Of a stretch of DNA of 64,000 nt, positions 1 to 64,000 are shown piece by piece (position 1 is the first letter of the stretch; the number at the start of each line of letters is the position of its first letter). This DNA is from Gammaproteobacteria bacterium (lineage in GTDB: Bacteria; Pseudomonadota; Gammaproteobacteria; Natronospirales; REEB76), in assembly GCA_035279405.1 (NCBI GenBank), contig DATEHU010000021.1:1-64000 (forward strand), in the 5' to 3' direction. The notes beneath the pieces are model-generated. The model made no database searches. It was not told the DNA's origin and was given only the letters and a program-made list of their open reading frames with translations. The position numbers and the translations under genes are program-made.

Positions 1-210
1 AGCGCGATCGACATCTACGCGGCTCACCGCTGCACCCACCAACTCCCCGCCAGCCATCGCCACAACGGCAGGATAGCTATCGACGCATTTGACAACGTCT
101 GCGAGGCTAAAGACCGGGGGTTCGTCCGTCGTCTTCGATTCTGCATCCAGCCGCACAATGGCCTCGAGATCGGCCGATTCGAAATCGCGCAGTTTCCACC
201 CGACACTCAT
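1..210 (-). CDS. GNAT-family N-acetyltransferase, N-terminal part (runs off left edge)
   Basis: An open frame starts at an ATG at 210-208 and continues without a stop to base 1, giving 70 residues. The product opens MSVGWKLRDFESADL and later has YPAVVAMAGGELVGAA. This pattern (an N-terminal 'LRDF..AD...I..L' strand-helix, then a 'VA..GGELVG' strand) is typical of the first half of GNAT acetyltransferases, which move an acetyl group from acetyl-CoA to an amine. The acetyl-CoA-binding loop would lie beyond the edge, so the substrate cannot be judged. It is divergent from the cupredoxin gene at 401, sharing a 190-base intergenic region. The family call is fairly sure; RimI-like or other GNAT subfamilies cannot be separated. 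Confidence 0.7.
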   Translation of the reverse strand, partial: MSVGWKLRDFESADLEAIVRLDAESKTTDEPPVFSLADVVKCVDSYPAVVAMAGGELVGAAVSRVDVDRA

Positions 211-298
211 CTCACGCCCTCTTACCGGCGAATTCAACTGCGCCAGCGCCACTCGATTTGCGCGCTGGTCTGGATGCCGGCGAATGGAATTTTGTGAG

Positions 299-378
299 AT
301 GATGTTACTGCACGCTACATGCTGTCAATCCAGGTCTGAGGCAGTTCCATTGACAGTCTCTTTTAATACCATGCATTT
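299..378. promoter_or_regulatory. Divergent promoter region with inverted repeat
   Basis: A 7-base inverted repeat, CTGTCAA at 322-328 and TTGACAG at 350-356, places a perfect TTGACA -35 hexamer on each strand, pointing outward towards the GNAT gene (minus) and the cupredoxin gene (plus). Neither side has a good -10: CATCAT at 304-299 on the minus strand is 18 bases away, and TGCATT at 372-377 on the plus strand is 16 bases away. The repeat may instead be a regulator site. Confidence 0.35.
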
Positions 379-400
379 GCCGAAGAATTTGGAGGCAATC

Positions 401-844
401 ATGAATACGAAACTTGTACTGAGCACAGTTTTGGCTTTGTCATTGCTAAGTGCCGGAGCCTACGCCAAGGATTACACCGTGAAAGAACTGAATGCCGGCA
501 CGGGAGGCACCTTCGTATTCGAACCGAACTTTCTGCACATTCAGCCCGGAGATTCAGTGCATTTCGTAGCCGCTGATGCCGGCCACGACAGCCAATCCTA
601 TCTGGTGCCTAAGGGCGCCCAGAGCTGGACCGGCGAAGTTAGTATGGACATCACAGTAAAGTTCACCCAGGAGGGCGTGTACCTGTATGAATGCAATCCG
701 CACCACATGTTTGGCATGCTCGGTGTTATCCAGGTGGGCAAGGCCATAAACAAAGCCACCGCCGAAAAGGCTGCGGCTGACATGGAAAAACAGCAAATCA
801 TGAACCAGGGCCGGCTGGAGGCCCTGATGAAGGAAATCCACTGA
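401..844 (+). CDS. Pseudoazurin-like periplasmic cupredoxin (type 1 copper protein)
   Basis: 147 residues. An N-terminal signal peptide (hydrophobic stretch about residues 4-20, cleavage probably after AYA22) sends it to the periplasm. The type 1 copper ligands are visible: His62 in GHDSQSY, then Cys98, His101 and Met106 in the ECNPHHMFGM stretch. The Cys-x2-His-x4-Met spacing is that of pseudoazurin. The family carries single electrons to nitrite, NO or oxygen reductases. An alanine/lysine-rich tail follows residue 115. The start at 401 is preferred because GGAGG lies 7 bases upstream and the signal peptide begins there; the frame is open further upstream. It lies on the same strand as the sNOR-like cluster 550 bases downstream, so it is a plausible donor to that CuA subunit (inference). 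Amicyanin or plastocyanin-like alternatives are possible. Confidence 0.85.
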   Translation: MNTKLVLSTVLALSLLSAGAYAKDYTVKELNAGTGGTFVFEPNFLHIQPGDSVHFVAADAGHDSQSYLVPKGAQSWTGEVSMDITVKFTQEGVYLYECNPHHMFGMLGVIQVGKAINKATAEKAAADMEKQQIMNQGRLEALMKEIH

Positions 845-1394
845 GATTAAGCCTGCGGACAGTCGGCGTGTGGGATTGCCTGGGACCCAGACGTGCCACA
901 GGGATCGCGCGGCATACCAGCGAAATCGAATATTCCCACGCCCCCGCAATTTGATTTGCATCTGTTGAACGCGACCAGCGTTGCAGACCGCCTCGGTTAA
1001 TACGCGCTGTTCACCGTGCACCATCGCCTGACGCAAGCGTGTTGCTGAATTGAACCCAAGCCTCCGTAAATCGCTGCAGGGCGTCGCGCTACAGTGGCTC
1101 AACCATGCAGCACATCCGCCCGCATAAGCTTCACTGTTGATTTTATTACGCAAGATTTAACCGGCTTGTGGTACATAAACTGTACTAATTTCTGGATCCG
1201 CCGGTGAAAACAAAATAGTTAGCGAGACTTTACGGGATTGCAATTTCACGTGTATCAAATATTTACACGTGTTTTGCCGGATGTTTCATTGGCACGCGTA
1301 ATTACACGCGTACTGTGCGCAAAAAATATCTTGACAATCGAATATGCACGGCGGAGATTACCACGCCGTAATTCATGCATCCTGGGGTAATGAC
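845..1394. other. Long intergenic region upstream of norS-like gene, with repeated CACGTG/CACGCG words
   Basis: No gene is recognisable in these 550 bases. The last 150 bases are A+T-richer and hold four similar words: CACGTG at 1247-1252 and 1266-1271, and CACGCG at 1293-1298 and 1305-1310. The last two extend to a direct repeat ACGCGTA (1294-1300, 1306-1312). A perfect TTGACA stands at 1331-1336, with only a weak partner (GAGATT, 1354-1359). If that promoter is real, the transcript would begin after the first possible ATG (1344), which agrees with the start at 1395. The repeated words look like regulator sites for the downstream cluster. Confidence 0.4.
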
Positions 1395-1949
1395 ATGATT
1401 AACGAGACCGATGTCTGGATTGATGCACTTGTCGGTATTGGGTTGGTCTCGCTGGGGTTCATCTACGTGATCATCCAGGCCGGCAAGTCCGCAGATGCGA
1501 AAGTCGCTGAACACATCCACAAGCATTCCAACGTGGTGCGCCGCTGGTTGTTTGCGCTGCTGCTGGTGATCTTTGTCGTGGGCAGTTTTATCACGCTCCG
1601 GCATTTCCCGATTCCGCCGCAACATGCACCGCTGGCCGCCAAGCAGGTCGTCAATGTGGTCGGCCACCAGTGGTCCTGGGAGTTGAGCACCACTCAGATC
1701 ACTGCCGGTGTTCCGGTTGAATTCCAAGTGACCAGCGCCGACGTCAATCACGGCTTTGCCATCTATGCGCCGAATGACCGCATCGTGGTGCAAACCCAGG
1801 CTATGCCAGGCTACACCAACAAGATTCTTTACACCTTCAAGCAGCCGGGTAACTACACAATCAACTGCCTCGAGTACTGCGGTCTCGGCCATCACGTGAT
1901 GACGGCCCAGCTGAATGTTGTCGCCCCCACCGGAGGACACACACCATGA
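1395..1949 (+). CDS. norS: CuA-containing subunit II of sNOR-type nitric oxide reductase / heme-copper oxidase
   Basis: 184 residues from the ATG at 1395, which has a GGGGT purine patch just upstream; an in-frame ATG at 1344 has none. Two N-terminal membrane segments (about residues 10-28 and 51-69) anchor a periplasmic cupredoxin domain. The CuA site is complete: His119 (VNHGF), then Cys158-x-Glu160-x-Cys162-x3-His166-x2-Met169. CuA takes electrons from a soluble cytochrome c or cupredoxin and passes them to subunit I. The stop overlaps the norY start (ATGA). In isolation this would be called cytochrome c oxidase subunit II. The norS name rests on gene order and on the missing tyrosine in subunit I. 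Whether the substrate is NO or oxygen is not proven by sequence. Confidence 0.8.
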   Translation: MINETDVWIDALVGIGLVSLGFIYVIIQAGKSADAKVAEHIHKHSNVVRRWLFALLLVIFVVGSFITLRHFPIPPQHAPLAAKQVVNVVGHQWSWELSTTQITAGVPVEFQVTSADVNHGFAIYAPNDRIVVQTQAMPGYTNKILYTFKQPGNYTINCLEYCGLGHHVMTAQLNVVAPTGGHTP

Positions 1950-3433
1950 GCTCACTGGAACTCTATCCCGCGGATGAAAAACTCCCGCGCAGCGAACGCA
2001 TAGTCTTTGACCTTTACATCATCACTGCGGTGGTGCTGTTCGTGCTGATGATGCTGCTGGGTCTGAGCATGCGCCTGACCCAAGCTACTTGGGCGGGTGT
2101 CGGCCCCAAGCTGTTCTACGAGATCCTTACCATGCATGGTGCTGGCATGGTGGGTACTACGGCACTGGCGACTGTTGCGGTCATGTGGTTTTTTCTGCGC
2201 AAGTACGTGAAGTTGCACTTGTGGGCGTTCCTGACCAACTACATGCTGTTCCTGTTGGGTGCGCTAGCCATCATCATCGCGATATTTGTCGGCGGCTATG
2301 CCGGCATGTGGACGTTCCTGTATCCCTTGCCGGTACATTCCGAGGGCATCTGGAGCAATAACGCCGCGGCATTGTTCTTTATCGGCTATCTGCTGATCGG
2401 CGTGGGTTTTCTGCTGTTTTACCTGGATGCCTCGGCGGGCATCATCCGCAAGTTCGGCAATTTTGGACGGGCGATGGGCCTGCAGTGGCTGTTCGGCGGG
2501 ACCATAGACCAGTCGCACCCCAAAACCGTGGTCGCCAGTACCATGGTAATCATCGCCAACTCCATCGGCATCCTGGCTGGCGCGGTGGTCCTGGTGATGT
2601 GCCTGATCAACGCCTATTTCCCCACCGTTGTGCTCAATGCTCTAGTGGTCAAGGAATTAATTTACTGGTTCGGCCACATGTTTATCAATGCGACCATTTA
2701 CATGGGCGTGATCGCCGTGTACGAGCTGCTGCCGCGTTATACCGGGCGTCCGTACACCATCAACCGGGTGTTTCTGTGGGCCTGGGCGGTCAGTTGTGTA
2801 TTCGTGATCGTGGTGTTCCCGCACCACCTGCTGATGGACTTCGCCCAACCCCGCTGGCTCGCGATTATCGGCCAGGTGGTTTCCTGGGGCGCTGGTTTCC
2901 CGGTGTTCCTGGTGACCGCTTACGGCGTACTCACCAATATTTACCGCTCGAACATACGCTGGAAAATGCCGTCCCGGCTAATGGTGCTGTCGGTGTTCGG
3001 TTGGGCCGCCGGCATCGTTCCGGCGATGCTTGACGGCACTATTGTGGTCAACAAGCTGATGCACAACACCCAGTGGGTACCGGGACACTTCCATTTCTAC
3101 ATCATATTGGGCGTGCTGCCCATGGCGCTCGCGACCATGTACCACGTGATCGGTAGCCGCGCACAATCGCCTGACGATGTCGGCGGCGATAAGCTGAGCA
3201 TTCCGCTTTTTTTGGTCGGCGGACTAACTTTCGTTCTGGCGTTCCTCTATGCCGGAGATCACAGCGTGCCGCGGCGTTATGCCGTGCATCTGCCACAGTG
3301 GTTGCCGTATGACAAGGCCGGCTCTATCGGCGCCATGCTGATTATCCTGGGGATGCTGTTATTTGCCGTGCGTATCATCGCCGGCCTGTTGAAGGTCCCT
3401 GCCGATGTCGGTTCTGCGCACCCTGGCGGTTAG
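1946..3433 (+). CDS. norY: Heme-copper oxidase superfamily catalytic subunit without active-site tyrosine; probable sNOR NorY
   Basis: 495 residues with about 12 membrane helices. The histidines of the superfamily are all present: His64 (LTMHGAGM) and His383 for low-spin heme, His381 for high-spin heme (both in VPGHFHF), and His244 and His293-His294 (FPHH) for the second active-site metal. The tyrosine that cross-links to the first metal-ligand histidine in A/B-type oxygen reductases should be four residues after His244, but Asn248 is there (HMFIN). The C-type position, six residues before the HH pair, is Val287. Loss of this tyrosine is a mark of nitric oxide reductases. The order CuA subunit, catalytic subunit, SenC, small membrane protein matches norSY-senC-orf1 of ammonia oxidisers. 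NO reduction is inferred; a divergent B-type oxidase is the alternative. Confidence 0.78.
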   Translation: MSSLELYPADEKLPRSERIVFDLYIITAVVLFVLMMLLGLSMRLTQATWAGVGPKLFYEILTMHGAGMVGTTALATVAVMWFFLRKYVKLHLWAFLTNYMLFLLGALAIIIAIFVGGYAGMWTFLYPLPVHSEGIWSNNAAALFFIGYLLIGVGFLLFYLDASAGIIRKFGNFGRAMGLQWLFGGTIDQSHPKTVVASTMVIIANSIGILAGAVVLVMCLINAYFPTVVLNALVVKELIYWFGHMFINATIYMGVIAVYELLPRYTGRPYTINRVFLWAWAVSCVFVIVVFPHHLLMDFAQPRWLAIIGQVVSWGAGFPVFLVTAYGVLTNIYRSNIRWKMPSRLMVLSVFGWAAGIVPAMLDGTIVVNKLMHNTQWVPGHFHFYIILGVLPMALATMYHVIGSRAQSPDDVGGDKLSIPLFLVGGLTFVLAFLYAGDHSVPRRYAVHLPQWLPYDKAGSIGAMLIILGMLLFAVRIIAGLLKVPADVGSAHPGG

Positions 3434-4025
3434 CGTCAGCCTGATCGTTCTCGGCCTCGTCACGCTGGCGATTGCCACTGACGATTTCCGTGCCTTCACC
3501 AGCGAGACCGCGCGCCGCATCGAAGTGCGTCAACATCCGCGCCCGCTGCCGCCGGTCACACTCGAGAGCCAGACCGGCGAGCGCTTCGATCTTGCCGGAC
3601 TGCGGGGTAAGTGGCTGGTAGTGGATTTCATCTATACCCGCTGCATGAGCCTGTGTTCAGTCTTGGGCGGCAAGTTCGTGCAGCTTCAGGACCAGTTGGC
3701 CACGCCCCTAGCGCAGAATCGGATACAACTGCTCAGCATCAGCTTTGACCCGGAACGCGACACGCCCGCGCAACTCGCCGATTATCTCTACCGCTTCAAC
3801 AACCACGGCACGGGCTGGTTGGCTGCGCGCCCGCTGAACGCGCAGGGACTCGACACGCTGAAACACGTCTTCGGCGTAACTGTAGTTCCCGACAATGCGG
3901 GCGGGTACGTGCACAACGACGCCATTGAAATCGTTGACCCGCAGGGCCGCCTGGTCAATATTCTCGACAGCGACACGCCGGCCAAATCCGTTGGCGAGAT
4001 CGTGTTGCGGTATCTGAACCGGTGA
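3405..4025 (+). CDS. senC: SCO1/SenC copper chaperone
   Basis: 206 residues: one N-terminal membrane anchor or signal (about residues 5-24), then a thioredoxin-like domain. The SCO metal site is intact, with Cys80-x3-Cys84 (TRCMSLCS) and a distal His170 (GGYVHND). SCO proteins deliver copper to, or reduce the cysteines of, the CuA centre, which fits the CuA subunit two genes upstream. The ATG at 3405 lies 29 bases inside the 3' end of norY, showing translational coupling. The stop overlaps the start of the next gene. The function is well supported by the family; the partner protein is inferred from context. Confidence 0.88.
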   Translation: MSVLRTLAVSVSLIVLGLVTLAIATDDFRAFTSETARRIEVRQHPRPLPPVTLESQTGERFDLAGLRGKWLVVDFIYTRCMSLCSVLGGKFVQLQDQLATPLAQNRIQLLSISFDPERDTPAQLADYLYRFNNHGTGWLAARPLNAQGLDTLKHVFGVTVVPDNAGGYVHNDAIEIVDPQGRLVNILDSDTPAKSVGEIVLRYLNR

Positions 4026-4666
4026 TGATCAGCGTCCGGCAGCGCTCGGTCCTGATTGCCGCGGTCATCTTTGTCGTCCTGCTGCTGCCGCCGGTCATCC
4101 ATGCCCTGCAGGCGCGCATGGCGATGCAGATGCTGGTGCAGATTCCGCTGCTGATCGCGGTGGGCTACTTGTTGCGCGCGGCCGTGCCGCAACGGCTGGC
4201 GACGGCGATCGCCGCCTGGAATCTCAACGGCATCAGCGGGATGCTGCTCGCAACCTTCGCCACCGCCTTCTGGATGCTGCCGCGCTCACTGGATGCCGCC
4301 GCGTCCGAACCGCTGTTCACACTCGCCAAGTTCGTCAGCGTACCGCTGTTGATCGGCTTGCCGATGGGGCTGAGCTGGCCGCGCATGAACTTCGTGGTGC
4401 GCGGGGTTTTCCTCATGGAACTCATCGCCATGTTCTTCCGCTTCGGCTGGCTGTACCTGATCTCGCCCGTCAGGCTGTGCAACAATTACCTGCTGGACGA
4501 CCAGCAGCGTACCGGCCAATTCATGCTGCTGATCGGCGCGACCATCCTCGTATGGGCCGCCTTCAAACTCCTGTGGGGACATTTCAATTGGTCGCCGGAC
4601 AGCCAGCGGATCGCATCGATCCCGGCGCGCTCCGCGCCCGATACTCATCGCCCGGCGGATCGCTGA
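4025..4666 (+). CDS. Polytopic membrane protein, counterpart of orf1 in norSY-senC-orf1
   Basis: 213 residues, with about six hydrophobic segments and no soluble domain. No catalytic motif was recognised. It starts at an ATG sharing one base with the senC stop; a GTG at 4022 is also possible. It is the last gene of the cluster. In the norSY-senC-orf1 arrangement the fourth gene is likewise a small multi-span membrane protein of unknown role. Maturation or assembly of the oxidoreductase is a reasonable guess but not shown by sequence. The next gene, bioD, is convergent, so the operon ends here. Confidence 0.7.
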   Translation: MISVRQRSVLIAAVIFVVLLLPPVIHALQARMAMQMLVQIPLLIAVGYLLRAAVPQRLATAIAAWNLNGISGMLLATFATAFWMLPRSLDAAASEPLFTLAKFVSVPLLIGLPMGLSWPRMNFVVRGVFLMELIAMFFRFGWLYLISPVRLCNNYLLDDQQRTGQFMLLIGATILVWAAFKLLWGHFNWSPDSQRIASIPARSAPDTHRPADR

Positions 4667-4705
4667 GCGCGCAGCCATGGTTGCGAGCGGTTTTCCTTGA
4701 TCGCT

Positions 4706-4732
4706 GAAAAAGACGTAAATGGAACGGCGTCT
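4706..4732 (-). terminator. Possible weak terminator after bioD
   Basis: Read on the minus strand, AGACG (4732-4728) can pair with CGTCT (4715-4711) across a 12-base loop and is followed by a run of T. The stem is only 5 base pairs and overlaps the bioD stop codon, so this is a tentative call. Confidence 0.3.
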
Positions 4733-5424
4733 CAGTCCGCATTCAAGAGGCCGAGGATTTTTCCGATATCGAAACCAGCCGCGCGTTCTTCAAGCGTGGA
4801 ACCGGGGCGCCAGGGGATATCGCCGACCGGCGGTGCGCTGAGGCTCTGCGCGAGAGTTGCCAGATTTTCCGCGCGCCGCTCGAAGCCGGGATCAATGCTG
4901 TTCGCCACCCAGCCGGCAAGCCGCAAGCCGTCCGCCTGAATGGCACGCGCGCTGAGCCGCGCATGGTTGAGGCAGCCCAGGCGCAAACCCACGACCAGGA
5001 TCACCGGCAAACCGAGAGCGCCCGCCAGCTCCGGAACACCCCAGGAATCGCCCAAGGGCACTTGCCAACCACCGACGCCTTCTACCACGACCGCGTCGGC
5101 GCCCTCGCATAGTTGCCGAAAACTTTCCAGGATTCTCGGCAATGCAATCGTCGCGCCGGTTTCGGCCGCCGCCAGGTGTGGCGCGATGGGCGGCACGAAC
5201 GCGTAGGGATTCACCAGCGCGTAAGGCCGCGGCAGACTCGCGGCGGCCTGCAATTGCAGTGCGTCGTGGTTGCGCAAACCGTCGGGCGTCGCCAGCGCGC
5301 CGCTAGCTACCGGTTTCATGCCCACGGTTTTCACGCCTTTGCGCGCCAGCGCGTGGAGCACGGCGGCGGCCACCCAGGTCTTGCCCACACCGGTATCGGT
5401 ACCGGTAATGAAAAAGCCGCGCAT
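4732..5424 (-). CDS. bioD: Dethiobiotin synthetase
   Basis: 230 residues. BioD closes the ureido ring of 7,8-diaminopelargonic acid to dethiobiotin using ATP and CO2, the step before BioB. The N-terminus MRGFFITGTDTGVGKT carries the BioD-type P-loop (Gly8-Thr16). Downstream, KPVASG and the VEGVGGW segment (substrate and magnesium side) are conserved. It is the last gene of the minus-strand bioBFHCD operon; its ATG abuts the bioC stop, sharing base 5424. Length is usual for the family. BioA, which makes its substrate, is not in this window. Confidence 0.95.
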   Translation of the reverse strand: MRGFFITGTDTGVGKTWVAAAVLHALARKGVKTVGMKPVASGALATPDGLRNHDALQLQAAASLPRPYALVNPYAFVPPIAPHLAAAETGATIALPRILESFRQLCEGADAVVVEGVGGWQVPLGDSWGVPELAGALGLPVILVVGLRLGCLNHARLSARAIQADGLRLAGWVANSIDPGFERRAENLATLAQSLSAPPVGDIPWRPGSTLEERAAGFDIGKILGLLNAD

Positions 5425-6293
5425 CAGCGTTCGGCCCCGTGCGCGTGCAGCACGGCATCGCGCTCGGCCGGGGTGAGCATGCCGGCGGGCAGGTACGCCG
5501 GCGTCCAGGCCGTGCCATAGACGACTTCATAGGTCGCCGGCAAACGCCCGTCGCGCCGGAAGCGCTCGTACGCCGCAGTCAGTTGCGCCGCGCGCCGTCG
5601 CCCACCGAGGCCGCGCGGCCGGCCAGCCGTGACATTGTGTGCGCCGATGGCTTTCAGATCCTGCGCGAGCGCCTGCACGTTGGCATAGGTGAGCGTCAGT
5701 TGCTCTACGTCCATCACCGGCTCGACAAAGCCGGCGCGTATCAATGCGTCGCCGACATCGTGCATGTCAATGAAGCGGTTCACGTGGTTGAGACCGTCCA
5801 CTTCGCGCCACGCGCTGCGCAACTCCTTCAACGTATCGGGTCCAAAGCTGCTGAACAGCAGCAGTGCGTGCGGCGCGAGCGTGCGCCGCAACTCCACCAG
5901 TGCCTGATCGAGATCGTCGCACCATTGCAGCACCAGGTTGCAGTAAATGAAATCAAAACTTCCCGCCCTGAACGGCAGATGCAACGCATCCGCGCAGGTC
6001 AGCGGCACGCGTCGCCAAAAGCCCAGCCGGCGGCGCGCCGCCAGCAGCATGTTGAAGGCGAAATCCACGGCCACCAACCGCGCACGCGGATAACGCCGGC
6101 GCAGCTCGGGCAGATTGCGCCCGGTGCCGCAACCCAGGTCCAGCACGCGCGCCGGCTGGATCGCGGTCAGCTCCAGGCGTTCCAGCAGGCGCCGGGCGAC
6201 TTCCTGCTGCAGCGCGGCGGCCGCATCGTAGCCGCGGGCCGCACGCTCGAAAGCCGCGCGCAGCTGTTGCCGGTCGAGCGAAAACTCATCCAT
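5424..6293 (-). CDS. bioC: Malonyl-ACP O-methyltransferase
   Basis: 289 residues from the ATG at 6293. BioC methylates malonyl-ACP with S-adenosylmethionine so that fatty acid synthesis can build the pimelate chain of biotin. The SAM-binding motif is VLDLGCGTG at residues 50-58, after the usual N-terminal 'F..AA..YD..A..Q' segment. The frame is open upstream of 6293, but family alignment and the 8-base overlap with the bioH stop support this start. Its partner BioH, which removes the methyl group, is the preceding gene. Confidence 0.92.
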   Translation of the reverse strand: MDEFSLDRQQLRAAFERAARGYDAAAALQQEVARRLLERLELTAIQPARVLDLGCGTGRNLPELRRRYPRARLVAVDFAFNMLLAARRRLGFWRRVPLTCADALHLPFRAGSFDFIYCNLVLQWCDDLDQALVELRRTLAPHALLLFSSFGPDTLKELRSAWREVDGLNHVNRFIDMHDVGDALIRAGFVEPVMDVEQLTLTYANVQALAQDLKAIGAHNVTAGRPRGLGGRRRAAQLTAAYERFRRDGRLPATYEVVYGTAWTPAYLPAGMLTPAERDAVLHAHGAER

Positions 6294-7110
6294 GCGGCGA
6301 TGCTCCGTGGGCTGATGCCGGAGCAGCCGTGGCATGCAGCGGCGCGAGGAAATCCCGCACGGCCGCGAGGAATTCCCGCGGATGCGACACAAACGGCGCG
6401 TGCGCGGCTTTTGGGACACTGAACAGGCGCCCACCGGAAATCGCATGCGCCAGCCAAGCGCCGGCTGCGGGCGGGACCACGCGGTCGTACTCGCCGGTCA
6501 TTACCAAAGTGGGCTGTGCCAGGCGCGGCACAGCGGCACGCAAGTCGCTGCTGCGCAGGATTTCGAGACCCGCCGCCAGACTCTGCGCATCGGGCTCGAC
6601 ACAGACGGACAGGCTGGCACTCAACTGCCGCAAGCTGGTGCGCGCATGCTCGCTGCCCTGCACCTGCAAGGCGAGAAACCGGTGCACCGTACCGCGGTAA
6701 TCGCGTGCAAGTTCGCGGCTGAAGTCCGCCAGTTGCTCCGGCGCCATCGCGCAGTCCCAGTCCGGCGCCGTCACGAAACGCGGCGTGCTGCTGGTGAGGA
6801 TCAACGCGCGCACGCGTTGTGGGAAATCCAGCGCCGCCTGCTGCGCCACGAGTCCGCCCAGTGACCAGCCGAGCCACACGGCGTTTTGCGGCGCCGCATG
6901 CACGACCAGCTCTGCGAGCGCCGACAACGTTGCCGGCATCGGCACCACGCGGCTGCGGCCATGGCCTGGAAGATCCACACGCGTAACGCGCCAGTCGCGC
7001 GCCAGTTCGGGCACCAGGCTGTCCCACACGCCACCGTGCAGCGCCCAGCCGTGGACCAGGAACAGATCCAAACCCTGGCCGAGGGTTTCAGTGTGCAGGG
7101 TCGGAGACAT
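6286..7110 (-). CDS. bioH: Pimeloyl-ACP methyl ester carboxylesterase
   Basis: 274 residues, alpha/beta hydrolase fold. BioH hydrolyses pimeloyl-ACP methyl ester, ending chain extension and giving pimeloyl-ACP to BioF. Visible features are the oxyanion segment LVHGWALHGGVW, nucleophile Ser83 in GWSLGG, the acid in GEYDRVV, and the base histidine in KAAHAPF. ATG 7110 is chosen because the BioH pattern begins at once after it; an in-frame TTG at 7137 would add nine unmatched residues. It overlaps bioC by 8 bases and starts 33 bases after the bioF stop. Confidence 0.92.
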   Translation of the reverse strand: MSPTLHTETLGQGLDLFLVHGWALHGGVWDSLVPELARDWRVTRVDLPGHGRSRVVPMPATLSALAELVVHAAPQNAVWLGWSLGGLVAQQAALDFPQRVRALILTSSTPRFVTAPDWDCAMAPEQLADFSRELARDYRGTVHRFLALQVQGSEHARTSLRQLSASLSVCVEPDAQSLAAGLEILRSSDLRAAVPRLAQPTLVMTGEYDRVVPPAAGAWLAHAISGGRLFSVPKAAHAPFVSHPREFLAAVRDFLAPLHATAAPASAHGASPHG

Positions 7111-7143
7111 GGATGGGGTGCTGAACGCGGCGTGCAAGAAAAT

Positions 7144-8328
7144 CTACCGGCTTACGGATCGCATCACTTGCGCCAAGGCGTCAAGCAATTGATCCACCTG
7201 CGCATCGCTGTGTGCGGCGGTCAGCGTCAGGCGCAGGCGCGCGCTGCCGGCCGGAACCGTGGGCGGGCGGATGGCGACGGCCAGAATCCCGCGCGCCGCA
7301 AGCGCGTCGGAAATCGTGAGCGCCCGCGCGGCATCGCCGATCATGAGCGGCTGGATGGCGGTGCGTGACTCCAGCAACGGCAGGTCAAGGGCGGCGGCAC
7401 CCGCGCGGAAACGCGCAATCAGCGCGTGCAATTTCTCGCGCCGCCAGCTTTCGGTGCGCAGAAGCCTGAGTGCAGCGCGCGTGGCTTCCGCCCAGGCCGC
7501 CGGGGACGCGGTTGTATATATATAGGTACGCGCGTGCTGGATGAGTGTCTCGATCAACGCCTCGCTGCCCGCCACAAAGGCGCCGAACGTGCCCAGGGCC
7601 TTGCCGAGCGTCGCCATCAATACCGGCACTGCATCCCTGCCCAGCCCGAAGTGCTCCAGTGCGCCGCGGCCATTCGCACCCAACACACCGAGGCCGTGTG
7701 CATCATCCACCATCAGAATGGCCTGCGCCGGCCCGCATTCCCGCGCCAAATCCGGCAAGGGTGCGAGATCGCCATCCATGCTGAATACCGAGTCGGTCAT
7801 GACCAGCGTGCGGCGCGCAGTCGTCGTCAGGCGCCGCTGCAGTGCATCGGTATCGGCATGCACATAGCGCACGAAACGCGCGCCGCTGAGCAAGCCCGCG
7901 TCCAGCAGTGAGGCATGGTTCAGCCGGTCCTCGACTACGAGGTCTCCGCGTTTCACCAATGCACCCGCAATCCCGAGATTCGCGAGGTAGCCGCTGGAAA
8001 ACAGCAGGGCTCGCGGACGCTGCACGAATTCCGCGAGTTCCTCTTCGAGCGCGTGGTGCGCGCGCGTGTGCCCGGTCACCAGATGTGCGGCGCCGCTGCC
8101 TGTGCCGTACTGGTCGAGCCCGCGGCGCGCGGCGTCCGCCAGCGCCGGATGTGCAGCCAAGCCGAGGTAGTCGTTGCTGGAGAAATTCAGCAGCCGCCGG
8201 CCGTTGACCGCAATCTCCGCGCCCTGTGGCCCTTCGACAATACGCCGGCGGCGGTACAGCGATCGGGCGGTGAGCGACTCCAGCTCCGCGCAGAGCGCGT
8301 GGTCAAGTCGCTGCGCGGCTTTGGGCAT
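7144..8328 (-). CDS. bioF: 8-amino-7-oxononanoate synthase
   Basis: 394 residues. BioF is a PLP enzyme that condenses pimeloyl-ACP (or -CoA) with alanine to give 8-amino-7-oxononanoate. The PLP lysine is Lys243 in [11 protein letters not shown]. Upstream are the [10 protein letters not shown] entry motif, [10 protein letters not shown], and [11 protein letters not shown] with the PLP-ring aspartate. Full family length. Its ATG lies 26 bases inside the 3' end of bioB, so the two are translationally coupled. Confidence 0.95.
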
Positions 8329-9337
8329 GTGAGGCGTCGGCCGCGGCGCGCCGTGCGCTCACGCCGGCATGCGGTTCCGCGTGGATGCCGAGACGCGCAA
8401 GCAGTTGGCGATCGTGATCCTGTTCGGGATTCCCGGTGGTCAACAGCTTGTCGCCGTAGAAAATCGAATTCGCGCCGGCGAAAAACGCCAGAGCCTGCAG
8501 CTCGTCGCTCATCTGGGCGCGGCCCGCAGAGAGGCGCACGTGCGAGCGCGGCATGAGGATGCGCGCCACGGCAATCACACGCACGAAATCCAGGGGATCG
8601 ACTGGCGCCGCGTGATCCAGCGGCGTGCCCGGCACCCGCACCAGCTGGTTGATGGGGACACTCTCCGGATGTTCAGGCAGGCTTGCGAGCGTGTGCAGCA
8701 TCTTGGCGCGATCGGTGACGCTTTCGCCCATGCCGATGATGCCGCCGCAGCACACGCGCATGCCGGCCGCACGCACCGCTTCGAGCGTGTCGAGACGATC
8801 TTGAAATGTACGGGTGCGGATAATCTCGGCATAAAACTCCTCGGACGTGTCGATATTGTGGTTGTAGTAATCGAGTCCGGCCTCCGCGAGCCGCTGCGCC
8901 TGTTGCGGCGTCAGCATGCCGAGCGTCGCACAGGTCTCCATGCCCAACGCGCGCACCTGCTTCACCATGTCAATGATCTGGTCCAGATCCTTGTCCCTGG
9001 GTGAGCGGTAAGCGGCGCCCATACAGAAGCGCGTGGCGCCGCTCGCATGCGCGCGCTTGGCCTGCACCACGACGTCTTCGACGTGCATGAGCTTCTCGGC
9101 CTTGAGGCCGGTGTGGTAGCGGGCGCTCTGCGGACAATAGGCGCAATCCTCCGGGCAGGCGCCGGTCTTAATGGACAGCAGCGTCGAAATCTGCACGCTG
9201 TTGGGGTCGAAGTGCCGGCGGTAAACCGAATGCGCGCGATACAGCAGGTCGTTGAACGGCAGTGTAAACAGGGTCTGCACTTCGGCGAGCGTCCAGTCGT
9301 GGCGCAAGTCGTTGTCGGCGGCCGTCAGGGAAGACAT
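8303..9337 (-). CDS. bioB: Biotin synthase (radical SAM)
   Basis: 344 residues from the ATG at 9337. BioB inserts sulfur into dethiobiotin using a radical SAM [4Fe-4S] cluster and a [2Fe-2S] sulfur donor. The cluster motif is Cys61-x3-Cys65-x2-Cys68 ([13 protein letters not shown]). Other BioB signatures are [20 protein letters not shown] and the final [10 protein letters not shown]. First gene of the bio operon, with a recognisable promoter and BirA-like operator upstream. The frame is open 29 codons further upstream, but those residues do not match the family. Confidence 0.96.
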
Positions 9338-9396
9338 GGTGAGCCTCGGCTGGGCGTGGCATGATGCTGCGGCAGCGCGCCGCAACGGATGCACGC

Positions 9397-9424
9397 AGTG
9401 TAGCGACGCACAATCGGCTGTCAA
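9397..9424 (-). promoter_or_regulatory. Sigma-70 promoter of the bio operon
   Basis: Reading the minus strand: a perfect -35 TTGACA (9424-9419), a 16-base spacer, and -10 TACACT (9402-9397). It lies 60 bases upstream of the bioB ATG and points at it. The -35 overlaps the left half of a BirA-like operator, which fits repression by biotin-loaded BirA. Confidence 0.6.
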
Positions 9425-9451
9425 CTTTGGAGCACCAAGGATGGTTTACGG
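9418..9451. promoter_or_regulatory. Candidate BirA operator between bioB and comF
   Basis: Half-sites CTGTCAACT (9418-9426) and GGTTTACGG (9443-9451) resemble the BirA operator halves TTGTAAACC and GGTTTACAA, and the 16-base gap equals that of the E. coli operator. The left half covers the -35 of the bioB promoter; the right half overlaps the first codons of comF. Three mismatches in the left half and two in the right keep this tentative. Confidence 0.45.
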
Positions 9452-10154
9452 TTGGCTGGCACGGGCAAGTCGCCGACTCTATCCGCCTTACTGTTTGCTG
9501 TGTTCGCAGCCGAGCCACAGCCGGCACGAACTATGCGCTGACTGCACGCACGATCTCCCCTGGAACCGCCACGCCTGCCCGCGCTGTGCGCTGCCCGTGC
9601 CGGTCGAAAGCGGCACAGCGCTTTGCGGCGCATGCCTCAAATCCCCGCCACCCTGGGACAGCACCGCCAGTCCGCTGATTTACGACTGGCCGCTCGATCA
9701 GTTGCTGCAACGCTTCAAATTCAGCGGCGACCTCGCCACCGGCCAGTTACTCGGCGAGTTGTTGGCGGAATTTGTCGCGTCCCTGCCCACACCCTGGCCG
9801 GACCTGCTCATCCCGATTCCGCTGCACAGTGCGCGCCTGCGCGAGCGCGGCTTCAATCAGGCCCTGGAGCTTGCGCACCCGGTAAGCCGGCGGCTGCACC
9901 TGCGCCTCGACAACCGAGCCTGCCTGCGCCGCAAGAACACCGCGATGCAGTCGAAACTGGATGCCAAGGAGCGGCGGCGCAATCTGCGCGATGCCTTCGA
10001 AGTGCGCACCTCGTTCCAGAGTGTGCACGTGGGCATCCTCGATGATGTGGTCACTACCGGCGCCACGGTCGCGGCGCTCAGCCAGGCGTTGCGCGCGGCG
10101 GGTGCCGCCCGGATATCCGTGTGGAGCTTGGCGCGGGCCGCCCGCCCGACGTGA
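9441..10154 (+). CDS. comF: ComF family phosphoribosyltransferase-like protein
   Basis: 237 residues from the ATG at 9441. Four CxxC pairs lie in the first 65 residues (18/21, 32/35, 46/49, 62/65), typical of the zinc-binding head of ComF. A phosphoribosyltransferase fold follows, with the PRPP loop [13 protein letters not shown] at 198-210. ComF proteins act in DNA uptake during competence; the exact biochemical role is unsettled. The type IV pilus genes 23 kb away are consistent with competence, but this is context only. It is divergent from bioB. Confidence 0.88.
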
Positions 10155-10182
10155 GCGGCCCCGGGCCGCCCGTATAGTACGG

Positions 10183-10210
10183 TTGTCAAAGCAACCCGAC
10201 TTCGTACCAT
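10183..10210 (+). promoter_or_regulatory. Possible promoter of the HD-GYP/EAL pair
   Basis: TTGTCA (10183-10188), 16 bases, then TACCAT (10205-10210), 44 bases before the ATG at 10254. A better -10 word, CATAAT (10208-10213), would give a 19-base spacer. Confidence 0.3.
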
Positions 10211-10253
10211 AATGTCAGCTGTTGGCATCCAATGAGCGGGCCGGGGCATCAGC

Positions 10254-11525
10254 ATGGAATCGCAGCACCAGCAGAAAGTAAGCACCGCTGATCTGGAAGT
10301 GGGCATGTACGTTGCGCGCCTCGACCGGCCGTGGGCCGGCACGCCGTTTCTGTTCCAGGGTTTCTTCATTGAGTCACAGGATGACATTGATGAACTGCGG
10401 CGCATTTGCCAGTACGTTTACATAGACCTGGAACGGCATTACGAGGAAAACCCCCGCGCCAAAGCCCGGGGCACCGGCAACTACAGTGCCACCACCGAAG
10501 TCACCAGCACGAACCTCGTCAAAACGCGCGTGGATTCCAGAAGCGATCGCGCCAATCGCACGCTCAGCGCGAGTTCCCGCTCCATGGAAGAGGAGCTACC
10601 AGCCAGCAAACAAGCATACGACGAAGCCAATCATGCCATGCACGAGATGATCACCAAACTGGAAACCGACGGCCGCCTGGATGTGCAGCTCGCCGTGGTC
10701 GCCGTTGAGCCCATGGTGGAGAGCGTGTTGCGCAATCCCGACGCCATGATCTGGCTGACACGCATGAAAAGGCACCATGCCTACATGTATAACCACTCGG
10801 TGAGCAGTGCGATCTGGGGCGTTGCCTTTGCGCGCCATCTGGGGCTCAGCAAAGCAGGGCTGCGAGAAATCGGGTTGGGCTGCATGTTGTTTGACGTGGG
10901 CAAAACCAAGCTGCCGCAGACGCTGCTCGCGAAACCCGACAAACTCAACGAGACAGAGTGGCATGTGGTGCGCAATCACGTGCAATACAGCCTGAATCTG
11001 CTGGAGGGTGCGAGTGAAGTGACTCGAACCACCCAAGACCTGGTGCGCTGGCATCATGAACGTCACGACGGCAGCGGCTATCCCGACGGACTCAAAGAAA
11101 ACGAGATCCCCATGTCCGCCAAGATCGCCGGCATGGTGGACAGCTACGATGCCATTACCACAGCACGGCCTTACAGTCACTTGCGCTCGCCGTACGAGGC
11201 GGTGCGCGAGATTTACACCTGGCGCGGCACCTTGTTTCAGTCCGAGGTGGTGGAGCAGTTCATGCAGGTGGTCGGCGTATTCCCCACCGGTTCGCTGGTG
11301 GAACTGAATAACGGCTCCGTAGCGGTGGTGCTTGCGCAAAACGACACCCGCCGGCTCAAACCGCGCGTCATGCTGGTACTGGATGAAAACAAGCAACGTC
11401 TGCCGCAGTTCACTACCGTAGACCTGATGTTCGATTCACATCTCAAGGGCGCCGACAAGCTGTGGATTGAAAAAGGCCTGGAGCCGGGTGCCTACGGCGT
11501 TGATCCAGAAGAACTCTACCTGTAG
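10254..11525 (+). CDS. DUF3391 / HD-GYP domain cyclic-di-GMP phosphodiesterase-like protein
   Basis: 423 residues. An N-terminal domain of the DUF3391 type (residues about 8-140, opening STADLEVGMYVARLDRPW) precedes an HD-GYP domain (about 165-350). HD-GYP proteins hydrolyse c-di-GMP. The second-half signature is intact: His267-His268-Glu269 and HDGSGYP (271-277). In the first metal motif the usual His-Asp is Phe213-Asp214 (LFDVGKTKLP), so one metal ligand appears lost. Activity is therefore uncertain; it could have a changed metal centre or act as a c-di-GMP sensor. The EAL gene follows after 7 bases, so the two are probably made together. Confidence 0.88.
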   Translation: MESQHQQKVSTADLEVGMYVARLDRPWAGTPFLFQGFFIESQDDIDELRRICQYVYIDLERHYEENPRAKARGTGNYSATTEVTSTNLVKTRVDSRSDRANRTLSASSRSMEEELPASKQAYDEANHAMHEMITKLETDGRLDVQLAVVAVEPMVESVLRNPDAMIWLTRMKRHHAYMYNHSVSSAIWGVAFARHLGLSKAGLREIGLGCMLFDVGKTKLPQTLLAKPDKLNETEWHVVRNHVQYSLNLLEGASEVTRTTQDLVRWHHERHDGSGYPDGLKENEIPMSAKIAGMVDSYDAITTARPYSHLRSPYEAVREIYTWRGTLFQSEVVEQFMQVVGVFPTGSLVELNNGSVAVVLAQNDTRRLKPRVMLVLDENKQRLPQFTTVDLMFDSHLKGADKLWIEKGLEPGAYGVDPEELYL

Positions 11526-11532
11526 GCCGGAC

Positions 11533-12822
11533 ATGCCAGTCACTTCGGACAAGATCGTATCGCTGCAACCGGACCGGCCCCTGCTGGTCCGGCACCTCGA
11601 AGACTACGTCGGCGGCGTTCAAGGTCCGCTCGCGTTGCTGGTGGTGCAAATCCGGCGCGGACGGGAATTCGGCACGCTATTCGGTTTCCGCAAGCTTGAA
11701 GACGTGGTGCAGCAGGTGGCGGAACGCCTCGGCCGCGCGTGTCGCCACTCCGACCGCATCCTGCGCATCGGCGAGTACGAGTACGCGCTGATCCTGCCCG
11801 GACTCATCAATGAGGGCCACGCCGTGCTCGCCGCCAACAAGATCCTGCGCACGCTGGCCGAGCCCCTGGTCATTGACCAGCAGCGGGTCTCCATGGGCGC
11901 GTGCATCGGCGTCGCGCTCTGCCCCAATCACGCCAAGCTGGCCGAGCCGCTGTTGCACTGTGCGGAACTGGCGCGCGCCGAAGCCGAGCGTCGCGGACAG
12001 GCGTTTGCGATCTACAACGAGTCGGCATCCGCGGAGCTGGCGAGTCACTGGGGCATCGAGAACGAGCTGGATCAGGCGCTCGAAGGCGGCGAGCTGGAAA
12101 CCTTTTATCAGGCAAAAATCAGCCTGAGCGACGGGCGGTTGGCCGGCGCCGAGACTTTGGTGCGCTGGCGCAGCCCCACGCGCGGGCTGGTGCCACCCGA
12201 CCAGTTCATTCCCGTGGCCATGCAATCCGGCCAGATCAGCGCGCTCACCTGGTCGGTACTCAACATGGCGCTGCAGCAGGCCAGCAATTGGCCCACGCGC
12301 TTCGGCCCGCTGCCGGTGTCGGTCAACATCGCACCCGTGCTGCTTGACGACCCGACACTGGTGAGCCGTGTGACGGATGCCATGAATCTCTGGGGCCTGA
12401 GATCCAACCGCCTGATTCTCGAGGTCACCGAATCGGGAATCATGCGCGATCCGGAGCAGAGCTTCGAGACGCTGCGCAGGCTTACCGGCACGGGCGCGCT
12501 GATTTCGATTGATGACTTCGGTACCGGTTACTCCTCGCTCGCGAACTTCCGGAACATGCCGGTTTCGGAACTCAAGATCGACAAGGGCTTTGTCATCGAC
12601 ATGCTCAAGAATCCGGGCGACGAGAAAATCGTGCGCGTCATCATTGATCTGGCGCGCACCTTCCGCCTGTCGGTGGTGGCCGAAGGCGTGGAGAGTCAGG
12701 GAATTCTCAAGGCTCTGGCCGGAATGCAGTGCGATTACGCGCAGGGCTACTACATCAGCAAGCCGTTGCCGTCCGACGCGTTCGTGAAGTTCATACAGGA
12801 TTACCAGCCGCCGGCGATGTGA
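11533..12822 (+). CDS. Degenerate GGDEF plus EAL domain protein (c-di-GMP phosphodiesterase)
   Basis: 429 residues from the ATG at 11533. The N-terminal half is a GGDEF fold whose signature has decayed to GEYEY (80-84), so cyclase activity is not expected. The C-terminal EAL domain keeps its catalytic set: Glu207 (motif reads ETL rather than EAL), Asn265, Glu297 (LEVTE), Asp327-Asp328 (DDFGTGYSS), Lys348 (KID) and Glu384 (AEGVES). It should linearise c-di-GMP to pGpG. The degenerate GGDEF may bind GTP as a regulator, as known for some composite proteins. It follows the HD-GYP gene closely. Confidence 0.88.
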   Translation: MPVTSDKIVSLQPDRPLLVRHLEDYVGGVQGPLALLVVQIRRGREFGTLFGFRKLEDVVQQVAERLGRACRHSDRILRIGEYEYALILPGLINEGHAVLAANKILRTLAEPLVIDQQRVSMGACIGVALCPNHAKLAEPLLHCAELARAEAERRGQAFAIYNESASAELASHWGIENELDQALEGGELETFYQAKISLSDGRLAGAETLVRWRSPTRGLVPPDQFIPVAMQSGQISALTWSVLNMALQQASNWPTRFGPLPVSVNIAPVLLDDPTLVSRVTDAMNLWGLRSNRLILEVTESGIMRDPEQSFETLRRLTGTGALISIDDFGTGYSSLANFRNMPVSELKIDKGFVIDMLKNPGDEKIVRVIIDLARTFRLSVVAEGVESQGILKALAGMQCDYAQGYYISKPLPSDAFVKFIQDYQPPAM

Positions 12823-12829
12823 CTCGGCT

Positions 12830-13768
12830 TCAGATTCCGGCGCTGAAGGTGTAATGCAGCAGGATGCCGGCGAATACCGCGGCGCCAAACCAGTTGTTGT
12901 TCATGAAGGCCTGGAAGCAGCGCTGCGGATTGCGGCGCCGGATCAGCGCCTGCTGGTACACCGCGAACAGCAGTGCAAACCCCAGCCCCACGTAATACAC
13001 CGCGCTCATGCCGGCGTGATAGCCGACCAGCACCAGATCCGCGATGAGCAGTACCTGCAGAATGCCGATGATCAACCGGTCCAGATCGCCGAACAGGATG
13101 GCGCTGGATTTCACCCCGATGCGGATGTCGTCACGCCGGTCCACCATGGCGTACATGGTGTCGTAAACCGTTGACCAGATGATGTTGGCGATGAAGATCA
13201 GCCAGGCGATGGTCGGCACCTGCCCGGTGACCGCGGCATAGGCCATGGGAATGCCCCAGCCGAAAGCCATGCCAAGATACGGCTGCGGCAGATAGGTGTA
13301 ACGCTTCATGAACGGATAGGTGAGCACCAACACCGCGCCGATAATCGCCAATTCCTGCGTCAGACGGTTGAGCAGCAGCACCAATACCGCGCCCATGGCG
13401 CACAGCACCAGGAACAATATCATCGCCTCCCACACCTGCACCTCGCGCGTCGCCAGCGGCCGGTCGCGCGTACGCTGCACGTGCGGATCGAAGCTGCGAT
13501 CGGCAAAGTCGTTCATGATGCAACCCGCGGAGCGCATCACGAACACACCGATCACGAAGATCGCAAACATTTTGGGCGTGGGCCGGCCCTGGCTCGCCAG
13601 CCACAGTGCCCACAGCGTCGGCCACAGCAGCAGGAAACTGCCGATTGGGCGGTGCAGGCGCATCAGCCGGAGATAGATCCAGGCGCGCCGTCCGGCCGCC
13701 GGCAGCCAGTTGCGCAGCAGCCGGCTGTAACGCAGTTTGTTCCACAGCGGGCGCAGGCGCGGATCCAT
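12830..13768 (-). CDS. ubiA: 4-hydroxybenzoate octaprenyltransferase
   Basis: 312 residues with eight or nine membrane helices. UbiA attaches the polyprenyl chain to 4-hydroxybenzoate, the first membrane step of ubiquinone synthesis. Two Asp-rich motifs for prenyl diphosphate-magnesium are present: NDFADRSFD with the following RTRDRPL, and [13 protein letters not shown]. The ATG at 13768 overlaps the ubiC stop (TGATG), so UbiC product and UbiA substrate are made by coupled genes. An in-frame upstream start would lie inside ubiC and is not needed. Confidence 0.95.
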
Positions 13769-14325
13769 CAACGCTCCGGTACACCGAAAAAACATTCATA
13801 GATGAGCAGGCGGCTGTCGCCCAGACTCAGCACCGAGCGCCGCGCCCAGAGAATTGCCGGAGCATGTTCAATATCCTTGACCGCGGAGCGGTACAAAGGC
13901 TGGCTAGCGTCCAGGCGGGCCACCTCGATCGCGCTGCGCTGCGCATCGGCCGCGGCAAACACTCGATCACCCAGAGGCTGGGAATTAAGGTCTTGCAGCC
14001 AGCTTGCGGCTTTTGACGGCGCTAGAGTGCGCGCATAGACGAGCGGCACAGCGCCGCACAACTGCACTTCGCGCAAGCGTGCGGTGGTGCCCGGGAGCGT
14101 GCGCAGCAGCATGGCATCCTCGGCGCTGAGCTGCACCGCGCCCTCATGCAGAACGTTGACATGAAACGCATCGCCCACGGCCGCGCGCAGCTTTTCCGTG
14201 AGCGAGTCCGAGTGACTCAACCACGGCCACAACGCCGTGACCTGTGGTTCGCGCCGCCAGGCATCCGCCGGCCGCCACAGCGACTGCCCGTCAGTGGGGA
14301 GTGGATTGGCGGTCAGCTCAGGCAT
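13768..14325 (-). CDS. ubiC: Chorismate pyruvate-lyase
   Basis: 185 residues. UbiC splits chorismate into 4-hydroxybenzoate and pyruvate, supplying UbiA. Conserved features are the VRE-like segment (RLREVQLCG), the ARTL stretch after it, and the C-terminal WARRS with the acidic LLIYECF strand. Its stop overlaps the ubiA start, and it begins 6 bases after the recG stop, so recG-ubiC-ubiA may share a transcript. Confidence 0.88.
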
Positions 14326-14331
14326 GGGCGC

Positions 14332-16446
14332 TCAAACCTCGCGGTAACGACTGCCGTCGGCCAGCCAGCGCGTGACCAGTGCGCTGACGCGCTCGGGATA
14401 ACGCTCCAGCAGCAGGCTCGCGGTCTGTTGCACCTGCGGAATGAGCGGCGCATCGCGGGTCAGGTCGGCGATGCGCAGGCGCAATTCCCCCGCCTGGCGC
14501 GTACCCAGCAGCTCGCCGGGCCCGCGCAGTTCGAGATCGCGGCGCGCGATTTCGAAGCCGTCATTGGTGGCGCGCATGACCTCGAGGCGTGCACGCGCCG
14601 CCGCCGACAGCGGCGCATGGTAGAGCATCACACAGGTCGACTCCAGCGCGCCGCGCCCCACGCGCCCGCGCAACTGGTGCAGTTGCGCGAGCCCGAGGCG
14701 CTCGGCGTTCTCGATGATCATGAGGCTCGCGTTCGGCACATCCACACCGACTTCAATCACTGTGGTGGCCACCAGCAGCTGGATGTCGCCCGCGCGGAAG
14801 TGCGCCATGGCACGTTCCTTGAGCCGCGCCGGCATGCGTCCATGTACCAGTCCGACGCTCAGCTCGGGCAGCGCGGCAGCAAGCGCCGCGGCAGTATCCT
14901 CGGCTGCCTGACATTGCAGCACTTCGGATTCCTCGATCAGCGGGCACACCCAGTACACCTGGCGCCCGGCGCGGCAGGCCTGATGCACGCGCGCCACTAC
15001 CTCGGCGCGGCGGCGCTCGGCGACCGCCACGGTTTTCACCTTTGTGCGCCCCGGTGGCAACTCGTCAATCGCCGACATATCGAGATCGGCGTACGCGGTC
15101 ATGGCCAGGGTGCGTGGAATCGGTGTGGCTGTCATGATCAGCTGGTGCGGATGGCCGTCGGTCTGCGCGCCTTTTTCACGCAACGCCAAGCGTTGGTGCA
15201 CGCCGAAGCGATGCTGCTCGTCAATGATGACCAGTCCGAGCCTGGCGAAGCTCACGTCGGTTTGAAACAGCGCATGCGTTCCAACCGCGAGCGGGGCCTG
15301 ACCACTGCGTATTTTCGCCAAGCTCAGTGCGCGTTGCGCGGCCGACAATCGCGCCGTGAGCCAAGCGGGTTCCAGGCCCAGCGGCGTAAACCAGGCGAGA
15401 AAATTGCGGTAGTGCTGTTCGGCCAGAAGCTCGGTGGGTGCCATGAGCGCCGCTTGCCAGCCGGCGCCGATGCAATGCAGCGCAGCAAGCGCCGCCACCA
15501 CGGTCTTGCCGCACCCCACATCGCCCTGCACCAGCCGCATCATGGGGTGCGGCCGGGAAAGATCCTGCAGGATTTCCTGCGCCACACGCTGCTGTGCGCC
15601 GGTCAACCGGAATGGCAGCGACGCCAGGAACTTGTCCGCGAGCGGGCTTGCCCCCGCGATTACCGGCGCGCGGCTGCGGTCGGCTTTCTGGCGCAACTGG
15701 CGCAGACTCAGGTGGTGCGCCAGCAATTCCTCGAAGGCCAGGCGCTGCTGCACCGGGTGCGAGCCGTCCAGGAGCGCCGCCACCGGCGCATCGATCGGCG
15801 GTCGGTGCACGTAGCGCAGCGCCGCGCTCAAATCCGGCAGGTGTGTCTGGCGCAGGAATTCCTCCGGCAGCAGCTCCGGCAACAGCGCGGGATCGTCATT
15901 CAACCACTGCAGCGCCTGGCCGGCGAGCGCGCGCAACTTCGCCTGGCCGATGCCTTCGGTGGCGGGATAAATCGGCGTGAGTGCCGTCTCCTTGGGCGGC
16001 GCACCGGCTTCTTTCAGGATCTGGTATTCCGGATGCACCATTTCCAGGCCGGCCGTGCCGGTGCGCACTTCACCGTAGCAACGCAGATGCACGCCGCGCG
16101 CAAACGCCTCGGTCTGCGATTGCCTGAAATGAAAGAAACGCAGCGTGAGGGCACCGCTGCCATCGCTCACGCGCACCAGCAACACGCGGCGGCGGCGAAT
16201 CACGGTATCGGCCAGTTCCACCACGGCTTCGATCATGGCCGGCTGGCCGGCACGCAGCGCGCCGATAGGCGTAACCTTGCTGCGATCCTGGTAGCGCAGC
16301 GGCAGATGGAAAAGCACATCGGAGAGCGTGCGCACCTCGAGGCGTGCGAGCTTGTCCGCGAGTTGCGGTCCTACGCCCCGCAAGTAACGTACGGGCGTGT
16401 CACCGCGCAGGCTGTGCGCAACCGGTTGCGGGGCAACGGATCTCAC
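14332..16446 (-). CDS. recG: ATP-dependent DNA helicase RecG
   Basis: 704 residues. RecG remodels stalled forks and Holliday junctions. Order: wedge (OB) domain about residues 20-150 beginning with the VRYLRGVGP helix-hairpin segment; helicase domain with Walker A GDVGCGKT and DEQH box (IIDEQHRFG); motif III TATPIPRTLA; motif VI QLRGRVGRG; and the C-terminal TRQAGE segment. It begins at a GTG sharing four bases with the ridA stop. Full length, no damage seen. Confidence 0.96.
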   Translation of the reverse strand: MRSVAPQPVAHSLRGDTPVRYLRGVGPQLADKLARLEVRTLSDVLFHLPLRYQDRSKVTPIGALRAGQPAMIEAVVELADTVIRRRRVLLVRVSDGSGALTLRFFHFRQSQTEAFARGVHLRCYGEVRTGTAGLEMVHPEYQILKEAGAPPKETALTPIYPATEGIGQAKLRALAGQALQWLNDDPALLPELLPEEFLRQTHLPDLSAALRYVHRPPIDAPVAALLDGSHPVQQRLAFEELLAHHLSLRQLRQKADRSRAPVIAGASPLADKFLASLPFRLTGAQQRVAQEILQDLSRPHPMMRLVQGDVGCGKTVVAALAALHCIGAGWQAALMAPTELLAEQHYRNFLAWFTPLGLEPAWLTARLSAAQRALSLAKIRSGQAPLAVGTHALFQTDVSFARLGLVIIDEQHRFGVHQRLALREKGAQTDGHPHQLIMTATPIPRTLAMTAYADLDMSAIDELPPGRTKVKTVAVAERRRAEVVARVHQACRAGRQVYWVCPLIEESEVLQCQAAEDTAAALAAALPELSVGLVHGRMPARLKERAMAHFRAGDIQLLVATTVIEVGVDVPNASLMIIENAERLGLAQLHQLRGRVGRGALESTCVMLYHAPLSAAARARLEVMRATNDGFEIARRDLELRGPGELLGTRQAGELRLRIADLTRDAPLIPQVQQTASLLLERYPERVSALVTRWLADGSRYREV

Positions 16447-16823
16447 ACTGCCATTACCGCATCCACTTCCAAGAGTGCGCCGCGCGGTAGTGCCGCGACA
16501 CCCACGGTCACACGCGCCGGATAGGGCGGGTGGAAATACTCGGCCATGATTTCGTTGACCTTGGCGAAGTGCACCAGGTCGGTGAGATACACCGTGACGC
16601 GCACCACCTGTTCCAAACCCTTGCCCGAAGCTTCGGCCACTGCCTTGAGGTTGGCGAACACGCGCCGTGCCTCGGCATCAACACCGCCCTCTACCAGCTC
16701 ACCGGTTTTCGGATCGAGCGCGATCTGGCCGGAAAGATACACGCTGTTGCCAGCGCGGATGGCCTGCGAATACGGGCCGATGGCTTTGGGGGCAAGATCA
16801 GTGTGAATAGCTGTGCGGGTCAT
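16443..16823 (-). CDS. ridA: RidA family enamine/imine deaminase
   Basis: 126 residues. RidA hydrolyses reactive 2-aminoacrylate-type enamines made by PLP enzymes. Visible features are the IGPYSQAI opening, LSGQIALDP, and the active-site arginine in PPYPARVTVGV followed by LEVDAV. The ATG at 16823 is chosen for the GGAGGAA ribosome site just upstream; a longer frame from a CTG would include that site. The stop overlaps recG. In related bacteria ridA often sits between spoT and recG; here four plus-strand genes separate it from spoT. Confidence 0.93.
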   Translation of the reverse strand: MTRTAIHTDLAPKAIGPYSQAIRAGNSVYLSGQIALDPKTGELVEGGVDAEARRVFANLKAVAEASGKGLEQVVRVTVYLTDLVHFAKVNEIMAEYFHPPYPARVTVGVAALPRGALLEVDAVMAV

Positions 16824-16901
16824 GATTTCCTCCAGCACAAAGTATGCGATGGGCCTTCATCTTAGCCGCTTGCGTCGCGCCATTGATGGATGCCCCACAG
16901 C

Positions 16902-16929
16902 TTGCAATTGACTCAGCTTGGGCTATATT
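16902..16929 (+). promoter_or_regulatory. Sigma-70-like promoter of the four-paralogue cluster
   Basis: TTGCAA (16902-16907), 16 bases, then TATATT (16924-16929), on the plus strand about 90 bases before the first paralogue. The spacing is good and the -10 matches five of six positions. Confidence 0.5.
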
Positions 16930-17017
16930 CAATACGAATCTTAGCGTATTAACTGCCGGTCACGAGTTGACTGCTTATGGGCAATCCAAACTCCCGCGCG
17001 GCGAGGAGCACACTGCC

Positions 17018-17593
17018 ATGACCATCCACCTGCCAGGCAGCCGCATGGTGCTGGTTATCAGCCTGTTCCTGGCGCCCTTGACTTGGGCAGCCGCGAGCGC
17101 TGGGCGACCCCCATCCGCAGCGCCGCCGGCCATCAGTTCGGCCGCGGACAACAATGTGTCGATCCAGCTCGGCAAAGTGAAAGTCACCGGGAAAATGAAA
17201 ATCATCCGTGCATTGCAGATCATCAAGGTCGCGCTGAAAACGCCGGAATCCTCCGATCCCAAGCTCGCTAACGTGGTGGTGTGCCGCCTGCATTACGCCG
17301 TCGGGAGTCATGCGACCCAGGTGCTGCGGTGCGGTACCAACCGCGACTTGGCCAAACGTCGCGATGCATCTCAGCGCATTACGACAAGTTGGATTGCCAA
17401 CTGCGGATTCAATTGCGGCACTGCGGCTTACTTCAACGCATGGAACGAGGTTTTGACCGCGCAGCCGGGGAATGTTTTGACCATGGAAGTGAACGGGCCG
17501 GCGTTCAGGAACCTGCTTGAAAAAGTGCCTCCGCTGATGACCAAGCCCCTGACGCCGACACCTCCTCCGGCTTCCGCCACTACCCATCCGTAA
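17018..17593 (+). CDS. Secreted protein of unknown function, paralogue 1 of 4
   Basis: 191 residues. Start at ATG 17018, with GAGGAG about 9 bases upstream. A signal peptide (hydrophobic about residues 10-24) is followed by an Ala/Pro-rich linker. The core has LGKVKVTG, IIKVALKTPESSDP and ANVVVCR, then GSH and LRCGTN. These blocks recur in the next three genes. The two core cysteines (VVCR and RCGTN) probably form a disulfide. A second Cys pair lies in NCGFNCG, and a C-terminal block reads PGN.L...VNGPAFRNLLEKVP. I recognise no known domain. First gene of a tandem array of four, probably one transcript. Confidence 0.8.
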   Translation: MTIHLPGSRMVLVISLFLAPLTWAAASAGRPPSAAPPAISSAADNNVSIQLGKVKVTGKMKIIRALQIIKVALKTPESSDPKLANVVVCRLHYAVGSHATQVLRCGTNRDLAKRRDASQRITTSWIANCGFNCGTAAYFNAWNEVLTAQPGNVLTMEVNGPAFRNLLEKVPPLMTKPLTPTPPPASATTHP

Positions 17594-17624
17594 GTTTCGA
17601 GAAAAGTTACATAAGGAATTTCAC

Positions 17625-18161
17625 ATGCGCATCCAACACATCCGCTGCATCGTGCCGGCGTTGCTGCTGGCGATGCCTATCGCGACAACCGCCGCGGGAA
17701 CCCAGGCGTCAGCTGCTCAAGCGCAAAACGATAACTTGGCTATCCATCTGGGCAAAGTTGAAGTTCGCGGCCAACAAAAAATCATTGCCACACTGCAAGC
17801 CATCAAAGTGGCATTGAATCAGCCGGAATCCTCGGATCCGAAGCTTGCGAACATTGTGGTCTGCCGAATTCACAACGACATCGGCAGTCATGAGCAGCAA
17901 ATATTGACATGCGCCACCAATGCCGCACTCGCCGCACGCCGCGATGCAACTCAGACGGCCATGCGCTGGGCGCTGTCCAATCCCGGTCCCCCGGGCGGCA
18001 CTCCGGATTCTGCGGCGTTTGAATTGAACCAGATGCTGGCCAATCAGCCGGGCAATATCCTGCATGCCCCGGTCAATGGTCCGGCGTTCCGTGCCCTGCT
18101 GGAGAAAATCCCCCTGCCGGCATCCCCTGACCAAGCGCCGCATGCCACGACCAGCCCCTGA
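17625..18161 (+). CDS. Secreted protein of unknown function, paralogue 2 of 4
   Basis: 178 residues, with an AGGAA ribosome site and a clear signal peptide (cleavage near residue 24, TTAAG). Closest to paralogue 1: LGKVEVRG, IKVALNQPESSDPKLAN, VVCRIH, IGSH, LTCATN and RRDATQ. It keeps the two core cysteines but lacks the extra Cys pair of the other three; a Gly/Pro-rich stretch stands there. The C-terminal block is QPGNILHAPVNGPAFRALLEKIP. 31 bases separate it from paralogue 1. Function unknown; periplasmic or secreted location is predicted. Confidence 0.8.
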   Translation: MRIQHIRCIVPALLLAMPIATTAAGTQASAAQAQNDNLAIHLGKVEVRGQQKIIATLQAIKVALNQPESSDPKLANIVVCRIHNDIGSHEQQILTCATNAALAARRDATQTAMRWALSNPGPPGGTPDSAAFELNQMLANQPGNILHAPVNGPAFRALLEKIPLPASPDQAPHATTSP

Positions 18162-18206
18162 GGTTCTATACTGGGGCGCCTAAAGTTCCAAAGGAAAGGA
18201 GCTTCC

Positions 18207-18803
18207 ATGAAATCCAACACCCTGAAATTTGCACTGTGTGCGATCGTGATGGGCAGTGTTTTCGGTTTGAGTCTTGCGCCGGCCTCCGCGGATGACCTGA
18301 TTTCCCAAAAGGGTGAGGATCAGGTGCTGCACCTGGGGCCGATCACCGTGACCGGCACGCCGATGGTGCTCAAGGTGCTGCAGATGATCAAGATCGGTTT
18401 GGACGAACCACTGTCCACCGATCCGCGCATGGCCAACGTCGTCGTGTGCCGCATGCACGACGAAACCGGCAGCCACTTTCATCAGACGCTGATCTGCGCC
18501 ACCAACAAGGCTTGGTCCGGCGTGCGCGAAAGCACGCAAACCGGCATGCTCAACGCACGCGCGAATGCGACCAATACCGCCGGAGGTGATAACTCCGCCC
18601 CCGGTACTACCGCCTGCGCATCCAGCGCCTGCTATGGCCAGGCGTTCATGGCGCTCAACGAGGCGCTGTCCGCCCTGCCCGGCGGGTACCTGCATACTTC
18701 CGTGGATGGCAGCGCGCTGCGCAAGGCATTGAAAGACATCCCTTACCCGACGCTTCCGGGAAAACCCGTAACACCCGCGCCCACCGCCACAACCGGGCGC
18801 TGA
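18207..18803 (+). CDS. Secreted protein of unknown function, paralogue 3 of 4
   Basis: 198 residues with a strong AAAGGAG ribosome site. The signal peptide runs to about residue 28 (PASA-DD). Core: LGPITVTG, MIKIGLDEPLSTDPRMAN, VVVCRMH, TGSH, LICATN. The extra Cys pair is in ACASSAC. The C-terminal block is LPGGYLHTSVDGSALRKALKDIP, ending in a Pro/Thr-rich tail. Less similar to paralogues 1 and 2 than those are to each other. No known domain recognised. Confidence 0.8.
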   Translation: MKSNTLKFALCAIVMGSVFGLSLAPASADDLISQKGEDQVLHLGPITVTGTPMVLKVLQMIKIGLDEPLSTDPRMANVVVCRMHDETGSHFHQTLICATNKAWSGVRESTQTGMLNARANATNTAGGDNSAPGTTACASSACYGQAFMALNEALSALPGGYLHTSVDGSALRKALKDIPYPTLPGKPVTPAPTATTGR

Positions 18804-18830
18804 GCGTTGCAGAGCGCAAGGCGGGCGCAT

Positions 18831-19436
18831 ATGAGCGGATACTTCAGGCTGCTGCCGGCTGCGATCCTGTTGTCGGCAGCACCCTTGCTCCAGGCCGCAT
18901 CTCCTCCGGCCGCGTCCACCGCCGCACCTGCAGCCGGCACTCACGTGCAGGCGCAGCCCGGTGAAAAGCCCGCAAGCATCGAGCTTGGCAAAGTGAACGT
19001 CAAAGCCATGCGGGAGCTGATCCGCTCGCTCGAAATAGTCAAGGTAGCGCTGAAACAACCGTTCTCGAGTGACCCCGCCCAAGCCAACACGGTTGTTTGC
19101 AGGATCATCCAAAGTCATGGTCATCTGAATTTGCAAGAACGCATGGGCGCCGTGCTGGAATGCGGAACCAATAGTTGGTTTATGTGGCGTAAAGACGCCT
19201 GCCGCAATGTCGGACTTGCACAATGCGCCAGCGGTTCGTATGGACTTGCTTTCAAGCGCCACGGAGCATGGCACAGCATGCGTGCTCTGAATCTGCGGCA
19301 AGTGATGTATATGCGCAAGTTGCTCAAATCCCTGCCGGAGCCGGGGAAGGGTGACGTGGTCGTGATCGATGCCAAAGGCAAGACCATGATGACTGTCAAG
19401 GCGCAGGAACCGCCCGGTCCGGGTGGGAACAACTAG
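18831..19436 (+). CDS. Secreted protein of unknown function, paralogue 4 of 4 (most divergent)
   Basis: 201 residues from ATG 18831; a TTG at 18807 is an alternative. Signal peptide to about residue 23, then an Ala/Pro linker. Core: LGKVNVKA, IVKVALKQPFSSDPAQAN, TVVCRI, LECGTN. About six residues are inserted between the VVCR block and LECGTN. The extra Cys pair is DAC...AQC. The C-terminal block is altered (LNLRQVMYMRKLLKSLP), and a charged extension follows. Its stop overlaps the convergent spoT stop. Function unknown. Confidence 0.78.
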   Translation: MSGYFRLLPAAILLSAAPLLQAASPPAASTAAPAAGTHVQAQPGEKPASIELGKVNVKAMRELIRSLEIVKVALKQPFSSDPAQANTVVCRIIQSHGHLNLQERMGAVLECGTNSWFMWRKDACRNVGLAQCASGSYGLAFKRHGAWHSMRALNLRQVMYMRKLLKSLPEPGKGDVVVIDAKGKTMMTVKAQEPPGPGGNN

Positions 19437-21586
19437 GTACGCGTGCGCTGGATGCGCATCACCTGCGGCAGGCTGCGCAGTTTGCGCAGCACGCGTGCCA
19501 GTTGCTGGCGATCGTGCACGCCGAACACCAGGGTGAGCAACGCGGTGAGTTCGTCGCGCTCCTGCAGGTTGACGTGCTCGATGTTGGATCCCATTTCGGC
19601 GATGGCCGCAGCCACGATGGCCAGCACGCCGCGATGATTGGCCACGTCGGCGCGGATTTCCGCCGGGAAATCCCGCTTGATGCGCCGCTCCCACTGCACT
19701 TCGATCAGCTTGTCCGGTTGCTTGCGGTACTCGGCCAGGTTGCCGCACTCCACGCGGTGAATCACGATGCCGCGGCCAGTGGTGAGCACGCCCACGATAT
19801 CGTCACCCGGAATGGGATGACAGCAGCGCGCGAAGCTCACCACCATGCCCTCGGTACCATGAATGGCCAGCGGTACCGCCGGCTTCGCAGACTCGTGCGC
19901 GTCGGCCGCCAGGGGGATCAGGCGACGCGCCACCAGCGGCGCGAGTTGCTGGCCGAGGCCGATGGCGGCGTATAGGTCATCGACACTCTGCAGCTTGAAT
20001 TCGCGCATCAGATCCGCGAACTGCGCGTCGGAAATCTTGCCGAGTTTCATGGATAGCGTCGCCAGCGCCTGCTCCAGCATGCGTCGACCGAGTTGCACGG
20101 CTTCCTCGTGCTGCAGATTCTTGAGGTAATGGCGCACGCTGGCGCGCGCCTTGGCGGTCACCACGAAATTGAGCCACGCGGGATTGGGGCGGGCGTGCGC
20201 GGCGGTAATGATCTCCACGGTCTGGCCGTTCTCCAGCACTGTGCGCAGCGGCACCAAACGGCGGTTGACCTTGGCCGCGACGCAGGCATTACCGACGTCA
20301 GTGTGCACCGTGTAAGCAAAATCCACCGCGGTGGCGCCGCGCGGCAGGCGGTGAATGTCGCCCTGCGGCGTGAACACGTACACCTCGTCGGGGAACAGGT
20401 CCACCTTGACGTTGTCGAGAAACTCCTGGGAGCTGCCCACGCCCTGCTGCATCTCCATGACATCCTTGAGCCATTCGCGCGCGCGCACCGTGGGCGTGGT
20501 GGCCTCGTCGCCGGTCTTGTACAGCCAATGTGCGGCGATCCCGGAGCGCGCCACCTTGTCCATGTCGGCGGTGCGGATCTGCACTTCCAGCGGCACGCCC
20601 TGCGGTCCGATGAGTACGGTGTGCAGGGACTGGTAGCCGTTGGCCTTGGGAATCGCGATGTAATCCTTGAACTTGCCAAGCGCGGGTTTGTACAGATTAT
20701 GCACGATGCCGAGCACCCGGTAGCAGGTGTCGGTCTTGTCCACAATGATGCGAAAGCCGAACACGTCCCCAACTTCGTTCAACGACAGGTTTTTCTCACG
20801 CATCTTGCGGTAGATGCTGTACAGGTGCTTCTCCCGGCCCAGCACGCTGCCGCTGATGCGCTCGCGCTCCAGCGCCGCGCTCAGGCTGGTGTTAATTTTT
20901 TCCAGCATCTTCTTCTGATGGCCGCGGGAACGCTTGAGGTGCTTGCTGATGACCTGGTAACGCAGCGGATGCAGCGCCTCGAACCCCAGGTCCTCGAGTT
21001 CAAGGCGCATGGCGTTCATGCCCAGGCGATGGGCGATGGGCGCGTAGATTTCCAGGGTTTCGTTGGCGATGCGACGGCGCTTGGGCGGCGGCATCACGCC
21101 CAGGGTGCGCATGTTGTGCAGGCGGTCCGCGAGTTTCACCAGAATCACGCGGATATCCTCCACCATGGCCAGCACCATCTTGCGGAAATTATCCGCCTGC
21201 GCCTGCTCGCGGCTGGTGAATTTGATCTGCGTGAGTTTGGAAACCCCGTCCACGAGCTGCGCGACTTCTGCACCAAAGCGCGTCACCAGCTCTTCCTTGA
21301 GCGTCGGGGTGTCCTCGATCACGTCGTGCAGCAGCGCCGCCTCGATGGTGTGATGATCCATGTGCAGGTCGGCAAGGATCGAGGCCACCGCCAGCGGATG
21401 GGAGATGTAGGGCTCGCCGGACACGCGCCGCTGGCCTTTGTGCGCATGCGCACCGAATTGGTAGGCTCGGGAAACTTCGGCTACCTGCGCTTGCGGCAGA
21501 TAACCGCGCAGCTTGGAGAGCAGCGTTTCGATGCCAGCCGCGCGCTTCCCCCGGACACGATCAAAGATGGAAGCCGGCTGCTGCAT
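19433..21586 (-). CDS. spoT: Bifunctional (p)ppGpp synthetase/hydrolase
   Basis: 717 residues. SpoT makes and degrades the alarmone (p)ppGpp. Domains: HD hydrolase (about 45-200) with His87-Asp88 and Glu91-Asp92 in LLHDVIEDT; synthetase (about 240-380) with FKDYIAIPKANGYQSLHT and EVQIRT; TGS (about 400-460, VFTPQGDIHRLP); and C-terminal ACT (about 640-715). Both catalytic halves look intact, so it should be truly bifunctional. It follows rpoZ by 15 bases on the minus strand, the usual gammaproteobacterial order. Convergent with, and overlapping, the last secreted paralogue. Confidence 0.96.
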   Translation of the reverse strand: MQQPASIFDRVRGKRAAGIETLLSKLRGYLPQAQVAEVSRAYQFGAHAHKGQRRVSGEPYISHPLAVASILADLHMDHHTIEAALLHDVIEDTPTLKEELVTRFGAEVAQLVDGVSKLTQIKFTSREQAQADNFRKMVLAMVEDIRVILVKLADRLHNMRTLGVMPPPKRRRIANETLEIYAPIAHRLGMNAMRLELEDLGFEALHPLRYQVISKHLKRSRGHQKKMLEKINTSLSAALERERISGSVLGREKHLYSIYRKMREKNLSLNEVGDVFGFRIIVDKTDTCYRVLGIVHNLYKPALGKFKDYIAIPKANGYQSLHTVLIGPQGVPLEVQIRTADMDKVARSGIAAHWLYKTGDEATTPTVRAREWLKDVMEMQQGVGSSQEFLDNVKVDLFPDEVYVFTPQGDIHRLPRGATAVDFAYTVHTDVGNACVAAKVNRRLVPLRTVLENGQTVEIITAAHARPNPAWLNFVVTAKARASVRHYLKNLQHEEAVQLGRRMLEQALATLSMKLGKISDAQFADLMREFKLQSVDDLYAAIGLGQQLAPLVARRLIPLAADAHESAKPAVPLAIHGTEGMVVSFARCCHPIPGDDIVGVLTTGRGIVIHRVECGNLAEYRKQPDKLIEVQWERRIKRDFPAEIRADVANHRGVLAIVAAAIAEMGSNIEHVNLQERDELTALLTLVFGVHDRQQLARVLRKLRSLPQVMRIQRTRT

Positions 21587-21601
21587 GCACTTGAGGCGCG
21601 C

Positions 21602-21871
21602 TTAGAGCGGATCCTCCGCGTCCATGATGACCACGGGTTGCTGCTCCGGCGGCTCCTCGGGCACCGGTGGCTCAGCTTCCTTCAGGATCGCCGGGCCGAT
21701 ATTGCCCGCGGCGATTTCGCGCAACGCCACCACCGTGGACTTGTCGTTCTCCCAGGGTAACGTGGGTTCCACGCCACGCGTCAGCTGCCGGGCGCGCTTG
21801 GTAGCCACCAGCACCAGTTGAAACAGGTTATCCACGTGATCGAGGCAGTCTTCGACGGTAACGCGCGCCAT
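21602..21871 (-). CDS. rpoZ: RNA polymerase omega subunit
   Basis: 89 residues. Omega helps fold the beta' subunit and carries part of a ppGpp site. The [22 protein letters not shown] opening is diagnostic, followed by [13 protein letters not shown]. An acidic, proline-rich tail ([13 protein letters not shown]) follows. It is read between gmk and spoT, linking ppGpp production and its target. Confidence 0.96.
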
Positions 21872-21930
21872 GGTTGCTCCGGAAATAGCCAGTAAAATCG
21901 GGGTTTGGCAGTGTACCGGAGAGCGGCGCG

Positions 21931-22548
21931 TCAGGCCAACAGCGCCGCCACCAGCGATTGCAGGCCCGGGCGGTCCATACGGCTGGCACTACCTCGGCCG
22001 GCCAGGATTTCCGCAAGTTCCTGCAGGGCACGCGCAAAATCGTCGTTGACCACCACATAGGCGAATTCGCGCCAATGGGACATGTCGCCCACCGCGTCCC
22101 GCAAGCGGCGCTGGATCACCGCCTCGCTGTCGGTGGCGCGACTGCGCAGCCGGCGTTCCAATTCGGTGCGCGACGGCGGCAAAATGAAAATGCTCAGCGC
22201 CTCGGGCATGGCCGTGCGCACCTGGGCCGCGCCTTGCCAGTCTATTTCCAGCAGCACATCGTGGCCCTGGTTCAGTTGCGCGCGGACGCTGCGCCGCGCG
22301 GTGCCGTAACCATAATCAAACACCCGGGCATGCTCCAGAAACTCGCCCGCCGCCACCATGCGCGCAAACTCCGCCTCGTCCACGAAATGATAATCGCGCC
22401 CTTCCACCTCGTTGGGGCGGCGTGGCCGTGTAGTGTAGGAAACGGAAAAGCGCAGATTCGGGTGGCTGCGCAACAGCTCGCGCACCAGACTGGTTTTGCC
22501 GGCACCCGAGGGGGCCGCAATCAGCAACAAACGCCCCGGCTTATTCAC
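21931..22548 (-). CDS. gmk: Guanylate kinase
   Basis: 205 residues, starting at GTG (22548-22546). It phosphorylates GMP to GDP with ATP. The P-loop is [10 protein letters not shown] near residues 11-20; then [19 protein letters not shown] (GMP-binding) and [11 protein letters not shown]. Length is typical. It sits 27 bases after yicC and 59 before rpoZ in the minus-strand run. Confidence 0.95.
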
Positions 22549-22575
22549 GCTCGGCCCGAGTGCGCACGCACATTC

Positions 22576-23442
22576 TCATTCCACATTCTGGATCTGCTCG
22601 CGCATCTGCTCGATGAGCACCTTGAGTTCAATCACCCGCTGGGTAACGGCGGTATCCTGGCATTTGGAGCCCAGGGTGTTGGCCTCGCGATTGAATTCCT
22701 GCATCAGAAAATCCAGCTTGCGGCCCACCGTGCCACCGCCCGTCAGGGCAGCCTGCAGTTCACGCACGTGGCTGTCGAGCCTGTCAAGTTCTTCGGACAC
22801 ATCCAGGCGCTGCAATTGCAGCACCAGTTCCTGTTCCAGACGCTGCGCGTCAACGTTGAGCTGCAGCTCCTCGAAACGCCGCAGCAGCTTGCTGCGCAAC
22901 TGCGCATGAATACCGGCGCCGTAAGTACGAACCTCCGCGACGATCGCGCTGACGCGGACCGCGCGCTCGCGCAGCATGTCGTCAATCCTGCGCCCCTCGC
23001 GCCCGCGCATGTCATCCAAAGCCTTTAGCGCCTGGTCAAGCAGGCGCAGCACCTCGGGCCCGAGCGCCGCGGCATCTGCGGACTTCTCCTGCACCACGCC
23101 CGGCCAGCGCAACAGATCCAGGGCGCCGATTGCGGCGGCCGGATGCAGCAAGCCGCTGACGCGCTCGGCGGCCTCAGCCACGGCACGCGCCCGCGCCTCG
23201 TCCACCTCCAGCCGCACCTCGGTGTTGGCGGCGGATTCGATGCGCAACTGAGCGTCGCACTTGCCGCGGCGCACAAGCTTGACGATGCGTTCGCGGCAAT
23301 CCGGCTCCAGAACGCGTAACTCGTCCGGCAGGCGCAGAGTCACATCCAGATAACGGTGATTGACGCTGCGCAGCTCCCAAGTGAGCGTACCAAACCGGCC
23401 GCGCGCCTGCGCGCGCGCAAACCCTGTCATGCTGCAAGTCAT
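22576..23442 (-). CDS. yicC: YicC family endoribonuclease
   Basis: 288 residues from the ATG at 23442. The N-terminus MTCSMTGFARA and RSVNHRYLDVTLRLP are the YicC/YloC hallmark. The C-terminal block KLDFLMQEFNREANTLGSK with DTAVTQRVIELK is also conserved. E. coli YicC is an endoribonuclease acting with PNPase on small RNAs. The frame is open 41 codons upstream, but family similarity begins at MTCSM. It is divergent from the PP2C phosphatase gene; rph, another RNA-processing gene, is nearby. Confidence 0.92.
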   Translation of the reverse strand: MTCSMTGFARAQARGRFGTLTWELRSVNHRYLDVTLRLPDELRVLEPDCRERIVKLVRRGKCDAQLRIESAANTEVRLEVDEARARAVAEAAERVSGLLHPAAAIGALDLLRWPGVVQEKSADAAALGPEVLRLLDQALKALDDMRGREGRRIDDMLRERAVRVSAIVAEVRTYGAGIHAQLRSKLLRRFEELQLNVDAQRLEQELVLQLQRLDVSEELDRLDSHVRELQAALTGGGTVGRKLDFLMQEFNREANTLGSKCQDTAVTQRVIELKVLIEQMREQIQNVE

Positions 23443-23532
23443 TGGGTGTGTCCGGCGTCCGGGAAAATGAGGACAAAATGGTAAGCTAAATACCTTGCCA
23501 TCCGATAGTCGATCACTGAGCAGGTCCGTGTT

Positions 23533-24267
23533 GTGAACCCCGAAACCGCCCAGGTCACCCGCCAAGGCAATCGCGACGAAAACCAGGACCGGGTGCGCAT
23601 CGTGGCTAAAAAACCACGCGTGTTATTGACCGTAGCCGACGGCATGGGCGGTCACGCGGGCGGCGCCGTCGCCGCGCAGACCGCGGTGGAAACGCTGGTG
23701 CGGGCGTTCCAAAAAGACGCTACACCGGATCCTGCGGAATTCCTGCGCCGCAGCATCGCGGACGCGCACCACGCCGTGGTGGCACTGGGCGCAAATCTGG
23801 AACCGGAAGTGCGGCCGCGCACGACCATAACCGTCTGTCTTGTCAGCGCCAGCATGGTGCGCTGGGCGCACGTGGGCGACAGCCGCGTGTATTTCATCCG
23901 CGACCGCAAGGTACTGGAGCGCACACGCGATCACAGCGCCGTGGAAATCCTCGCGCAGCAGGGATTGCTGGAAGACGTTGACCTGGCTTCCCATCCACTG
24001 CACAACTTCGTGGACCAATGCCTGGGCGGCAAATCCGATTTGCCGACCATCACAATTTCTGACCCCCGTCCGCTGCTGGCCGGGGACGTGGTGTTGCTGT
24101 GCTCGGACGGTTTCTGGTCCCCGCTGGAGGGGGAGCAACTGACGCAGGCGTTGGGTGATACCCTGACACTGCAGGCAGCCCTTGAGTCGCTGGCGCTGCA
24201 GGCAGAACTGCGCTCCACACCGATGAGCGACAACGTCACCGCCGCGGCCTTGCGCTGGCGAGACTGA
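23533..24267 (+). CDS. PP2C-type serine/threonine protein phosphatase
   Basis: 244 residues from a GTG. The PP2C metal and catalytic motifs are in order: RDENQD (16-21), [26 protein letters not shown] and SDNVTA. It should dephosphorylate Ser/Thr residues in the cytoplasm with Mn/Mg; no sensor or membrane domain is attached. It is divergent from yicC and upstream of rph. No cognate Ser/Thr kinase is in this window. Confidence 0.92.
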
Positions 24268-24322
24268 CCGCGGCAGTGGCAGTCTCCGTATTTCGTCCGC
24301 CCAACATCCCGGTATCCAGATC

Positions 24323-25039
24323 ATGCGCAGCCACAATCGTGCCAATCACGCACTCCGTCCGGTAACCCTCGACCGGCATTTCACCCGACATGCGGAGGGC
24401 TCGGTGCTGGCGTGTTTCGGCGACACACGTGTACTGTGCACCGCGAGCGTTGAGGCGCGCGTACCCTCGTTCCTCAAAGGCGCAGGCAAGGGCTGGGTGA
24501 CCGCCGAATACGGCATGCTGCCGCGCGCCACGCACACGCGCAGCGAGCGCGAAGCGGCGCGCGGCAAGCAGGGCGGCCGCACACTCGAAATCCAGCGGCT
24601 CATCGGCCGCGCCTTGCGTGCGGTGGTGGACCTCGAGGCGCTCGGTGAGCACACCATCACGCTCGATTGCGACGTGCTGCAGGCCGACGGCGGAACGCGC
24701 ACCACCGCCATCACCGGAAGCTATGTTGCGCTGGTAGATGCCACGCGCAGCATGCTCAAGCAACGCACCATCCGCAAGGATCCGATGCACGGTGCGGTGG
24801 CCGCGGTTTCCGTTGGCATCGTGGGCGGTGAACCCTGCGTTGATCTCGACTACCAGGAAGACGCACACGCCGAGACCGATATGAATGTGGTGATGAACGA
24901 TGCCGGCGCATTCGTCGAAATCCAAGGTACGGCCGAGGGCCATGCCTTCCGGCGCGAGGAATTGGACCGGATGCTCGCGCTTGCCGGCGACGCCATCCGC
25001 GAGTTGATTCGCATACAACGCGCAACGCTGGCGCAATGA
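24323..25039 (+). CDS. rph: Ribonuclease PH
   Basis: 238 residues. RNase PH trims tRNA 3' ends by phosphorolysis. The family sequence runs through: [29 protein letters not shown], phosphate-site [12 protein letters not shown], and [18 protein letters not shown]. Full length with no frameshift (E. coli K-12 has a damaged copy). The stop overlaps the rdgB start by four bases. Confidence 0.96.
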
Positions 25040-25641
25040 TCAAGAAATTGGTGCTGGCCAGCGCCAATGCCGGCAAGCTGCGCGAACTTCAGGCTTTGCT
25101 CGCCCACCTCGGGATCCAGGTGCGCGCGCAATCCGCGCTGGGTATCCCCGCAGTGGAAGAAACTGGCGCGAGCTTTGCGGAAAACGCTCTGCTCAAGGCC
25201 CGGCATGCGGCGCGCCACACGGGTGTGCCGGCAATCGGAGATGATTCCGGCCTGGTCGTGGACGCGCTCGGCGGTGCGCCCGGCATTTACTCCGCACGCT
25301 ACGCCGGGCACCACGGCGACAATGCCGCCAATATCCGCAAGCTGCTGCATGAATTGCGGGACGTCCCCGCGGGGCGGCGCGGCGCGCATTTTCACTGCGC
25401 GCTGGCGTGCGTGCGCGCTGCAGATGACCCCGCGCCCCTGATCTGTGAAGCGACCTGGGAAGGCCACATCCTGCATGCACCGCGCGGCCAAGGCGGTTTC
25501 GGCTACGACCCGGTGTTCCTGGTGCCCGGGCATGAGTGCGCGGCGGCGGAATTGCAGCCGGAGGAAAAAAACCGGTTGAGCCATCGCGGTCAGGCACTGC
25601 GCAAGCTGGTAGCACAGCTGCGCACCTGGCCGGATCGCTGA
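25036..25641 (+). CDS. rdgB: dITP/XTP pyrophosphatase (RdgB/HAM1)
   Basis: 201 residues. Removes deaminated purine triphosphates (dITP, XTP) from the nucleotide pool. Motifs: [13 protein letters not shown] at the start, [23 protein letters not shown] and [15 protein letters not shown] overlap with rph and 4 bases before hemW point to an rph-rdgB-hemW operon, a common gammaproteobacterial order. Confidence 0.95.
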
Positions 25642-25645
25642 ACCC

Positions 25646-26851
25646 ATGCTGCAGAATCCTCCGCTTTCGCTGTATGTGCACCTGCCCTGGTGCGTGCGCA
25701 AATGCCCGTATTGCGATTTCAACTCGCACGCGCTGCGCGGCGAAATACCGCAAGCCGAATATGCGGCGGCCTTGTTGCGCGATCTCGACCAAGACTTGCC
25801 GCGCGCTGGCGGCCGTCCGGTTCAAACGGTGTTTTTCGGCGGCGGCACGCCCAGTCTGTTCAGACCGGAAACCATAGCTGCAATTCTGGCGGGCGTACGA
25901 CGGCGGTTGGCGCTCGCGCCGGATGCGGAAATCACGCTGGAGGCCAATCCCGGTACCGTGGAGCGCGGCCGGTTCGCCGAATACCGTGCAGCGGGTATCA
26001 CGCGTTTGTCCATCGGTGTGCAGAGTTTCGATGCCCGGCATCTGCAGGTGCTGGGGCGCATCCACTCGGTGGCCGAGGCCGTGCGCGCCGCGGAGGAAGC
26101 GCATGCCGCGGGGCTGGCAAACTTCAATCTGGATTTGATGTACGGCCTGCCGCAGCAAACCGCGGCGGAAGCCGAGGCCGATGTAGAGCGCGCGTGCGCG
26201 CTCCATCCGGCGCACGTCTCCCATTACCAGCTCACGCTCGAACCGCATACGCTGTTCCATGCGCACCCACCGAGATTGCCGGACGAGGATTCCATCTGGG
26301 AAATGCAGCAACGTTGCCAGGCACGGCTGGCGGAACGCGGTTACGCCCAGTACGAAATTTCCGCCTATGCACACAGCGGACGACACTGCCGGCACAACCT
26401 GAACTACTGGCGCTATGGCGATTATCTCGGCATCGGCGCGGGCGCCCATGGCAAGCTCAGCGACGGCGGCGCCGAGCGCATCGTGCGGCTCTGGAAAGTA
26501 AAGCAACCAGACGCCTACTTGGGCTTGGCCGGAACACCTGCCGGCATCGGCGGCGTAGATGAAGTGAACGCGGATGAACGCGTATTCGAATTCATGCTTA
26601 ACCGCCTGCGCCTGGTCGAAGGCTTCAATGCTGCGGACTTCGAAACGGCAACCGGCCTGCCGTTTAGCCGACCGCTGCCGACCTTGAAGAGTGTCCAAGC
26701 ACGGGGATGGATGGAATTGACCAGTGGTCAGTGGAAACCATCGCGGTTTGGGTTTGCCCATCTGAATGACCTCCAGGCCGAATTCCTGCCACCCGCCGCG
26801 GGATCGACGGCACACCCCGTCGGTCATGACACGCCGGCGGTGCTGCACTAG
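25646..26851 (+). CDS. hemW: Radical SAM heme chaperone HemW
   Basis: 401 residues. The radical SAM cluster motif is CVRKCPYCDF near residues 16-25, as in HemW, and FGGGTPSL follows. HemW binds and hands over heme; it was long misnamed as oxygen-independent coproporphyrinogen oxidase. The extra cysteine after the CxxC of true HemN is absent (CPYCDF), which favours HemW. The C-terminal HemN-like domain reaches about residue 375. Confidence 0.93.
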   Translation: MLQNPPLSLYVHLPWCVRKCPYCDFNSHALRGEIPQAEYAAALLRDLDQDLPRAGGRPVQTVFFGGGTPSLFRPETIAAILAGVRRRLALAPDAEITLEANPGTVERGRFAEYRAAGITRLSIGVQSFDARHLQVLGRIHSVAEAVRAAEEAHAAGLANFNLDLMYGLPQQTAAEAEADVERACALHPAHVSHYQLTLEPHTLFHAHPPRLPDEDSIWEMQQRCQARLAERGYAQYEISAYAHSGRHCRHNLNYWRYGDYLGIGAGAHGKLSDGGAERIVRLWKVKQPDAYLGLAGTPAGIGGVDEVNADERVFEFMLNRLRLVEGFNAADFETATGLPFSRPLPTLKSVQARGWMELTSGQWKPSRFGFAHLNDLQAEFLPPAAGSTAHPVGHDTPAVLH

Positions 26852-26884
26852 ACTTGATGCGCGCCCCGCATTCCAGCCATAACC

Positions 26885-27139
26885 ATGACTGATTGCCGGC
26901 CCATCTCCTGCGCGCTCTACAGCAGCTACGAAGTGGCAATTCTGCACCGCACTCCTTTGCGTGTGCGTTGGCGGGCAGCCGACGGCGTGATCTATCTCGA
27001 AACCCTTACTCCAGAAGACCTTGTAACCCGTGATGGCGAGGAATTCCTCGTGGGTCACAACGGCGCGGGCGAGTCCCGTTGTCTACGTCTTGATCAGGTT
27101 GCGACGATTCCATCAGATACACAACCGTCGTCGGCCTGA
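26885..27139 (+). CDS. rof: Rho-binding antiterminator (Rof/YaeO family)
   Basis: 84 residues. Rof binds the Rho termination factor and blocks its RNA-binding site. The family pattern is clear: a short N-terminal 'Y.PI.C..Y..LE.A' (here RPISCALYSSYEVAI), a central strand pair, and the C-terminal GESRCLRLDQV matching Rof's GE.R.LRLDKI. Length is as usual. Located 33 bases after hemW on the same strand. This small gene is easy to miss or label hypothetical. Confidence 0.75.
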   Translation: MTDCRPISCALYSSYEVAILHRTPLRVRWRAADGVIYLETLTPEDLVTRDGEEFLVGHNGAGESRCLRLDQVATIPSDTQPSSA

Positions 27140-27490
27140 ACGGATTTCTGGTCGCAAACAAGATGTTATGCACACCTGCTTGGCCGGCATGTCAGCCGTG
27201 GAACCCGAGAAATGTTCCGCAACCCGCAGGTTGCAGGCATATTATAACTTGTTGATTACAAAAGGTTTTATTCTTTGACCAAGAAATCACCATTTCAAGC
27301 CCAAGTGGAGAATCGCCGGGCTTGCCTGCGGGCGCTTTGATTTCATCCACAGACTTATCCACTGCTTTTGTGTACAAGCGCTTTTCATCCGCACAGTCAG
27401 CCTGTTAGACAGCACAGCCGAGACTCGAACTTACGAACGATGCGCAAGCACCTGTGCGAACGACGTAAGCCGTGAATCCCTTGGCCAAAC
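27140..27490. other. Intergenic region upstream of rpmE with DnaA-box-like words
   Basis: No coding sequence is recognised. It contains a hairpin GCAACC/GGTTGC (27219-27234) without a T-run, and two words one mismatch from the DnaA box TTATCCACA: TCATCCACA (27343-27351) and TTATCCACT (27355-27363). Two boxes alone do not make an origin. Confidence 0.3.
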
Positions 27491-27517
27491 TTGCCGCTAT
27501 GTGCGACGCGCGCTATG
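27491..27517 (+). promoter_or_regulatory. Possible rpmE promoter
   Basis: TTGCCG (27491-27496) and TATGAT (27512-27517), with a short 15-base spacer, 38 bases before the rpmE start. The -10 is good, the spacer is short. Confidence 0.35.
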
Positions 27518-27555
27518 ATGCGCGCCCTTCAAAACCGCCATACGCTCCGCTCAAC

Positions 27556-27765
27556 ATGAAGCCCGGCATCCACCCCGAGTACAAGGAAATCACCGTAACC
27601 TGCAGTTGCGGCAACAGTTTTGTCACGCGCTCGACGCTTGGCCGCGATCTGCGCGTCGAGGTGTGCTCTCAATGTCACCCGTTCTTCACGGGCAAACAGA
27701 AAATCGTGGATACAGCCGGCCGCGTGGACAAATTCCGCAAGAAGTACGCGCATAAGTCGGCCTGA
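27556..27765 (+). CDS. rpmE: 50S ribosomal protein bL31, zinc-binding type
   Basis: 69 residues from ATG 27556. The sequence [20 protein letters not shown] with the later [16 protein letters not shown] gives four cysteines in the C+ form of bL31, which binds zinc. Under zinc starvation this form is often exchanged for a cysteine-free paralogue; none is in this window. The frame is open upstream to 27472, but those residues do not belong to the family. Confidence 0.96.
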
Positions 27766-27846
27766 CGTTTCAGCTAGCCGCATCCACAAGGACTCGGATC
27801 CCACCGGGGGATTGTGACCCGGGGTCAGAAGGCGGCCAACCCGCGG

Positions 27847-27855
27847 TGTTATACT
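27847..27855 (+). promoter_or_regulatory. Extended -10 promoter upstream of gltA
   Basis: TG-T-TATACT at 27847-27855 forms an extended -10 with no good -35. It would give a leader of about 175 bases before the citrate synthase ATG. Confidence 0.4.
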
Positions 27856-28036
27856 TTTCGCGCCCGACCTGACCGGAACTGCGGAACCTGAAGTCGCCGA
27901 GCGCGAACCCGTTCCTCCTTACTTCAGCCATTTTCAGGACTTGAACCTGCCCTTCCGGGGGCTTCGCTTTGGGTGCTGTGTCGGCGGCTTATGTCGAGTC
28001 CGCGACCCCGAAACGCCGGATTTCTGGAGAACCCGC

Positions 28037-29332
28037 ATGCACAACAAAATCTGCAAGCTCAGTGGCCCTGGCGGCAAATCGAGCGAGCTGCCACTGCGCG
28101 AGGGCACCCTCGGCCCCGCCACGCTCGATATCGCCACGCTGTACAAGGATCAGGGGATTTTCACCTTTGACCCGGGTTTTGTGTCCACCGCCAGTTGTGA
28201 AAGCCGGATCACCTTCATCGACGGCGAGCACGGAGTACTCCTGTACCGCGGTTACCCCATCGAACAGCTCGCGGAAAAGAGCAGCTTCCTCGAAGCGGCC
28301 TATCTGCTGCTGTACGGGGAACTGCCGATGAAACCGCAACTCGACGGTTTTACCGACAGCATCTGCCGACATTCCATGGTGAACGAGGCGGTCCTGCGGT
28401 TTTTCAGCGGCTTTCATTACGACGCGCATCCGATGGCCATGATGACGGCGGTGGTGGGGTCACTTTCGGCCTTCTACCACGACTCGACCGACATCCATAA
28501 CGCCCGGCATCGGGAAATCTTCGCCCATCGCATTATTGCCAAGCTGCCGACGCTTGCGGCCGCGGTATACAGACACAGCACCGGCCAGCCTTTCACGTAC
28601 CCGCGCAATGACTTGGGCTATTGCGCCAATTTCCTGCACATGCTGTTTGCCGTCCCGGCCGAGCCCTATCACGTCAACCCGGTAGCCGCCAAAGCACTCG
28701 ATCTTCTGTTTCTCTTGCATGCCGACCATGAACAGAATGCCAGTACCTCGACCGTGCGCCTGGCGGGCAGTTCCGGCACCAATCCGTACGCGGCCATCGC
28801 GGCCGGCATCGCCTGCCTGTGGGGTCCGGCCCACGGAGGCGCCAACGAGGCGGTGCTTAACATGCTGAGGGAAATCGGCGATGTGAAGAACATCGGCAAA
28901 ACCATCGCCAAAGCCAAGGACCGGGACTCGGGATTCCGTCTCATGGGCTTCGGCCATCGCGTTTACAAGAACTACGATCCGCGCGCCAAGATCATCCGTG
29001 CCACCTGCCACGAGGTGCTGGAGAAACTCGGCCGCGCCGACGATCCGCAGCTCGAGCTTGCCATGCGCCTGGAGGAAATCGCCCTCAAAGACGAGTACTT
29101 CATCGAGAAAAAGCTCTACCCGAACGTGGACTTCTACTCCGGAATCATTTACCGCGCGCTCGGAATCCCGCTGCACATGATGACCGTGATGTTTGCCGTC
29201 GCCCGCACCGTCGGATGGGTAGCACACTGGCAGGAAATGATCGCCGACCCGCACATGAAAATCGGCCGTCCACGCCAGCTGTATACCGGTGCCACCCAGC
29301 GCGAATTCGTAGCCATCGAAAAACGCAAGTAA
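28037..29332 (+). CDS. gltA: Citrate synthase (type II, hexameric)
   Basis: 431 residues from ATG 28037 (GGAGA ahead of it). Condenses oxaloacetate and acetyl-CoA, the entry step of the TCA cycle. Key segments: [15 protein letters not shown] (first His), [12 protein letters not shown] (second His), [14 protein letters not shown] and DFYSGIIY (catalytic Asp). The length and N-terminal domain fit the NADH-sensitive gammaproteobacterial type. The frame continues 32 codons upstream without family similarity. Confidence 0.96.
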
Positions 29333-29406
29333 TTCCCTGCGGTTAGCCGGGTGCAACGACCAAGCACACTTCCGTCAGTCGTCCGGCGGCGTAAACCGGC
29401 GCGGGG

Positions 29407-29485
29407 CTAGGGATTTACGGCCAGCAGCGCATCCAGGTCCCGCAGCGAACCCCGCTTCATCGGTTTGCCGTCCACGGGGTGAGCC
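29407..29485 (-). pseudogene. Duplicated 3' end of the neighbouring gene (fragment)
   Basis: On the minus strand this reads PVDGKPMKRGSLRDLDALLA followed by VNP and a stop (29409-29407). It nearly equals the C-terminus of the gene at 29569-30186 (PVDGKPMKRGTLRDLDILLA). About 59 bases (29421-29479 versus 29583-29641) match with ten differences, 162 bases apart. No start or body of a gene is found upstream, so it is a remnant of a partial tandem duplication or of a lost paralogue. Confidence 0.7.
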
Positions 29486-29568
29486 GCGAGAGCGGCGAAC
29501 GACCGGCCAGGACGGCCCCGGGCTGGTCGACACACCAGGGATGGTTGAACCAAGAACGCTGCCAAGCG

Positions 29569-30186
29569 CTAATCCGTGGAGGCAAGCAGAATATCAAGGT
29601 CGCGGAGCGTACCCCGCTTCATGGGTTTGCCGTCCACGGGACTATTAGGCGCCTCCCGTATACCGTCCACTTTGAACACCGTGAGCTCCACCGGCGTGTC
29701 GCCGGCCAGGAAGCGGTACATCGGGTATGTGCGCTGTACGCCGGCACCGAACCGGAGTTTGCGCGCAGAGACCTCGTAGGGAATCTGCTTGTCCATGAGG
29801 AAAATCGCTACCTGCTCGGGCGGGTCGCTGAACACATGCAGGTAGATGATGGCGTGGCGATCGGCGGTGCCGCTCAACACCGGCCCCACCAGGCGCGCCT
29901 CGAAGCCGTTGAGCATGCGCATGGCCTCGCGTGCGGTCTCGCGCAGCCGGCGCAGACTTGCAGGCTGGGACGCGGCGTGAAACAGGCGCTGGCGTTCGAC
30001 GAGCGCCGCTTCCACTTCCAAATTGGTGGGCATGGGCAGGTGGCGGGTATCGAATCCCAGGCGTGCGGCCGCCTTGTGCTTGGCGACACGGAAGTCGCGC
30101 ACAGCTTCTTCGGACATGATGCGGGCGGCTTCCTGTGCCAGCACATGCCGCGATTCATGCGTGTGCGGCGCAGCGCGTCGAGTCAT
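29569..30186 (-). CDS. Conserved hypothetical protein
   Basis: 205 residues, soluble, no signal peptide or membrane segment. The N-terminal half is helical and charged (R-A-A-R-I-M-type repeats). The middle has GFEARLVGPVLSGTADRHAIIYLHVFSD, and the end VDGKPMKRGTLRDLDILLASTD. The 'G...VGPVL.G.A..H..I.L..F.D' run is faintly like a nucleotidyltransferase fold, but I would not assign that. It lies between gltA and mrcA, with 42 bases to the mrcA stop. A duplicated copy of its 3' end lies just downstream. Confidence 0.75.
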   Translation of the reverse strand: MTRRAAPHTHESRHVLAQEAARIMSEEAVRDFRVAKHKAAARLGFDTRHLPMPTNLEVEAALVERQRLFHAASQPASLRRLRETAREAMRMLNGFEARLVGPVLSGTADRHAIIYLHVFSDPPEQVAIFLMDKQIPYEVSARKLRFGAGVQRTYPMYRFLAGDTPVELTVFKVDGIREAPNSPVDGKPMKRGTLRDLDILLASTD

Positions 30187-30228
30187 TGAGCGGTGTTGGG
30201 TGGCGGTGCCGGGAAGATTAACATGGTC

Positions 30229-32646
30229 TCAGAAGATATCGTTGCCGTTGGCCTGTTTCTTGGGCGGCGCCTTGGGCGGCAGATGGCCGGCGATGAAATA
30301 CTCGAAGATCGAGCCAGGATCGTTGGCGCCCGCGAGCAGTCCGGTTTTGGGATCAATACGCGCCTGCACGATGCCGGGCGGCTCAAGAAACGGAAGTTGC
30401 GGCACGTCCTGCAGCGCCGGGCCCATGAAGTCCATCCAGATGGGCAGCGCCGCTTTGGCGCCCTGCTCGCCGTCCCCCAAGGACTGCGACGGCTGGTCGT
30501 TGCCGACCCACACCACCGTCACAATGTCGTTGTTGTAGCCGTCGAACCACGCGTTGGACCAATCATTGCTGGTACCGGTCTTGCCGGCCAGATCATCGCG
30601 GCCCAGGCTGGACACCGCGGCGCCGGTACCGAACTGCACCACGCTTTGCAGCATGTTGGTCATGAGCCAGGCATTTTGCGGGGTAATTGCCTGCGGTGCG
30701 AATTGCGGCATCTGCGGCGGCAGGGCGCTCGCAGCAGCGCTGGTGGCGGCAGCCGGAGCGGGCACCGAAGTCGCGCCGGTGCTGGCCACACTGCAACTGT
30801 CGCAGGCAACCTGGGGATTGGCTTCGAATAGCGCGTGTCCGGAACCATCCACGATGCGCTGGATGTAATACGGTGTGACGCGGAATCCGTGATTGGCGAA
30901 TACCGCGTAACCCCGCGCCATTTCCAGTGGCGTGAGGTTGGCGCTGCCGAGCGCGAGCGTGAGATTGTCCGGCAGGTCCGTGGCATCAAAACCGAATTTG
31001 GTCGCGTAGTTGATTGCGTACGGCACGCCAATCTGCTGCAACACGCGAATCGATGCCAGATTGAGCGAGTGTGCCAGTGCCAGGCGCAGGCGCGTGGGTC
31101 CGCCGAATTCCTTTTCATAATTCTGCGGCCGCCAGATATTGGCAAGCGCCGGATCCTGCACCACCACCGGCGCGTCATTGACCACGGTCGCCGGAGTCAG
31201 GCCGTCTTCAAGCGCGGCGGAATAATAGAACGGCTTGAATGAGGAGCCTGGTTGGCGCTTGGCCTGCACCGCACGGTCGAACTTGCTTTGACCAAAATCG
31301 AAGCCGCCCACCAGGGCGGCAATCGCGCCGTCAAAGGGATCCAGGCACACCAGCGCGCCCTGGGCCGCGGGAATCTGCGCCAGCGACCAAGTACCGTCGG
31401 CCGCGCGTTGGAGGTACACGATATCGCCGCGCTTGAGAATGTCGGCCGTGCTCTTTGGCGCCGCACCGGTGGTGTTGACATTCAGATAACGCCGCGCCCA
31501 TTTGAGACCGTCCCAATTGACGCTTACCAGCCCCGCGCCGTCGGCGTAAAACTGCGCACTCTGGTTTTCGAGCGTTACGGCGACGGCCGGATACAGACCT
31601 CCGACGTGCGGCTGATTGGCAACCAGCTTGGCCCAATCAGCCGGTCCGCCTGCCGGTGGCAGATCCACATGGGCTACCGCGCCGCGCCAACCGTGACGCC
31701 GGTCATAGGCAATCAGCCCCTCACGCACCGCCTGGACCGCCAGCGGCTGCAGGCGGCTGTCGACGGTGGTAACCACGGAATAGCCCGCGGTGTAGGCATC
31801 GTCGCCGTACTTGTTGACCATGTAATCGCGGACCATTTCGGCGAGATACGGGGCATTCACCGTGGCCGTGGGCTCGTGGTAAGAGGCGGTCATGGGCGCT
31901 GCAATGGCCTCCTGATACTGCGCCTGGGTGATGTAGCCATCCGCCTGCATGCGTCCAAGCACATAGCTGCGGCGCGCCAGCGCACGTTGCGGATCGATCA
32001 GGGGATTGGCGGTGGACGGCGCCTGCGGCAGGCCGGCGATCATGGCGGCTTGGGCCAATGTTAGATGATTGACGTCGGTGCCGTAATACACCTCCGCCGC
32101 CGCCCCCACCCCGTAGGCACGGTTACCCAGAAATATCTTGTTGAGATATAGATCGAGGATGTCCTGCTTGCTCAGTTCGCGCTCGATCTTGAGCGCCAGG
32201 AATACTTCCTTGAGCTTGCGGGTGTAGGTCTTCTGGCGGGTCAGGAAAAAGTTGCGTGCCACCTGCATGGTGATGGTGCCGCCGCCTTCGGTTTTCTGAC
32301 CGGTCAGCGCCAGGTGGACGCCGGCGCGCAGCAGGCCGCGCACGCTCACTCCGGGGTGATCCCAGTAGTGCTCATCCTCGGCGGCGATGAACGCATTGAC
32401 CACCAGCGGGGGGATCTGGTCGTAGGCCAGGGGAATGCGGCGTTTCTCGCCGTAGACCGCGAGCAGCTCCCCGTCGCGGCTGTAGACCCGCAGGGGGACC
32501 TGTAAATGGATTTCCTTGAGCACCGCTACAGGGGGCAGGCTGGGCGCGACCACCAGATAGGCGATTATTATCGCCAGAACCCCCAACCCGCAGAGGGCTG
32601 CGAGTGCCCCGAGCCCAATATATAGTGTTTTCAGTGACCGTTTCAC
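30229..32646 (-). CDS. mrcA: Penicillin-binding protein 1A (bifunctional peptidoglycan synthase)
   Basis: 805 residues from a GTG. An N-terminal membrane anchor (about 9-33) is followed by a glycosyltransferase 51 domain with the catalytic EDEHYWDHPGV and GGGTITMQVARN. An OB-like insert follows, then a transpeptidase with PGSSFKPF (nucleophile Ser, SxxK), SLN (SLNLAS) and KTGTS (AGKTGTSND). It polymerises and cross-links peptidoglycan. A low-complexity Ala/Pro/Ser loop (about 640-660) lies between SLN and KTGTS. Divergent from pilM, the classical ponA/mrcA-pilM arrangement. Confidence 0.95.
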   Translation of the reverse strand: MKRSLKTLYIGLGALAALCGLGVLAIIIAYLVVAPSLPPVAVLKEIHLQVPLRVYSRDGELLAVYGEKRRIPLAYDQIPPLVVNAFIAAEDEHYWDHPGVSVRGLLRAGVHLALTGQKTEGGGTITMQVARNFFLTRQKTYTRKLKEVFLALKIERELSKQDILDLYLNKIFLGNRAYGVGAAAEVYYGTDVNHLTLAQAAMIAGLPQAPSTANPLIDPQRALARRSYVLGRMQADGYITQAQYQEAIAAPMTASYHEPTATVNAPYLAEMVRDYMVNKYGDDAYTAGYSVVTTVDSRLQPLAVQAVREGLIAYDRRHGWRGAVAHVDLPPAGGPADWAKLVANQPHVGGLYPAVAVTLENQSAQFYADGAGLVSVNWDGLKWARRYLNVNTTGAAPKSTADILKRGDIVYLQRAADGTWSLAQIPAAQGALVCLDPFDGAIAALVGGFDFGQSKFDRAVQAKRQPGSSFKPFYYSAALEDGLTPATVVNDAPVVVQDPALANIWRPQNYEKEFGGPTRLRLALAHSLNLASIRVLQQIGVPYAINYATKFGFDATDLPDNLTLALGSANLTPLEMARGYAVFANHGFRVTPYYIQRIVDGSGHALFEANPQVACDSCSVASTGATSVPAPAAATSAAASALPPQMPQFAPQAITPQNAWLMTNMLQSVVQFGTGAAVSSLGRDDLAGKTGTSNDWSNAWFDGYNNDIVTVVWVGNDQPSQSLGDGEQGAKAALPIWMDFMGPALQDVPQLPFLEPPGIVQARIDPKTGLLAGANDPGSIFEYFIAGHLPPKAPPKKQANGNDIF

Positions 32647-32715
32647 ACTTTTCGACCGTTCATTCCAAGGTGCCGGACCCGGGGGACAGGCTGTGCATAA
32701 GGATAAAAACTATAT

Positions 32716-32743
32716 TTGATTTAATCATTTGTTGATATATATT
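32716..32743 (+). promoter_or_regulatory. Promoter of the pilMNOPQ operon
   Basis: TTGATT (32716-32721), 16 bases, TATATT (32738-32743), in an A+T-rich patch between divergent mrcA and pilM. The expected leader is about 67 bases to the pilM GTG. Confidence 0.5.
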
Positions 32744-32816
32744 GAAGCTGGGCCTTAAGACATGGGGCCGGCTTCGGGGGCCGGAAACCAAGGGTAACTG
32801 GAAAGGACATGCAAAC

Positions 32817-33899
32817 GTGTTAGACGGGCTGTTCAAGCGTGCGTCCAAGCCCCTCGTGGGAATCGACATCAGCACTTCCTCGGTGAAGCTGATCGAGCTT
32901 TCCAAGACCGGCAATGACTTCAAGGTGGAAGCCTTTGGCGCCGAGGCCATGCCGCTCAATGCTATCACCGACAAGGTCATCATGGACCTGGACGCGGTGA
33001 GCGATGCGGTGAAAAAGGTGGTGCGGCGCGCCGGCCCTCACACCCGGCAGGCGGCGGTGGCAGTCGGCGGTCAGGTCATGACCAAGACCATCCAGATGCC
33101 GGCTTCGCTGTCCGACAAGGACTTGGGCGAACAGATCGAACTGCAGGCCGATCAGTTCATCTCCCAGCCGCTAAACGAAGTTGCCTTTGATTACGAAATT
33201 CTGGGCGTCTCCAAGACCGATAAGGAATTGATGGACGTGCTGCTGGTGGCCGCGCGCCGCGAAAACATCGAAAAGCTGCAGGCGGTTCTGGAAATTGCGG
33301 GCATGAATGCCTCGGTGATCGACGTCGAAGTGTACGCCGTGGAAAACGCCAGCAAATTGATTTCCTATCAGATGGTGGATGAAGGCATTGACCGTACCGT
33401 CGGCTTGGTGGATTTCGGCGCGGCCACAACCACCTTCACGGTGCTGCACAACCGCCGCATCATCTACAGCTACAACACGGATTTTGGCGGCAAACAACTT
33501 ACCGACGAAATCATGAAACATTACGGCCTCACCTACGAGGAGGCCAGCAACGCCAAGAAAGAGGGCGGTCTGCCCAACAATTACAAGGTCGAGATCCTGG
33601 ATCCGTTCGTGGACGACATGGCGCAGGCGGTCAACCGCTCGCTGCAGTTTTACCAATCGTCCAGCAGCGACCACCAGCACCTCGACCAGATTGTGCTGTG
33701 TGGCGGATGCGCCTCCATACCTGGCGCTGCGGAACGTGTCTCCAGCAAGCTCAACACCCCCACGGTGATTTGCAATCCGTTCGGCCGGATGAAGCTGACA
33801 TCGCGGGCGAAATCGCAATACGTGGAGAACATGGCGGCTTCATTGCTGGTGGCCTGTGGACTGGCCCTGAGGAGCTTCGACAAGCATGCCAAGTATTAA
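32817..33899 (+). CDS. pilM: Type IV pilus inner-membrane assembly protein PilM
   Basis: 360 residues starting at GTG 32817, with GGAAAGGA upstream. PilM is a cytoplasmic actin-like (FtsA-like) ATP-binding protein that docks on the PilN tail. Signatures: VGIDISTSSVKLIELS near residue 14, VDFGAATTTFTVLHN (phosphate loop) and VLCGGCASIPG. It overlaps pilN by 14 bases. The frame extends upstream to 32742, but PilM homology begins at LDGLFKR. Confidence 0.95.
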   Translation: MLDGLFKRASKPLVGIDISTSSVKLIELSKTGNDFKVEAFGAEAMPLNAITDKVIMDLDAVSDAVKKVVRRAGPHTRQAAVAVGGQVMTKTIQMPASLSDKDLGEQIELQADQFISQPLNEVAFDYEILGVSKTDKELMDVLLVAARRENIEKLQAVLEIAGMNASVIDVEVYAVENASKLISYQMVDEGIDRTVGLVDFGAATTTFTVLHNRRIIYSYNTDFGGKQLTDEIMKHYGLTYEEASNAKKEGGLPNNYKVEILDPFVDDMAQAVNRSLQFYQSSSSDHQHLDQIVLCGGCASIPGAAERVSSKLNTPTVICNPFGRMKLTSRAKSQYVENMAASLLVACGLALRSFDKHAKY

Positions 33900-34503
33900 C
33901 CTGCTCCCCTGGCGTGAAGAACGCCGCAAAGCCCGCCAACGGACTTTTCAGACACGGCTGGTGATGGCCGTGGTCGTGGCTGTTGTCGTGCTCATTCTTT
34001 GGTGGCTCGGACTGAGCAGCGCGATATCCAACCAGAACGAACGCAACGCCTATCTCGGCGACCAGATCAAGCTGGTTGACAAGCAGATTGCCACCATCAA
34101 GACGCTGCAGCAGCAAAAAGCCCAGATGCTGGCGCGCATGAACATCATCCAGCAACTGCAGGCCAGCCGCCTGGCGGTCGTGCACCTGTTCGACCAATTG
34201 GTCAAGACCCTGCCGGCCGGTGTGTATCTCACGCAGGTCTCGCAGAGCGGCAGCGAACTCACCATCGAAGGTGTTGCCGAGTCCAGCGCGCGGGTTTCCA
34301 CCTACATGCGCAATATTGACGCTTCGGCGTGGATGACCGATCCGAATCTCAAGGTGGTGCAAAAAGACACACGCATTGATTTCGGGGCACGTGCCCAGCA
34401 GTTCACCTTGACTGCCAAGGCGTTGGACAGCGCCAAAGATTCAAATTTGCCGGGCGCCGGTACAACGGCCAGCGCCACGACTGCCGCAGGTAACCGCTTA
34501 TGA
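33886..34503 (+). CDS. pilN: Type IV pilus protein PilN
   Basis: 205 residues. The N-terminal INLLPWREERR is the conserved PilM-binding tail. One membrane helix (about 24-44) follows, then a periplasmic coiled coil (48-80) and a ferredoxin-like domain. PilN pairs with PilO to link the inner-membrane platform to PilP. The C-terminus is Ala/Thr-rich. Overlaps pilM and, by four bases, pilO. Confidence 0.95.
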   Translation: MPSINLLPWREERRKARQRTFQTRLVMAVVVAVVVLILWWLGLSSAISNQNERNAYLGDQIKLVDKQIATIKTLQQQKAQMLARMNIIQQLQASRLAVVHLFDQLVKTLPAGVYLTQVSQSGSELTIEGVAESSARVSTYMRNIDASAWMTDPNLKVVQKDTRIDFGARAQQFTLTAKALDSAKDSNLPGAGTTASATTAAGNRL

Positions 34504-35153
34504 AACTGGCGGATCTCGGGAACTTAAACCTCAACGAACTCCGCAACCTGGATTTCCGCAATCCCGGTGGCTGGCCCACGAGTGCGCGTGTAATTGCGTA
34601 CGTCGTAATCTTCATCGTGGTCATCGGGATTGGCTACTACTTCTGGCTCAGCGATGACCAGCAGCAACTGGCCCAGGGGCAACAGCAGGAACAAAAGCTG
34701 CGCACGGAATTCAAGGAGAAGGCCGCAAAGGCCGCGAATCTGGATGAGTACCAGGCCCAACTGCAGCAGCTCACGCGCACGTTCAACACCCTCAAGCTGC
34801 AGCTGCCGGGCAAGACCGAGATCCCCAACGTGCTGCAGGACATCTCGCAAACCGCGCAGATTGACGGGCTCAAACAGAACCTGTTCAGGCCCGAGAACGA
34901 GGTCAAGAAGGACTTTTATGCAGAGGTGCCCATCCAGATCCAGCTCGAGGGCTCTTACCAGCAGTTTGGCAAATTTGTGAGTGACGTATCCGGGCTGCTG
35001 CGCATCGTGACCATCCACAACATCGGCATCAGACCGCAGGGCAGCGGCGCGACGGGCAACAATCTGGTGATGACACTCACGGCCAAGACCTATCGTTATC
35101 TGGAAGCCGACGAAGAAGTTGCCGCCAAACCCGCCAGGCAGGGCCGGCCATGA
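34500..35153 (+). CDS. pilO: Type IV pilus protein PilO
   Basis: 217 residues: cytoplasmic N-terminus with an NLNELRNLD repeat-like stretch, one membrane helix (about 30-48), a periplasmic coiled coil rich in Gln (56-100), and a C-terminal ferredoxin-like fold with the LSVDGSYQQFG-like segment (here LEGSYQQFGKFV). Forms heterodimers with PilN. ATGA overlaps at both ends show tight coupling. Confidence 0.95.
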   Translation: MKLADLGNLNLNELRNLDFRNPGGWPTSARVIAYVVIFIVVIGIGYYFWLSDDQQQLAQGQQQEQKLRTEFKEKAAKAANLDEYQAQLQQLTRTFNTLKLQLPGKTEIPNVLQDISQTAQIDGLKQNLFRPENEVKKDFYAEVPIQIQLEGSYQQFGKFVSDVSGLLRIVTIHNIGIRPQGSGATGNNLVMTLTAKTYRYLEADEEVAAKPARQGRP

Positions 35154-35713
35154 GCGCCGTGATTCGCGTGCGCAGTTTGACACCGGCCCGGCGGCTGGTC
35201 GTGGCTTGCCTGGCGCTGGCGGCCAGCGCACTGCTTTTGACCGGCTGCGGCGACCGCATGCAGGACCTGAAGCAGTACGTGGCCCAGACCAAGGCGCTGC
35301 GCGGTGGCCCCATTGCGCCGCTGCCGCAGATCAAGCCGATGCAAACCTTCACCTACGACGAAGCGAACCTGCGCTCACCCTTTGTGCCGGTGCTGCAGAA
35401 CTTCGCAAACTCCGGTATCAGCGGTAACGCCCGCGGCCTGCATCCGGACATCAATCGCCCGCGCCAATATCTGGAGCAGTTCCCGCTCGACAGCCTGAAG
35501 ATGATGGGCACGGTCACGTTGAAGGGTGCGATGGATGCGCTGATACGCGACGGCGACGGCGTCGTGCACCGCGTCACGGTGGGCAATTACATGGGGCAGA
35601 ATTTCGGCAAAATCGTCAAGATCAGCCAAGCAGGCCTGATTCTCCGGGAGATCGTACCGGATGGGCAAGGTGGCTGGACCGAACGCACGACAACCGTCCA
35701 GCTGGGCGGCTGA
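35150..35713 (+). CDS. pilP: Type IV pilus lipoprotein PilP
   Basis: 187 residues. The lipoprotein signal ends in the lipobox LLTGC at about residue 26, so it is anchored in the inner membrane and spans the periplasm to PilQ. Then an unstructured Pro-rich region (PIAPLPQIKP) and a beta domain with SLKMMGTVTL, VHRVTVGNYMGQNFGKI. Start overlaps pilO; pilQ starts 22 bases after its stop. Confidence 0.95.
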   Translation: MSAVIRVRSLTPARRLVVACLALAASALLLTGCGDRMQDLKQYVAQTKALRGGPIAPLPQIKPMQTFTYDEANLRSPFVPVLQNFANSGISGNARGLHPDINRPRQYLEQFPLDSLKMMGTVTLKGAMDALIRDGDGVVHRVTVGNYMGQNFGKIVKISQAGLILREIVPDGQGGWTERTTTVQLGG

Positions 35714-35735
35714 CTGGGAAGTGAGGCAAGCAATC

Positions 35736-37955
<2,220 letters not shown>

Positions 37956-37974
37956 TGAAGGTACGCGACCTCAG

Positions 37975-38523
37975 TTGCATGCCCAGATACCGGATCGTAT
38001 CTTTCTTGTCGGCCCCATGGGGGCCGGGAAAACCGCCATCGGGCGGGAACTCGCGCGCCGGCTGGGACGTGAATTTCTGGACAGCGACCAGGAAATCGAG
38101 CGACGCACCGGCGTTGATATCGCGCTGATTTTCGAGAAGGAAGGCGAAGCCGGTTTCCGCCGCCGCGAACGCCAGGTCATCGAGGAGCTCACCCGGCGTG
38201 AGCATATCGTGCTCGCTACCGGCGGCGGCGCGATACTGAACCCCGCAAACCGTGCCTGCCTGAAAAGCCGCGGCCTCGTGATTTACCTCAAAACCTCGAT
38301 CCCCCACCAGGTGGATCGTACCGGGCACACGGCACGACGCCCGCTGCTGGCCACACCGGACCGCGAGACGCGCCTGCGCGAACTCTTCGAGCAACGCCAA
38401 CCGCTTTACGAGGAACTGGCGCAGCTTACAATCAATACCGATCACGGCCGCGTCGCCGTGCTCGCGGCACAGATCCTGCAGGAACTGGAACAAGTCGCGA
38501 CGACACCCGCGCCAAGCCAGTGA
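37975..38523 (+). CDS. aroK: Shikimate kinase
   Basis: 182 residues if started at TTG 37975. It phosphorylates shikimate with ATP in the chorismate pathway. Motifs: FLVGPMGAGKTAIG (P-loop), DSDQEIE (shikimate/Mg), GFRRRE, and ATGGGAIL. No ATG or GTG precedes the P-loop in frame; the candidates are TTG 37975 or TTG 37945 inside pilQ. An ATG at 37955 is in another frame. The usual six to ten residues before the P-loop strand favour 37975. Followed by aroB, as in most gammaproteobacteria. Confidence 0.9.
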   Translation: MHAQIPDRIFLVGPMGAGKTAIGRELARRLGREFLDSDQEIERRTGVDIALIFEKEGEAGFRRRERQVIEELTRREHIVLATGGGAILNPANRACLKSRGLVIYLKTSIPHQVDRTGHTARRPLLATPDRETRLRELFEQRQPLYEELAQLTINTDHGRVAVLAAQILQELEQVATTPAPSQ

Positions 38524-38542
38524 GCACGGAGGAAACAGGCAG

Positions 38543-39622
38543 ATGGGAGTGCTCAGCGTCGAACTGGGGAACCGCAGTTACCCCGTGCGCATTGATCGCG
38601 GGCTGCTGGCGCGCGCGGATTTTTTCCCGGAAGGCCTGCAGAAAGGCGCGGTCTGCATCGTCACGGATGACAACGTCGCAAAACTGTACCTGAAGCCGCT
38701 CACGAAGACGCTCGCGGCCTTCGCACCGAAGCATCTCATCCTTCCGCACGGCGAGGAGCACAAGGCCTGGCCGGCACTGGATCACATCTTCCAACACCTG
38801 CTGAAACATCATTTCGGCCGCGACGCCGTGCTGATCGCGCTCGGTGGCGGCGTGGTCGGCGATCTCACGGGATTTGCCGCAGCCTGCTACCAGCGCGGCA
38901 TTGCCTACGTGCAGGTACCCACCACCCTGCTCGCGCAGGTGGATTCATCCATCGGCGGCAAGACCGCGATCAACCACCGCGACGGCAAGAACATGATCGG
39001 TTCCTTCCATCAACCGCTGGCGGTGCTCAGCGACCTGGACACGCTCAAGACCCTGCCGCCGCGCGAACTCAGCGCCGGCCTCGCGGAAATCATCAAGGCC
39101 GCGCTCCTCGCCGACGAGAATTTGTTCGTATGGCTCGAAGGCAATGTCCAGGCATTGCTGGACCTGGATCCCGGCGCCTGCCTGCATGCCATTACGCGTG
39201 CCTGTGAGATCAAGCTCACCATCGTCACCGAAGATGAATACGAACAGGGTCGGCGCGCGCTGCTCAACCTCGGCCACACCTTCGGTCACGCCATCGAGAA
39301 CGCGCTCGGCTACGGCGAATGGCTGCACGGCGAAGCCGTGGGCGCCGGCCTGGCCATGGCTGCCGATTTGTCGGTGCGCATGGACTGGCTCAAGGCCGCC
39401 GAGTACCGGCGCATTTGCCGGCTGTTGCAACGCGCCGGCTTGCCCAACAAAGCGCCGCCTTCGGTTTCACCTTTGAAGTTGCTCGATTCCATGCGCAACG
39501 ACAAGAAGAACCGCAAGGGACGGCTGCGGCTGATTCTCCTCAAGGGTGTCGGCAAACCCGTGATTAGCGACGATTTCGACATGCAATTGCTAGGCGACAC
39601 GCTGATCGGCAAACCGCAATGA
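38543..39622 (+). CDS. aroB: 3-dehydroquinate synthase
   Basis: 359 residues. Converts DAHP to 3-dehydroquinate using NAD and zinc. Conserved: [65 protein letters not shown] (zinc His) and WLHGEAV. Full length. The stop overlaps the dgt start (ATGA). With aroK it serves chorismate synthesis, which also supplies UbiC in this window. Confidence 0.96.
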
Positions 39623-40776
39623 AACCTGTACCCGCCGCGGGATTGGCAGCGTACGCGGCGACTGAATCTACCTCCCGCGGCCGGCGCTACCCGGAACCGC
39701 CGCCCCAATACCGCAGCGAATACCAGCGCGACCGCGACCGCATCATCCATGCGACCGCCTTCCGGCGGCTGATGTACAAGACCCAGGTGTTCGTGTATGA
39801 CGAAGGCGACCTGTATCGCACGCGCCTCACGCACTCGCTGGAAGTCGCGCAGGTGGCGCGCAGCGTGGCGGTGGCGCTCAAGCTCAACGAGCCGCTGACC
39901 GAAGCCATCGCCCTTGCCCACGATCTCGGCCACACGCCTTTCGGCCACGCCGGTCAGGATGCGCTCAATGCCGCGATGCACGACTACGGCGGCTTCGAGC
40001 ACAACCTGCAGTCGCTGCGCGTGGTGGACCTGCTGGAAGAGAAATACGCCGAGTTCCCCGGCCTGAATCTCACCTTCGAGGCACGCGAAGGCATCTTGAA
40101 GCACTGCTCGCTCGCCAACGCCCGGGAACTGGGCGAACTCGGCCGGCGCTTCATTGAGCGCCGCCAGCCGGGGCTCGAAGCACAGCTCGCCAACCTTGCC
40201 GACGAGATCGCCTACAACAACCACGACGTGGACGACGGCCTGCGCGCCGGCCTCATCAGCATCGCGCAGCTCATGGAAATCGAGCTGTTCCGCCAACCTT
40301 ATGACGCAGTGGTTGCACGCTATCCGGAATTGCCGGTGCGGCGGCATATCCACGAAACCGTGCGACGCATGATCAGCCGCCTGATCACCGATCTCACCGA
40401 ACAGAGCCGCGCCAATATCGAAGCGGCCGCGCCCGCAAGCATCGAGGACGTGCGCGCGCTGCCGGCACCGTTGATTGCATTCAGTGCCGAAACCCACACC
40501 CAGAACCAGGCGCTGGCGCGCTTTCTGCGTGCGCATTTCTATTACCACCCGCAGGTGCGGCGTGCCGCGGAAAAAGCCGATAAAGTCGTCACGGGTTTGT
40601 TCAACGCCTACTTCAACGATCCGTCATTGCTGCCGAACGCGCCGACCGCGGCGGACGACACCAGGGCGCGCGCACGTCAGGTTGCGGATTACATCGCCGG
40701 CATGACCGACCGTTTTGCGCTGCGCGCATACCGGCGCCTGACCGGCACGAGCGTGAACCTGTCTGGGACCGCGTGA
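39619..40776 (+). CDS. dgt: dGTP triphosphohydrolase-like HD protein
   Basis: 385 residues. HD-domain metal site: [13 protein letters not shown] (first His), [15 protein letters not shown] (His-Asp) and the later [15 protein letters not shown] (Asp). YKTQVF in the [10 protein letters not shown] segment is typical. Such enzymes release tripolyphosphate from dNTPs. Length matches the shorter class-2 deoxyguanosinetriphosphate triphosphohydrolase-like group rather than E. coli Dgt (505 residues), so exact substrate range is uncertain. Overlaps aroB by four bases. Confidence 0.92.
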
Positions 40777-40782
40777 GCCGCG

Positions 40783-40791
40783 TGTTAGAAT
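40783..40791 (+). promoter_or_regulatory. Extended -10 upstream of pyrF
   Basis: TG-T-TAGAAT at 40783-40791, just after the dgt stop, would start transcription about 27 bases before the pyrF ATG. No good -35 seen. Confidence 0.35.
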
Positions 40792-40824
40792 TGCGCCGCG
40801 CTCCACAAACATAACCGCATTCGC

Positions 40825-41541
40825 ATGCTCACCAGCAACATCGTGCCGCGCCGCGAACGGCTGATCTTCGCCCTCGATGTGCCCGACGCCGAAAGCGCGC
40901 GCCGCCTGGTCACGCAACTCGGCGATGCCGTGCAGTTTTACAAGATCGGTCTGGAGCTGTTCATGGCCGGCGGCTACTTCGAGCTGCTCGACTGGCTGAA
41001 ACAGCAGCACAAGAAAGTCTTCGTGGACCTCAAGTTCTTCGACATCCCGGCCACCGTGCAGGCCGCGGTGCGCCAGTTGGCGCAACGCGGCGCGGATTTC
41101 TGCACCGTGCACGGCAACCAGTCCATCATGGAAACCGCCGCCGAAGCCAAGGGTAATCTCAAAGTGCTGGCGGTCACGGTACTCACCAGCCTGGACCGCG
41201 GCGACCTCGACGATCTGGGGTTTCACTGCGACGTGGAGCAACTGGTGCTGTCGCGCGCCCGCCGCGCGCTGGATGCCGGTTGTGACGGCGTGGTGTCTTC
41301 CGGCCTGGAAGTGGCGCGACTACGTGCCTTCATTGACCACCGGCTGCTGGTGGTCACGCCCGGCATCCGCCCCGTAGACAATCGGCCCGAAGACGACCAG
41401 AAACGCGCGGTGAGCGTGGAGCAGGCTTTGCATGGCGGCGCCGATTACATCGTCGTCGGCCGGCCCATCCGCACTGCGCCCGATCCGCGCGCCGCCGCAG
41501 AAGCGATCCAAACAACAATCGCAAGCTTATTCCACAAATAA
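40825..41541 (+). CDS. pyrF: Orotidine 5'-phosphate decarboxylase
   Basis: 238 residues. Last step of UMP synthesis. The catalytic DLKFFDIPATVQ (Asp-Lys-x-x-Asp) is present, after IFALDVPDAE and VQFYKIGLELFM. The C-terminal GADYIVVGRPI phosphate site is intact. Bacterial short form, normal length. 48 bases after dgt. Confidence 0.96.
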   Translation: MLTSNIVPRRERLIFALDVPDAESARRLVTQLGDAVQFYKIGLELFMAGGYFELLDWLKQQHKKVFVDLKFFDIPATVQAAVRQLAQRGADFCTVHGNQSIMETAAEAKGNLKVLAVTVLTSLDRGDLDDLGFHCDVEQLVLSRARRALDAGCDGVVSSGLEVARLRAFIDHRLLVVTPGIRPVDNRPEDDQKRAVSVEQALHGGADYIVVGRPIRTAPDPRAAAEAIQTTIASLFHK

Positions 41542-41576
41542 TCGTGCAATTCTTGATCCCCATCACCCGCCGCAAG

Positions 41577-41605
41577 AGTGAGGGGTGAGGAAGTGAGGGG
41601 TGAGG
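41577..41605 (+). repeat. Tandem 14-base repeat carrying ribosome-site-like sequence before hemE
   Basis: AGTGAGGGGTGAGG occurs at 41577-41590 and 41592-41605, directly before the hemE GTG at 41610. Each unit is Shine-Dalgarno-like; the GGTGAGG of the second copy is correctly spaced, and the first copy is redundant. Confidence 0.7.
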
Positions 41606-41609
41606 TTCA

Positions 41610-42686
41610 GTGACGCAATCTGTACTTAAAAACGATCTGCTCTTGCGCACGCTGCTACGCGAAGCCACGCCGCGCACGCCGGTGTGGGTCATGCGCCAGG
41701 CGGGTCGTTACCTACCCGAGTACCGCGAGACCCGCGCGCGCGCTGGTAGCTTCATCGAGCTCATGAGCACGCCGGAGCTTGCCTGCGAAGTCACGCTGCA
41801 ACCCGTGAACCGCTTTCCGCTGGACGCGGCCATCCTGTTCTCCGACATCCTCACCATTCCAGCCGCCATGGGTCTGGGCCTGCAATTCGTCGAGGGCGAA
41901 GGTCCGGCCTTCGAGCGCCCGGTGCGTGCCCAAGCGGCCGTCGCCAAACTCGGTGTGCCCGATCCCGAAAAGGATTTGCGCTATGTACTGGATGCAGTGC
42001 GCCTGGTGCGGCGGGAACTTGCCGGGCGCGTGCCCTTGATCGGTTTTGCCGGCAGTCCCTGGACGCTTGCCTGCTACATGGTCGAGGGCGGCGCCAGCAA
42101 GGAATTCGCGCTCATCAAGGCCATGCTCCATTCGGAACCGGCAACGCTGCACAAACTGCTGGACGTGCTGGCGCGCAGCGTGGCCGCCTATCTCAACGCG
42201 CAAATCGCTGCCGGTGCCCAGGCGGTCATGCTGTTCGACACCTGGGGCGGCATACTTACCGGTGAAGCCTACAAAGAATTTTCACTGCGTTACATGCTGG
42301 CGGTCATCGCGGAACTCAAACGCGAAAACGAAGGCCGGCGCGTACCGGTGATTTTATTCACCAAAGGCGGCGGCGCGTGGCTCGAAGCCATGGCGGATTC
42401 CGGCGCCGACGCACTCGGCGTGGACTGGACACAGGACCTGGGCGATGCCCGCCGCCGCGTGGGCGCGAAAGTCGCGCTGCAAGGCAATCTCGACCCCGGC
42501 GCGCTCTATGCCCCGCCGGAGCGCATCCGCGACGAGGTGAAAAAAGTCCTGGAGAGTTTCGGCCATGGCAGCGGTCATGTTTTCAACCTCGGTCATGGCG
42601 TCCAAGTCGGGACGAAGCCCGAAAGTGTTGCCGCCATGGTGGCGGCAGTACACGAGTTGAGCCCGGCATTTCACGGCAAGAATTGA
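41610..42686 (+). CDS. hemE: Uroporphyrinogen decarboxylase
   Basis: 358 residues from a GTG. Removes four carboxyl groups from uroporphyrinogen III in heme synthesis. Signatures: [16 protein letters not shown] (PROSITE-type arginine loop), [33 protein letters not shown] and FNLGHGV near the end. Complete. Preceded by an unusual duplicated ribosome-site repeat. HemW in this window is a heme chaperone, but no other tetrapyrrole genes adjoin. Confidence 0.96.
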
Positions 42687-42714
42687 TGCGGCCGCGCTGC
42701 GGCCGTCACCTTAT

Positions 42715-42752
42715 CTCCTCTCCCCTTATGGGGGAGAGGCAGGGTGAGGGGG
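42715..42752 (+). repeat. CTCTCCCC/GGGGGAGAG dispersed hairpin
   Basis: CCTCTCCCC and GGGGGAGAGG pair around TTAT, followed by GCAGGGTGAGGGGG. Hairpins of this style with a trailing GGGTGAGGG are common dispersed intergenic repeats in proteobacteria. It follows hemE and may help end transcription, though there is no T-run. Confidence 0.5.
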
Positions 42753-42765
42753 ATATTCCGCGCGC

Positions 42766-43035
42766 CGGCATTGCAGCCGCCTCCGGCGGCAACCATTTTT
42801 TAGAGCGGGTTCCCGCACCCGCAGGCGGGGCACTTTCGTTTCGGCGAAAGTGCCCAAAGCCATTCCCCCGGAGCGCGGGTCGCCGCAGACGGCGACTGCC
42901 CTGTGCGCTTTGCTCGCTGCGAAGTCGCGCTCACGGCACATCCCTGTGCCGGTCGCGCGAACTCGGCATCCTGCCTTCGTCCCTTACGGGCTAACTTTGC
43001 TCGCTCCAGTGCTCGGCTCGCGCTACGGGTATTAA
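42766..43035 (+). repeat. Dispersed intergenic element, copy R1
   Basis: Modules in order: GCCGCC-TCC-GGCGGC hairpin with a T-run soon after (42774-42801); an 11-base-pair hairpin GGGCACTTTCG / CGAAAGTGCCC with loop TTTCGG (42828-42855); a GGCACA / TGTGCC hairpin near 42934-42952; and the end module finishing CGCTACGGGTATT. The same modules recur at 43471, 54530, 55916 and 57219. Open frames across it are by-products of base composition. Confidence 0.8.
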
Positions 43036-43132
43036 GAGAGTTCATAAAGCGTGGGCGGCTCATGGCTGCGGGCGCTGCACGCTCGGCGGAATCCACGGGT
43101 TTATAAGAAAGAGCGCACCCCCCATCACCACA

Positions 43133-43339
43133 TTACAACTTTCCGACTACGTCCTCAGCTGGTACTCCCCGCACTTTGCCTGCGCGATAAGCAGCTAATC
43201 GGCGCTCGGCTTCTTCCAGCCACACCGCCTCCACTGCTGGGTCCGGCTGGTCGAGACTGTGCAAGATCTCTTCCACCAGTTCGGAACGTTTGGCTGGTTC
43301 CAGTTGTAATGCTTTCTTTACCAGATCATTCACAGTCAT
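43133..43339 (-). CDS. Addiction-module antitoxin-like protein without visible toxin partner
   Basis: 68 residues. The sequence fits the putative addiction-module component family (TIGR02574-like): an N-terminal 'L...AL.L....RSELVEEILHSLD', then 'W..EAERRLAAYRAGK' and 'VPAEDVV'. Such proteins are usually encoded just upstream of a RelE/ParE-type toxin. Downstream on the minus strand only repeat R1 and hemE (opposite strand) are found, so the toxin is absent. It may be an orphan antitoxin or the relic of a lost pair. Confidence 0.72.
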   Translation of the reverse strand: MTVNDLVKKALQLEPAKRSELVEEILHSLDQPDPAVEAVWLEEAERRLAAYRAGKVRGVPAEDVVGKL

Positions 43340-43470
43340 AACTGCTTTCCTGTTGCCTAATGCTGTTGCGCTGCCAGCACGAGCCTACGATATCCCAACT
43401 ACGGGTTCAATCCAGGCCACGCCAATCAGGGCGGCGCGAAGCGCCGGGTGTGGGTACGGTATCGCTCCTC

Positions 43471-43880
43471 GTCATTCCGGTGGAAACCGGAATCCAGATC
43501 GTGAATGTAGCCGCCTCTGGCGGCAACCACTTTTGGAGAGCGGGGTTCGCCCCGGCACAACGAGGTACTTTCCTTGTGCGAACAAGGAAAGTACCCAAAG
43601 GAAATCGCCCCGGAGATTCCGCGCTTGGCTGAAACCGAATGGAGGACCAATCAGTTTCAGCCGCGTTCCCTCGTTTCTCGCCCGGCTCGGGGCGGCGCAG
43701 ACGGTACATCCTTGTACCGCTGCGCCGGTTCGTCTTCCTAACTTCACCCCGCCCTGCGGGCGGGCCCTTTTCGCTTCGCAATCTGCTGCGCGAAAAGCCC
43801 AAGGCACGCGTCCCTGTGTGCCCGTCCGCAGCAATGCTGCGGACCCTCGCCGGGGCTGCGAGACTCGGCGTCATCCATGG
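43471..43880 (+). repeat. Dispersed intergenic element, copy R2 (variant)
   Basis: Begins with ATTCCGG-TGGAAA-CCGGAAT (43474-43493). Then the CCGCCTCTGGCGG module and a 13-base-pair hairpin GGTACTTTCCTTG / CAAGGAAAGTACC with a 6-base loop (43564-43595). Further on there is GGTACA-TCCT-TGTACC (about 43703-43718) and a Gly/Cys-rich hairpin region. The stem sequences differ from R1 and R3, but both sides changed together. The rest of 43340-44049 shows no gene. Confidence 0.7.
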
Positions 43881-44049
43881 GGTAAACAAGAAAGAATGCT
43901 CGTGCACTCGTCGCGTCACAATTCAACTTTGTGTAGGTTGCGGGTGAGACAGCTGCCAGAGCCCAACAAACCCCACCTATCTTGTTGTGGTACTTTTCGC
44001 CCGTTCTAATCTATGAGCCGCGGCTTATAGATTCAGAAAAAGATGGATA

Positions 44050-44556
44050 TCATTTCGGGAAAAACTTTCTTCTGGCATTCCTTTCTAGGAGTTCTTTGCA
44101 TAGTGTCAACATATCCCTCACCCCTTCTGCTGCTTGCATGTATTGACCGTGCACAAAAAGCTCATCCAGAGGTAAGTTGCCGCCACCAGCAGCCGTCATC
44201 TGTATGGCATTGCTCCAATTGCACGACATATGTTCAAAGTAGTTTTTACAATGAATCCGTATTTCTCTCGGTGGAAAGCCACTCTGACTGACCCCCTTCG
44301 ACACCGCGATAATGCGGAGTAACACTTTATCTGACACCGTCTTAACGCCGTCCCAGCTTCGGACCGGCAACGGAACAAGTCGACGATTGCGCATTATATC
44401 GATCCCGTTATTCACCTCCTCAAGAAGGCTTTCCATAATGGCCACTCCCAATGTACTGTATTGTCGCCTATTAATGTTGTCATCATTCTTCTTAATCAGC
44501 CAGTATGTAACTACCGCGACCCCAATGGGAACCACAAACTTACTAACGATAAACAT
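44050..44556 (-). CDS. Membrane-anchored protein of unknown function (A+T-rich)
   Basis: 168 residues from ATG 44556; an ATG at 44574 would add six. One N-terminal membrane segment (about 3-21, FIVSKFVVPIGVAVVTYWLI) is followed by a charged, probably cytoplasmic helical region with no motif I recognise. Base composition is clearly more A+T-rich than the flanking genes, and codon use differs (many AAT, ATT, AGA), which suggests transfer. 105 bases after the stop of the other A+T-rich gene; the two probably form a unit. A defence or stress role is possible but has no direct support. Confidence 0.65.
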   Translation of the reverse strand: MFIVSKFVVPIGVAVVTYWLIKKNDDNINRRQYSTLGVAIMESLLEEVNNGIDIMRNRRLVPLPVRSWDGVKTVSDKVLLRIIAVSKGVSQSGFPPREIRIHCKNYFEHMSCNWSNAIQMTAAGGGNLPLDELFVHGQYMQAAEGVRDMLTLCKELLERNARRKFFPK

Positions 44557-44678
44557 GATTGTATCTCGACACATATTCGCACCAGACTACGGTATTTGGA
44601 TCAGACTAAGAAATCTACAGTTATCCAATTACTTATTTCGCTATGGTTTGCTTTGCGCCCAGCACCATGCGCACCCAC

Positions 44679-45371
44679 TTAGGACCCCCTTCGACGCTTA
44701 CGCAACCCCCTTGCTTCAATCTTGCGGTCTAATACCTGCACTTCCTCTCGAATCGTGCGATCATCCAGAGCCAACAACTCCGGATGTTTTTCCAGAGCAT
44801 AAGCTTTCATAGACTTTTGCGTAGGTAAAAGAACAAATTCAGAATCATTTATAAGATTTCGAATTAATTTGAGCAGTTTTTCTCCTTTCTTTTCCATCTC
44901 CTCTTCGTCGCGAGCCATCGCCATTTCAATTTTTTCTTTAGCAGAGCCAACCGCCATCTCTTTAGCGGATACGAATGATTCCCACCAATCCGGCTCAATA
45001 CAGTATTCAAGCGTAGAACTACCTGTGTCAGCAGATAGGCGATATAGGCATGCGCTGCCAATATACTTCCTAAAGTCCTTAATTGCCGGCACAAATGCCG
45101 CGAGGTCAACGTCCTCATCATCAGTTAAATATTTACGATCAAGATACTCAGCATCTGTAATATCCTCGCTGGAAAAGTCTGATTCGCCAAATGTTTCCGC
45201 AAACACAAACACGACTTTCACCCCGAGTACTTTTATCGCTTCCAAATATTCGTCCACTGATCCCAAAGTAAGTAACCCTTCAGATTCGTGCCGCCGAGCA
45301 CTGCCTTCAACACGCAAAGGTAAGAATCCTTTATCGCGCACATAATCCAGGATATTTGACTGTTGAGACAT
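44679..45371 (-). CDS. Protein of unknown function with charged coiled-coil C-terminus (A+T-rich)
   Basis: 230 residues, no signal peptide. The first 150 residues look like a folded acidic domain (VKVVFVFAETF, DDEDVDLAAFVPAIKDF, EYCIEPDWWESFV). Residues 150-190 are a Lys/Glu-rich helix (EKIEMAMARDEEEMEKKGEK), and the end is basic (RGLRKRRRGS). No known family recognised. Strongly A+T-rich relative to neighbours. Upstream there is an imperfect palindrome AGGATT-AA-AATCCT (45399-45412). Likely transcribed with the membrane-protein gene downstream. Confidence 0.65.
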   Translation of the reverse strand: MSQQSNILDYVRDKGFLPLRVEGSARRHESEGLLTLGSVDEYLEAIKVLGVKVVFVFAETFGESDFSSEDITDAEYLDRKYLTDDEDVDLAAFVPAIKDFRKYIGSACLYRLSADTGSSTLEYCIEPDWWESFVSAKEMAVGSAKEKIEMAMARDEEEMEKKGEKLLKLIRNLINDSEFVLLPTQKSMKAYALEKHPELLALDDRTIREEVQVLDRKIEARGLRKRRRGS

Positions 45372-45450
45372 TGGAATATCCCATGTATGTTCTAGAAAAG
45401 GATTAAAATCCTATTTTGTTTTGGTGGGGTCTTGTACGTAAAAGACTAAT

Positions 45451-47133
45451 TCATCCTTTTTGTCTCTTTAATTCCGCATCCCTTAATTCCCGCCGCAGGA
45501 TCTTCCCGACATTGGACTTGGGCAGTTCGTTGCGAAATTCGATGTATTTCGGGCGCTTGTAGCCGGTGAGTTCCTTGTGGGCCCAGTCCTTGAGCGCCGC
45601 TTCCGTAAGGTTCGGGTCTTTTTTCACGACTAAGAGTTTCACGACTTCGCCGGAGTGTTCGTCGGGCACGCCGATGGCCGCCACTTCGCGCACGCCCGGG
45701 TGCATGGCGATCACGTCCTCGACTTCGTTGGGATAGACGTTGAAGCCCGACACCAGAATCATGTCTTTCTTGCGGTCCACGATAAACACGTAGCCACGCG
45801 CGTCCACGCGCCCGACGTCGCCGGTGCGCAGCCAGCCGTCGGCCGACAACACCTTGGCGGTCTCATCCGGCCGTTGCCAGTAGCCGCGCATCACCTGTGG
45901 CCCCTTGAAGCACAGTTCGCCCACTTCACCGACCTTGAGTTCCTTGCCGTCGTCGTCGCGGATGGACAGATCCGTGGAAGGTATGGGCAAACCGATGCTG
46001 CCGTTGTAATCCTTGAGGTCCAGCGGATTGATGCACGCGGCCGGAGAGGTTTCGGTGAGGCCGTAAGCTTCGACCAATGTGGACTTGGTGACTTGTTTCC
46101 ACTTGGCCGCCACCGCGCGTTGCACTGCCATGCCGCCGCCCAGGGCAATCTTGACGCCGGAAAAATCCAGCTTGTCGAATCCCTCGGTGTGCAGCAGGCC
46201 GTTGAACAGCGTATTCACGCCGGTGATGGCGGTGAACTTCCATTTGGAAAGTTCCTTCATGAATCCCGGCATGTCGCGCGGATTGGTGATCAGGATGTTG
46301 TGGCCGCCGATCTTCATGAACACCAGGCAGTTCGCGGTCAGCGAAAAGATGTGATAGAGCGGCAGGGCCGTAATCACAACTTCGCTGCCCTTGGTCAGAT
46401 GCGGCCCGAGCCACGCCGACGCCTGCAAGACGTTCGCCACCATGTTGCGATGCGTGAGTGCCGCACCTTTGGCCACACCGGTGGTGCCTCCCGTATATTG
46501 CAGAAAAGCGACGTCTGTACCGGTGACTTGCACCTCGTCCATAGAATGTGATGCACCTTGTGCCAGCGCGGTGCGAAATGGCACGGCGCCCTCGATGCGC
46601 CAAGGCGGCACCATCTTTTTCACTTTGCGCACCACGAAATTCACGAGCGCACGCTTCGGAAACGGCACCAGGTCGCCGATCGCCGTCACCACCACGTGCT
46701 GCACGTCGGCATTCGGCAGCGCCGCCTGCAGCGTGCTTGCGAAATTTTCCAGGATCACGATGGTATGCGCGCCGGAATCCTTGAGCTGATGTTCGAGTTC
46801 GCGCTCGGTGTAGAGCGGATTCACGTTCACCGCGACCATGCCGCTGCGCAACACGCCGAACAGCGCCACCGGATACTGCAGGAGGTTCGGCATCATGAGG
46901 GCGACGCGGTCGCCCTTCTTGAGCCCCACGACTTTTTGCAGATAGGCGCCGAACTGGCGGCTGAGTTTCTCGAGCTCGGCGTAGCTCAGCGTGGTACCGA
47001 GGTTGGAATACGCCGGCAGCGCCGCGTACAGCCGGCAGCTCTCGTCGAATACCGCCTTGAGCGAGGCGTATTGATCCGGGTTGATCTCGGCGGGCACGCC
47101 TTGCGGATATTCCTTGAGCCAGATTTTGTCCAT
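45451..47133 (-). CDS. fadD: Long-chain fatty acid-CoA ligase
   Basis: 560 residues from ATG 47133, with GAGGAAT ahead of it. Activates fatty acids to acyl-CoA through acyl-AMP. Signatures: YTGGTTGVAKGA (AMP P-loop), YGLTETSPAA, the GWLRTGDVG hinge region, and K/R residues in the C-terminal LPKSNVGKILRREL, where the catalytic lysine is KSNVGK. FadD-type N-terminus (MDKIWLKEYP.GVP.EI). The frame is open far upstream, antisense to the SDR gene, but homology starts here. Divergent from the dehydrogenase gene at 47257. Confidence 0.95.
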   Translation of the reverse strand: MDKIWLKEYPQGVPAEINPDQYASLKAVFDESCRLYAALPAYSNLGTTLSYAELEKLSRQFGAYLQKVVGLKKGDRVALMMPNLLQYPVALFGVLRSGMVAVNVNPLYTERELEHQLKDSGAHTIVILENFASTLQAALPNADVQHVVVTAIGDLVPFPKRALVNFVVRKVKKMVPPWRIEGAVPFRTALAQGASHSMDEVQVTGTDVAFLQYTGGTTGVAKGAALTHRNMVANVLQASAWLGPHLTKGSEVVITALPLYHIFSLTANCLVFMKIGGHNILITNPRDMPGFMKELSKWKFTAITGVNTLFNGLLHTEGFDKLDFSGVKIALGGGMAVQRAVAAKWKQVTKSTLVEAYGLTETSPAACINPLDLKDYNGSIGLPIPSTDLSIRDDDGKELKVGEVGELCFKGPQVMRGYWQRPDETAKVLSADGWLRTGDVGRVDARGYVFIVDRKKDMILVSGFNVYPNEVEDVIAMHPGVREVAAIGVPDEHSGEVVKLLVVKKDPNLTEAALKDWAHKELTGYKRPKYIEFRNELPKSNVGKILRRELRDAELKRQKG

Positions 47134-47256
47134 GGATTCCTCGCCAGCTTTGCGCGATACAGTGGGAACAAGGTATAGCAGGGTCCCGGTGGCGGCAAGC
47201 CGCGGCGGGACTGTGCTTCGCGGTAGAATCCGGCCCTCGTTTTCAGGGGCAAGGCC

Positions 47257-48033
47257 ATGAACACGGCGACACAGCGCATAGCCTGGATTACCGGCGGTGG
47301 CTCGGGCATCGGCCGGGCACTCACGCTGCGCCTCGCGCGCGACCGCTGGACCGTGGCGATATCGGGCCGGCGCCGCGAAATGCTGGAGGAAACCGTGCGT
47401 CTGGCGGGTGGCAAGGTCCACGCCTTTCCGCTGGATGTCACCGACCTCACGGCGGTACGTCAGACCGTGCTCCGCATCGAACAGCAACTCGGACCGATAC
47501 AGCTCGCCGTGATCAATGCCGGACTCGGGCGTTTTCTCAAGCTCGACGAACTGCACGCGGAAATCTTCGCCGAGCACGTGCGCGTGAATTACCTCGGCGC
47601 CGTGCATGGCTTTGATGCGCTGCTGCCGGCGATGCGTGCGCGGCACACCGGCCACATTGTGATCACCGCGAGCCTCGCGGGTTACCGCGGCCTGCCGGGC
47701 GGCGCGGCCTACGCGCCCACCAAAGCCGCACTGATTTCGCTGGCGGAATCGCTGCGCTTCGCGCTCGAACCGGAAGGTATCTGCATATCGGTATGCAATC
47801 CCGGCTTCATCAAAACGCCGATGACCGAGGAGAACCACTTCCGCATGCCGTTCCTCATGGACGTTGATGCTGCGGCTGAACGCATGTACCGCGGCATACG
47901 CAAACGCAAATTCGAGATCGTGTTCCCGCTGCGGCTCTGGCTGTTTGCCAGGCTCGGACGCTGCCTGCCCTATTCCTGGTATTTCCGGCTGATGCGCGGC
48001 CCGCGCCGCCGGCGCCGGAGTGTCCCGCAATGA
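47257..48033 (+). CDS. Short-chain dehydrogenase/reductase
   Basis: 258 residues. Rossmann motif TGGGSGIG at about residues 12-19, NAG at 86-88, catalytic Ser in ITASLAG and Tyr-x3-Lys in AYAPTKAA, so the active site is complete. The tail is hydrophobic, then very basic (RGPRRRRRS), suggesting membrane association. The substrate cannot be told; 3-ketosphinganine-reductase-like or fatty-acyl-related SDRs have this layout, and the divergent fadD hints at lipid metabolism. Overlaps the OsmC gene by four bases. Confidence 0.88.
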   Translation: MNTATQRIAWITGGGSGIGRALTLRLARDRWTVAISGRRREMLEETVRLAGGKVHAFPLDVTDLTAVRQTVLRIEQQLGPIQLAVINAGLGRFLKLDELHAEIFAEHVRVNYLGAVHGFDALLPAMRARHTGHIVITASLAGYRGLPGGAAYAPTKAALISLAESLRFALEPEGICISVCNPGFIKTPMTEENHFRMPFLMDVDAAAERMYRGIRKRKFEIVFPLRLWLFARLGRCLPYSWYFRLMRGPRRRRRSVPQ

Positions 48034-48503
48034 GTGACCAACACGCGGTGCATCATTACAAGGCGGTGTGCAGCTGGCGCGGCAGCACTGGCGCGGGTTA
48101 CGAGGCTTACGACCGCAGCCATGAGCTGCGCGCGCCGCCCGCGCCGCAAACCCTGCCCATGTCCTCGGACCCGACGTTTCGCGGCGATCCGGCGCGGCTC
48201 AATCCGGAACAACTGCTGGTGATGGCCGCGGCCTCCTGCCAGATGCTCTCGTTCCTCGCCATCGCGGCACGCGCACGACTCGACGTGGTGGAATACGAAG
48301 ATCGCGCCGAGGGATTCATGCCGGAAGACGACAAGCCGGCGCGCATCACCCGCATCGTGCTCACGCCGCGCATCGTGCTGCGCGGGGCGGCGGATGAGGC
48401 GCGCGTGCGCCGGCTGGTGGACCAGGCGCATCACGCCTGCTATGTCGCCAACAGTCTCAACAGCACGATCGAGATCACGCCGGAAATCGTGCTCCAATCT
48501 TAA
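48030..48503 (+). CDS. OsmC/Ohr family peroxiredoxin-like protein
   Basis: 157 residues. The two redox cysteines of the family are in AAASCQML and HHACYVANS, and the N-terminal strand layout is right. These proteins reduce organic or fatty-acid hydroperoxides with thiols. The sequence is closer to the YhfA/OsmC-like branch than to Ohr (inference). ATGA overlap with the SDR gene. Confidence 0.88.
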   Translation: MSDQHAVHHYKAVCSWRGSTGAGYEAYDRSHELRAPPAPQTLPMSSDPTFRGDPARLNPEQLLVMAAASCQMLSFLAIAARARLDVVEYEDRAEGFMPEDDKPARITRIVLTPRIVLRGAADEARVRRLVDQAHHACYVANSLNSTIEITPEIVLQS

Positions 48504-48527
48504 GAGCGCTTGGCAAAATGAAGACCC

Positions 48528-48660
48528 CCTGACAAATCCCCCCTTGCCCCCCCTTTACTAAAGGGGGCGAGGGACGAAGCCCCGAGCGGGCAGCCATGGG
48601 AGGCTGCCCTGGACTTTCGCACACAGCAGGATTGCGAAGAGCGAAAGAGAGGGGATTTCA
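48528..48660 (+). repeat. Hairpin-rich intergenic repeat; partial relative (R6) of the dispersed element
   Basis: A CCCCTTTA / TAAAGGGG hairpin (about 48552-48568) is followed by GAGCGGGC...GCCCTGGACTTTCGC with the stem GGGCAGCC / GGCTGCCC (48588-48609), then GCAGGATTGCGAAGAGCG. Copy R4 has the same frame (GAGCGGGCGC...GCGCCCTGGACTTTCC) around a different stem. No gene in this 222-base gap. Confidence 0.6.
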
Positions 48661-48725
48661 GGTGCGCGGAGTAGTCTTAGCCGCACATTTTGTTAGACGC
48701 TCCAAGCGCACCAGCGCGCTCGGCC

Positions 48726-49415
48726 TCAGAGAATGCCCAGCCAGTCGCGCAGAAATTCCGCGGACTGCTGTGCCATCACCGGCGCGTAACGTTCAGCCTC
48801 CTGGCGCAAGCCGGCGAGCGGCAAGCCGAGGGCGCGCAACTCCCCGGTGTGCCCCACGTACCATTGTTCCAGTCCCTGCGCCGTGACTTCCGGATGAAAC
48901 TGCAGCGCGAGCAGCGTACTGCCGACGGAAAACGCCTGATGCGGACAGCTTTCCGTGGACGCGAGCAGGCGTGCTCCCGCCGGCAATTCAAACGTGTCGC
49001 CGTGCCAATGAAACACCGGCGCGCTGAAATGCCGCAACGAGGAATCCTGGCCCGCCGCGGTGAGTTGCAGCGGTTTCCAGCCCAACTCGACGACGCGGCT
49101 TTTGTGCACGCGCGCGCCCAGCGCATGCGCGACGAGCTGGCTGCCGAGACAAATCCCCAGCGTCGGGCCATGGCGTTTGAGATGCGCTTCCAGCAACTGC
49201 AATTCATCGCGCAGAAACGGGTAATCCTTCTGTTCGTAGACGCCGATCGGGCCGCCCAACATCACCAGCAGGTCCCAGTTCGCCTGTGCGAGCGGCGCGA
49301 AATCCGTGGTCGGTGCATCCACGTAACGGATGGCGTAGCCGGCTTCCGTGAGCGGCACCTCGAGGCAGCCCAGATCCTCGAAGGGCACGTGGCGAATGGC
49401 CAGCAGGGATTTCAT
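48726..49415 (-). CDS. Class I glutamine amidotransferase (GMP-synthase-like)
   Basis: 229 residues from ATG 49415 (ATG 49424 also possible). Stand-alone GATase1 domain: LGGPIGVYE oxyanion segment, nucleophile Cys in GICLGSQ, and the His-x-Glu of QFHPEV. It releases ammonia from glutamine for an unknown acceptor; homologues are annotated GMP synthase-like or YfeJ. No synthase partner is adjacent. Divergent from the Nudix gene. Confidence 0.9.
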   Translation of the reverse strand: MKSLLAIRHVPFEDLGCLEVPLTEAGYAIRYVDAPTTDFAPLAQANWDLLVMLGGPIGVYEQKDYPFLRDELQLLEAHLKRHGPTLGICLGSQLVAHALGARVHKSRVVELGWKPLQLTAAGQDSSLRHFSAPVFHWHGDTFELPAGARLLASTESCPHQAFSVGSTLLALQFHPEVTAQGLEQWYVGHTGELRALGLPLAGLRQEAERYAPVMAQQSAEFLRDWLGIL

Positions 49416-49522
49416 GCCCTGCATTCTAGCCTGTGCCCGATGCCGCCCGCCGCAGCGCATGATGCGGAGCCTTTGGCCGGCTGCCCCTGCGCCCGGCGTG
49501 CGCCCGCATCTATACTGATTGC

Positions 49523-50002
49523 ATGAGCCAGGCCCGCACGCACTTGTCCGCCGGCGTAGCCGTGTTGCACGAGACACCGGCTGGCCGGCTGTTCCTGTTG
49601 CTGCGCGCCTGGCGCTACTGGGACTTCCCCAAGGGCGCGGTCGAACCCGGTGAAACGGCGATCCAGGCCGCCATCCGCGAAGTCCGCGAGGAAACCGGTC
49701 TGGACGATCTGGAATTCCTGCACAACGAGGTCTATGCGGAAACCGCACCGTACAACCGCGGCAAGGTCGCGCGTTACTATCTGGCGCGCACCCGCACCGA
49801 AGCGGTGACCCTGAGCGCCAACCCGGTTACCGGCATTCGCGAACACATGGAATACCGCTGGCTCGATTACCGGCAGGCCACGCAACTGGTAACGCCGCGT
49901 GTAAAATTGATTCTCGATTGGGCCGAATCGCTGGCCGCTGGCGCAACTCCGCCTGCGGTCAATTCGGACTCTGCACAGAACAAGCAACCGCACCGGGAGT
50001 GA
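49523..50002 (+). CDS. Nudix hydrolase
   Basis: 159 residues. The Nudix box is complete: [23 protein letters not shown] (Gx5Ex7REUxEExGU), about residues 38-60. The opening [13 protein letters not shown] and [12 protein letters not shown] resemble diadenosine-tetraphosphate hydrolases of the MutT/Ap4A type, so Ap4A is a possible substrate. The C-terminus is Ala/Asn-rich and weakly conserved. 3 bases separate it from the next gene. Confidence 0.88.
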
Positions 50003-50005
50003 CGC

Positions 50006-50581
50006 ATGCGAATCTGTCCCGCCATTGTCGCGTTGAGTGTACTCGGCCTGTTGGCACCCGTGGCGGCACATGCCGATCAATTCGGTCCGGAACCTCCGGC
50101 ATCCTTGACCCACTTCACCTTCGATGCCGGCGTCACCGGCGGCGGCGACAAACTGGTGCAGGTGGACTTCAGCGACGGCAGCAGCCAAAGCCTGTACGCG
50201 GGCGATTCCGGGTACCTGGATGTGGGCGTGCTGCAGGATTTCGGCGATCCGCACTGGAGCCTCAAGGGCACGCTGGGTTACGCCTACGCCGCGGTGAACG
50301 GCAGCAATGCCACCATCAGTTTTTCGCACGTGCCCCTGGAAGTCACCGGCCTCTACAATCTGGGCAACAATCATTTCGGCTTCGGCCTGCGCTACGACAT
50401 GAATCCGCGCCTGGATCTTGACGGTCTCGGACCGAACGGAAATTTCAACAATGCGCTGGGCTGGATCCTGGAATATCGCTGGTGGCTGTTCGGCGTCCGC
50501 TACACCAACATCATGTATCGCAGCCCGCAGGGAGACGCGAGCGGCAACAGCCTGGGCCTGTTTTTCAATTACGCGTTCTGA
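50006..50581 (+). CDS. Small outer-membrane beta-barrel protein
   Basis: 191 residues. Signal peptide to AHA23. Afterwards alternating short polar/aromatic strands (TFDAGVTGG, YLDVGVLQDF, SLKGTLGYAYA, HFGFGLRYDM, WILEYRWWLFGVRYTNI) end in Phe (FFNYAF), the usual outer-membrane targeting end. About eight strands would fit an OmpW/OmpA-like barrel, but no family is assigned. Probably co-transcribed with the Nudix gene. Confidence 0.75.
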   Translation: MRICPAIVALSVLGLLAPVAAHADQFGPEPPASLTHFTFDAGVTGGGDKLVQVDFSDGSSQSLYAGDSGYLDVGVLQDFGDPHWSLKGTLGYAYAAVNGSNATISFSHVPLEVTGLYNLGNNHFGFGLRYDMNPRLDLDGLGPNGNFNNALGWILEYRWWLFGVRYTNIMYRSPQGDASGNSLGLFFNYAF

Positions 50582-50589
50582 TTCGCCGA

Positions 50590-51210
50590 TCAACGGCGTG
50601 GTTTTAACAGCGGTTCCAGTTTCAACCAGACGTTCGCCAGCACCCGTGGCTCGGCCGCTGCCAGCGGATGCAGGCCGTCCGCCTGCATCCAGTCGCGGTG
50701 TTCGGCCACGCCCGCGAGCAGAAACGGCACTAGCGGCAGGCGATATTTGCGCGCCAGCCGCGGATACACCGCCGCGAACTTGCGCGTGTATTCCGGTCCG
50801 TAGTTGGGCGGCAGATAAATGCCGACCAGTAACACCTGGGCGCCGGCTTTCTGCGCCAGCACGATCATGTGCGCGAGGTTTTGCTGCATGGCGGTCACCG
50901 ACAATCCGCGCAGCCCGTCGTTGGCGCCCAATTCCAGGATCACGATGGCCGGATGGTGACGCTGCAATTCAAGCGGCAGGCGCGTCAGTCCCTGGGCAGT
51001 GGTGTCGCCGCTGACGCTCGCGTTCACCACGCGCCAGTCATAGCCTTTCGACTCGAGACGCTGCCCGAGCAGGGCTACCCAGCCCTGCTCGGTTTCGATA
51101 CCGTAGGCGGCGCTCAGACTGTCGCCCATCACCAGAATCACGGGCGCGGGTTTGGCCCAGGCGGCTGCGGCAAACAGCCACAGGCTTATAAAAAGGATAC
51201 GTTTCCACAT
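50590..51210 (-). CDS. tesA: Periplasmic multifunctional acyl-CoA thioesterase I / lysophospholipase (GDSL)
   Basis: 206 residues from ATG 51210. Signal peptide MWKRILF...AWA19. GDSL blocks: GDSLSAAYG (Ser), the Gly/Asn of SVSGDTT and LGANDGLRG, and DGLHP (Asp, His). Length equals E. coli TesA. Its ATG and the ybbA ATG overlap on opposite strands at 51208-51211. tesA divergent from ybbA-ybbP is the conserved gammaproteobacterial order. Confidence 0.94.
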   Translation of the reverse strand: MWKRILFISLWLFAAAAWAKPAPVILVMGDSLSAAYGIETEQGWVALLGQRLESKGYDWRVVNASVSGDTTAQGLTRLPLELQRHHPAIVILELGANDGLRGLSVTAMQQNLAHMIVLAQKAGAQVLLVGIYLPPNYGPEYTRKFAAVYPRLARKYRLPLVPFLLAGVAEHRDWMQADGLHPLAAAEPRVLANVWLKLEPLLKPRR

Positions 51211-51889
51211 GAGCAGCCATGAACCTCTGCTGCGCGCCGAGCATCTCGGCAAGCAGGTTACCAGTCCCAACGGCGTGCTGACCATCCTCGACGATGTGTC
51301 GTTCAGCATCGAACGCGGCGAATCGGTGGCCATCGCCGGGCCGTCGGGCTCCGGCAAATCCACGTTGCTGGGCCTGCTCGCCGGATTGGACGTACCCACG
51401 CAGGGGAGCGTGTGGCTGGACGGCGAAAACCTGAGCGCGCTCGATGAAGACCAGCGCGCCAAACGGCGCGCGCGGCACATCGGCTTCGTGTTCCAGTCCT
51501 TCCACCTGCTGCCGGGCCTGACCGTACTTGAAAACGTGATGCTGCCCCTGGAACTCGCGGGCGCGCGCGATCCGGAAAGCGCCGCGCGCACGACGCTCGC
51601 GAGTGTCGGCCTTGCGGAACGCGCCAACTACTATCCGCCCAAGCTTTCCGGCGGCGAACAGCAGCGCGTGGCCATGGCGCGCGCCTACGCCGGCGAACCC
51701 GCGATCCTGTTCGCCGATGAGCCCACCGGCAACCTCGACGCGGCCACCGGGCGGCTGGTGATTGATCTGCTGTTCAAGCTGAACGCGGAACGTCACAGTA
51801 CACTGGTGCTGGTGACCCACGACACTGAGCTGGCGGCGCGCTGCGAACGTTTATTGAATCTGCACGCCGGCCGGCTGCTCCCGGCATGA
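51209..51889 (+). CDS. ybbA: ABC transporter ATP-binding protein YbbA (LolD/MacB type)
   Basis: 226 residues. Walker A GPSGSGKST, Q-loop VFQSFHLLPG, signature LSGGEQQR, Walker B ILFADEPTGNLD and H-loop VTHD. The sub-family is that of LolD/FtsE. It pairs with the FtsX-like permease encoded next. The ribosome site AAGGAT lies inside the tesA coding strand region because the two start codons overlap. Confidence 0.93.
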   Translation: MSSHEPLLRAEHLGKQVTSPNGVLTILDDVSFSIERGESVAIAGPSGSGKSTLLGLLAGLDVPTQGSVWLDGENLSALDEDQRAKRRARHIGFVFQSFHLLPGLTVLENVMLPLELAGARDPESAARTTLASVGLAERANYYPPKLSGGEQQRVAMARAYAGEPAILFADEPTGNLDAATGRLVIDLLFKLNAERHSTLVLVTHDTELAARCERLLNLHAGRLLPA

Positions 51890-52034
51890 GACCGCCCTCC
51901 GCTGCTGGCGGCGCCATGAGACATCCCACGTCAAGCCGACAGTTGCGAACTCCGGTCTCATGCCAGCGCCGACTCGCGACGCTACGATCCCCGTGCTGCG
52001 CACGGGGCCCCTCCACGCTGCTCGCGGCGCCGTG

Positions 52035-54521
52035 ATGCTGTTTCGATTGTCGTTCCGCCAATTTCGCCGCGGTCTCAAAAGCGGTGAACTCTCGGTGATG
52101 GCGCTCGCGCTGGTGCTGGCGCTCGCCGCGATTTCCGCGGTGGGGTTCTTTACTGACCGTGCGCACATTGCCGTGCAGGAACAAGCGGGCGTGAGCTTGG
52201 CGGCGGACCTAGTGTTGTCGTCGAGCGAGCCGTTGCCCGCGCGTTTTGCCGAGGCCGCGCACCAAGCCGGCGTGCGCACCGCCAAGGTCATGGATTTCCC
52301 GACGGTGTTGGTCAACGGCAATCGCACCGCGCTCGTGGACGTGCACGCCGTCAGCGACAATTATCCACTGCGCGGCCAAGTACGGCTCAGCGACACGCCT
52401 TTCGGTGCGAGCCGTCCAACCAGCACAATTCCCGCGCAAGGCACGGTGTGGCTGGAGCCGCGCATCCTCACCACGCTCGGCTTGCAGGTGAGTGACAGCG
52501 TGCGTGTCGGCAATCTTCAGGCGCACATCGGCGCGGTGGCAGCGTATCTGCCGGACGGCGGTTTCGGCTTCAGCGCGCTCGCGCCCAAACTCTTGTTGAA
52601 TTACAACGACCTGCCGGCGACCGAGCTGGTGAGCGCCAATGCACGCGTGCGTTACAAGCTGCTCATGGCGGGCACGCCTGCGGTAATCGCCGGGCTGGAC
52701 AAAAGTTTTGCTGGCCACTTGCCTGCGGGCGTCAGCATGCAGGACGCGAGCGACAGCCGCCGCGAATTGACCGACGCCATCGGACGTGCGCAGCGTTTTC
52801 TGGCGCTCGCCGCATTGGTGGCGGTGCTGATCGCGGCCGTCGCGGTGATCCTGGCCGCGCGCCGCTATGCCACGCGCTACGCCGACACCGCGGCGGTACT
52901 CAAATGCCTGGGCCTCACGCGCCGCTCGGTGCAGGGGGTGCTGCTCCTCGAACTCCTGTGGCTCGGCATTGCCGCTGCGGTAATCGGAATCGCCATCGGT
53001 TTTCTCGCCCAGTTCGGGCTGGTGTCGGTGCTGAAAAACCTGCTGCCCGCCGCGGTACCGGCACCTTCATTCACCCCCGCGCTGTCGGCGTTCGGCATCG
53101 GCCTGGTGCTGTTGCTGGGTTTCGCCTGGCCGCCGCTCATGCGGCTCGGCGATACGCCGCCGGCGCGCGCGTTGCGCCGTGATCTCGCGCCGCCGCCGGT
53201 GCGCGGCTATGTCATTTACACCGCGGCCATCGCCGCTACGCTGCTGCTCGCCTGGTGGCAGGCGGGGGAACTCAAGCTCGCGTTATATCTGCTGCTGGGA
53301 CTGGTCGTCACCGTCGCCATCCTGGGCGCGGGCGCGTTCCTGTTGCTGCTCGCGCTGCAGCCGCTGCGACACAATGCGGGCGCCGGCTGGCGCTACGGCC
53401 TTGCGAATCTCAACCGTCACCGGCGCAATGCCGTGATTCTGGTCACGGCCTTCGGCATCGGCCTGATGGTACTGCTGCTTCTCGGTCTGGTACGCACGGA
53501 CCTGCTGAGGAACTGGCAAAACAGTCTGCCGCCGGATGCGCCGAACAATTTCATTGTCAACATCCAGCCGGATCAACGTGCCGCGATTGAAAAATTCTTC
53601 ACGGAACACGGCGTCACCGCGCCCACGCTTTATCCGATGGTGCGCGCACGCCTTACCGCCATCAACGGCGTACCGGTCACGCAGATTCACTTTCGCGATG
53701 AACGCTCGCGACGCATGCTGAACCGCGAAGCCAACCTGAGCTGGTCCGAAACCCTGCCGCCCGCCAACACCATCACCGCCGGTCACTGGTGGAATGCCGA
53801 GCAGGCACAGCAGCCGCTCGCCTCGCTCGAAGACGATTTCGCGCAGCAACTGCATTTGAAAATCGGCGACGAACTACGCTTCGATCTCGCGGGTTCGCCG
53901 CTCGATGTAACCATCGGCAGCCTGCGCAAGATACAGTGGGATTCGTTCCAGCCGAATTTCTTCATCGAACTGACGCCGTCGGTGTTACAGAACTACCCCG
54001 CGACCTGGATCACCAGCCTGTATCTGCCGCCCGAGAAGTCCCCGATGCTCGCCGACCTGGTACGGCAGGAGCCCAATCTCACCATCTTCGACGTGGGCGC
54101 GATCCTGAACACCGTGCGCGGGCTGGTGGATGAGGCGATGCTGGCGGTGGAATACATGTTCCTGTTCACGCTTGCGGCCGGCGTGGTGGTGTTGCTGGCC
54201 GCGGCGCAGGCGACGCGCGATGAGCGGCGCTTCGAGGCCGCCGTGTTGCGCGCGCTCGGCGCCTCCGGCCGCCTGCTGCGCAGCGCCACCGCTGTGGAAT
54301 ACGCGGCGCTCGGATTCACCGCCGGCGTGCTGGGCGCGCTCGCGGCCAGCATCGTCAGTTGGATTCTGGCGACGCGCGTGTTCTCGCTCCCCTGGCATCC
54401 CGACTGGCGCGTATGGGTCGCCGGCATTCTCGCCGGCACCGTCATCGTCGCCGTCAGCGGCCTGCTCGCCACGCGGCGCGTGCTGAATGCGCCGCCGGTG
54501 GAGACGCTGCGGGAAGCTTAA
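52035..54521 (+). CDS. ybbP: FtsX-family ABC permease YbbP
   Basis: 828 residues from ATG 52035. About ten membrane helices: one at the N-terminus (25-45), a large periplasmic domain, a first FtsX cassette (about 255-400), another helix pair, a second periplasmic domain, and a second FtsX cassette (about 700-825). This YbbP/LolE-like double-FtsX layout is a mechanotransmission-type transporter with YbbA; the cargo is unknown. With TesA an envelope lipid function is often suggested. An open frame begins 75 bases earlier. Confidence 0.92.
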   Translation: MLFRLSFRQFRRGLKSGELSVMALALVLALAAISAVGFFTDRAHIAVQEQAGVSLAADLVLSSSEPLPARFAEAAHQAGVRTAKVMDFPTVLVNGNRTALVDVHAVSDNYPLRGQVRLSDTPFGASRPTSTIPAQGTVWLEPRILTTLGLQVSDSVRVGNLQAHIGAVAAYLPDGGFGFSALAPKLLLNYNDLPATELVSANARVRYKLLMAGTPAVIAGLDKSFAGHLPAGVSMQDASDSRRELTDAIGRAQRFLALAALVAVLIAAVAVILAARRYATRYADTAAVLKCLGLTRRSVQGVLLLELLWLGIAAAVIGIAIGFLAQFGLVSVLKNLLPAAVPAPSFTPALSAFGIGLVLLLGFAWPPLMRLGDTPPARALRRDLAPPPVRGYVIYTAAIAATLLLAWWQAGELKLALYLLLGLVVTVAILGAGAFLLLLALQPLRHNAGAGWRYGLANLNRHRRNAVILVTAFGIGLMVLLLLGLVRTDLLRNWQNSLPPDAPNNFIVNIQPDQRAAIEKFFTEHGVTAPTLYPMVRARLTAINGVPVTQIHFRDERSRRMLNREANLSWSETLPPANTITAGHWWNAEQAQQPLASLEDDFAQQLHLKIGDELRFDLAGSPLDVTIGSLRKIQWDSFQPNFFIELTPSVLQNYPATWITSLYLPPEKSPMLADLVRQEPNLTIFDVGAILNTVRGLVDEAMLAVEYMFLFTLAAGVVVLLAAAQATRDERRFEAAVLRALGASGRLLRSATAVEYAALGFTAGVLGALAASIVSWILATRVFSLPWHPDWRVWVAGILAGTVIVAVSGLLATRRVLNAPPVETLREA

Positions 54522-54529
54522 TGGAACGT

Positions 54530-54910
54530 CATTCCGGCCCTTCGACACGCTCAGAACAGGCCGGGCTTCGCCCGAGCCGGAATCCAGTTCTTGAGCGCCC
54601 TGCAGAATATTCTGGCGTCATTCCGGCGAAAGCCGGAATCCAGATCTTGAATGTGGCCGCCTCCGGCGGCAACCGTTTTTGAGAGCGGTATCCCGTCCCG
54701 CAGCCGGGTGACTTTCTTTGGACGTGCAAAGAAAGTCACCAAAGAAACACGCCCCGGTCGCGTGACCGCCGCGACGGCGGTTGCCCTCGCGCCTCGCTGC
54801 GCCGCGGGGTCGCGCTCACGGCACATCCTGTGTCGGCCGCGCGAGCTTGTCATCCTGACTTCGCCCCTTCGGGCCAACCTTGCTCGCTGCGGCACTCGGC
54901 ACGCTCCAAC
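54530..54910 (+). repeat. Dispersed intergenic element, copy R3
   Basis: Directly after ybbP. Two ATTCCGG...CCGGAAT hairpins (54532-54583, 54619-54638), GCCGCC-TCC-GGCGGC with a T-run (54656-54681), a 14-base-pair hairpin GGTGACTTTCTTTG / CAAAGAAAGTCACC with loop GACGTG (54707-54740), and a CGGCACA...TGTGTCGG hairpin. The tail CTCGCTGCGGCACTCGGCACGCTCC corresponds to that of R1. Confidence 0.8.
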
Positions 54911-55106
54911 GGGGTTTTCAAAAGCACGTTCACGTCCCGTTGGTCCAACTGCTTACCTCACACAGCACAGGCTACTTTTCGATTGAGATCTTTGGCATCA
55001 GCCTCAATTTCATCAGGAGGTGGTTTCCGTCATCAAACTTTGCCGATTGCCGCAGCTGTTTAAAGCAACTTCATCAGGGCTGCGGCCCAAGCCCAAATAC
55101 TAGGCA

Positions 55107-55129
55107 TATAATCATTTTCAGAAAATGAT
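55107..55129 (+). promoter_or_regulatory. -10 TATAAT overlapping a 9-1-9 perfect palindrome upstream of the P460 gene
   Basis: TATAAT at 55107-55112 is a consensus -10, though no good -35 precedes it. ATCATTTTC (55111-55119), A, GAAAATGAT (55121-55129) is a perfect inverted repeat covering the -10 end and the expected start site, a position where a bound repressor would block transcription. With its flank (AAATGATCTT) it is loosely similar to NsrR half-sites. Confidence 0.5.
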
Positions 55130-55167
55130 CTTTCAACAATTCGTTGCAGAATCGGGGGGCGCGAAAG

Positions 55168-55809
55168 ATGGCTAAAGTGATACTTTGTTTTGTGGGTCTC
55201 ATCACGGCAGCGGCTTTCGCCTTGCCGGTTCGGATCGTGGCCGCAGCCGCAAAGGCGGATGAACACGGACCTGTGTATACGGCCGATGGCCGGCTGATCC
55301 CGCCGCAGGGCTACTACCAATGGGTGTTCGTAACGTCAGACCTGGGCATGAGCTATAACGAAGAAAGCGGCACAGACAATCAGCCGCCGTTTTCCAATGT
55401 CTTCGTCAATCCGGCCGCCTATCGCAGCTTCCTCAAGACCGACACCTGGCCCGACAAGACCGTGCTCGTGAAGGAGTTTCGCCCGTCCGCCACCGATGGC
55501 TCAATCAACCACCACGGTTATTTCCAGAGCGGCAAGGCACTCGCGGTGTTGGTTCACGTCAAAGACGAGAAACGTTTCAAGGGTGGTTGGGCATTCTTTG
55601 CTTTCGGGGACGATGCGCTGGACAAACCGGCCAGACAGATACCGACCAGCGCGGATTGTTACAGTTGTCATGAGGCCAACGGCGCGGTGGATACCACCTT
55701 CGTCCAGTTCTATCCCACCTTGCTACCGGTTGCCGGGAAACACTCGACGCTCAGCGCAAGCTATCTCAAAGAAGAGGCAAAGCGCGCAGAATCGCGCAAA
55801 TCGCAGTAG
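55168..55809 (+). CDS. Cytochrome P460 family protein
   Basis: 213 residues from ATG 55168. Signal peptide about 1-28 (to AAAA-KADEH). A C-terminal heme c site CYSCH at about residues 171-175 is followed by EANGAVDTTFVQFYPTL, the P460 family ending. Members oxidise hydroxylamine and NO (Nitrosomonas P460) or bind NO (cytochrome c'-beta). The cross-linking lysine of true P460 cannot be settled without alignment; Lys residues near KDEKRFKGGWAFFAF are candidates. Flanked by repeats R3 and R4, with its own promoter/operator, so it is a single-gene unit. Confidence 0.82.
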   Translation: MAKVILCFVGLITAAAFALPVRIVAAAAKADEHGPVYTADGRLIPPQGYYQWVFVTSDLGMSYNEESGTDNQPPFSNVFVNPAAYRSFLKTDTWPDKTVLVKEFRPSATDGSINHHGYFQSGKALAVLVHVKDEKRFKGGWAFFAFGDDALDKPARQIPTSADCYSCHEANGAVDTTFVQFYPTLLPVAGKHSTLSASYLKEEAKRAESRKSQ

Positions 55810-55915
55810 ACATGCCCGACCCGCGCGAGCAGGTTGGGGGTGAGCGGACCAAACTCCAACGTTAATTGAGCAGAATTTGTCGAGGTTCGGCTGTCGCCTC
55901 AATTGCTTTGCCGCC

Positions 55916-56340
55916 ACTCCTAATACCCGTAGCGCGAGCCGAGCACTGGAGCGAGCCAGGCCAGCCCGAAGGGGCGCCGCCAGGGACGGCGGCGCTCCGG
56001 CCGTGAGGCTAGGGGCGAGAAGCATTGCTTCGAGCGGGCGCACAAGGATGTGCGCCCTGGACTTTCCCGCGAAGCAGGAAGCGAAGCGGCAAAGACCTCT
56101 CGGCCGGACTCCGCAGCGAGCGAAGAGCGCAGGGTAGTCGCCGTCTGCGGCGACCCGTGCTACGGGGCGTGTTTCTTTGGTGACTTTCTTTGCACGTCCA
56201 AAGAAAGTCACCCGGCCGCGGGACGGAATCCCGCCCTCAAAAATGGTTGCCGCCGGAGGCGGCTGCATTCAAGATCTGGGTTCCGGCTCGGGCGAAGCCC
56301 GGCCTGTCCTGAGCGTGTCGAAGGACCGGAATGACGGAGA
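55916..56340 (-). repeat. Dispersed intergenic element, copy R4 (reverse orientation)
   Basis: The reverse complement matches R3: the CTACGGGTATT end at 55918-55932; a hairpin GGGCGCACA / TGTGCGCCC (56036-56057); hairpin GGTGACTTTCTTTG / CAAAGAAAGTCACC (56179-56212); the GCCGCC-GGA-GGCGGC module (about 56248-56262); and the CCGGAAT...ATTCCGG type end to 56340. The remainder up to 56541 shows only a CTCTCGCAACGGGAGA-like hairpin and no gene. Confidence 0.78.
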
Positions 56341-56541
56341 CTAGCGGCCGCAGGCCGCACAATGTTCTTCGACTTCGGCGCTACGCGCCTACGCTCAGAA
56401 CGAACGGATATCTCACCGCCTCCGCATCTTCTCTCGCAACGGGAGAAGGGATTGAATAGCACGCGGCCGCTACCCGCACAAAAGAACGCTTCGGCGTATC
56501 CTACTGCCCTCCAATCTCTGTACTGAAAGGGAGCGCCCAGC

Positions 56542-56865
56542 ATGATCGTCGTGACATCTGAAAACGTCGCCGGTTACCGCGTCAAGGAAACCAAGGGCCA
56601 GGCCTTCGGCCTCGTCGTGCGCAGCCGGGGGCTCGGCGGCAACATCATGGCGGGACTGCGCTCGCTCAAGGGCGGCGAAATCACCGAGTACACCGAGATG
56701 CTCGAAGAGGCGCGACGCCATGCAGTGGATCGCCTGGTGCAGAACGCCGCGACCATGGGCGCCAACGGCATCGTGATGATGCGCTTCGATTCCTCGGAAA
56801 TCGGCCAGACCATGAGCGAGATCGTGGCCTACGGCACCGCGGTGGTGCTGGAAAAGGCCGGCTGA
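56542..56865 (+). CDS. ybjQ: YbjQ/UPF0145 family protein
   Basis: 107 residues. Whole-length match to the YbjQ pattern: MIVVTSENVAGYRV, GLVVRSRGLGGNIMAGLRS.KGGEI.EYT.ML...R..A..R....A..MGANGIVMMRFDSSEI, and ending EIVAYGTAVVLE. The family forms pentameric rings; its function is unknown. One base from the following membrane-protein gene, so they form a pair. Confidence 0.92.
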   Translation: MIVVTSENVAGYRVKETKGQAFGLVVRSRGLGGNIMAGLRSLKGGEITEYTEMLEEARRHAVDRLVQNAATMGANGIVMMRFDSSEIGQTMSEIVAYGTAVVLEKAG

Positions 56866-56866
56866 G

Positions 56867-57148
56867 ATGCTGCGCGGCTTCGTGATCGCACTGGGCGTGG
56901 CCGGTTTGCTGGCCGGCGTCGTGTGTCTGGCGTTCAGGCTCTATGTGCCCGCGATCTACCTCTTCATCGAAGGCGCTGTTGTCATCGTTGCGGTGCTGTT
57001 CGAGCCTTGGCGCTACCTGCCCAAGGTGAACCGCAACAAGGGCCGCTGGCAGGCCACGGGCGAGCGCTTCGTGGACCCCACGTCCGGCAAGCTGGTGGAA
57101 GTGTTCTACAACCCGGATACCGGCGAGCGGGACTATCGGGATACATGA
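56867..57148 (+). CDS. Small two-span membrane protein, unknown function
   Basis: 93 residues. Two hydrophobic segments (about 4-21 and 24-46), then a soluble tail with FEPWRYLPKVNRNKGRWQATGERFVDPTSGKLVEVFYNPDTGERDYR. The tail looks conserved (a 'G.W..TGERF.DP.SG..V.V.Y.P.TGER.Y' pattern). Directly follows ybjQ by one base, and therefore probably works with it. Confidence 0.8.
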   Translation: MLRGFVIALGVAGLLAGVVCLAFRLYVPAIYLFIEGAVVIVAVLFEPWRYLPKVNRNKGRWQATGERFVDPTSGKLVEVFYNPDTGERDYRDT

Positions 57149-57218
57149 CACCGGTCGTTGGACGCCCAATGAAATTAAGCTGAAAAGTAGACGCTCACGC
57201 GTCTAGTAATTCTTTCCT

Positions 57219-57554
57219 CAAATACCCGTAGCGCGCGCCGAGCACTGGAGCGAGCAAGGCTAGCCCGTCAGGGACGAAGGCAGGATGCCGAGTTCGCGCG
57301 ACCGGCATAGGGATGTGCCGTGAGCGCGACTCTGCGGCGAGCGAAGCGCGCAGGGCAGTCGCGGCTTCCGCGACCCGCGCTCCGGGGGAATGGCTTTGGG
57401 CACTTTCGCCGAAACGAAAGTGCCCCGCCGGCGGGTGCGGGAAGCCGCTCCAAAATACGCGCGCGGCCGCAGGCCGCTTGATTATCTGGATCTGGATTCC
57501 GGCTCGGGCGAAGCCCGGCCTGTTCTGAGCGTGTCGAAGGGCCGGAATGACGGC
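57219..57554 (-). repeat. Dispersed intergenic element, copy R5 (reverse orientation)
   Basis: Closest to R1. From the left: AATACCCGTAGCGCGCGCCGAG end; GGCATAGGGATGTGCC hairpin (57302-57317, one mismatched pair); hairpin GGGCACTTTCG / CGAAAGTGCCC with loop TTTCGG on the minus strand (57398-57425); and the ATTCCGGC...GCCGGAAT end (57503-57548). It lies directly 3' of the minus-strand dehydrogenase gene. Confidence 0.8.
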
Positions 57555-57579
57555 GGCACGCGGCCTCAGGCCGCACGGC

Positions 57580-58536
57580 CTACGCCACGCGATTGCGCTT
57601 CCCGCCTTTGGCAAAAGCGTCGATATTCAGGGCCATTTCGTTGATGACCCGCTGGCGCGCTTCGCGCGTCGCCCAGGCTGTGTGCGGCGTGACGATGAGG
57701 TTGGGAATGCCGGGCGCGAGCAGCGGATTGCCGTGCACCGGCGGTTCTTCGGAGAGCACGTCCACACCTGCGCCGCCCAGGCGATGCGCACGCAGCGCCT
57801 CGGCCAGCGCCGGCTCGTCCACGATGCCGCCGCGCGCGCAGTTGATAAGCAGCGCATCGTGCTTCATGCGCGCAAGCTCCCCGGCACCGATCAAGTTGCG
57901 GGTTTCGGGCAGCAGCGGCACGTGAATGCTGAGCACGTCCACCTGCGGCAGCAGTTGCGCGAGCGGCAGGCGGCCCGGGCGGGTGTCGGCGGAATTGCGC
58001 GCGGCGATCACCACCTGCATGCCCAGCGCTTCGGCGACGCGCGCCACCGCACGGCCGATATCGCCATAGCCCAGAATGCCGAAGGTCTTGCCCGCGAGTT
58101 CGCGGATGGGGTAATCCAGCAGCGTGAACTGCGGCGCGCGCCGCCACGCACCCTGCTGCAGCAGCGTCTCGTATTCCTTGAGATGCTGGGTGAGCGCCAG
58201 CACGAACGCGAACACCTGCTGCACCACCGACAGCGTCGAATACGCCGGCACGTTGGCGACCGCGATGCCACGTGCGCGCGCGGCTTCCAGGTCTATGTTG
58301 TTGGTGCCGGTGGCCGCCACGCATACGAGCCGCACGCGAGGCAACTGTGCGATCGTCGCGGCCCCGAGTTTCACCTTGTTGGTGATGACCACCTCGGCGT
58401 CCGCGACTCGCGATGCCACCTGTTCCGCGGGTGTGGCGGCGAATGTACGCATCTGGGTCAGCACTTTCCGCAGCAGCGCCAAGTCCACGTCGCCCTCGCG
58501 GCTCACGGTATCGAGATCCAGAAATACCCCGTGCAT
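57580..58536 (-). CDS. D-2-hydroxyacid dehydrogenase (glycerate dehydrogenase-like)
   Basis: 318 residues. NAD-binding ILGYGDIGRAVA (GxGxxG) near residue 150. Catalytic triad of the family: Arg in NCARGGIVDE, Glu in VLSEEPP, His in TPHTAWA. N-terminal part has VAATGTNNIDLEAARARGIAV. The closest pattern is HprA/glycerate or hydroxypyruvate reductase rather than PdxB or SerA (no ACT domain). Substrate not proven. The start ATG at 58536 is 48 bases from the divergent glycosylase gene. Confidence 0.88.
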   Translation of the reverse strand: MHGVFLDLDTVSREGDVDLALLRKVLTQMRTFAATPAEQVASRVADAEVVITNKVKLGAATIAQLPRVRLVCVAATGTNNIDLEAARARGIAVANVPAYSTLSVVQQVFAFVLALTQHLKEYETLLQQGAWRRAPQFTLLDYPIRELAGKTFGILGYGDIGRAVARVAEALGMQVVIAARNSADTRPGRLPLAQLLPQVDVLSIHVPLLPETRNLIGAGELARMKHDALLINCARGGIVDEPALAEALRAHRLGGAGVDVLSEEPPVHGNPLLAPGIPNLIVTPHTAWATREARQRVINEMALNIDAFAKGGKRNRVA

Positions 58537-58584
58537 TCGGCCTTCTCCTTCTCATTGACGACCGGCGTAAACTGCGCGCGGACC

Positions 58585-59181
58585 ATGACTGAAAACCTGA
58601 CACACCTGCTGGCCGCGGTGCGCGCCTGCCGCGCCTGTGAAGGCAAGATCCCCGAGCCGCGTCCGGTGCTGAACGCGCACCGCGATGCGCGCGTCTTGAT
58701 CGTCGGCCAGGCGCCGGGTCGCAAGGTACACGAGACCGGCATTCCCTGGAACGATGCGAGCGGTGAGCGCCTGCGCGCGTGGCTCAACGTGGACCCGGCC
58801 GCATTCTACAACCCGCGTTACTTCGCGATTATCCCCATGGGCTTTTGTTATCCAGGCAAAGGCAAATCCGGCGATCTGCCGCCGCGGCCCGAATGCGCGC
58901 GGTTATGGTTGCCGCGCCTGCTGGCCGAGCTGCCGCACATCGAGCTCAAGATCCTGATCGGCCGGTACGCGCAGGCGCATTACCTCGGCGCTCGCTGCAA
59001 GGCCACGTTGACTGAAACGGTGCGTCATTGGCGCGAATACTGGCCCGAGTACCTGCCCTTGCCGCACACTTCGCCACGCAACATCGGCTGGTTCAAAGCC
59101 AATCCCTGGCTTGAAAAAGAAGTCATCCCCGCGCTCCGCCGTCACCCGGCGATGCGCGCCATCCGCAAGGAGCTGCATTGA
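58585..59181 (+). CDS. Uracil-DNA glycosylase family protein
   Basis: 198 residues from ATG 58585. UDG superfamily motifs: GQAPGRKVHETGIPWNDASGERL (motif I, with the uracil-side Gln/Ala-Pro-Gly and Asp), and LPHTSPRNIGW (motif II, leucine-loop region). An N-terminal CRACEG pair of cysteines and two more cysteines (FCYPG, PECARLW) may bind an iron-sulfur cluster as in family 4, though the spacing differs. Removes deaminated bases from DNA (inferred). The stop TGA overlaps the next ATG. Confidence 0.82.
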   Translation: MTENLTHLLAAVRACRACEGKIPEPRPVLNAHRDARVLIVGQAPGRKVHETGIPWNDASGERLRAWLNVDPAAFYNPRYFAIIPMGFCYPGKGKSGDLPPRPECARLWLPRLLAELPHIELKILIGRYAQAHYLGARCKATLTETVRHWREYWPEYLPLPHTSPRNIGWFKANPWLEKEVIPALRRHPAMRAIRKELH

Positions 59182-59804
59182 TGTACACGCCCGCGGCTTT
59201 CAAGCTCGACGACGCCCCGCGCCTGCACGCGCTCATGCGCCGCTTCCCGTTCGCGCTGTTACTGACGGTCCACGACGGCGAGATTGCCGCGACGCACCTG
59301 CCGTTCATGGTGGACGAGAAGCGCGGCAAGTACGGCACGCTGCTCGCGCACATGGCGCGCGCCAACCCGCATTGGAAATTGTTCGACGGCCGGCGCGAAG
59401 CGCTCGTGGTATTTACCGGCGCGCATGCATACATATCGCCGTCCTGGTACGAGAGCCCGGTAACCGTGCCCACCTGGAATTACGCGGTGGTGCACGCCCA
59501 TGGCCGGCCGGTGATCGTCAAGGACAAGGCGGCGGTGCGTGCGATGCTGGAAAAACTCGTCGCCATACACGAAGCCTATGTGCATCCGCCGTGGAGTACC
59601 GCGCAGGCGGGCGAATACATAGACGACCAGATCAATTACATCGTGGCGTTCGAGATTGAAATCACACGTCTGGAAGGCAAGTTCAAATTCAACCAGAACC
59701 GTTCACGCAAAGATCAGGACGGCGTGGTGCGCGCGCTCGCGGTTGCCGACGATCCACTCAAGCGCGAAGTGGCCGAAATCATGCAGGAGCAGCTGAAAAA
59801 ATAA
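59181..59804 (+). CDS. PaiB-type FMN-binding negative transcriptional regulator family protein
   Basis: 207 residues. Family marks: MYTPAAFKLDD opening, THLPFMVD, GTLLAHMARANPHWK, FTGAHAYISPSWY, VPTWNYAVVHAHG, and KFKFNQNRS close to the end. The fold is a split-barrel flavin-binding domain. Despite the name from B. subtilis PaiB, direct DNA binding is not evident here. Coupled to the glycosylase gene by a one-base overlap. Confidence 0.9.
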   Translation: MYTPAAFKLDDAPRLHALMRRFPFALLLTVHDGEIAATHLPFMVDEKRGKYGTLLAHMARANPHWKLFDGRREALVVFTGAHAYISPSWYESPVTVPTWNYAVVHAHGRPVIVKDKAAVRAMLEKLVAIHEAYVHPPWSTAQAGEYIDDQINYIVAFEIEITRLEGKFKFNQNRSRKDQDGVVRALAVADDPLKREVAEIMQEQLKK

Positions 59805-59820
59805 TTACACAATCAACTTC

Positions 59821-59950
59821 TTGTGGGAGCGGCGATACTCGCCGCGATTCCAGGAATTATCGCGGTCGGGACGACCGCTCCCACAGGACCACCGCTCCCA
59901 CAAAGAAAAAAGAAAACCGAATCGCGGCAGGAATGCCGCTCCTACCAAGA
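59821..59950. repeat. REP/BIME-like cluster with GTGGGAGCGG motifs
   Basis: TGTGGGAGCGGCGA...TCGCCGCGATT at 59822-59849 forms one REP with stem CGGCGA/TCGCCG. Inverted copies CCGCTCCCACA end at 59885 and 59902, and a diverged copy ATCGCGGCAGGAATGCCGCTCC lies at 59920-59943. This is the common GTGGGAGCGGC-type REP of gammaproteobacteria, between convergent genes. Confidence 0.75.
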
Positions 59951-59973
59951 AGGCCGCCGACAATCGGGATCAG

Positions 59974-60456
59974 TCACAGCAAGCGCCGCTCGCCGCTTTC
60001 CAGTTCCAGCAACTGCCGCTTGATTTTCAGGCCACCACCGAAGCCGGTGAGTGAGCCGTTGGCGCCGATCACGCGGTGACAGGGCACGATGATCGGCAGC
60101 GGGTTCTGACCGTTGGCCGCTCCCACGGCGCGCGACGCCTTGGGGCGCTGGATGCGCCGCGCGAGCTCGCCGTAGGACCAGGTTTTGCCGTAGGGAATGC
60201 CGCGCAGCGCGCGCCACACCTTGAGCTGAAATGCCGTGCCCTCCGGCATGAGCGGCAGGTCAAAGCTCTGGCGCTCACCGTCGAAATATTCTCGCAGTTG
60301 CTTGATTACTGCGCGGAACGGCTTTTCGTCTTCGTGCCAGGCCGAATCGGGCTTCGCCGGATGCGGGCCGTCCTGGAAATCCACCTGCCGCAGACCTTGT
60401 TCATCGCCCGCCAGTAGCAGTTTGCCCACAGGAGTTTGCAAGTAACAGTAATCCAT
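59974..60456 (-). CDS. ogt: Methylated-DNA-protein cysteine methyltransferase
   Basis: 160 residues from ATG 60456 (AGGTG ahead). Acceptor cysteine in PIIVPCHRVIGANGSLTGFGGGL; preceding FQLKVWRALRGIPYGKTWSYGELA is the helix-turn-helix DNA-binding part. It repairs O6-methylguanine by suicidal alkyl transfer. It begins 11 bases after the stop of the Ada-AlkA gene, making a DNA-alkylation repair operon. Confidence 0.94.
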   Translation of the reverse strand: MDYCYLQTPVGKLLLAGDEQGLRQVDFQDGPHPAKPDSAWHEDEKPFRAVIKQLREYFDGERQSFDLPLMPEGTAFQLKVWRALRGIPYGKTWSYGELARRIQRPKASRAVGAANGQNPLPIIVPCHRVIGANGSLTGFGGGLKIKRQLLELESGERRLL

Positions 60457-60467
60457 GTTGCACCTCG

Positions 60468-61949
60468 TCAATGTTTGGGCGCGGCGCTACCCGCCGCCGC
60501 CCGCCACAAGTACATGGCCGCGTATGCACGCCACGGCCGCCAGTTTTCCGCGCGCTTGCGCAGCGCCGCCGGCGTAAGCGCGCGGCCATTGCCCGCGACG
60601 CGCAGCAGCACCAGATCCGAAGCCGGAAAGGCATCGGGTTCGTTGAACGCACGCATCGCGACGTATTGCGCGGTCCAGTCGCCAATGCCGGCGATGCCCT
60701 GAAAGCGCGCGAAGAATTCCTCATCCGGCAGCCCGCCGGCAAACTGCAATTCGCCGCGTGCCACTGCCTGCGCCAGCGTGCGCAGGGATTGCGCACGCGC
60801 GGCCGGCAGCCCGGCAATGTCCGCTTCGGCCAGCGCCTGCGCGGATGGAAATACATGCGTCAGTCCGCCGCGGTCAACGAACTTCAACGGCTCGCCATGC
60901 GCCCGCACCAGCCGGCCGGCGAGCGTGGTCGCGCCGCGCACCGTGACTTGCTGGCCAAGGACCGCGCGTACCGCCAGCTCAAAACCGTCCCAGGCACCGG
61001 GCACGCGCAAGCCGGGATAGCGTTTGACCAATGGTTTCAGTTGCAGGTCAAGACGTAAATGTCGCGCGATGACCGCGGGATCGGCGGCCAGATCGAACAT
61101 GGCGCGCACGCGCGCGACGACGCGCAGCAAACTCGCGGACTCCGGAAAACGGATGCGCGCCTCCAGCGCGTGCACACGCTTGAGCGCGTGCACTTCCAGC
61201 ACGCCGTGTTGATTCTCGAACACCAGGCTGCGGCGATAGGTGCCGTCCGCGACTTCTTCGACACCGGGCGTAGCGCGCGCCGCCAGGAACGCGAGCAGCG
61301 CGTCCCAGGCATACGGCGGGCGATATGCGAGGCGGAACACGTATTCGCCGGATTCTGTACGCGGCGCCTCGGCCTCACGCAGATGCCGCAACTCCGACGG
61401 CGTACGGCCATAGAGCTTGTGCAGCACGTCATTGAAGCGGCGGATGCTCTGGAAGCCGGACGCCAGCGCTACCTGCGACATCGGCAGGTGCGTGGCGTCA
61501 ATCAATTGCTTGGCAAAATGCAGCCGCCGGGTCTGCGCAACTGCGACCGGCGGAGCGCCCAGGTGCTGCAGAAACAGGCGGTGCAGGTGGCGTGCGCTGA
61601 CACCGAGACGCGCGGCCAGATGGTCCACGCTACCCGCATCGAGCGCGCCGTCGGCGATCAGTTTCAGGCCGCGGCTTACGGTCGCGGATGTGCCGTTCCA
61701 CGCGGGCGTGCCGGGCGCAACTTCCGGCCGGCAGCGCAGGCACGGCCGGAAACCGGCCTCCGCGGCGGCCGTGGCACTGGGAAAATAGCGCACATTCGCG
61801 CGCTTGGCCGTGGGCGACGGGCAGATCGGCCGGCAATAAATGCCGGTGGAGGTGACGCCGATGAAAAACCGCCCGTCAAAGCGTGGGTCGCGCGCCAGGC
61901 GCGCGCGATTGCAGAGACGGGCGTCAAGCTGTGCCGGGTTGGAGTCCAT
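60468..61949 (-). CDS. alkA: Ada regulatory domain fused to AlkA-type 3-methyladenine DNA glycosylase
   Basis: 493 residues. Order: N-terminal Ada zinc domain (about 5-80) with FFIGVTSTGIYCRPICPS and FRPCLRC, where the first Cys is the methylphosphotriester acceptor; an AraC-type helix-turn-helix (about 90-190, LAARLGVSARHLHRLF, QVALASGFQSIRRFND); the AlkA N-terminal domain (200-310); and a HhH-GPD glycosylase (310-485) with GIGDWTAQYVAMR and catalytic Asp in FPASDLVL. Such a protein can sense methylation, activate its own operon and excise 3-methyladenine. A start at GTG 61958 is also possible. Confidence 0.93.
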   Translation of the reverse strand: MDSNPAQLDARLCNRARLARDPRFDGRFFIGVTSTGIYCRPICPSPTAKRANVRYFPSATAAAEAGFRPCLRCRPEVAPGTPAWNGTSATVSRGLKLIADGALDAGSVDHLAARLGVSARHLHRLFLQHLGAPPVAVAQTRRLHFAKQLIDATHLPMSQVALASGFQSIRRFNDVLHKLYGRTPSELRHLREAEAPRTESGEYVFRLAYRPPYAWDALLAFLAARATPGVEEVADGTYRRSLVFENQHGVLEVHALKRVHALEARIRFPESASLLRVVARVRAMFDLAADPAVIARHLRLDLQLKPLVKRYPGLRVPGAWDGFELAVRAVLGQQVTVRGATTLAGRLVRAHGEPLKFVDRGGLTHVFPSAQALAEADIAGLPAARAQSLRTLAQAVARGELQFAGGLPDEEFFARFQGIAGIGDWTAQYVAMRAFNEPDAFPASDLVLLRVAGNGRALTPAALRKRAENWRPWRAYAAMYLWRAAAGSAAPKH

Positions 61950-62012
61950 GGCGGGCACTATACCTCCGCCGCCGCCCCGCGCTAGCCATTTTCGGACCTG
62001 CGTGTCCGGTCG

Positions 62013-62044
62013 AAAAAACGGGACGGACCCCGTGGTCCGTCCCG
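62013..62044 (-). terminator. Rho-independent terminator after the PrcB-domain lipoprotein gene
   Basis: On the minus strand a perfect 10-base-pair stem (CGGGACGGAC paired with GTCCGTCCCG, loop of six, 62044-62019) is followed at once by TTTTTT (62018-62013). It is placed 25 bases after the stop at 62069 and is the clearest terminator in the window. Confidence 0.85.
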
Positions 62045-62068
62045 TGCTCGGTCACTTGTGGATGCGGC

Positions 62069-62548
62069 TCAGCCGCACTGTGGAGCGTTGCGCTGCACGA
62101 CGTTGAAGGTCACCTGTTTGGCGGCCGGCGCGAGCGCAAACGCAAACGGATTGGAGGCCCGGCTGGGATAACGGCAATTTGTTCCGGGGATGATGACTTC
62201 AACCGTCACATTGGCCGTGTCGCCGGTGACGCTGAAGTCGGTGAAACGGACCAGATAGCCGCCGTGTTTCTGGTCGCCCAGGAACATGGCCAGCACCATG
62301 TTCTTGGAAAAATCCACCGTCGGCTTGTCCGGCGCGCCCGTCATGTTGGAAAACGCCTGTGTCCAGAGTGCGTCAAGATCCGCCTGAGTGTGTACGTCCT
62401 TGTATTGTTCATCCTTGATGTTGCTGTAATTGCCCATGCTCAGCGGCTCAACACCGCTACCGCCGCCACCCATGCCGGCGCAGCCGGCCAGCAGCAGTGC
62501 GCACACTGCGGCCGCGGCCAGTGGTTTCATCAAAAACGTGCTTTTCAC
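62069..62548 (-). CDS. Lipoprotein with PrcB C-terminal-like domain
   Basis: 159 residues. Lipobox LLLAGC near residue 23. A Gly/Ser linker is followed by a domain with FSKNMVLAMFLGDQKHGGYLVRFTDFSV and VTVEVIIPGTNC, which follows the PrcB_C pattern ('VDF....V.AV..G....GGY.V.I', 'V.....PG..C'). PrcB regulates the PrcA protease in Treponema; elsewhere the domain's job is unknown, and no PrcA-like protease lies here. Final Cys pair (TNC, PQC) may be a disulfide. Followed by a strong terminator. Confidence 0.72.
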   Translation of the reverse strand: MKSTFLMKPLAAAAVCALLLAGCAGMGGGGSGVEPLSMGNYSNIKDEQYKDVHTQADLDALWTQAFSNMTGAPDKPTVDFSKNMVLAMFLGDQKHGGYLVRFTDFSVTGDTANVTVEVIIPGTNCRYPSRASNPFAFALAPAAKQVTFNVVQRNAPQCG

Positions 62549-62593
62549 GACACACCTCCCAGGTAAGTTAAGGCCCGATTGTACCCCAGTCGC

Positions 62594-63298
62594 TCAATGC
62601 GCAACCCGGAGCAGATACACGGCACTCACGTCGGCGCTGATCTCAATTGTGCCCGGCGGATATTCGGCGCCGTTCATGTTCGCAGCCCCCGATTTTTCCA
62701 TAAACATCATCGGCTGCGGGCGCACGAATGCGCTGCTTTCGGTAATGCTGTACACCGGCCCGAGGCTTGCACCCGCGGCCTCAGCCAGCGCCGCGGCGCG
62801 CGCATGCGCGTCGTCCACCGCCGCAGCCAGCGCCTGCCGGCGCAACGCATCGAAATCGCTGCGATCCATTGTGGTGCTGAAGCTGGTCACCCCTGCCTTC
62901 ACCAGCGCGCCGATCAAGTCGGGGTAGCGATTCAGGCTGCGCAGCGTGATGGCAATGCTCCGGCTCACGCGCTGGCCCATGAAAACCTGGCTGTTGTTCT
63001 GCCACTGGTATTCGGGCTGAATCGAAAGACTCGCGGCATCAATATCGCGCTCGGCCACTCCCAGCTTGCGCGCTGCCGCAATCACGGCGGTCGCGCGTTG
63101 TTCCACGTCGTTGCGGGCGAACGCCAGATTTTTGTCGGTTTTGCTCAGCGTAACGCCCACATGCGCCATGTCCGGCGCCACGGTCAGGCTGCCGTGCCCG
63201 CTCACCTGAACGTAGGGCGCGGACGGCAACGCATCCGCGAGCGCCGCCAGCGGCAACAGCAGGAGTAGAGCGGCGAGCGTTTTGATCGCTGGTTTCAT
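62594..63298 (-). CDS. SIMPL domain periplasmic protein
   Basis: 234 residues. Signal peptide to about residue 22 (ALA-DAL). SIMPL/DUF541 marks: VQVSGHGSLTVAPDMAHVGVTLSKTD, the 'A.....A..VI.AARKLGVAERDI.A..LSIQPEY' block, and the long 'RR.ALAAAVDDAHARAAALAEAAG' helix. The family includes the oxidative-stress protein YggE, which is the best functional guess. 9 bases separate it from the upstream deoxyhypusine-synthase-like gene. Confidence 0.9.
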   Translation of the reverse strand: MKPAIKTLAALLLLLPLAALADALPSAPYVQVSGHGSLTVAPDMAHVGVTLSKTDKNLAFARNDVEQRATAVIAAARKLGVAERDIDAASLSIQPEYQWQNNSQVFMGQRVSRSIAITLRSLNRYPDLIGALVKAGVTSFSTTMDRSDFDALRRQALAAAVDDAHARAAALAEAAGASLGPVYSITESSAFVRPQPMMFMEKSGAANMNGAEYPPGTIEISADVSAVYLLRVAH

Positions 63299-63307
63299 CC
63301 CGCTGCC

Positions 63308-64000
63308 TTATCCGGCCAGAATGTACGCGAACATCAGCGGCGCCACGATGGTGGCATCGGACTCGATCACGAAGCGCGGCGTGTCCTTGCCGAGCTTGCC
63401 CCAGGTGATTTTCTCGTTGGGCACCGCGCCTGAGTAGGAACCGTAGCTGGTGGTCGAATCGCTGATCTGGCAGAAATACGCCCACAAGGGTGTCGCCTGT
63501 TCCATGTCCTGCTCCAGCATCGGTACCACGCAAATCGGGAAATCTCCGGCAATGCCCCCGCCGATCTGGAAAAAGCCCACGCCGCGGCCGCCGGAGTTCT
63601 TTCGGTACCAGTCCGCAAGCAGCATCATGTATTCGATGCCGGTGCGCACGGTATGCACGTTCTTGATATCGCGCTTCATGCAGTGCGCCGTGAAAATGTT
63701 GCCGAGCGTCGAGTCTTCCCAGCCCGGCACGATGATCGGCAGGTTCTTTTCCGCCGCCGCCACCATCCAGGAGTCCTGCGGATCAATCTGGTGATGCTGA
63801 CGGAGCACGCCGGAGCGGATGATCTTGTACATGAACTCGTGGGGGAAAAAACGCTCGCCTTTCTTGTCAGCGGCCGTCCACTCGGCCAGCACCGCGTCCT
63901 CGATGCGGCGAATGGCCTCGTCTTCCGGAATGCAGGTATCGGTCACGCGGTTCAGGTGCCGCTCCAGCAAGGCCTGTTCTTCAGCGGGCGACAGATGCCG
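63308..64000 (-). CDS. Deoxyhypusine synthase family protein, C-terminal part (runs off right edge)
   Basis: At least 230 residues visible; the frame is open to base 64000, so the N-terminus lies outside. Deoxyhypusine synthase hallmarks: the Gly-rich NAD-binding GVGFFQIGGGIAGDFPI, SGAVPNEKITWGKLG with the catalytic Lys in WGK, and ESDATIVAPLMFAYIL at the end. Eukaryotic and archaeal enzymes modify eIF5A, which bacteria lack. Bacterial members instead make unusual polyamines such as homospermidine or guanidino-polyamines, so that class of reaction is the better guess. Located just upstream of the SIMPL gene. Confidence 0.88.
   Translation of the reverse strand, partial: RHLSPAEEQALLERHLNRVTDTCIPEDEAIRRIEDAVLAEWTAADKKGERFFPHEFMYKIIRSGVLRQHHQIDPQDSWMVAAAEKNLPIIVPGWEDSTLGNIFTAHCMKRDIKNVHTVRTGIEYMMLLADWYRKNSGGRGVGFFQIGGGIAGDFPICVVPMLEQDMEQATPLWAYFCQISDSTTSYGSYSGAVPNEKITWGKLGKDTPRFVIESDATIVAPLMFAYILAG

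Follow-up and report, generated by a model that had tools for sequence, protein, structure and literature searches.

Clusters of the order norSY-senC-orf1 have been published as the sNOR cluster of ammonia oxidisers, for example NE0683-86 of Nitrosomonas europaea (PMC4940428). They encode a CuA subunit II and a B-like subunit I in which the tyrosine of the oxidases is replaced by Asn, features shared by the locus described here along with the gene order. Current databases already include sNOR as an HMM class (PMC11707229, PMC12569097), and recent ones count it among the nitric oxide reductases (NORs); no report of an sNOR having been purified and assayed was found in the literature. Its substrate is disputed, as sNOR has been argued to be a high-affinity oxidase, in part because it does not possess the glutamates of NorB, and in N. 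europaea O2 limitation induced sNOR 2.7- to 10.8-fold, with no significant change in cNOR (PMC6967387).

Two enzymes of Bacillus azotoformans are related in design. bNOR (qCuANOR type I) has been purified and its NO reductase activity demonstrated (PMC3475470, PMC11388526); it shares the CuA subunit and likewise has Asn where oxidases have the cross-linked Tyr, but possesses a longer subunit I and only one transmembrane (TM) helix in subunit II (PMC3475470). The ‘type II qCuANOR’, cbaB2-cbaA2-senC2-cbaC2, can be likened to the present locus by its description, with a shorter 12-helix subunit I, a two-TM subunit II, SenC, a protein of 4–5 TM helices and the Tyr to Asn substitution, although it is found in a Gram-positive organism and is putatively menaquinol/cytochrome c linked (PMC3475470). 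Among the oxygen reductases, the ba3 enzyme of Thermus thermophilus shares CuA, the haem-CuB ligands and equivalents of the K-channel residues Tyr248 and Thr312, and differs in having the cross-linked Tyr237 (Asn248 in NorY) and Tyr244 (Val255 in NorY). cNOR and qNOR, which presumably catalyse the same reaction, contain in their NorB subunit FeB and a Glu at the position of the NorY Asn248, and eNOR is characterised by a Gln at this helix VI position.

The locus studied here lies in a window of 64,000 nucleotides (the whole stretch of DNA that was analysed), which forms the beginning of contig C21 in a gammaproteobacterial genome of 2.46 Mb that is 97.6% complete. Its genes, all on the forward strand, have the content and boundaries that an earlier sequence-only reading had assigned to them (Table 1).

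Table 1. Features of the norSY-senC-orf1 locus and its upstream DNA, in window positions.
Feature	Position	Strand	Description
pseudoazurin gene	401-844	+	upstream of norS; TIGR02375, 110.2 bits, just above cut-off
inverted repeat	1247-1271		perfect, CACGTGTA-N9-TACACGTG; upstream of norS
norSY-senC-orf1 cluster	1395-4666	+	four genes, neighbours overlapping by 4 to 29 bases
norS	1395-1949	+	subunit II with CuA domain and two TM helices at the N terminus; Pfam COX2
norY	1946-3433	+	catalytic haem-copper subunit I of 495 aa with 12 helices; Pfam COX1, 159.8 bits
His244 to Asn248 codons	2675-2689	+	His244 is a CuB ligand; GHxxxN replaces oxidase GHPxxY
Tyr252 codon	2699-2701	+	invariant in 61/61 NorY; Leu/Met/Ile in A/B oxidases
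senC	3405-4025	+	Sco/SenC protein, probable copper chaperone, one TM helix; Pfam SCO1-SenC, 64 bits
orf1	4022-4666	+	membrane protein of about 5 TM helices

Of 51 loci, 44 have the same four-gene order, which is also seen in the amoA-bearing genomes L141 and L142. Five of the seven exceptions are on short contigs or at contig ends, and the remaining two (L052 and L058) lack only a detectable Orf1. The CuA ligands of NorS (H119, C158, E160, C162, H166 and M169, numbered from the start at 1395) are retained in 50–51 of 51 aligned rows. A further in-frame ATG is present at 1344.

The active site of NorY was compared in an alignment of 61 NorY homologues, the most distant of which is 33–37% identical (L132, Thermomicrobium roseum), with A-type, B-type, C-type, cNOR/qNOR and eNOR-like references. 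The six haem and metal histidines noticed in the sequence-only reading (His64, His244, His293, His294, His381 and His383) are invariant in all 61 NorY and occupy the same alignment columns as the haem/CuB histidines in all reference oxidases. At position 248 in helix VI, where the cross-linked Tyr is found in 11 of 11 A/B oxidases, all 61 NorY have Asn; the residue is Gly in C-type enzymes, Glu in cNOR/qNOR and Gln in the eNOR-like rows (L152 and L153). Position 287 lies in helix VII, six residues ahead of the His-His pair; it is Tyr in every C-type reference, and Val in 60 NorY and Ile in L132. Both substitutions that had been read from the single sequence, Asn248 at the A/B site and Val287 at the C-type site, are thus borne out by the alignment.

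A profile built from 20 NorY and run against PDB chains found Thermus ba3 as the closest solved sequences (E 2.6e-16 to 1e-13), with Asn248 aligned to the Tyr of ‘GHPIVY’. In the same profile alignment the ba3 K-channel residues Tyr248 and Thr312 are retained as NorY Tyr259 and Thr324, whereas ba3 Tyr244 is replaced by Val255. An AlphaFold model of NorY has the haem-copper oxidase fold with 12 TM helices (pLDDT 79.9, pTM 0.85). Among the matches listed in a fold search, A-type chains came top (Z ~35, 16–17% identity), so that the fold search cannot settle the subclass of NorY.

In a maximum-likelihood tree (86 rows, LG+C20), in which the ammonia-oxidiser side was represented by the NorY of the two amoA-bearing genomes, all NorY form one clade (100/100) apart from the A, B, C, cNOR/qNOR and eNOR-like rows. 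The proteins of the two amoA-bearing genomes fall in separate parts of this clade, and the window NorY is about 49% identical to them. Placement inside proven oxygen reductases, with a tyrosine supplied from another helix, had been named as the outcome that would speak against an sNOR; NorY instead groups with its amoA-associated homologues outside these enzymes, and its C-type Tyr site is Val. The B-type references clade with the eNOR-like rows, with NorY outside; the link joining NorY to these two groups is weakly supported (86/31), and for that reason no descent of NorY from B-type enzymes is claimed. Since the signature residue, the type of subunit II, the gene order and the tree placement all agree, the window cluster almost certainly belongs to the known sNOR family, as had been proposed.

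The sNOR family as such is already known; the addition made here is a member in an organism that is not a nitrifier. Ammonia monooxygenase (AMO) was found neither in the host genome nor in the control genomes, while in the Burkholderiales positive control 12 of 399 matched. Unlike the sNOR of ammonia oxidisers, the locus falls within a Beta/Gammaproteobacteria subclade that includes Castellaniella and Allopusillimonas (Betaproteobacteria), Steroidobacteraceae and unclassified Gammaproteobacteria. The gene order does match that of the ammonia-oxidiser cluster, but the earlier description ‘known from ammonia oxidisers’ covers too few organisms: most of the NorY relatives found do not come from known ammonia oxidisers, and the host itself has no AMO. 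The prediction that standard pipelines would label the protein an oxidase was right in kind and wrong in type: the RefSeq name given to relatives is ‘cbb3-type cytochrome c oxidase subunit I’, not a ba3 one, and the KEGG label for sNOR is coxA (PMC11388526). Owing to such automatic annotation as cytochrome oxidase, N2O-emitting partial denitrifiers may be missed.

NorY was detected in two of the 11 genomes of the same genus that were searched, the host included. In addition, G+C content in the opening 4 kb of the window is 0.56, lower than in nearly all of the remainder (mostly 0.60–0.66). Together these hint at horizontal gain of the cluster. The only full-length haem-copper oxidases in the host genome are an aa3 enzyme (L001), a divergent C-type enzyme (L002) and NorY. 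Neither cNOR nor qNOR was found in the genome, although such proteins elsewhere score well above the cut-off of the same model, and NorSY is the sole NOR detected there.

Although no NirS was found in the host genome, contig C26 carries a 13 kb island (L164) with a NirK fusion, a hemerythrin, a Crp/Fnr regulator, a second pseudoazurin, the C-type oxidase and NnrS. This fusion joins DoxX-like TM, NirK and cytochrome c parts and retains every copper ligand of the type 1 and type 2 sites as well as the catalytic Asp and His; the island contains two perfect TTGAT-N4-ATCAA (Fnr/Dnr) boxes. Judging from this island, the host cell probably makes NO.

Neighbouring genes were counted as raw rates over the NorY loci alone (n = 63). 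A regulator of the Rrf2 family (NsrR-like) is located near norS in 30 of the 63, in Alpha- and Gammaproteobacteria. NsrR was the top NCBIfam model for the four Rrf2 proteins tested, but under its cut-off; the Rrf2 neighbours retain three cysteines, and NsrR-type palindromes occur upstream of norS in L026 and L007. In Nitrosococcus oceani, the NsrR gene Noc2967 adjoins the sNOR genes Noc2969-2971 (PMC3772326). A formate/nitrite transporter is encoded downstream in 22 of the 63 loci, and the distant Thermomicrobium norSY is likewise followed by one. Genes for cbb3 are nearby in 20, often so in marine alphaproteobacteria, and a truncated haemoglobin in 12. In the host genome, no NsrR was found at E <= 1e-10.

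A strong NirK or NirS match is present in 21 of 42 NorY genomes and absent from the other 21. In a class sample NirK was weakly enriched with NorY (4/14 vs 44/355), which is not significant (p = 0.094), and the co-occurrence was dropped as a statistical argument.

On what the genomes encode, NO reduction is given a probability of roughly three in four as the main function of NorSY. It is favoured by the loss of the tyrosine, by the NO-type regulation and the formate/nitrite transporters near the cluster in relatives, and by the NirK island of a host in which neither cNOR nor qNOR was detected. The case is strengthened by bNOR, a proven NOR with the same Asn. Weighed against it were the published argument for a high-affinity oxidase (PMC6967387), the weak link with NirK, the NorY genomes that have no strong NirK or NirS match, the missing host NsrR, the cbb3 neighbours and the partly kept K-channel residues. 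NorSY is a two-subunit, CuA-containing, B-type-like haem-copper enzyme, in which electrons most likely pass from pseudoazurin or cytochrome c to the CuA of NorS, and then to the low-spin haem (His64/His383) and the haem-CuB centre (His381; His244, His293 and His294). Because the cross-linked His-Tyr used for O2 splitting is missing, this site would most likely reduce 2 NO to N2O. In the host the enzyme probably clears NO released by the membrane-anchored NirK, either as a step of partial denitrification or to detoxify NO when oxygen is low.

The best-surviving alternative, that NorSY is a high-affinity B-like O2 reductase that works without the His-Tyr cross-link, perhaps with Tyr252 as the electron and proton donor, appears unlikely. 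It would account for the induction of the N. europaea enzyme under O2 limitation (PMC6967387) and for the cbb3 genes near almost a third of the loci, and it is in keeping with the intact CuA and CuB ligands, the retained K-channel equivalents Tyr259 and Thr324 and the invariance of Tyr252. However, NorY has neither the Tyr at 248 common to all A/B oxidases nor the Tyr at 287 common to all C-type enzymes, and by sequence geometry Tyr252 is about two helical turns away from the CuB ligand His244, on the same helix as Asn248. The NsrR-like and nitrite-transporter neighbours moreover indicate NO, and the host already owns an aa3 and a C-type oxidase. The specific proposal that O2 is reduced via Tyr252, with Asn248 lying between, as a new type of donor is rated as improbable; if true, the cross-linked tyrosine would no longer be a requirement common to all haem-copper oxygen reductases.

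Equally improbable is a dual-function enzyme acting on both NO and O2, whose main task would be not denitrification but protection of the respiratory chain against NO when conditions are oxic or microoxic. The half of the NorY genomes without a strong NirK or NirS match, and the truncated haemoglobin and cbb3 genes among the neighbours, would fit such a role, but the host has an island leading from nitrite to NO, and a plain denitrification step therefore suffices here. Assignment of NorY to another NOR class (bNOR, eNOR, gNOR) or to cNOR/qNOR is highly improbable: the Asn does also occur in bNOR (PMC3475470), but the 12 helices of NorY and two TM helices of NorS correspond by description to the shorter ‘type II’ and not to bNOR, the residues at 248 differ from the Gln of eNOR-like and the Glu of cNOR/qNOR references, the CuB histidines show no substitution by Asp, and the tree keeps NorY apart from the eNOR-like and cNOR/qNOR rows.

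For deciding between NO and O2, the host member is useful because sNOR is the only NOR detected in its genome. The pairing of a lone NOR with a NirK island, together with relatives in which the cluster is linked to nitrite transporters and NsrR-like regulators, offers a cleaner test than ammonia oxidisers that carry cNOR as well.

The pseudoazurin encoded upstream of norS is a candidate electron donor for NorSY and is 74% identical (BLASTP) to that of the NirK island. L044 and L052 also have a pseudoazurin gene near norS, whereas L011, the other locus of the same genus, has none there, and the idea that the gene is a constant component of the cluster was rejected.

The perfect inverted repeat upstream of norS is accompanied by a second, similar one about 45 bp downstream, and may possibly be an operator. 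A pattern search for CACGYGTA-N(3-10)-TACACGYG gave no other occurrence in the 2.46 Mb genome, and the repeat is not conserved upstream of norS in relatives; being single-copy and missing from relatives, it was rejected as the operator of a regulon. The Dnr/Fnr boxes sought upstream of norS were matched only by two-mismatch sites, with about 0.5 expected by chance.

Of the two accessory proteins, SenC is probably the CuA metallochaperone, loading copper into the enzyme. Orf1, which has no family match in Pfam or NCBIfam, is possibly a third subunit or an assembly factor, with a probable part in assembly. The orf1 of one amoA-bearing genome weakly touches DUF1404. On the 3' side of the cluster, the genes on the opposite strand read as a biotin operon.

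The longer of the repeat types upstream of norS occurs only once in the genome. The biotin-synthesis-like genes lie immediately past orf1, and homologues of these genes likewise lie downstream of the cluster at L011, the NorY locus from the same genus.

Features beside the sNOR cluster and elsewhere (C21, C26: contigs of the host genome, G000)
Feature	Location	Remark
Inverted repeats (n=2), half-sites TACACG(T/C)G	window 1247-1312	5' of norS
bioD, bioC, bioH-like, bioF, bioB (biotin-synthesis-like)	window 4732-9424	minus strand
Nitrite/NO island, L164	G000:C26:298500-311500	outside window
Divergent C-type oxidase, L002	G000:C26:306866-308092	
eNOR-like subunit I, L152	G063:C33	GHSxQQ motif
eNOR-like subunit I, L153	G057:C8	GHSxQQ motif
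Single-module protein, L004	G000:C21:68772-69014	145 aa

The nitrite/NO island encodes a 698-residue fusion of a DoxX-like transmembrane module, NirK and cytochrome c, together with a CopD-like protein, a hemerythrin, a Crp/Fnr regulator, pseudoazurin, a C-type oxidase and NnrS, and it carries two perfect Fnr/Dnr boxes. Long NirK-like reading frames similar to this fusion are present in three other genomes (G002, G058 and G060). The divergent C-type oxidase of the host adjoins NirK; in this protein and in L148, FMH or YMH replaces YGH ahead of the CuB histidine, a CcoO-cytochrome c fusion accompanies the oxidase, and its substrate merits a test.

Both genomes with an eNOR-like subunit I also contain sNOR. 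The similarity of L004 is limited to the C-terminal third of COX1 and scores 21-22 bits, below the cut-off. On a plasmid of Thermomicrobium roseum (L134), a deep-branching NorY (37% identity) has as neighbours a cytochrome oxidase assembly protein and a formate/nitrite transporter; neither SenC nor Orf1 comes immediately downstream of it.
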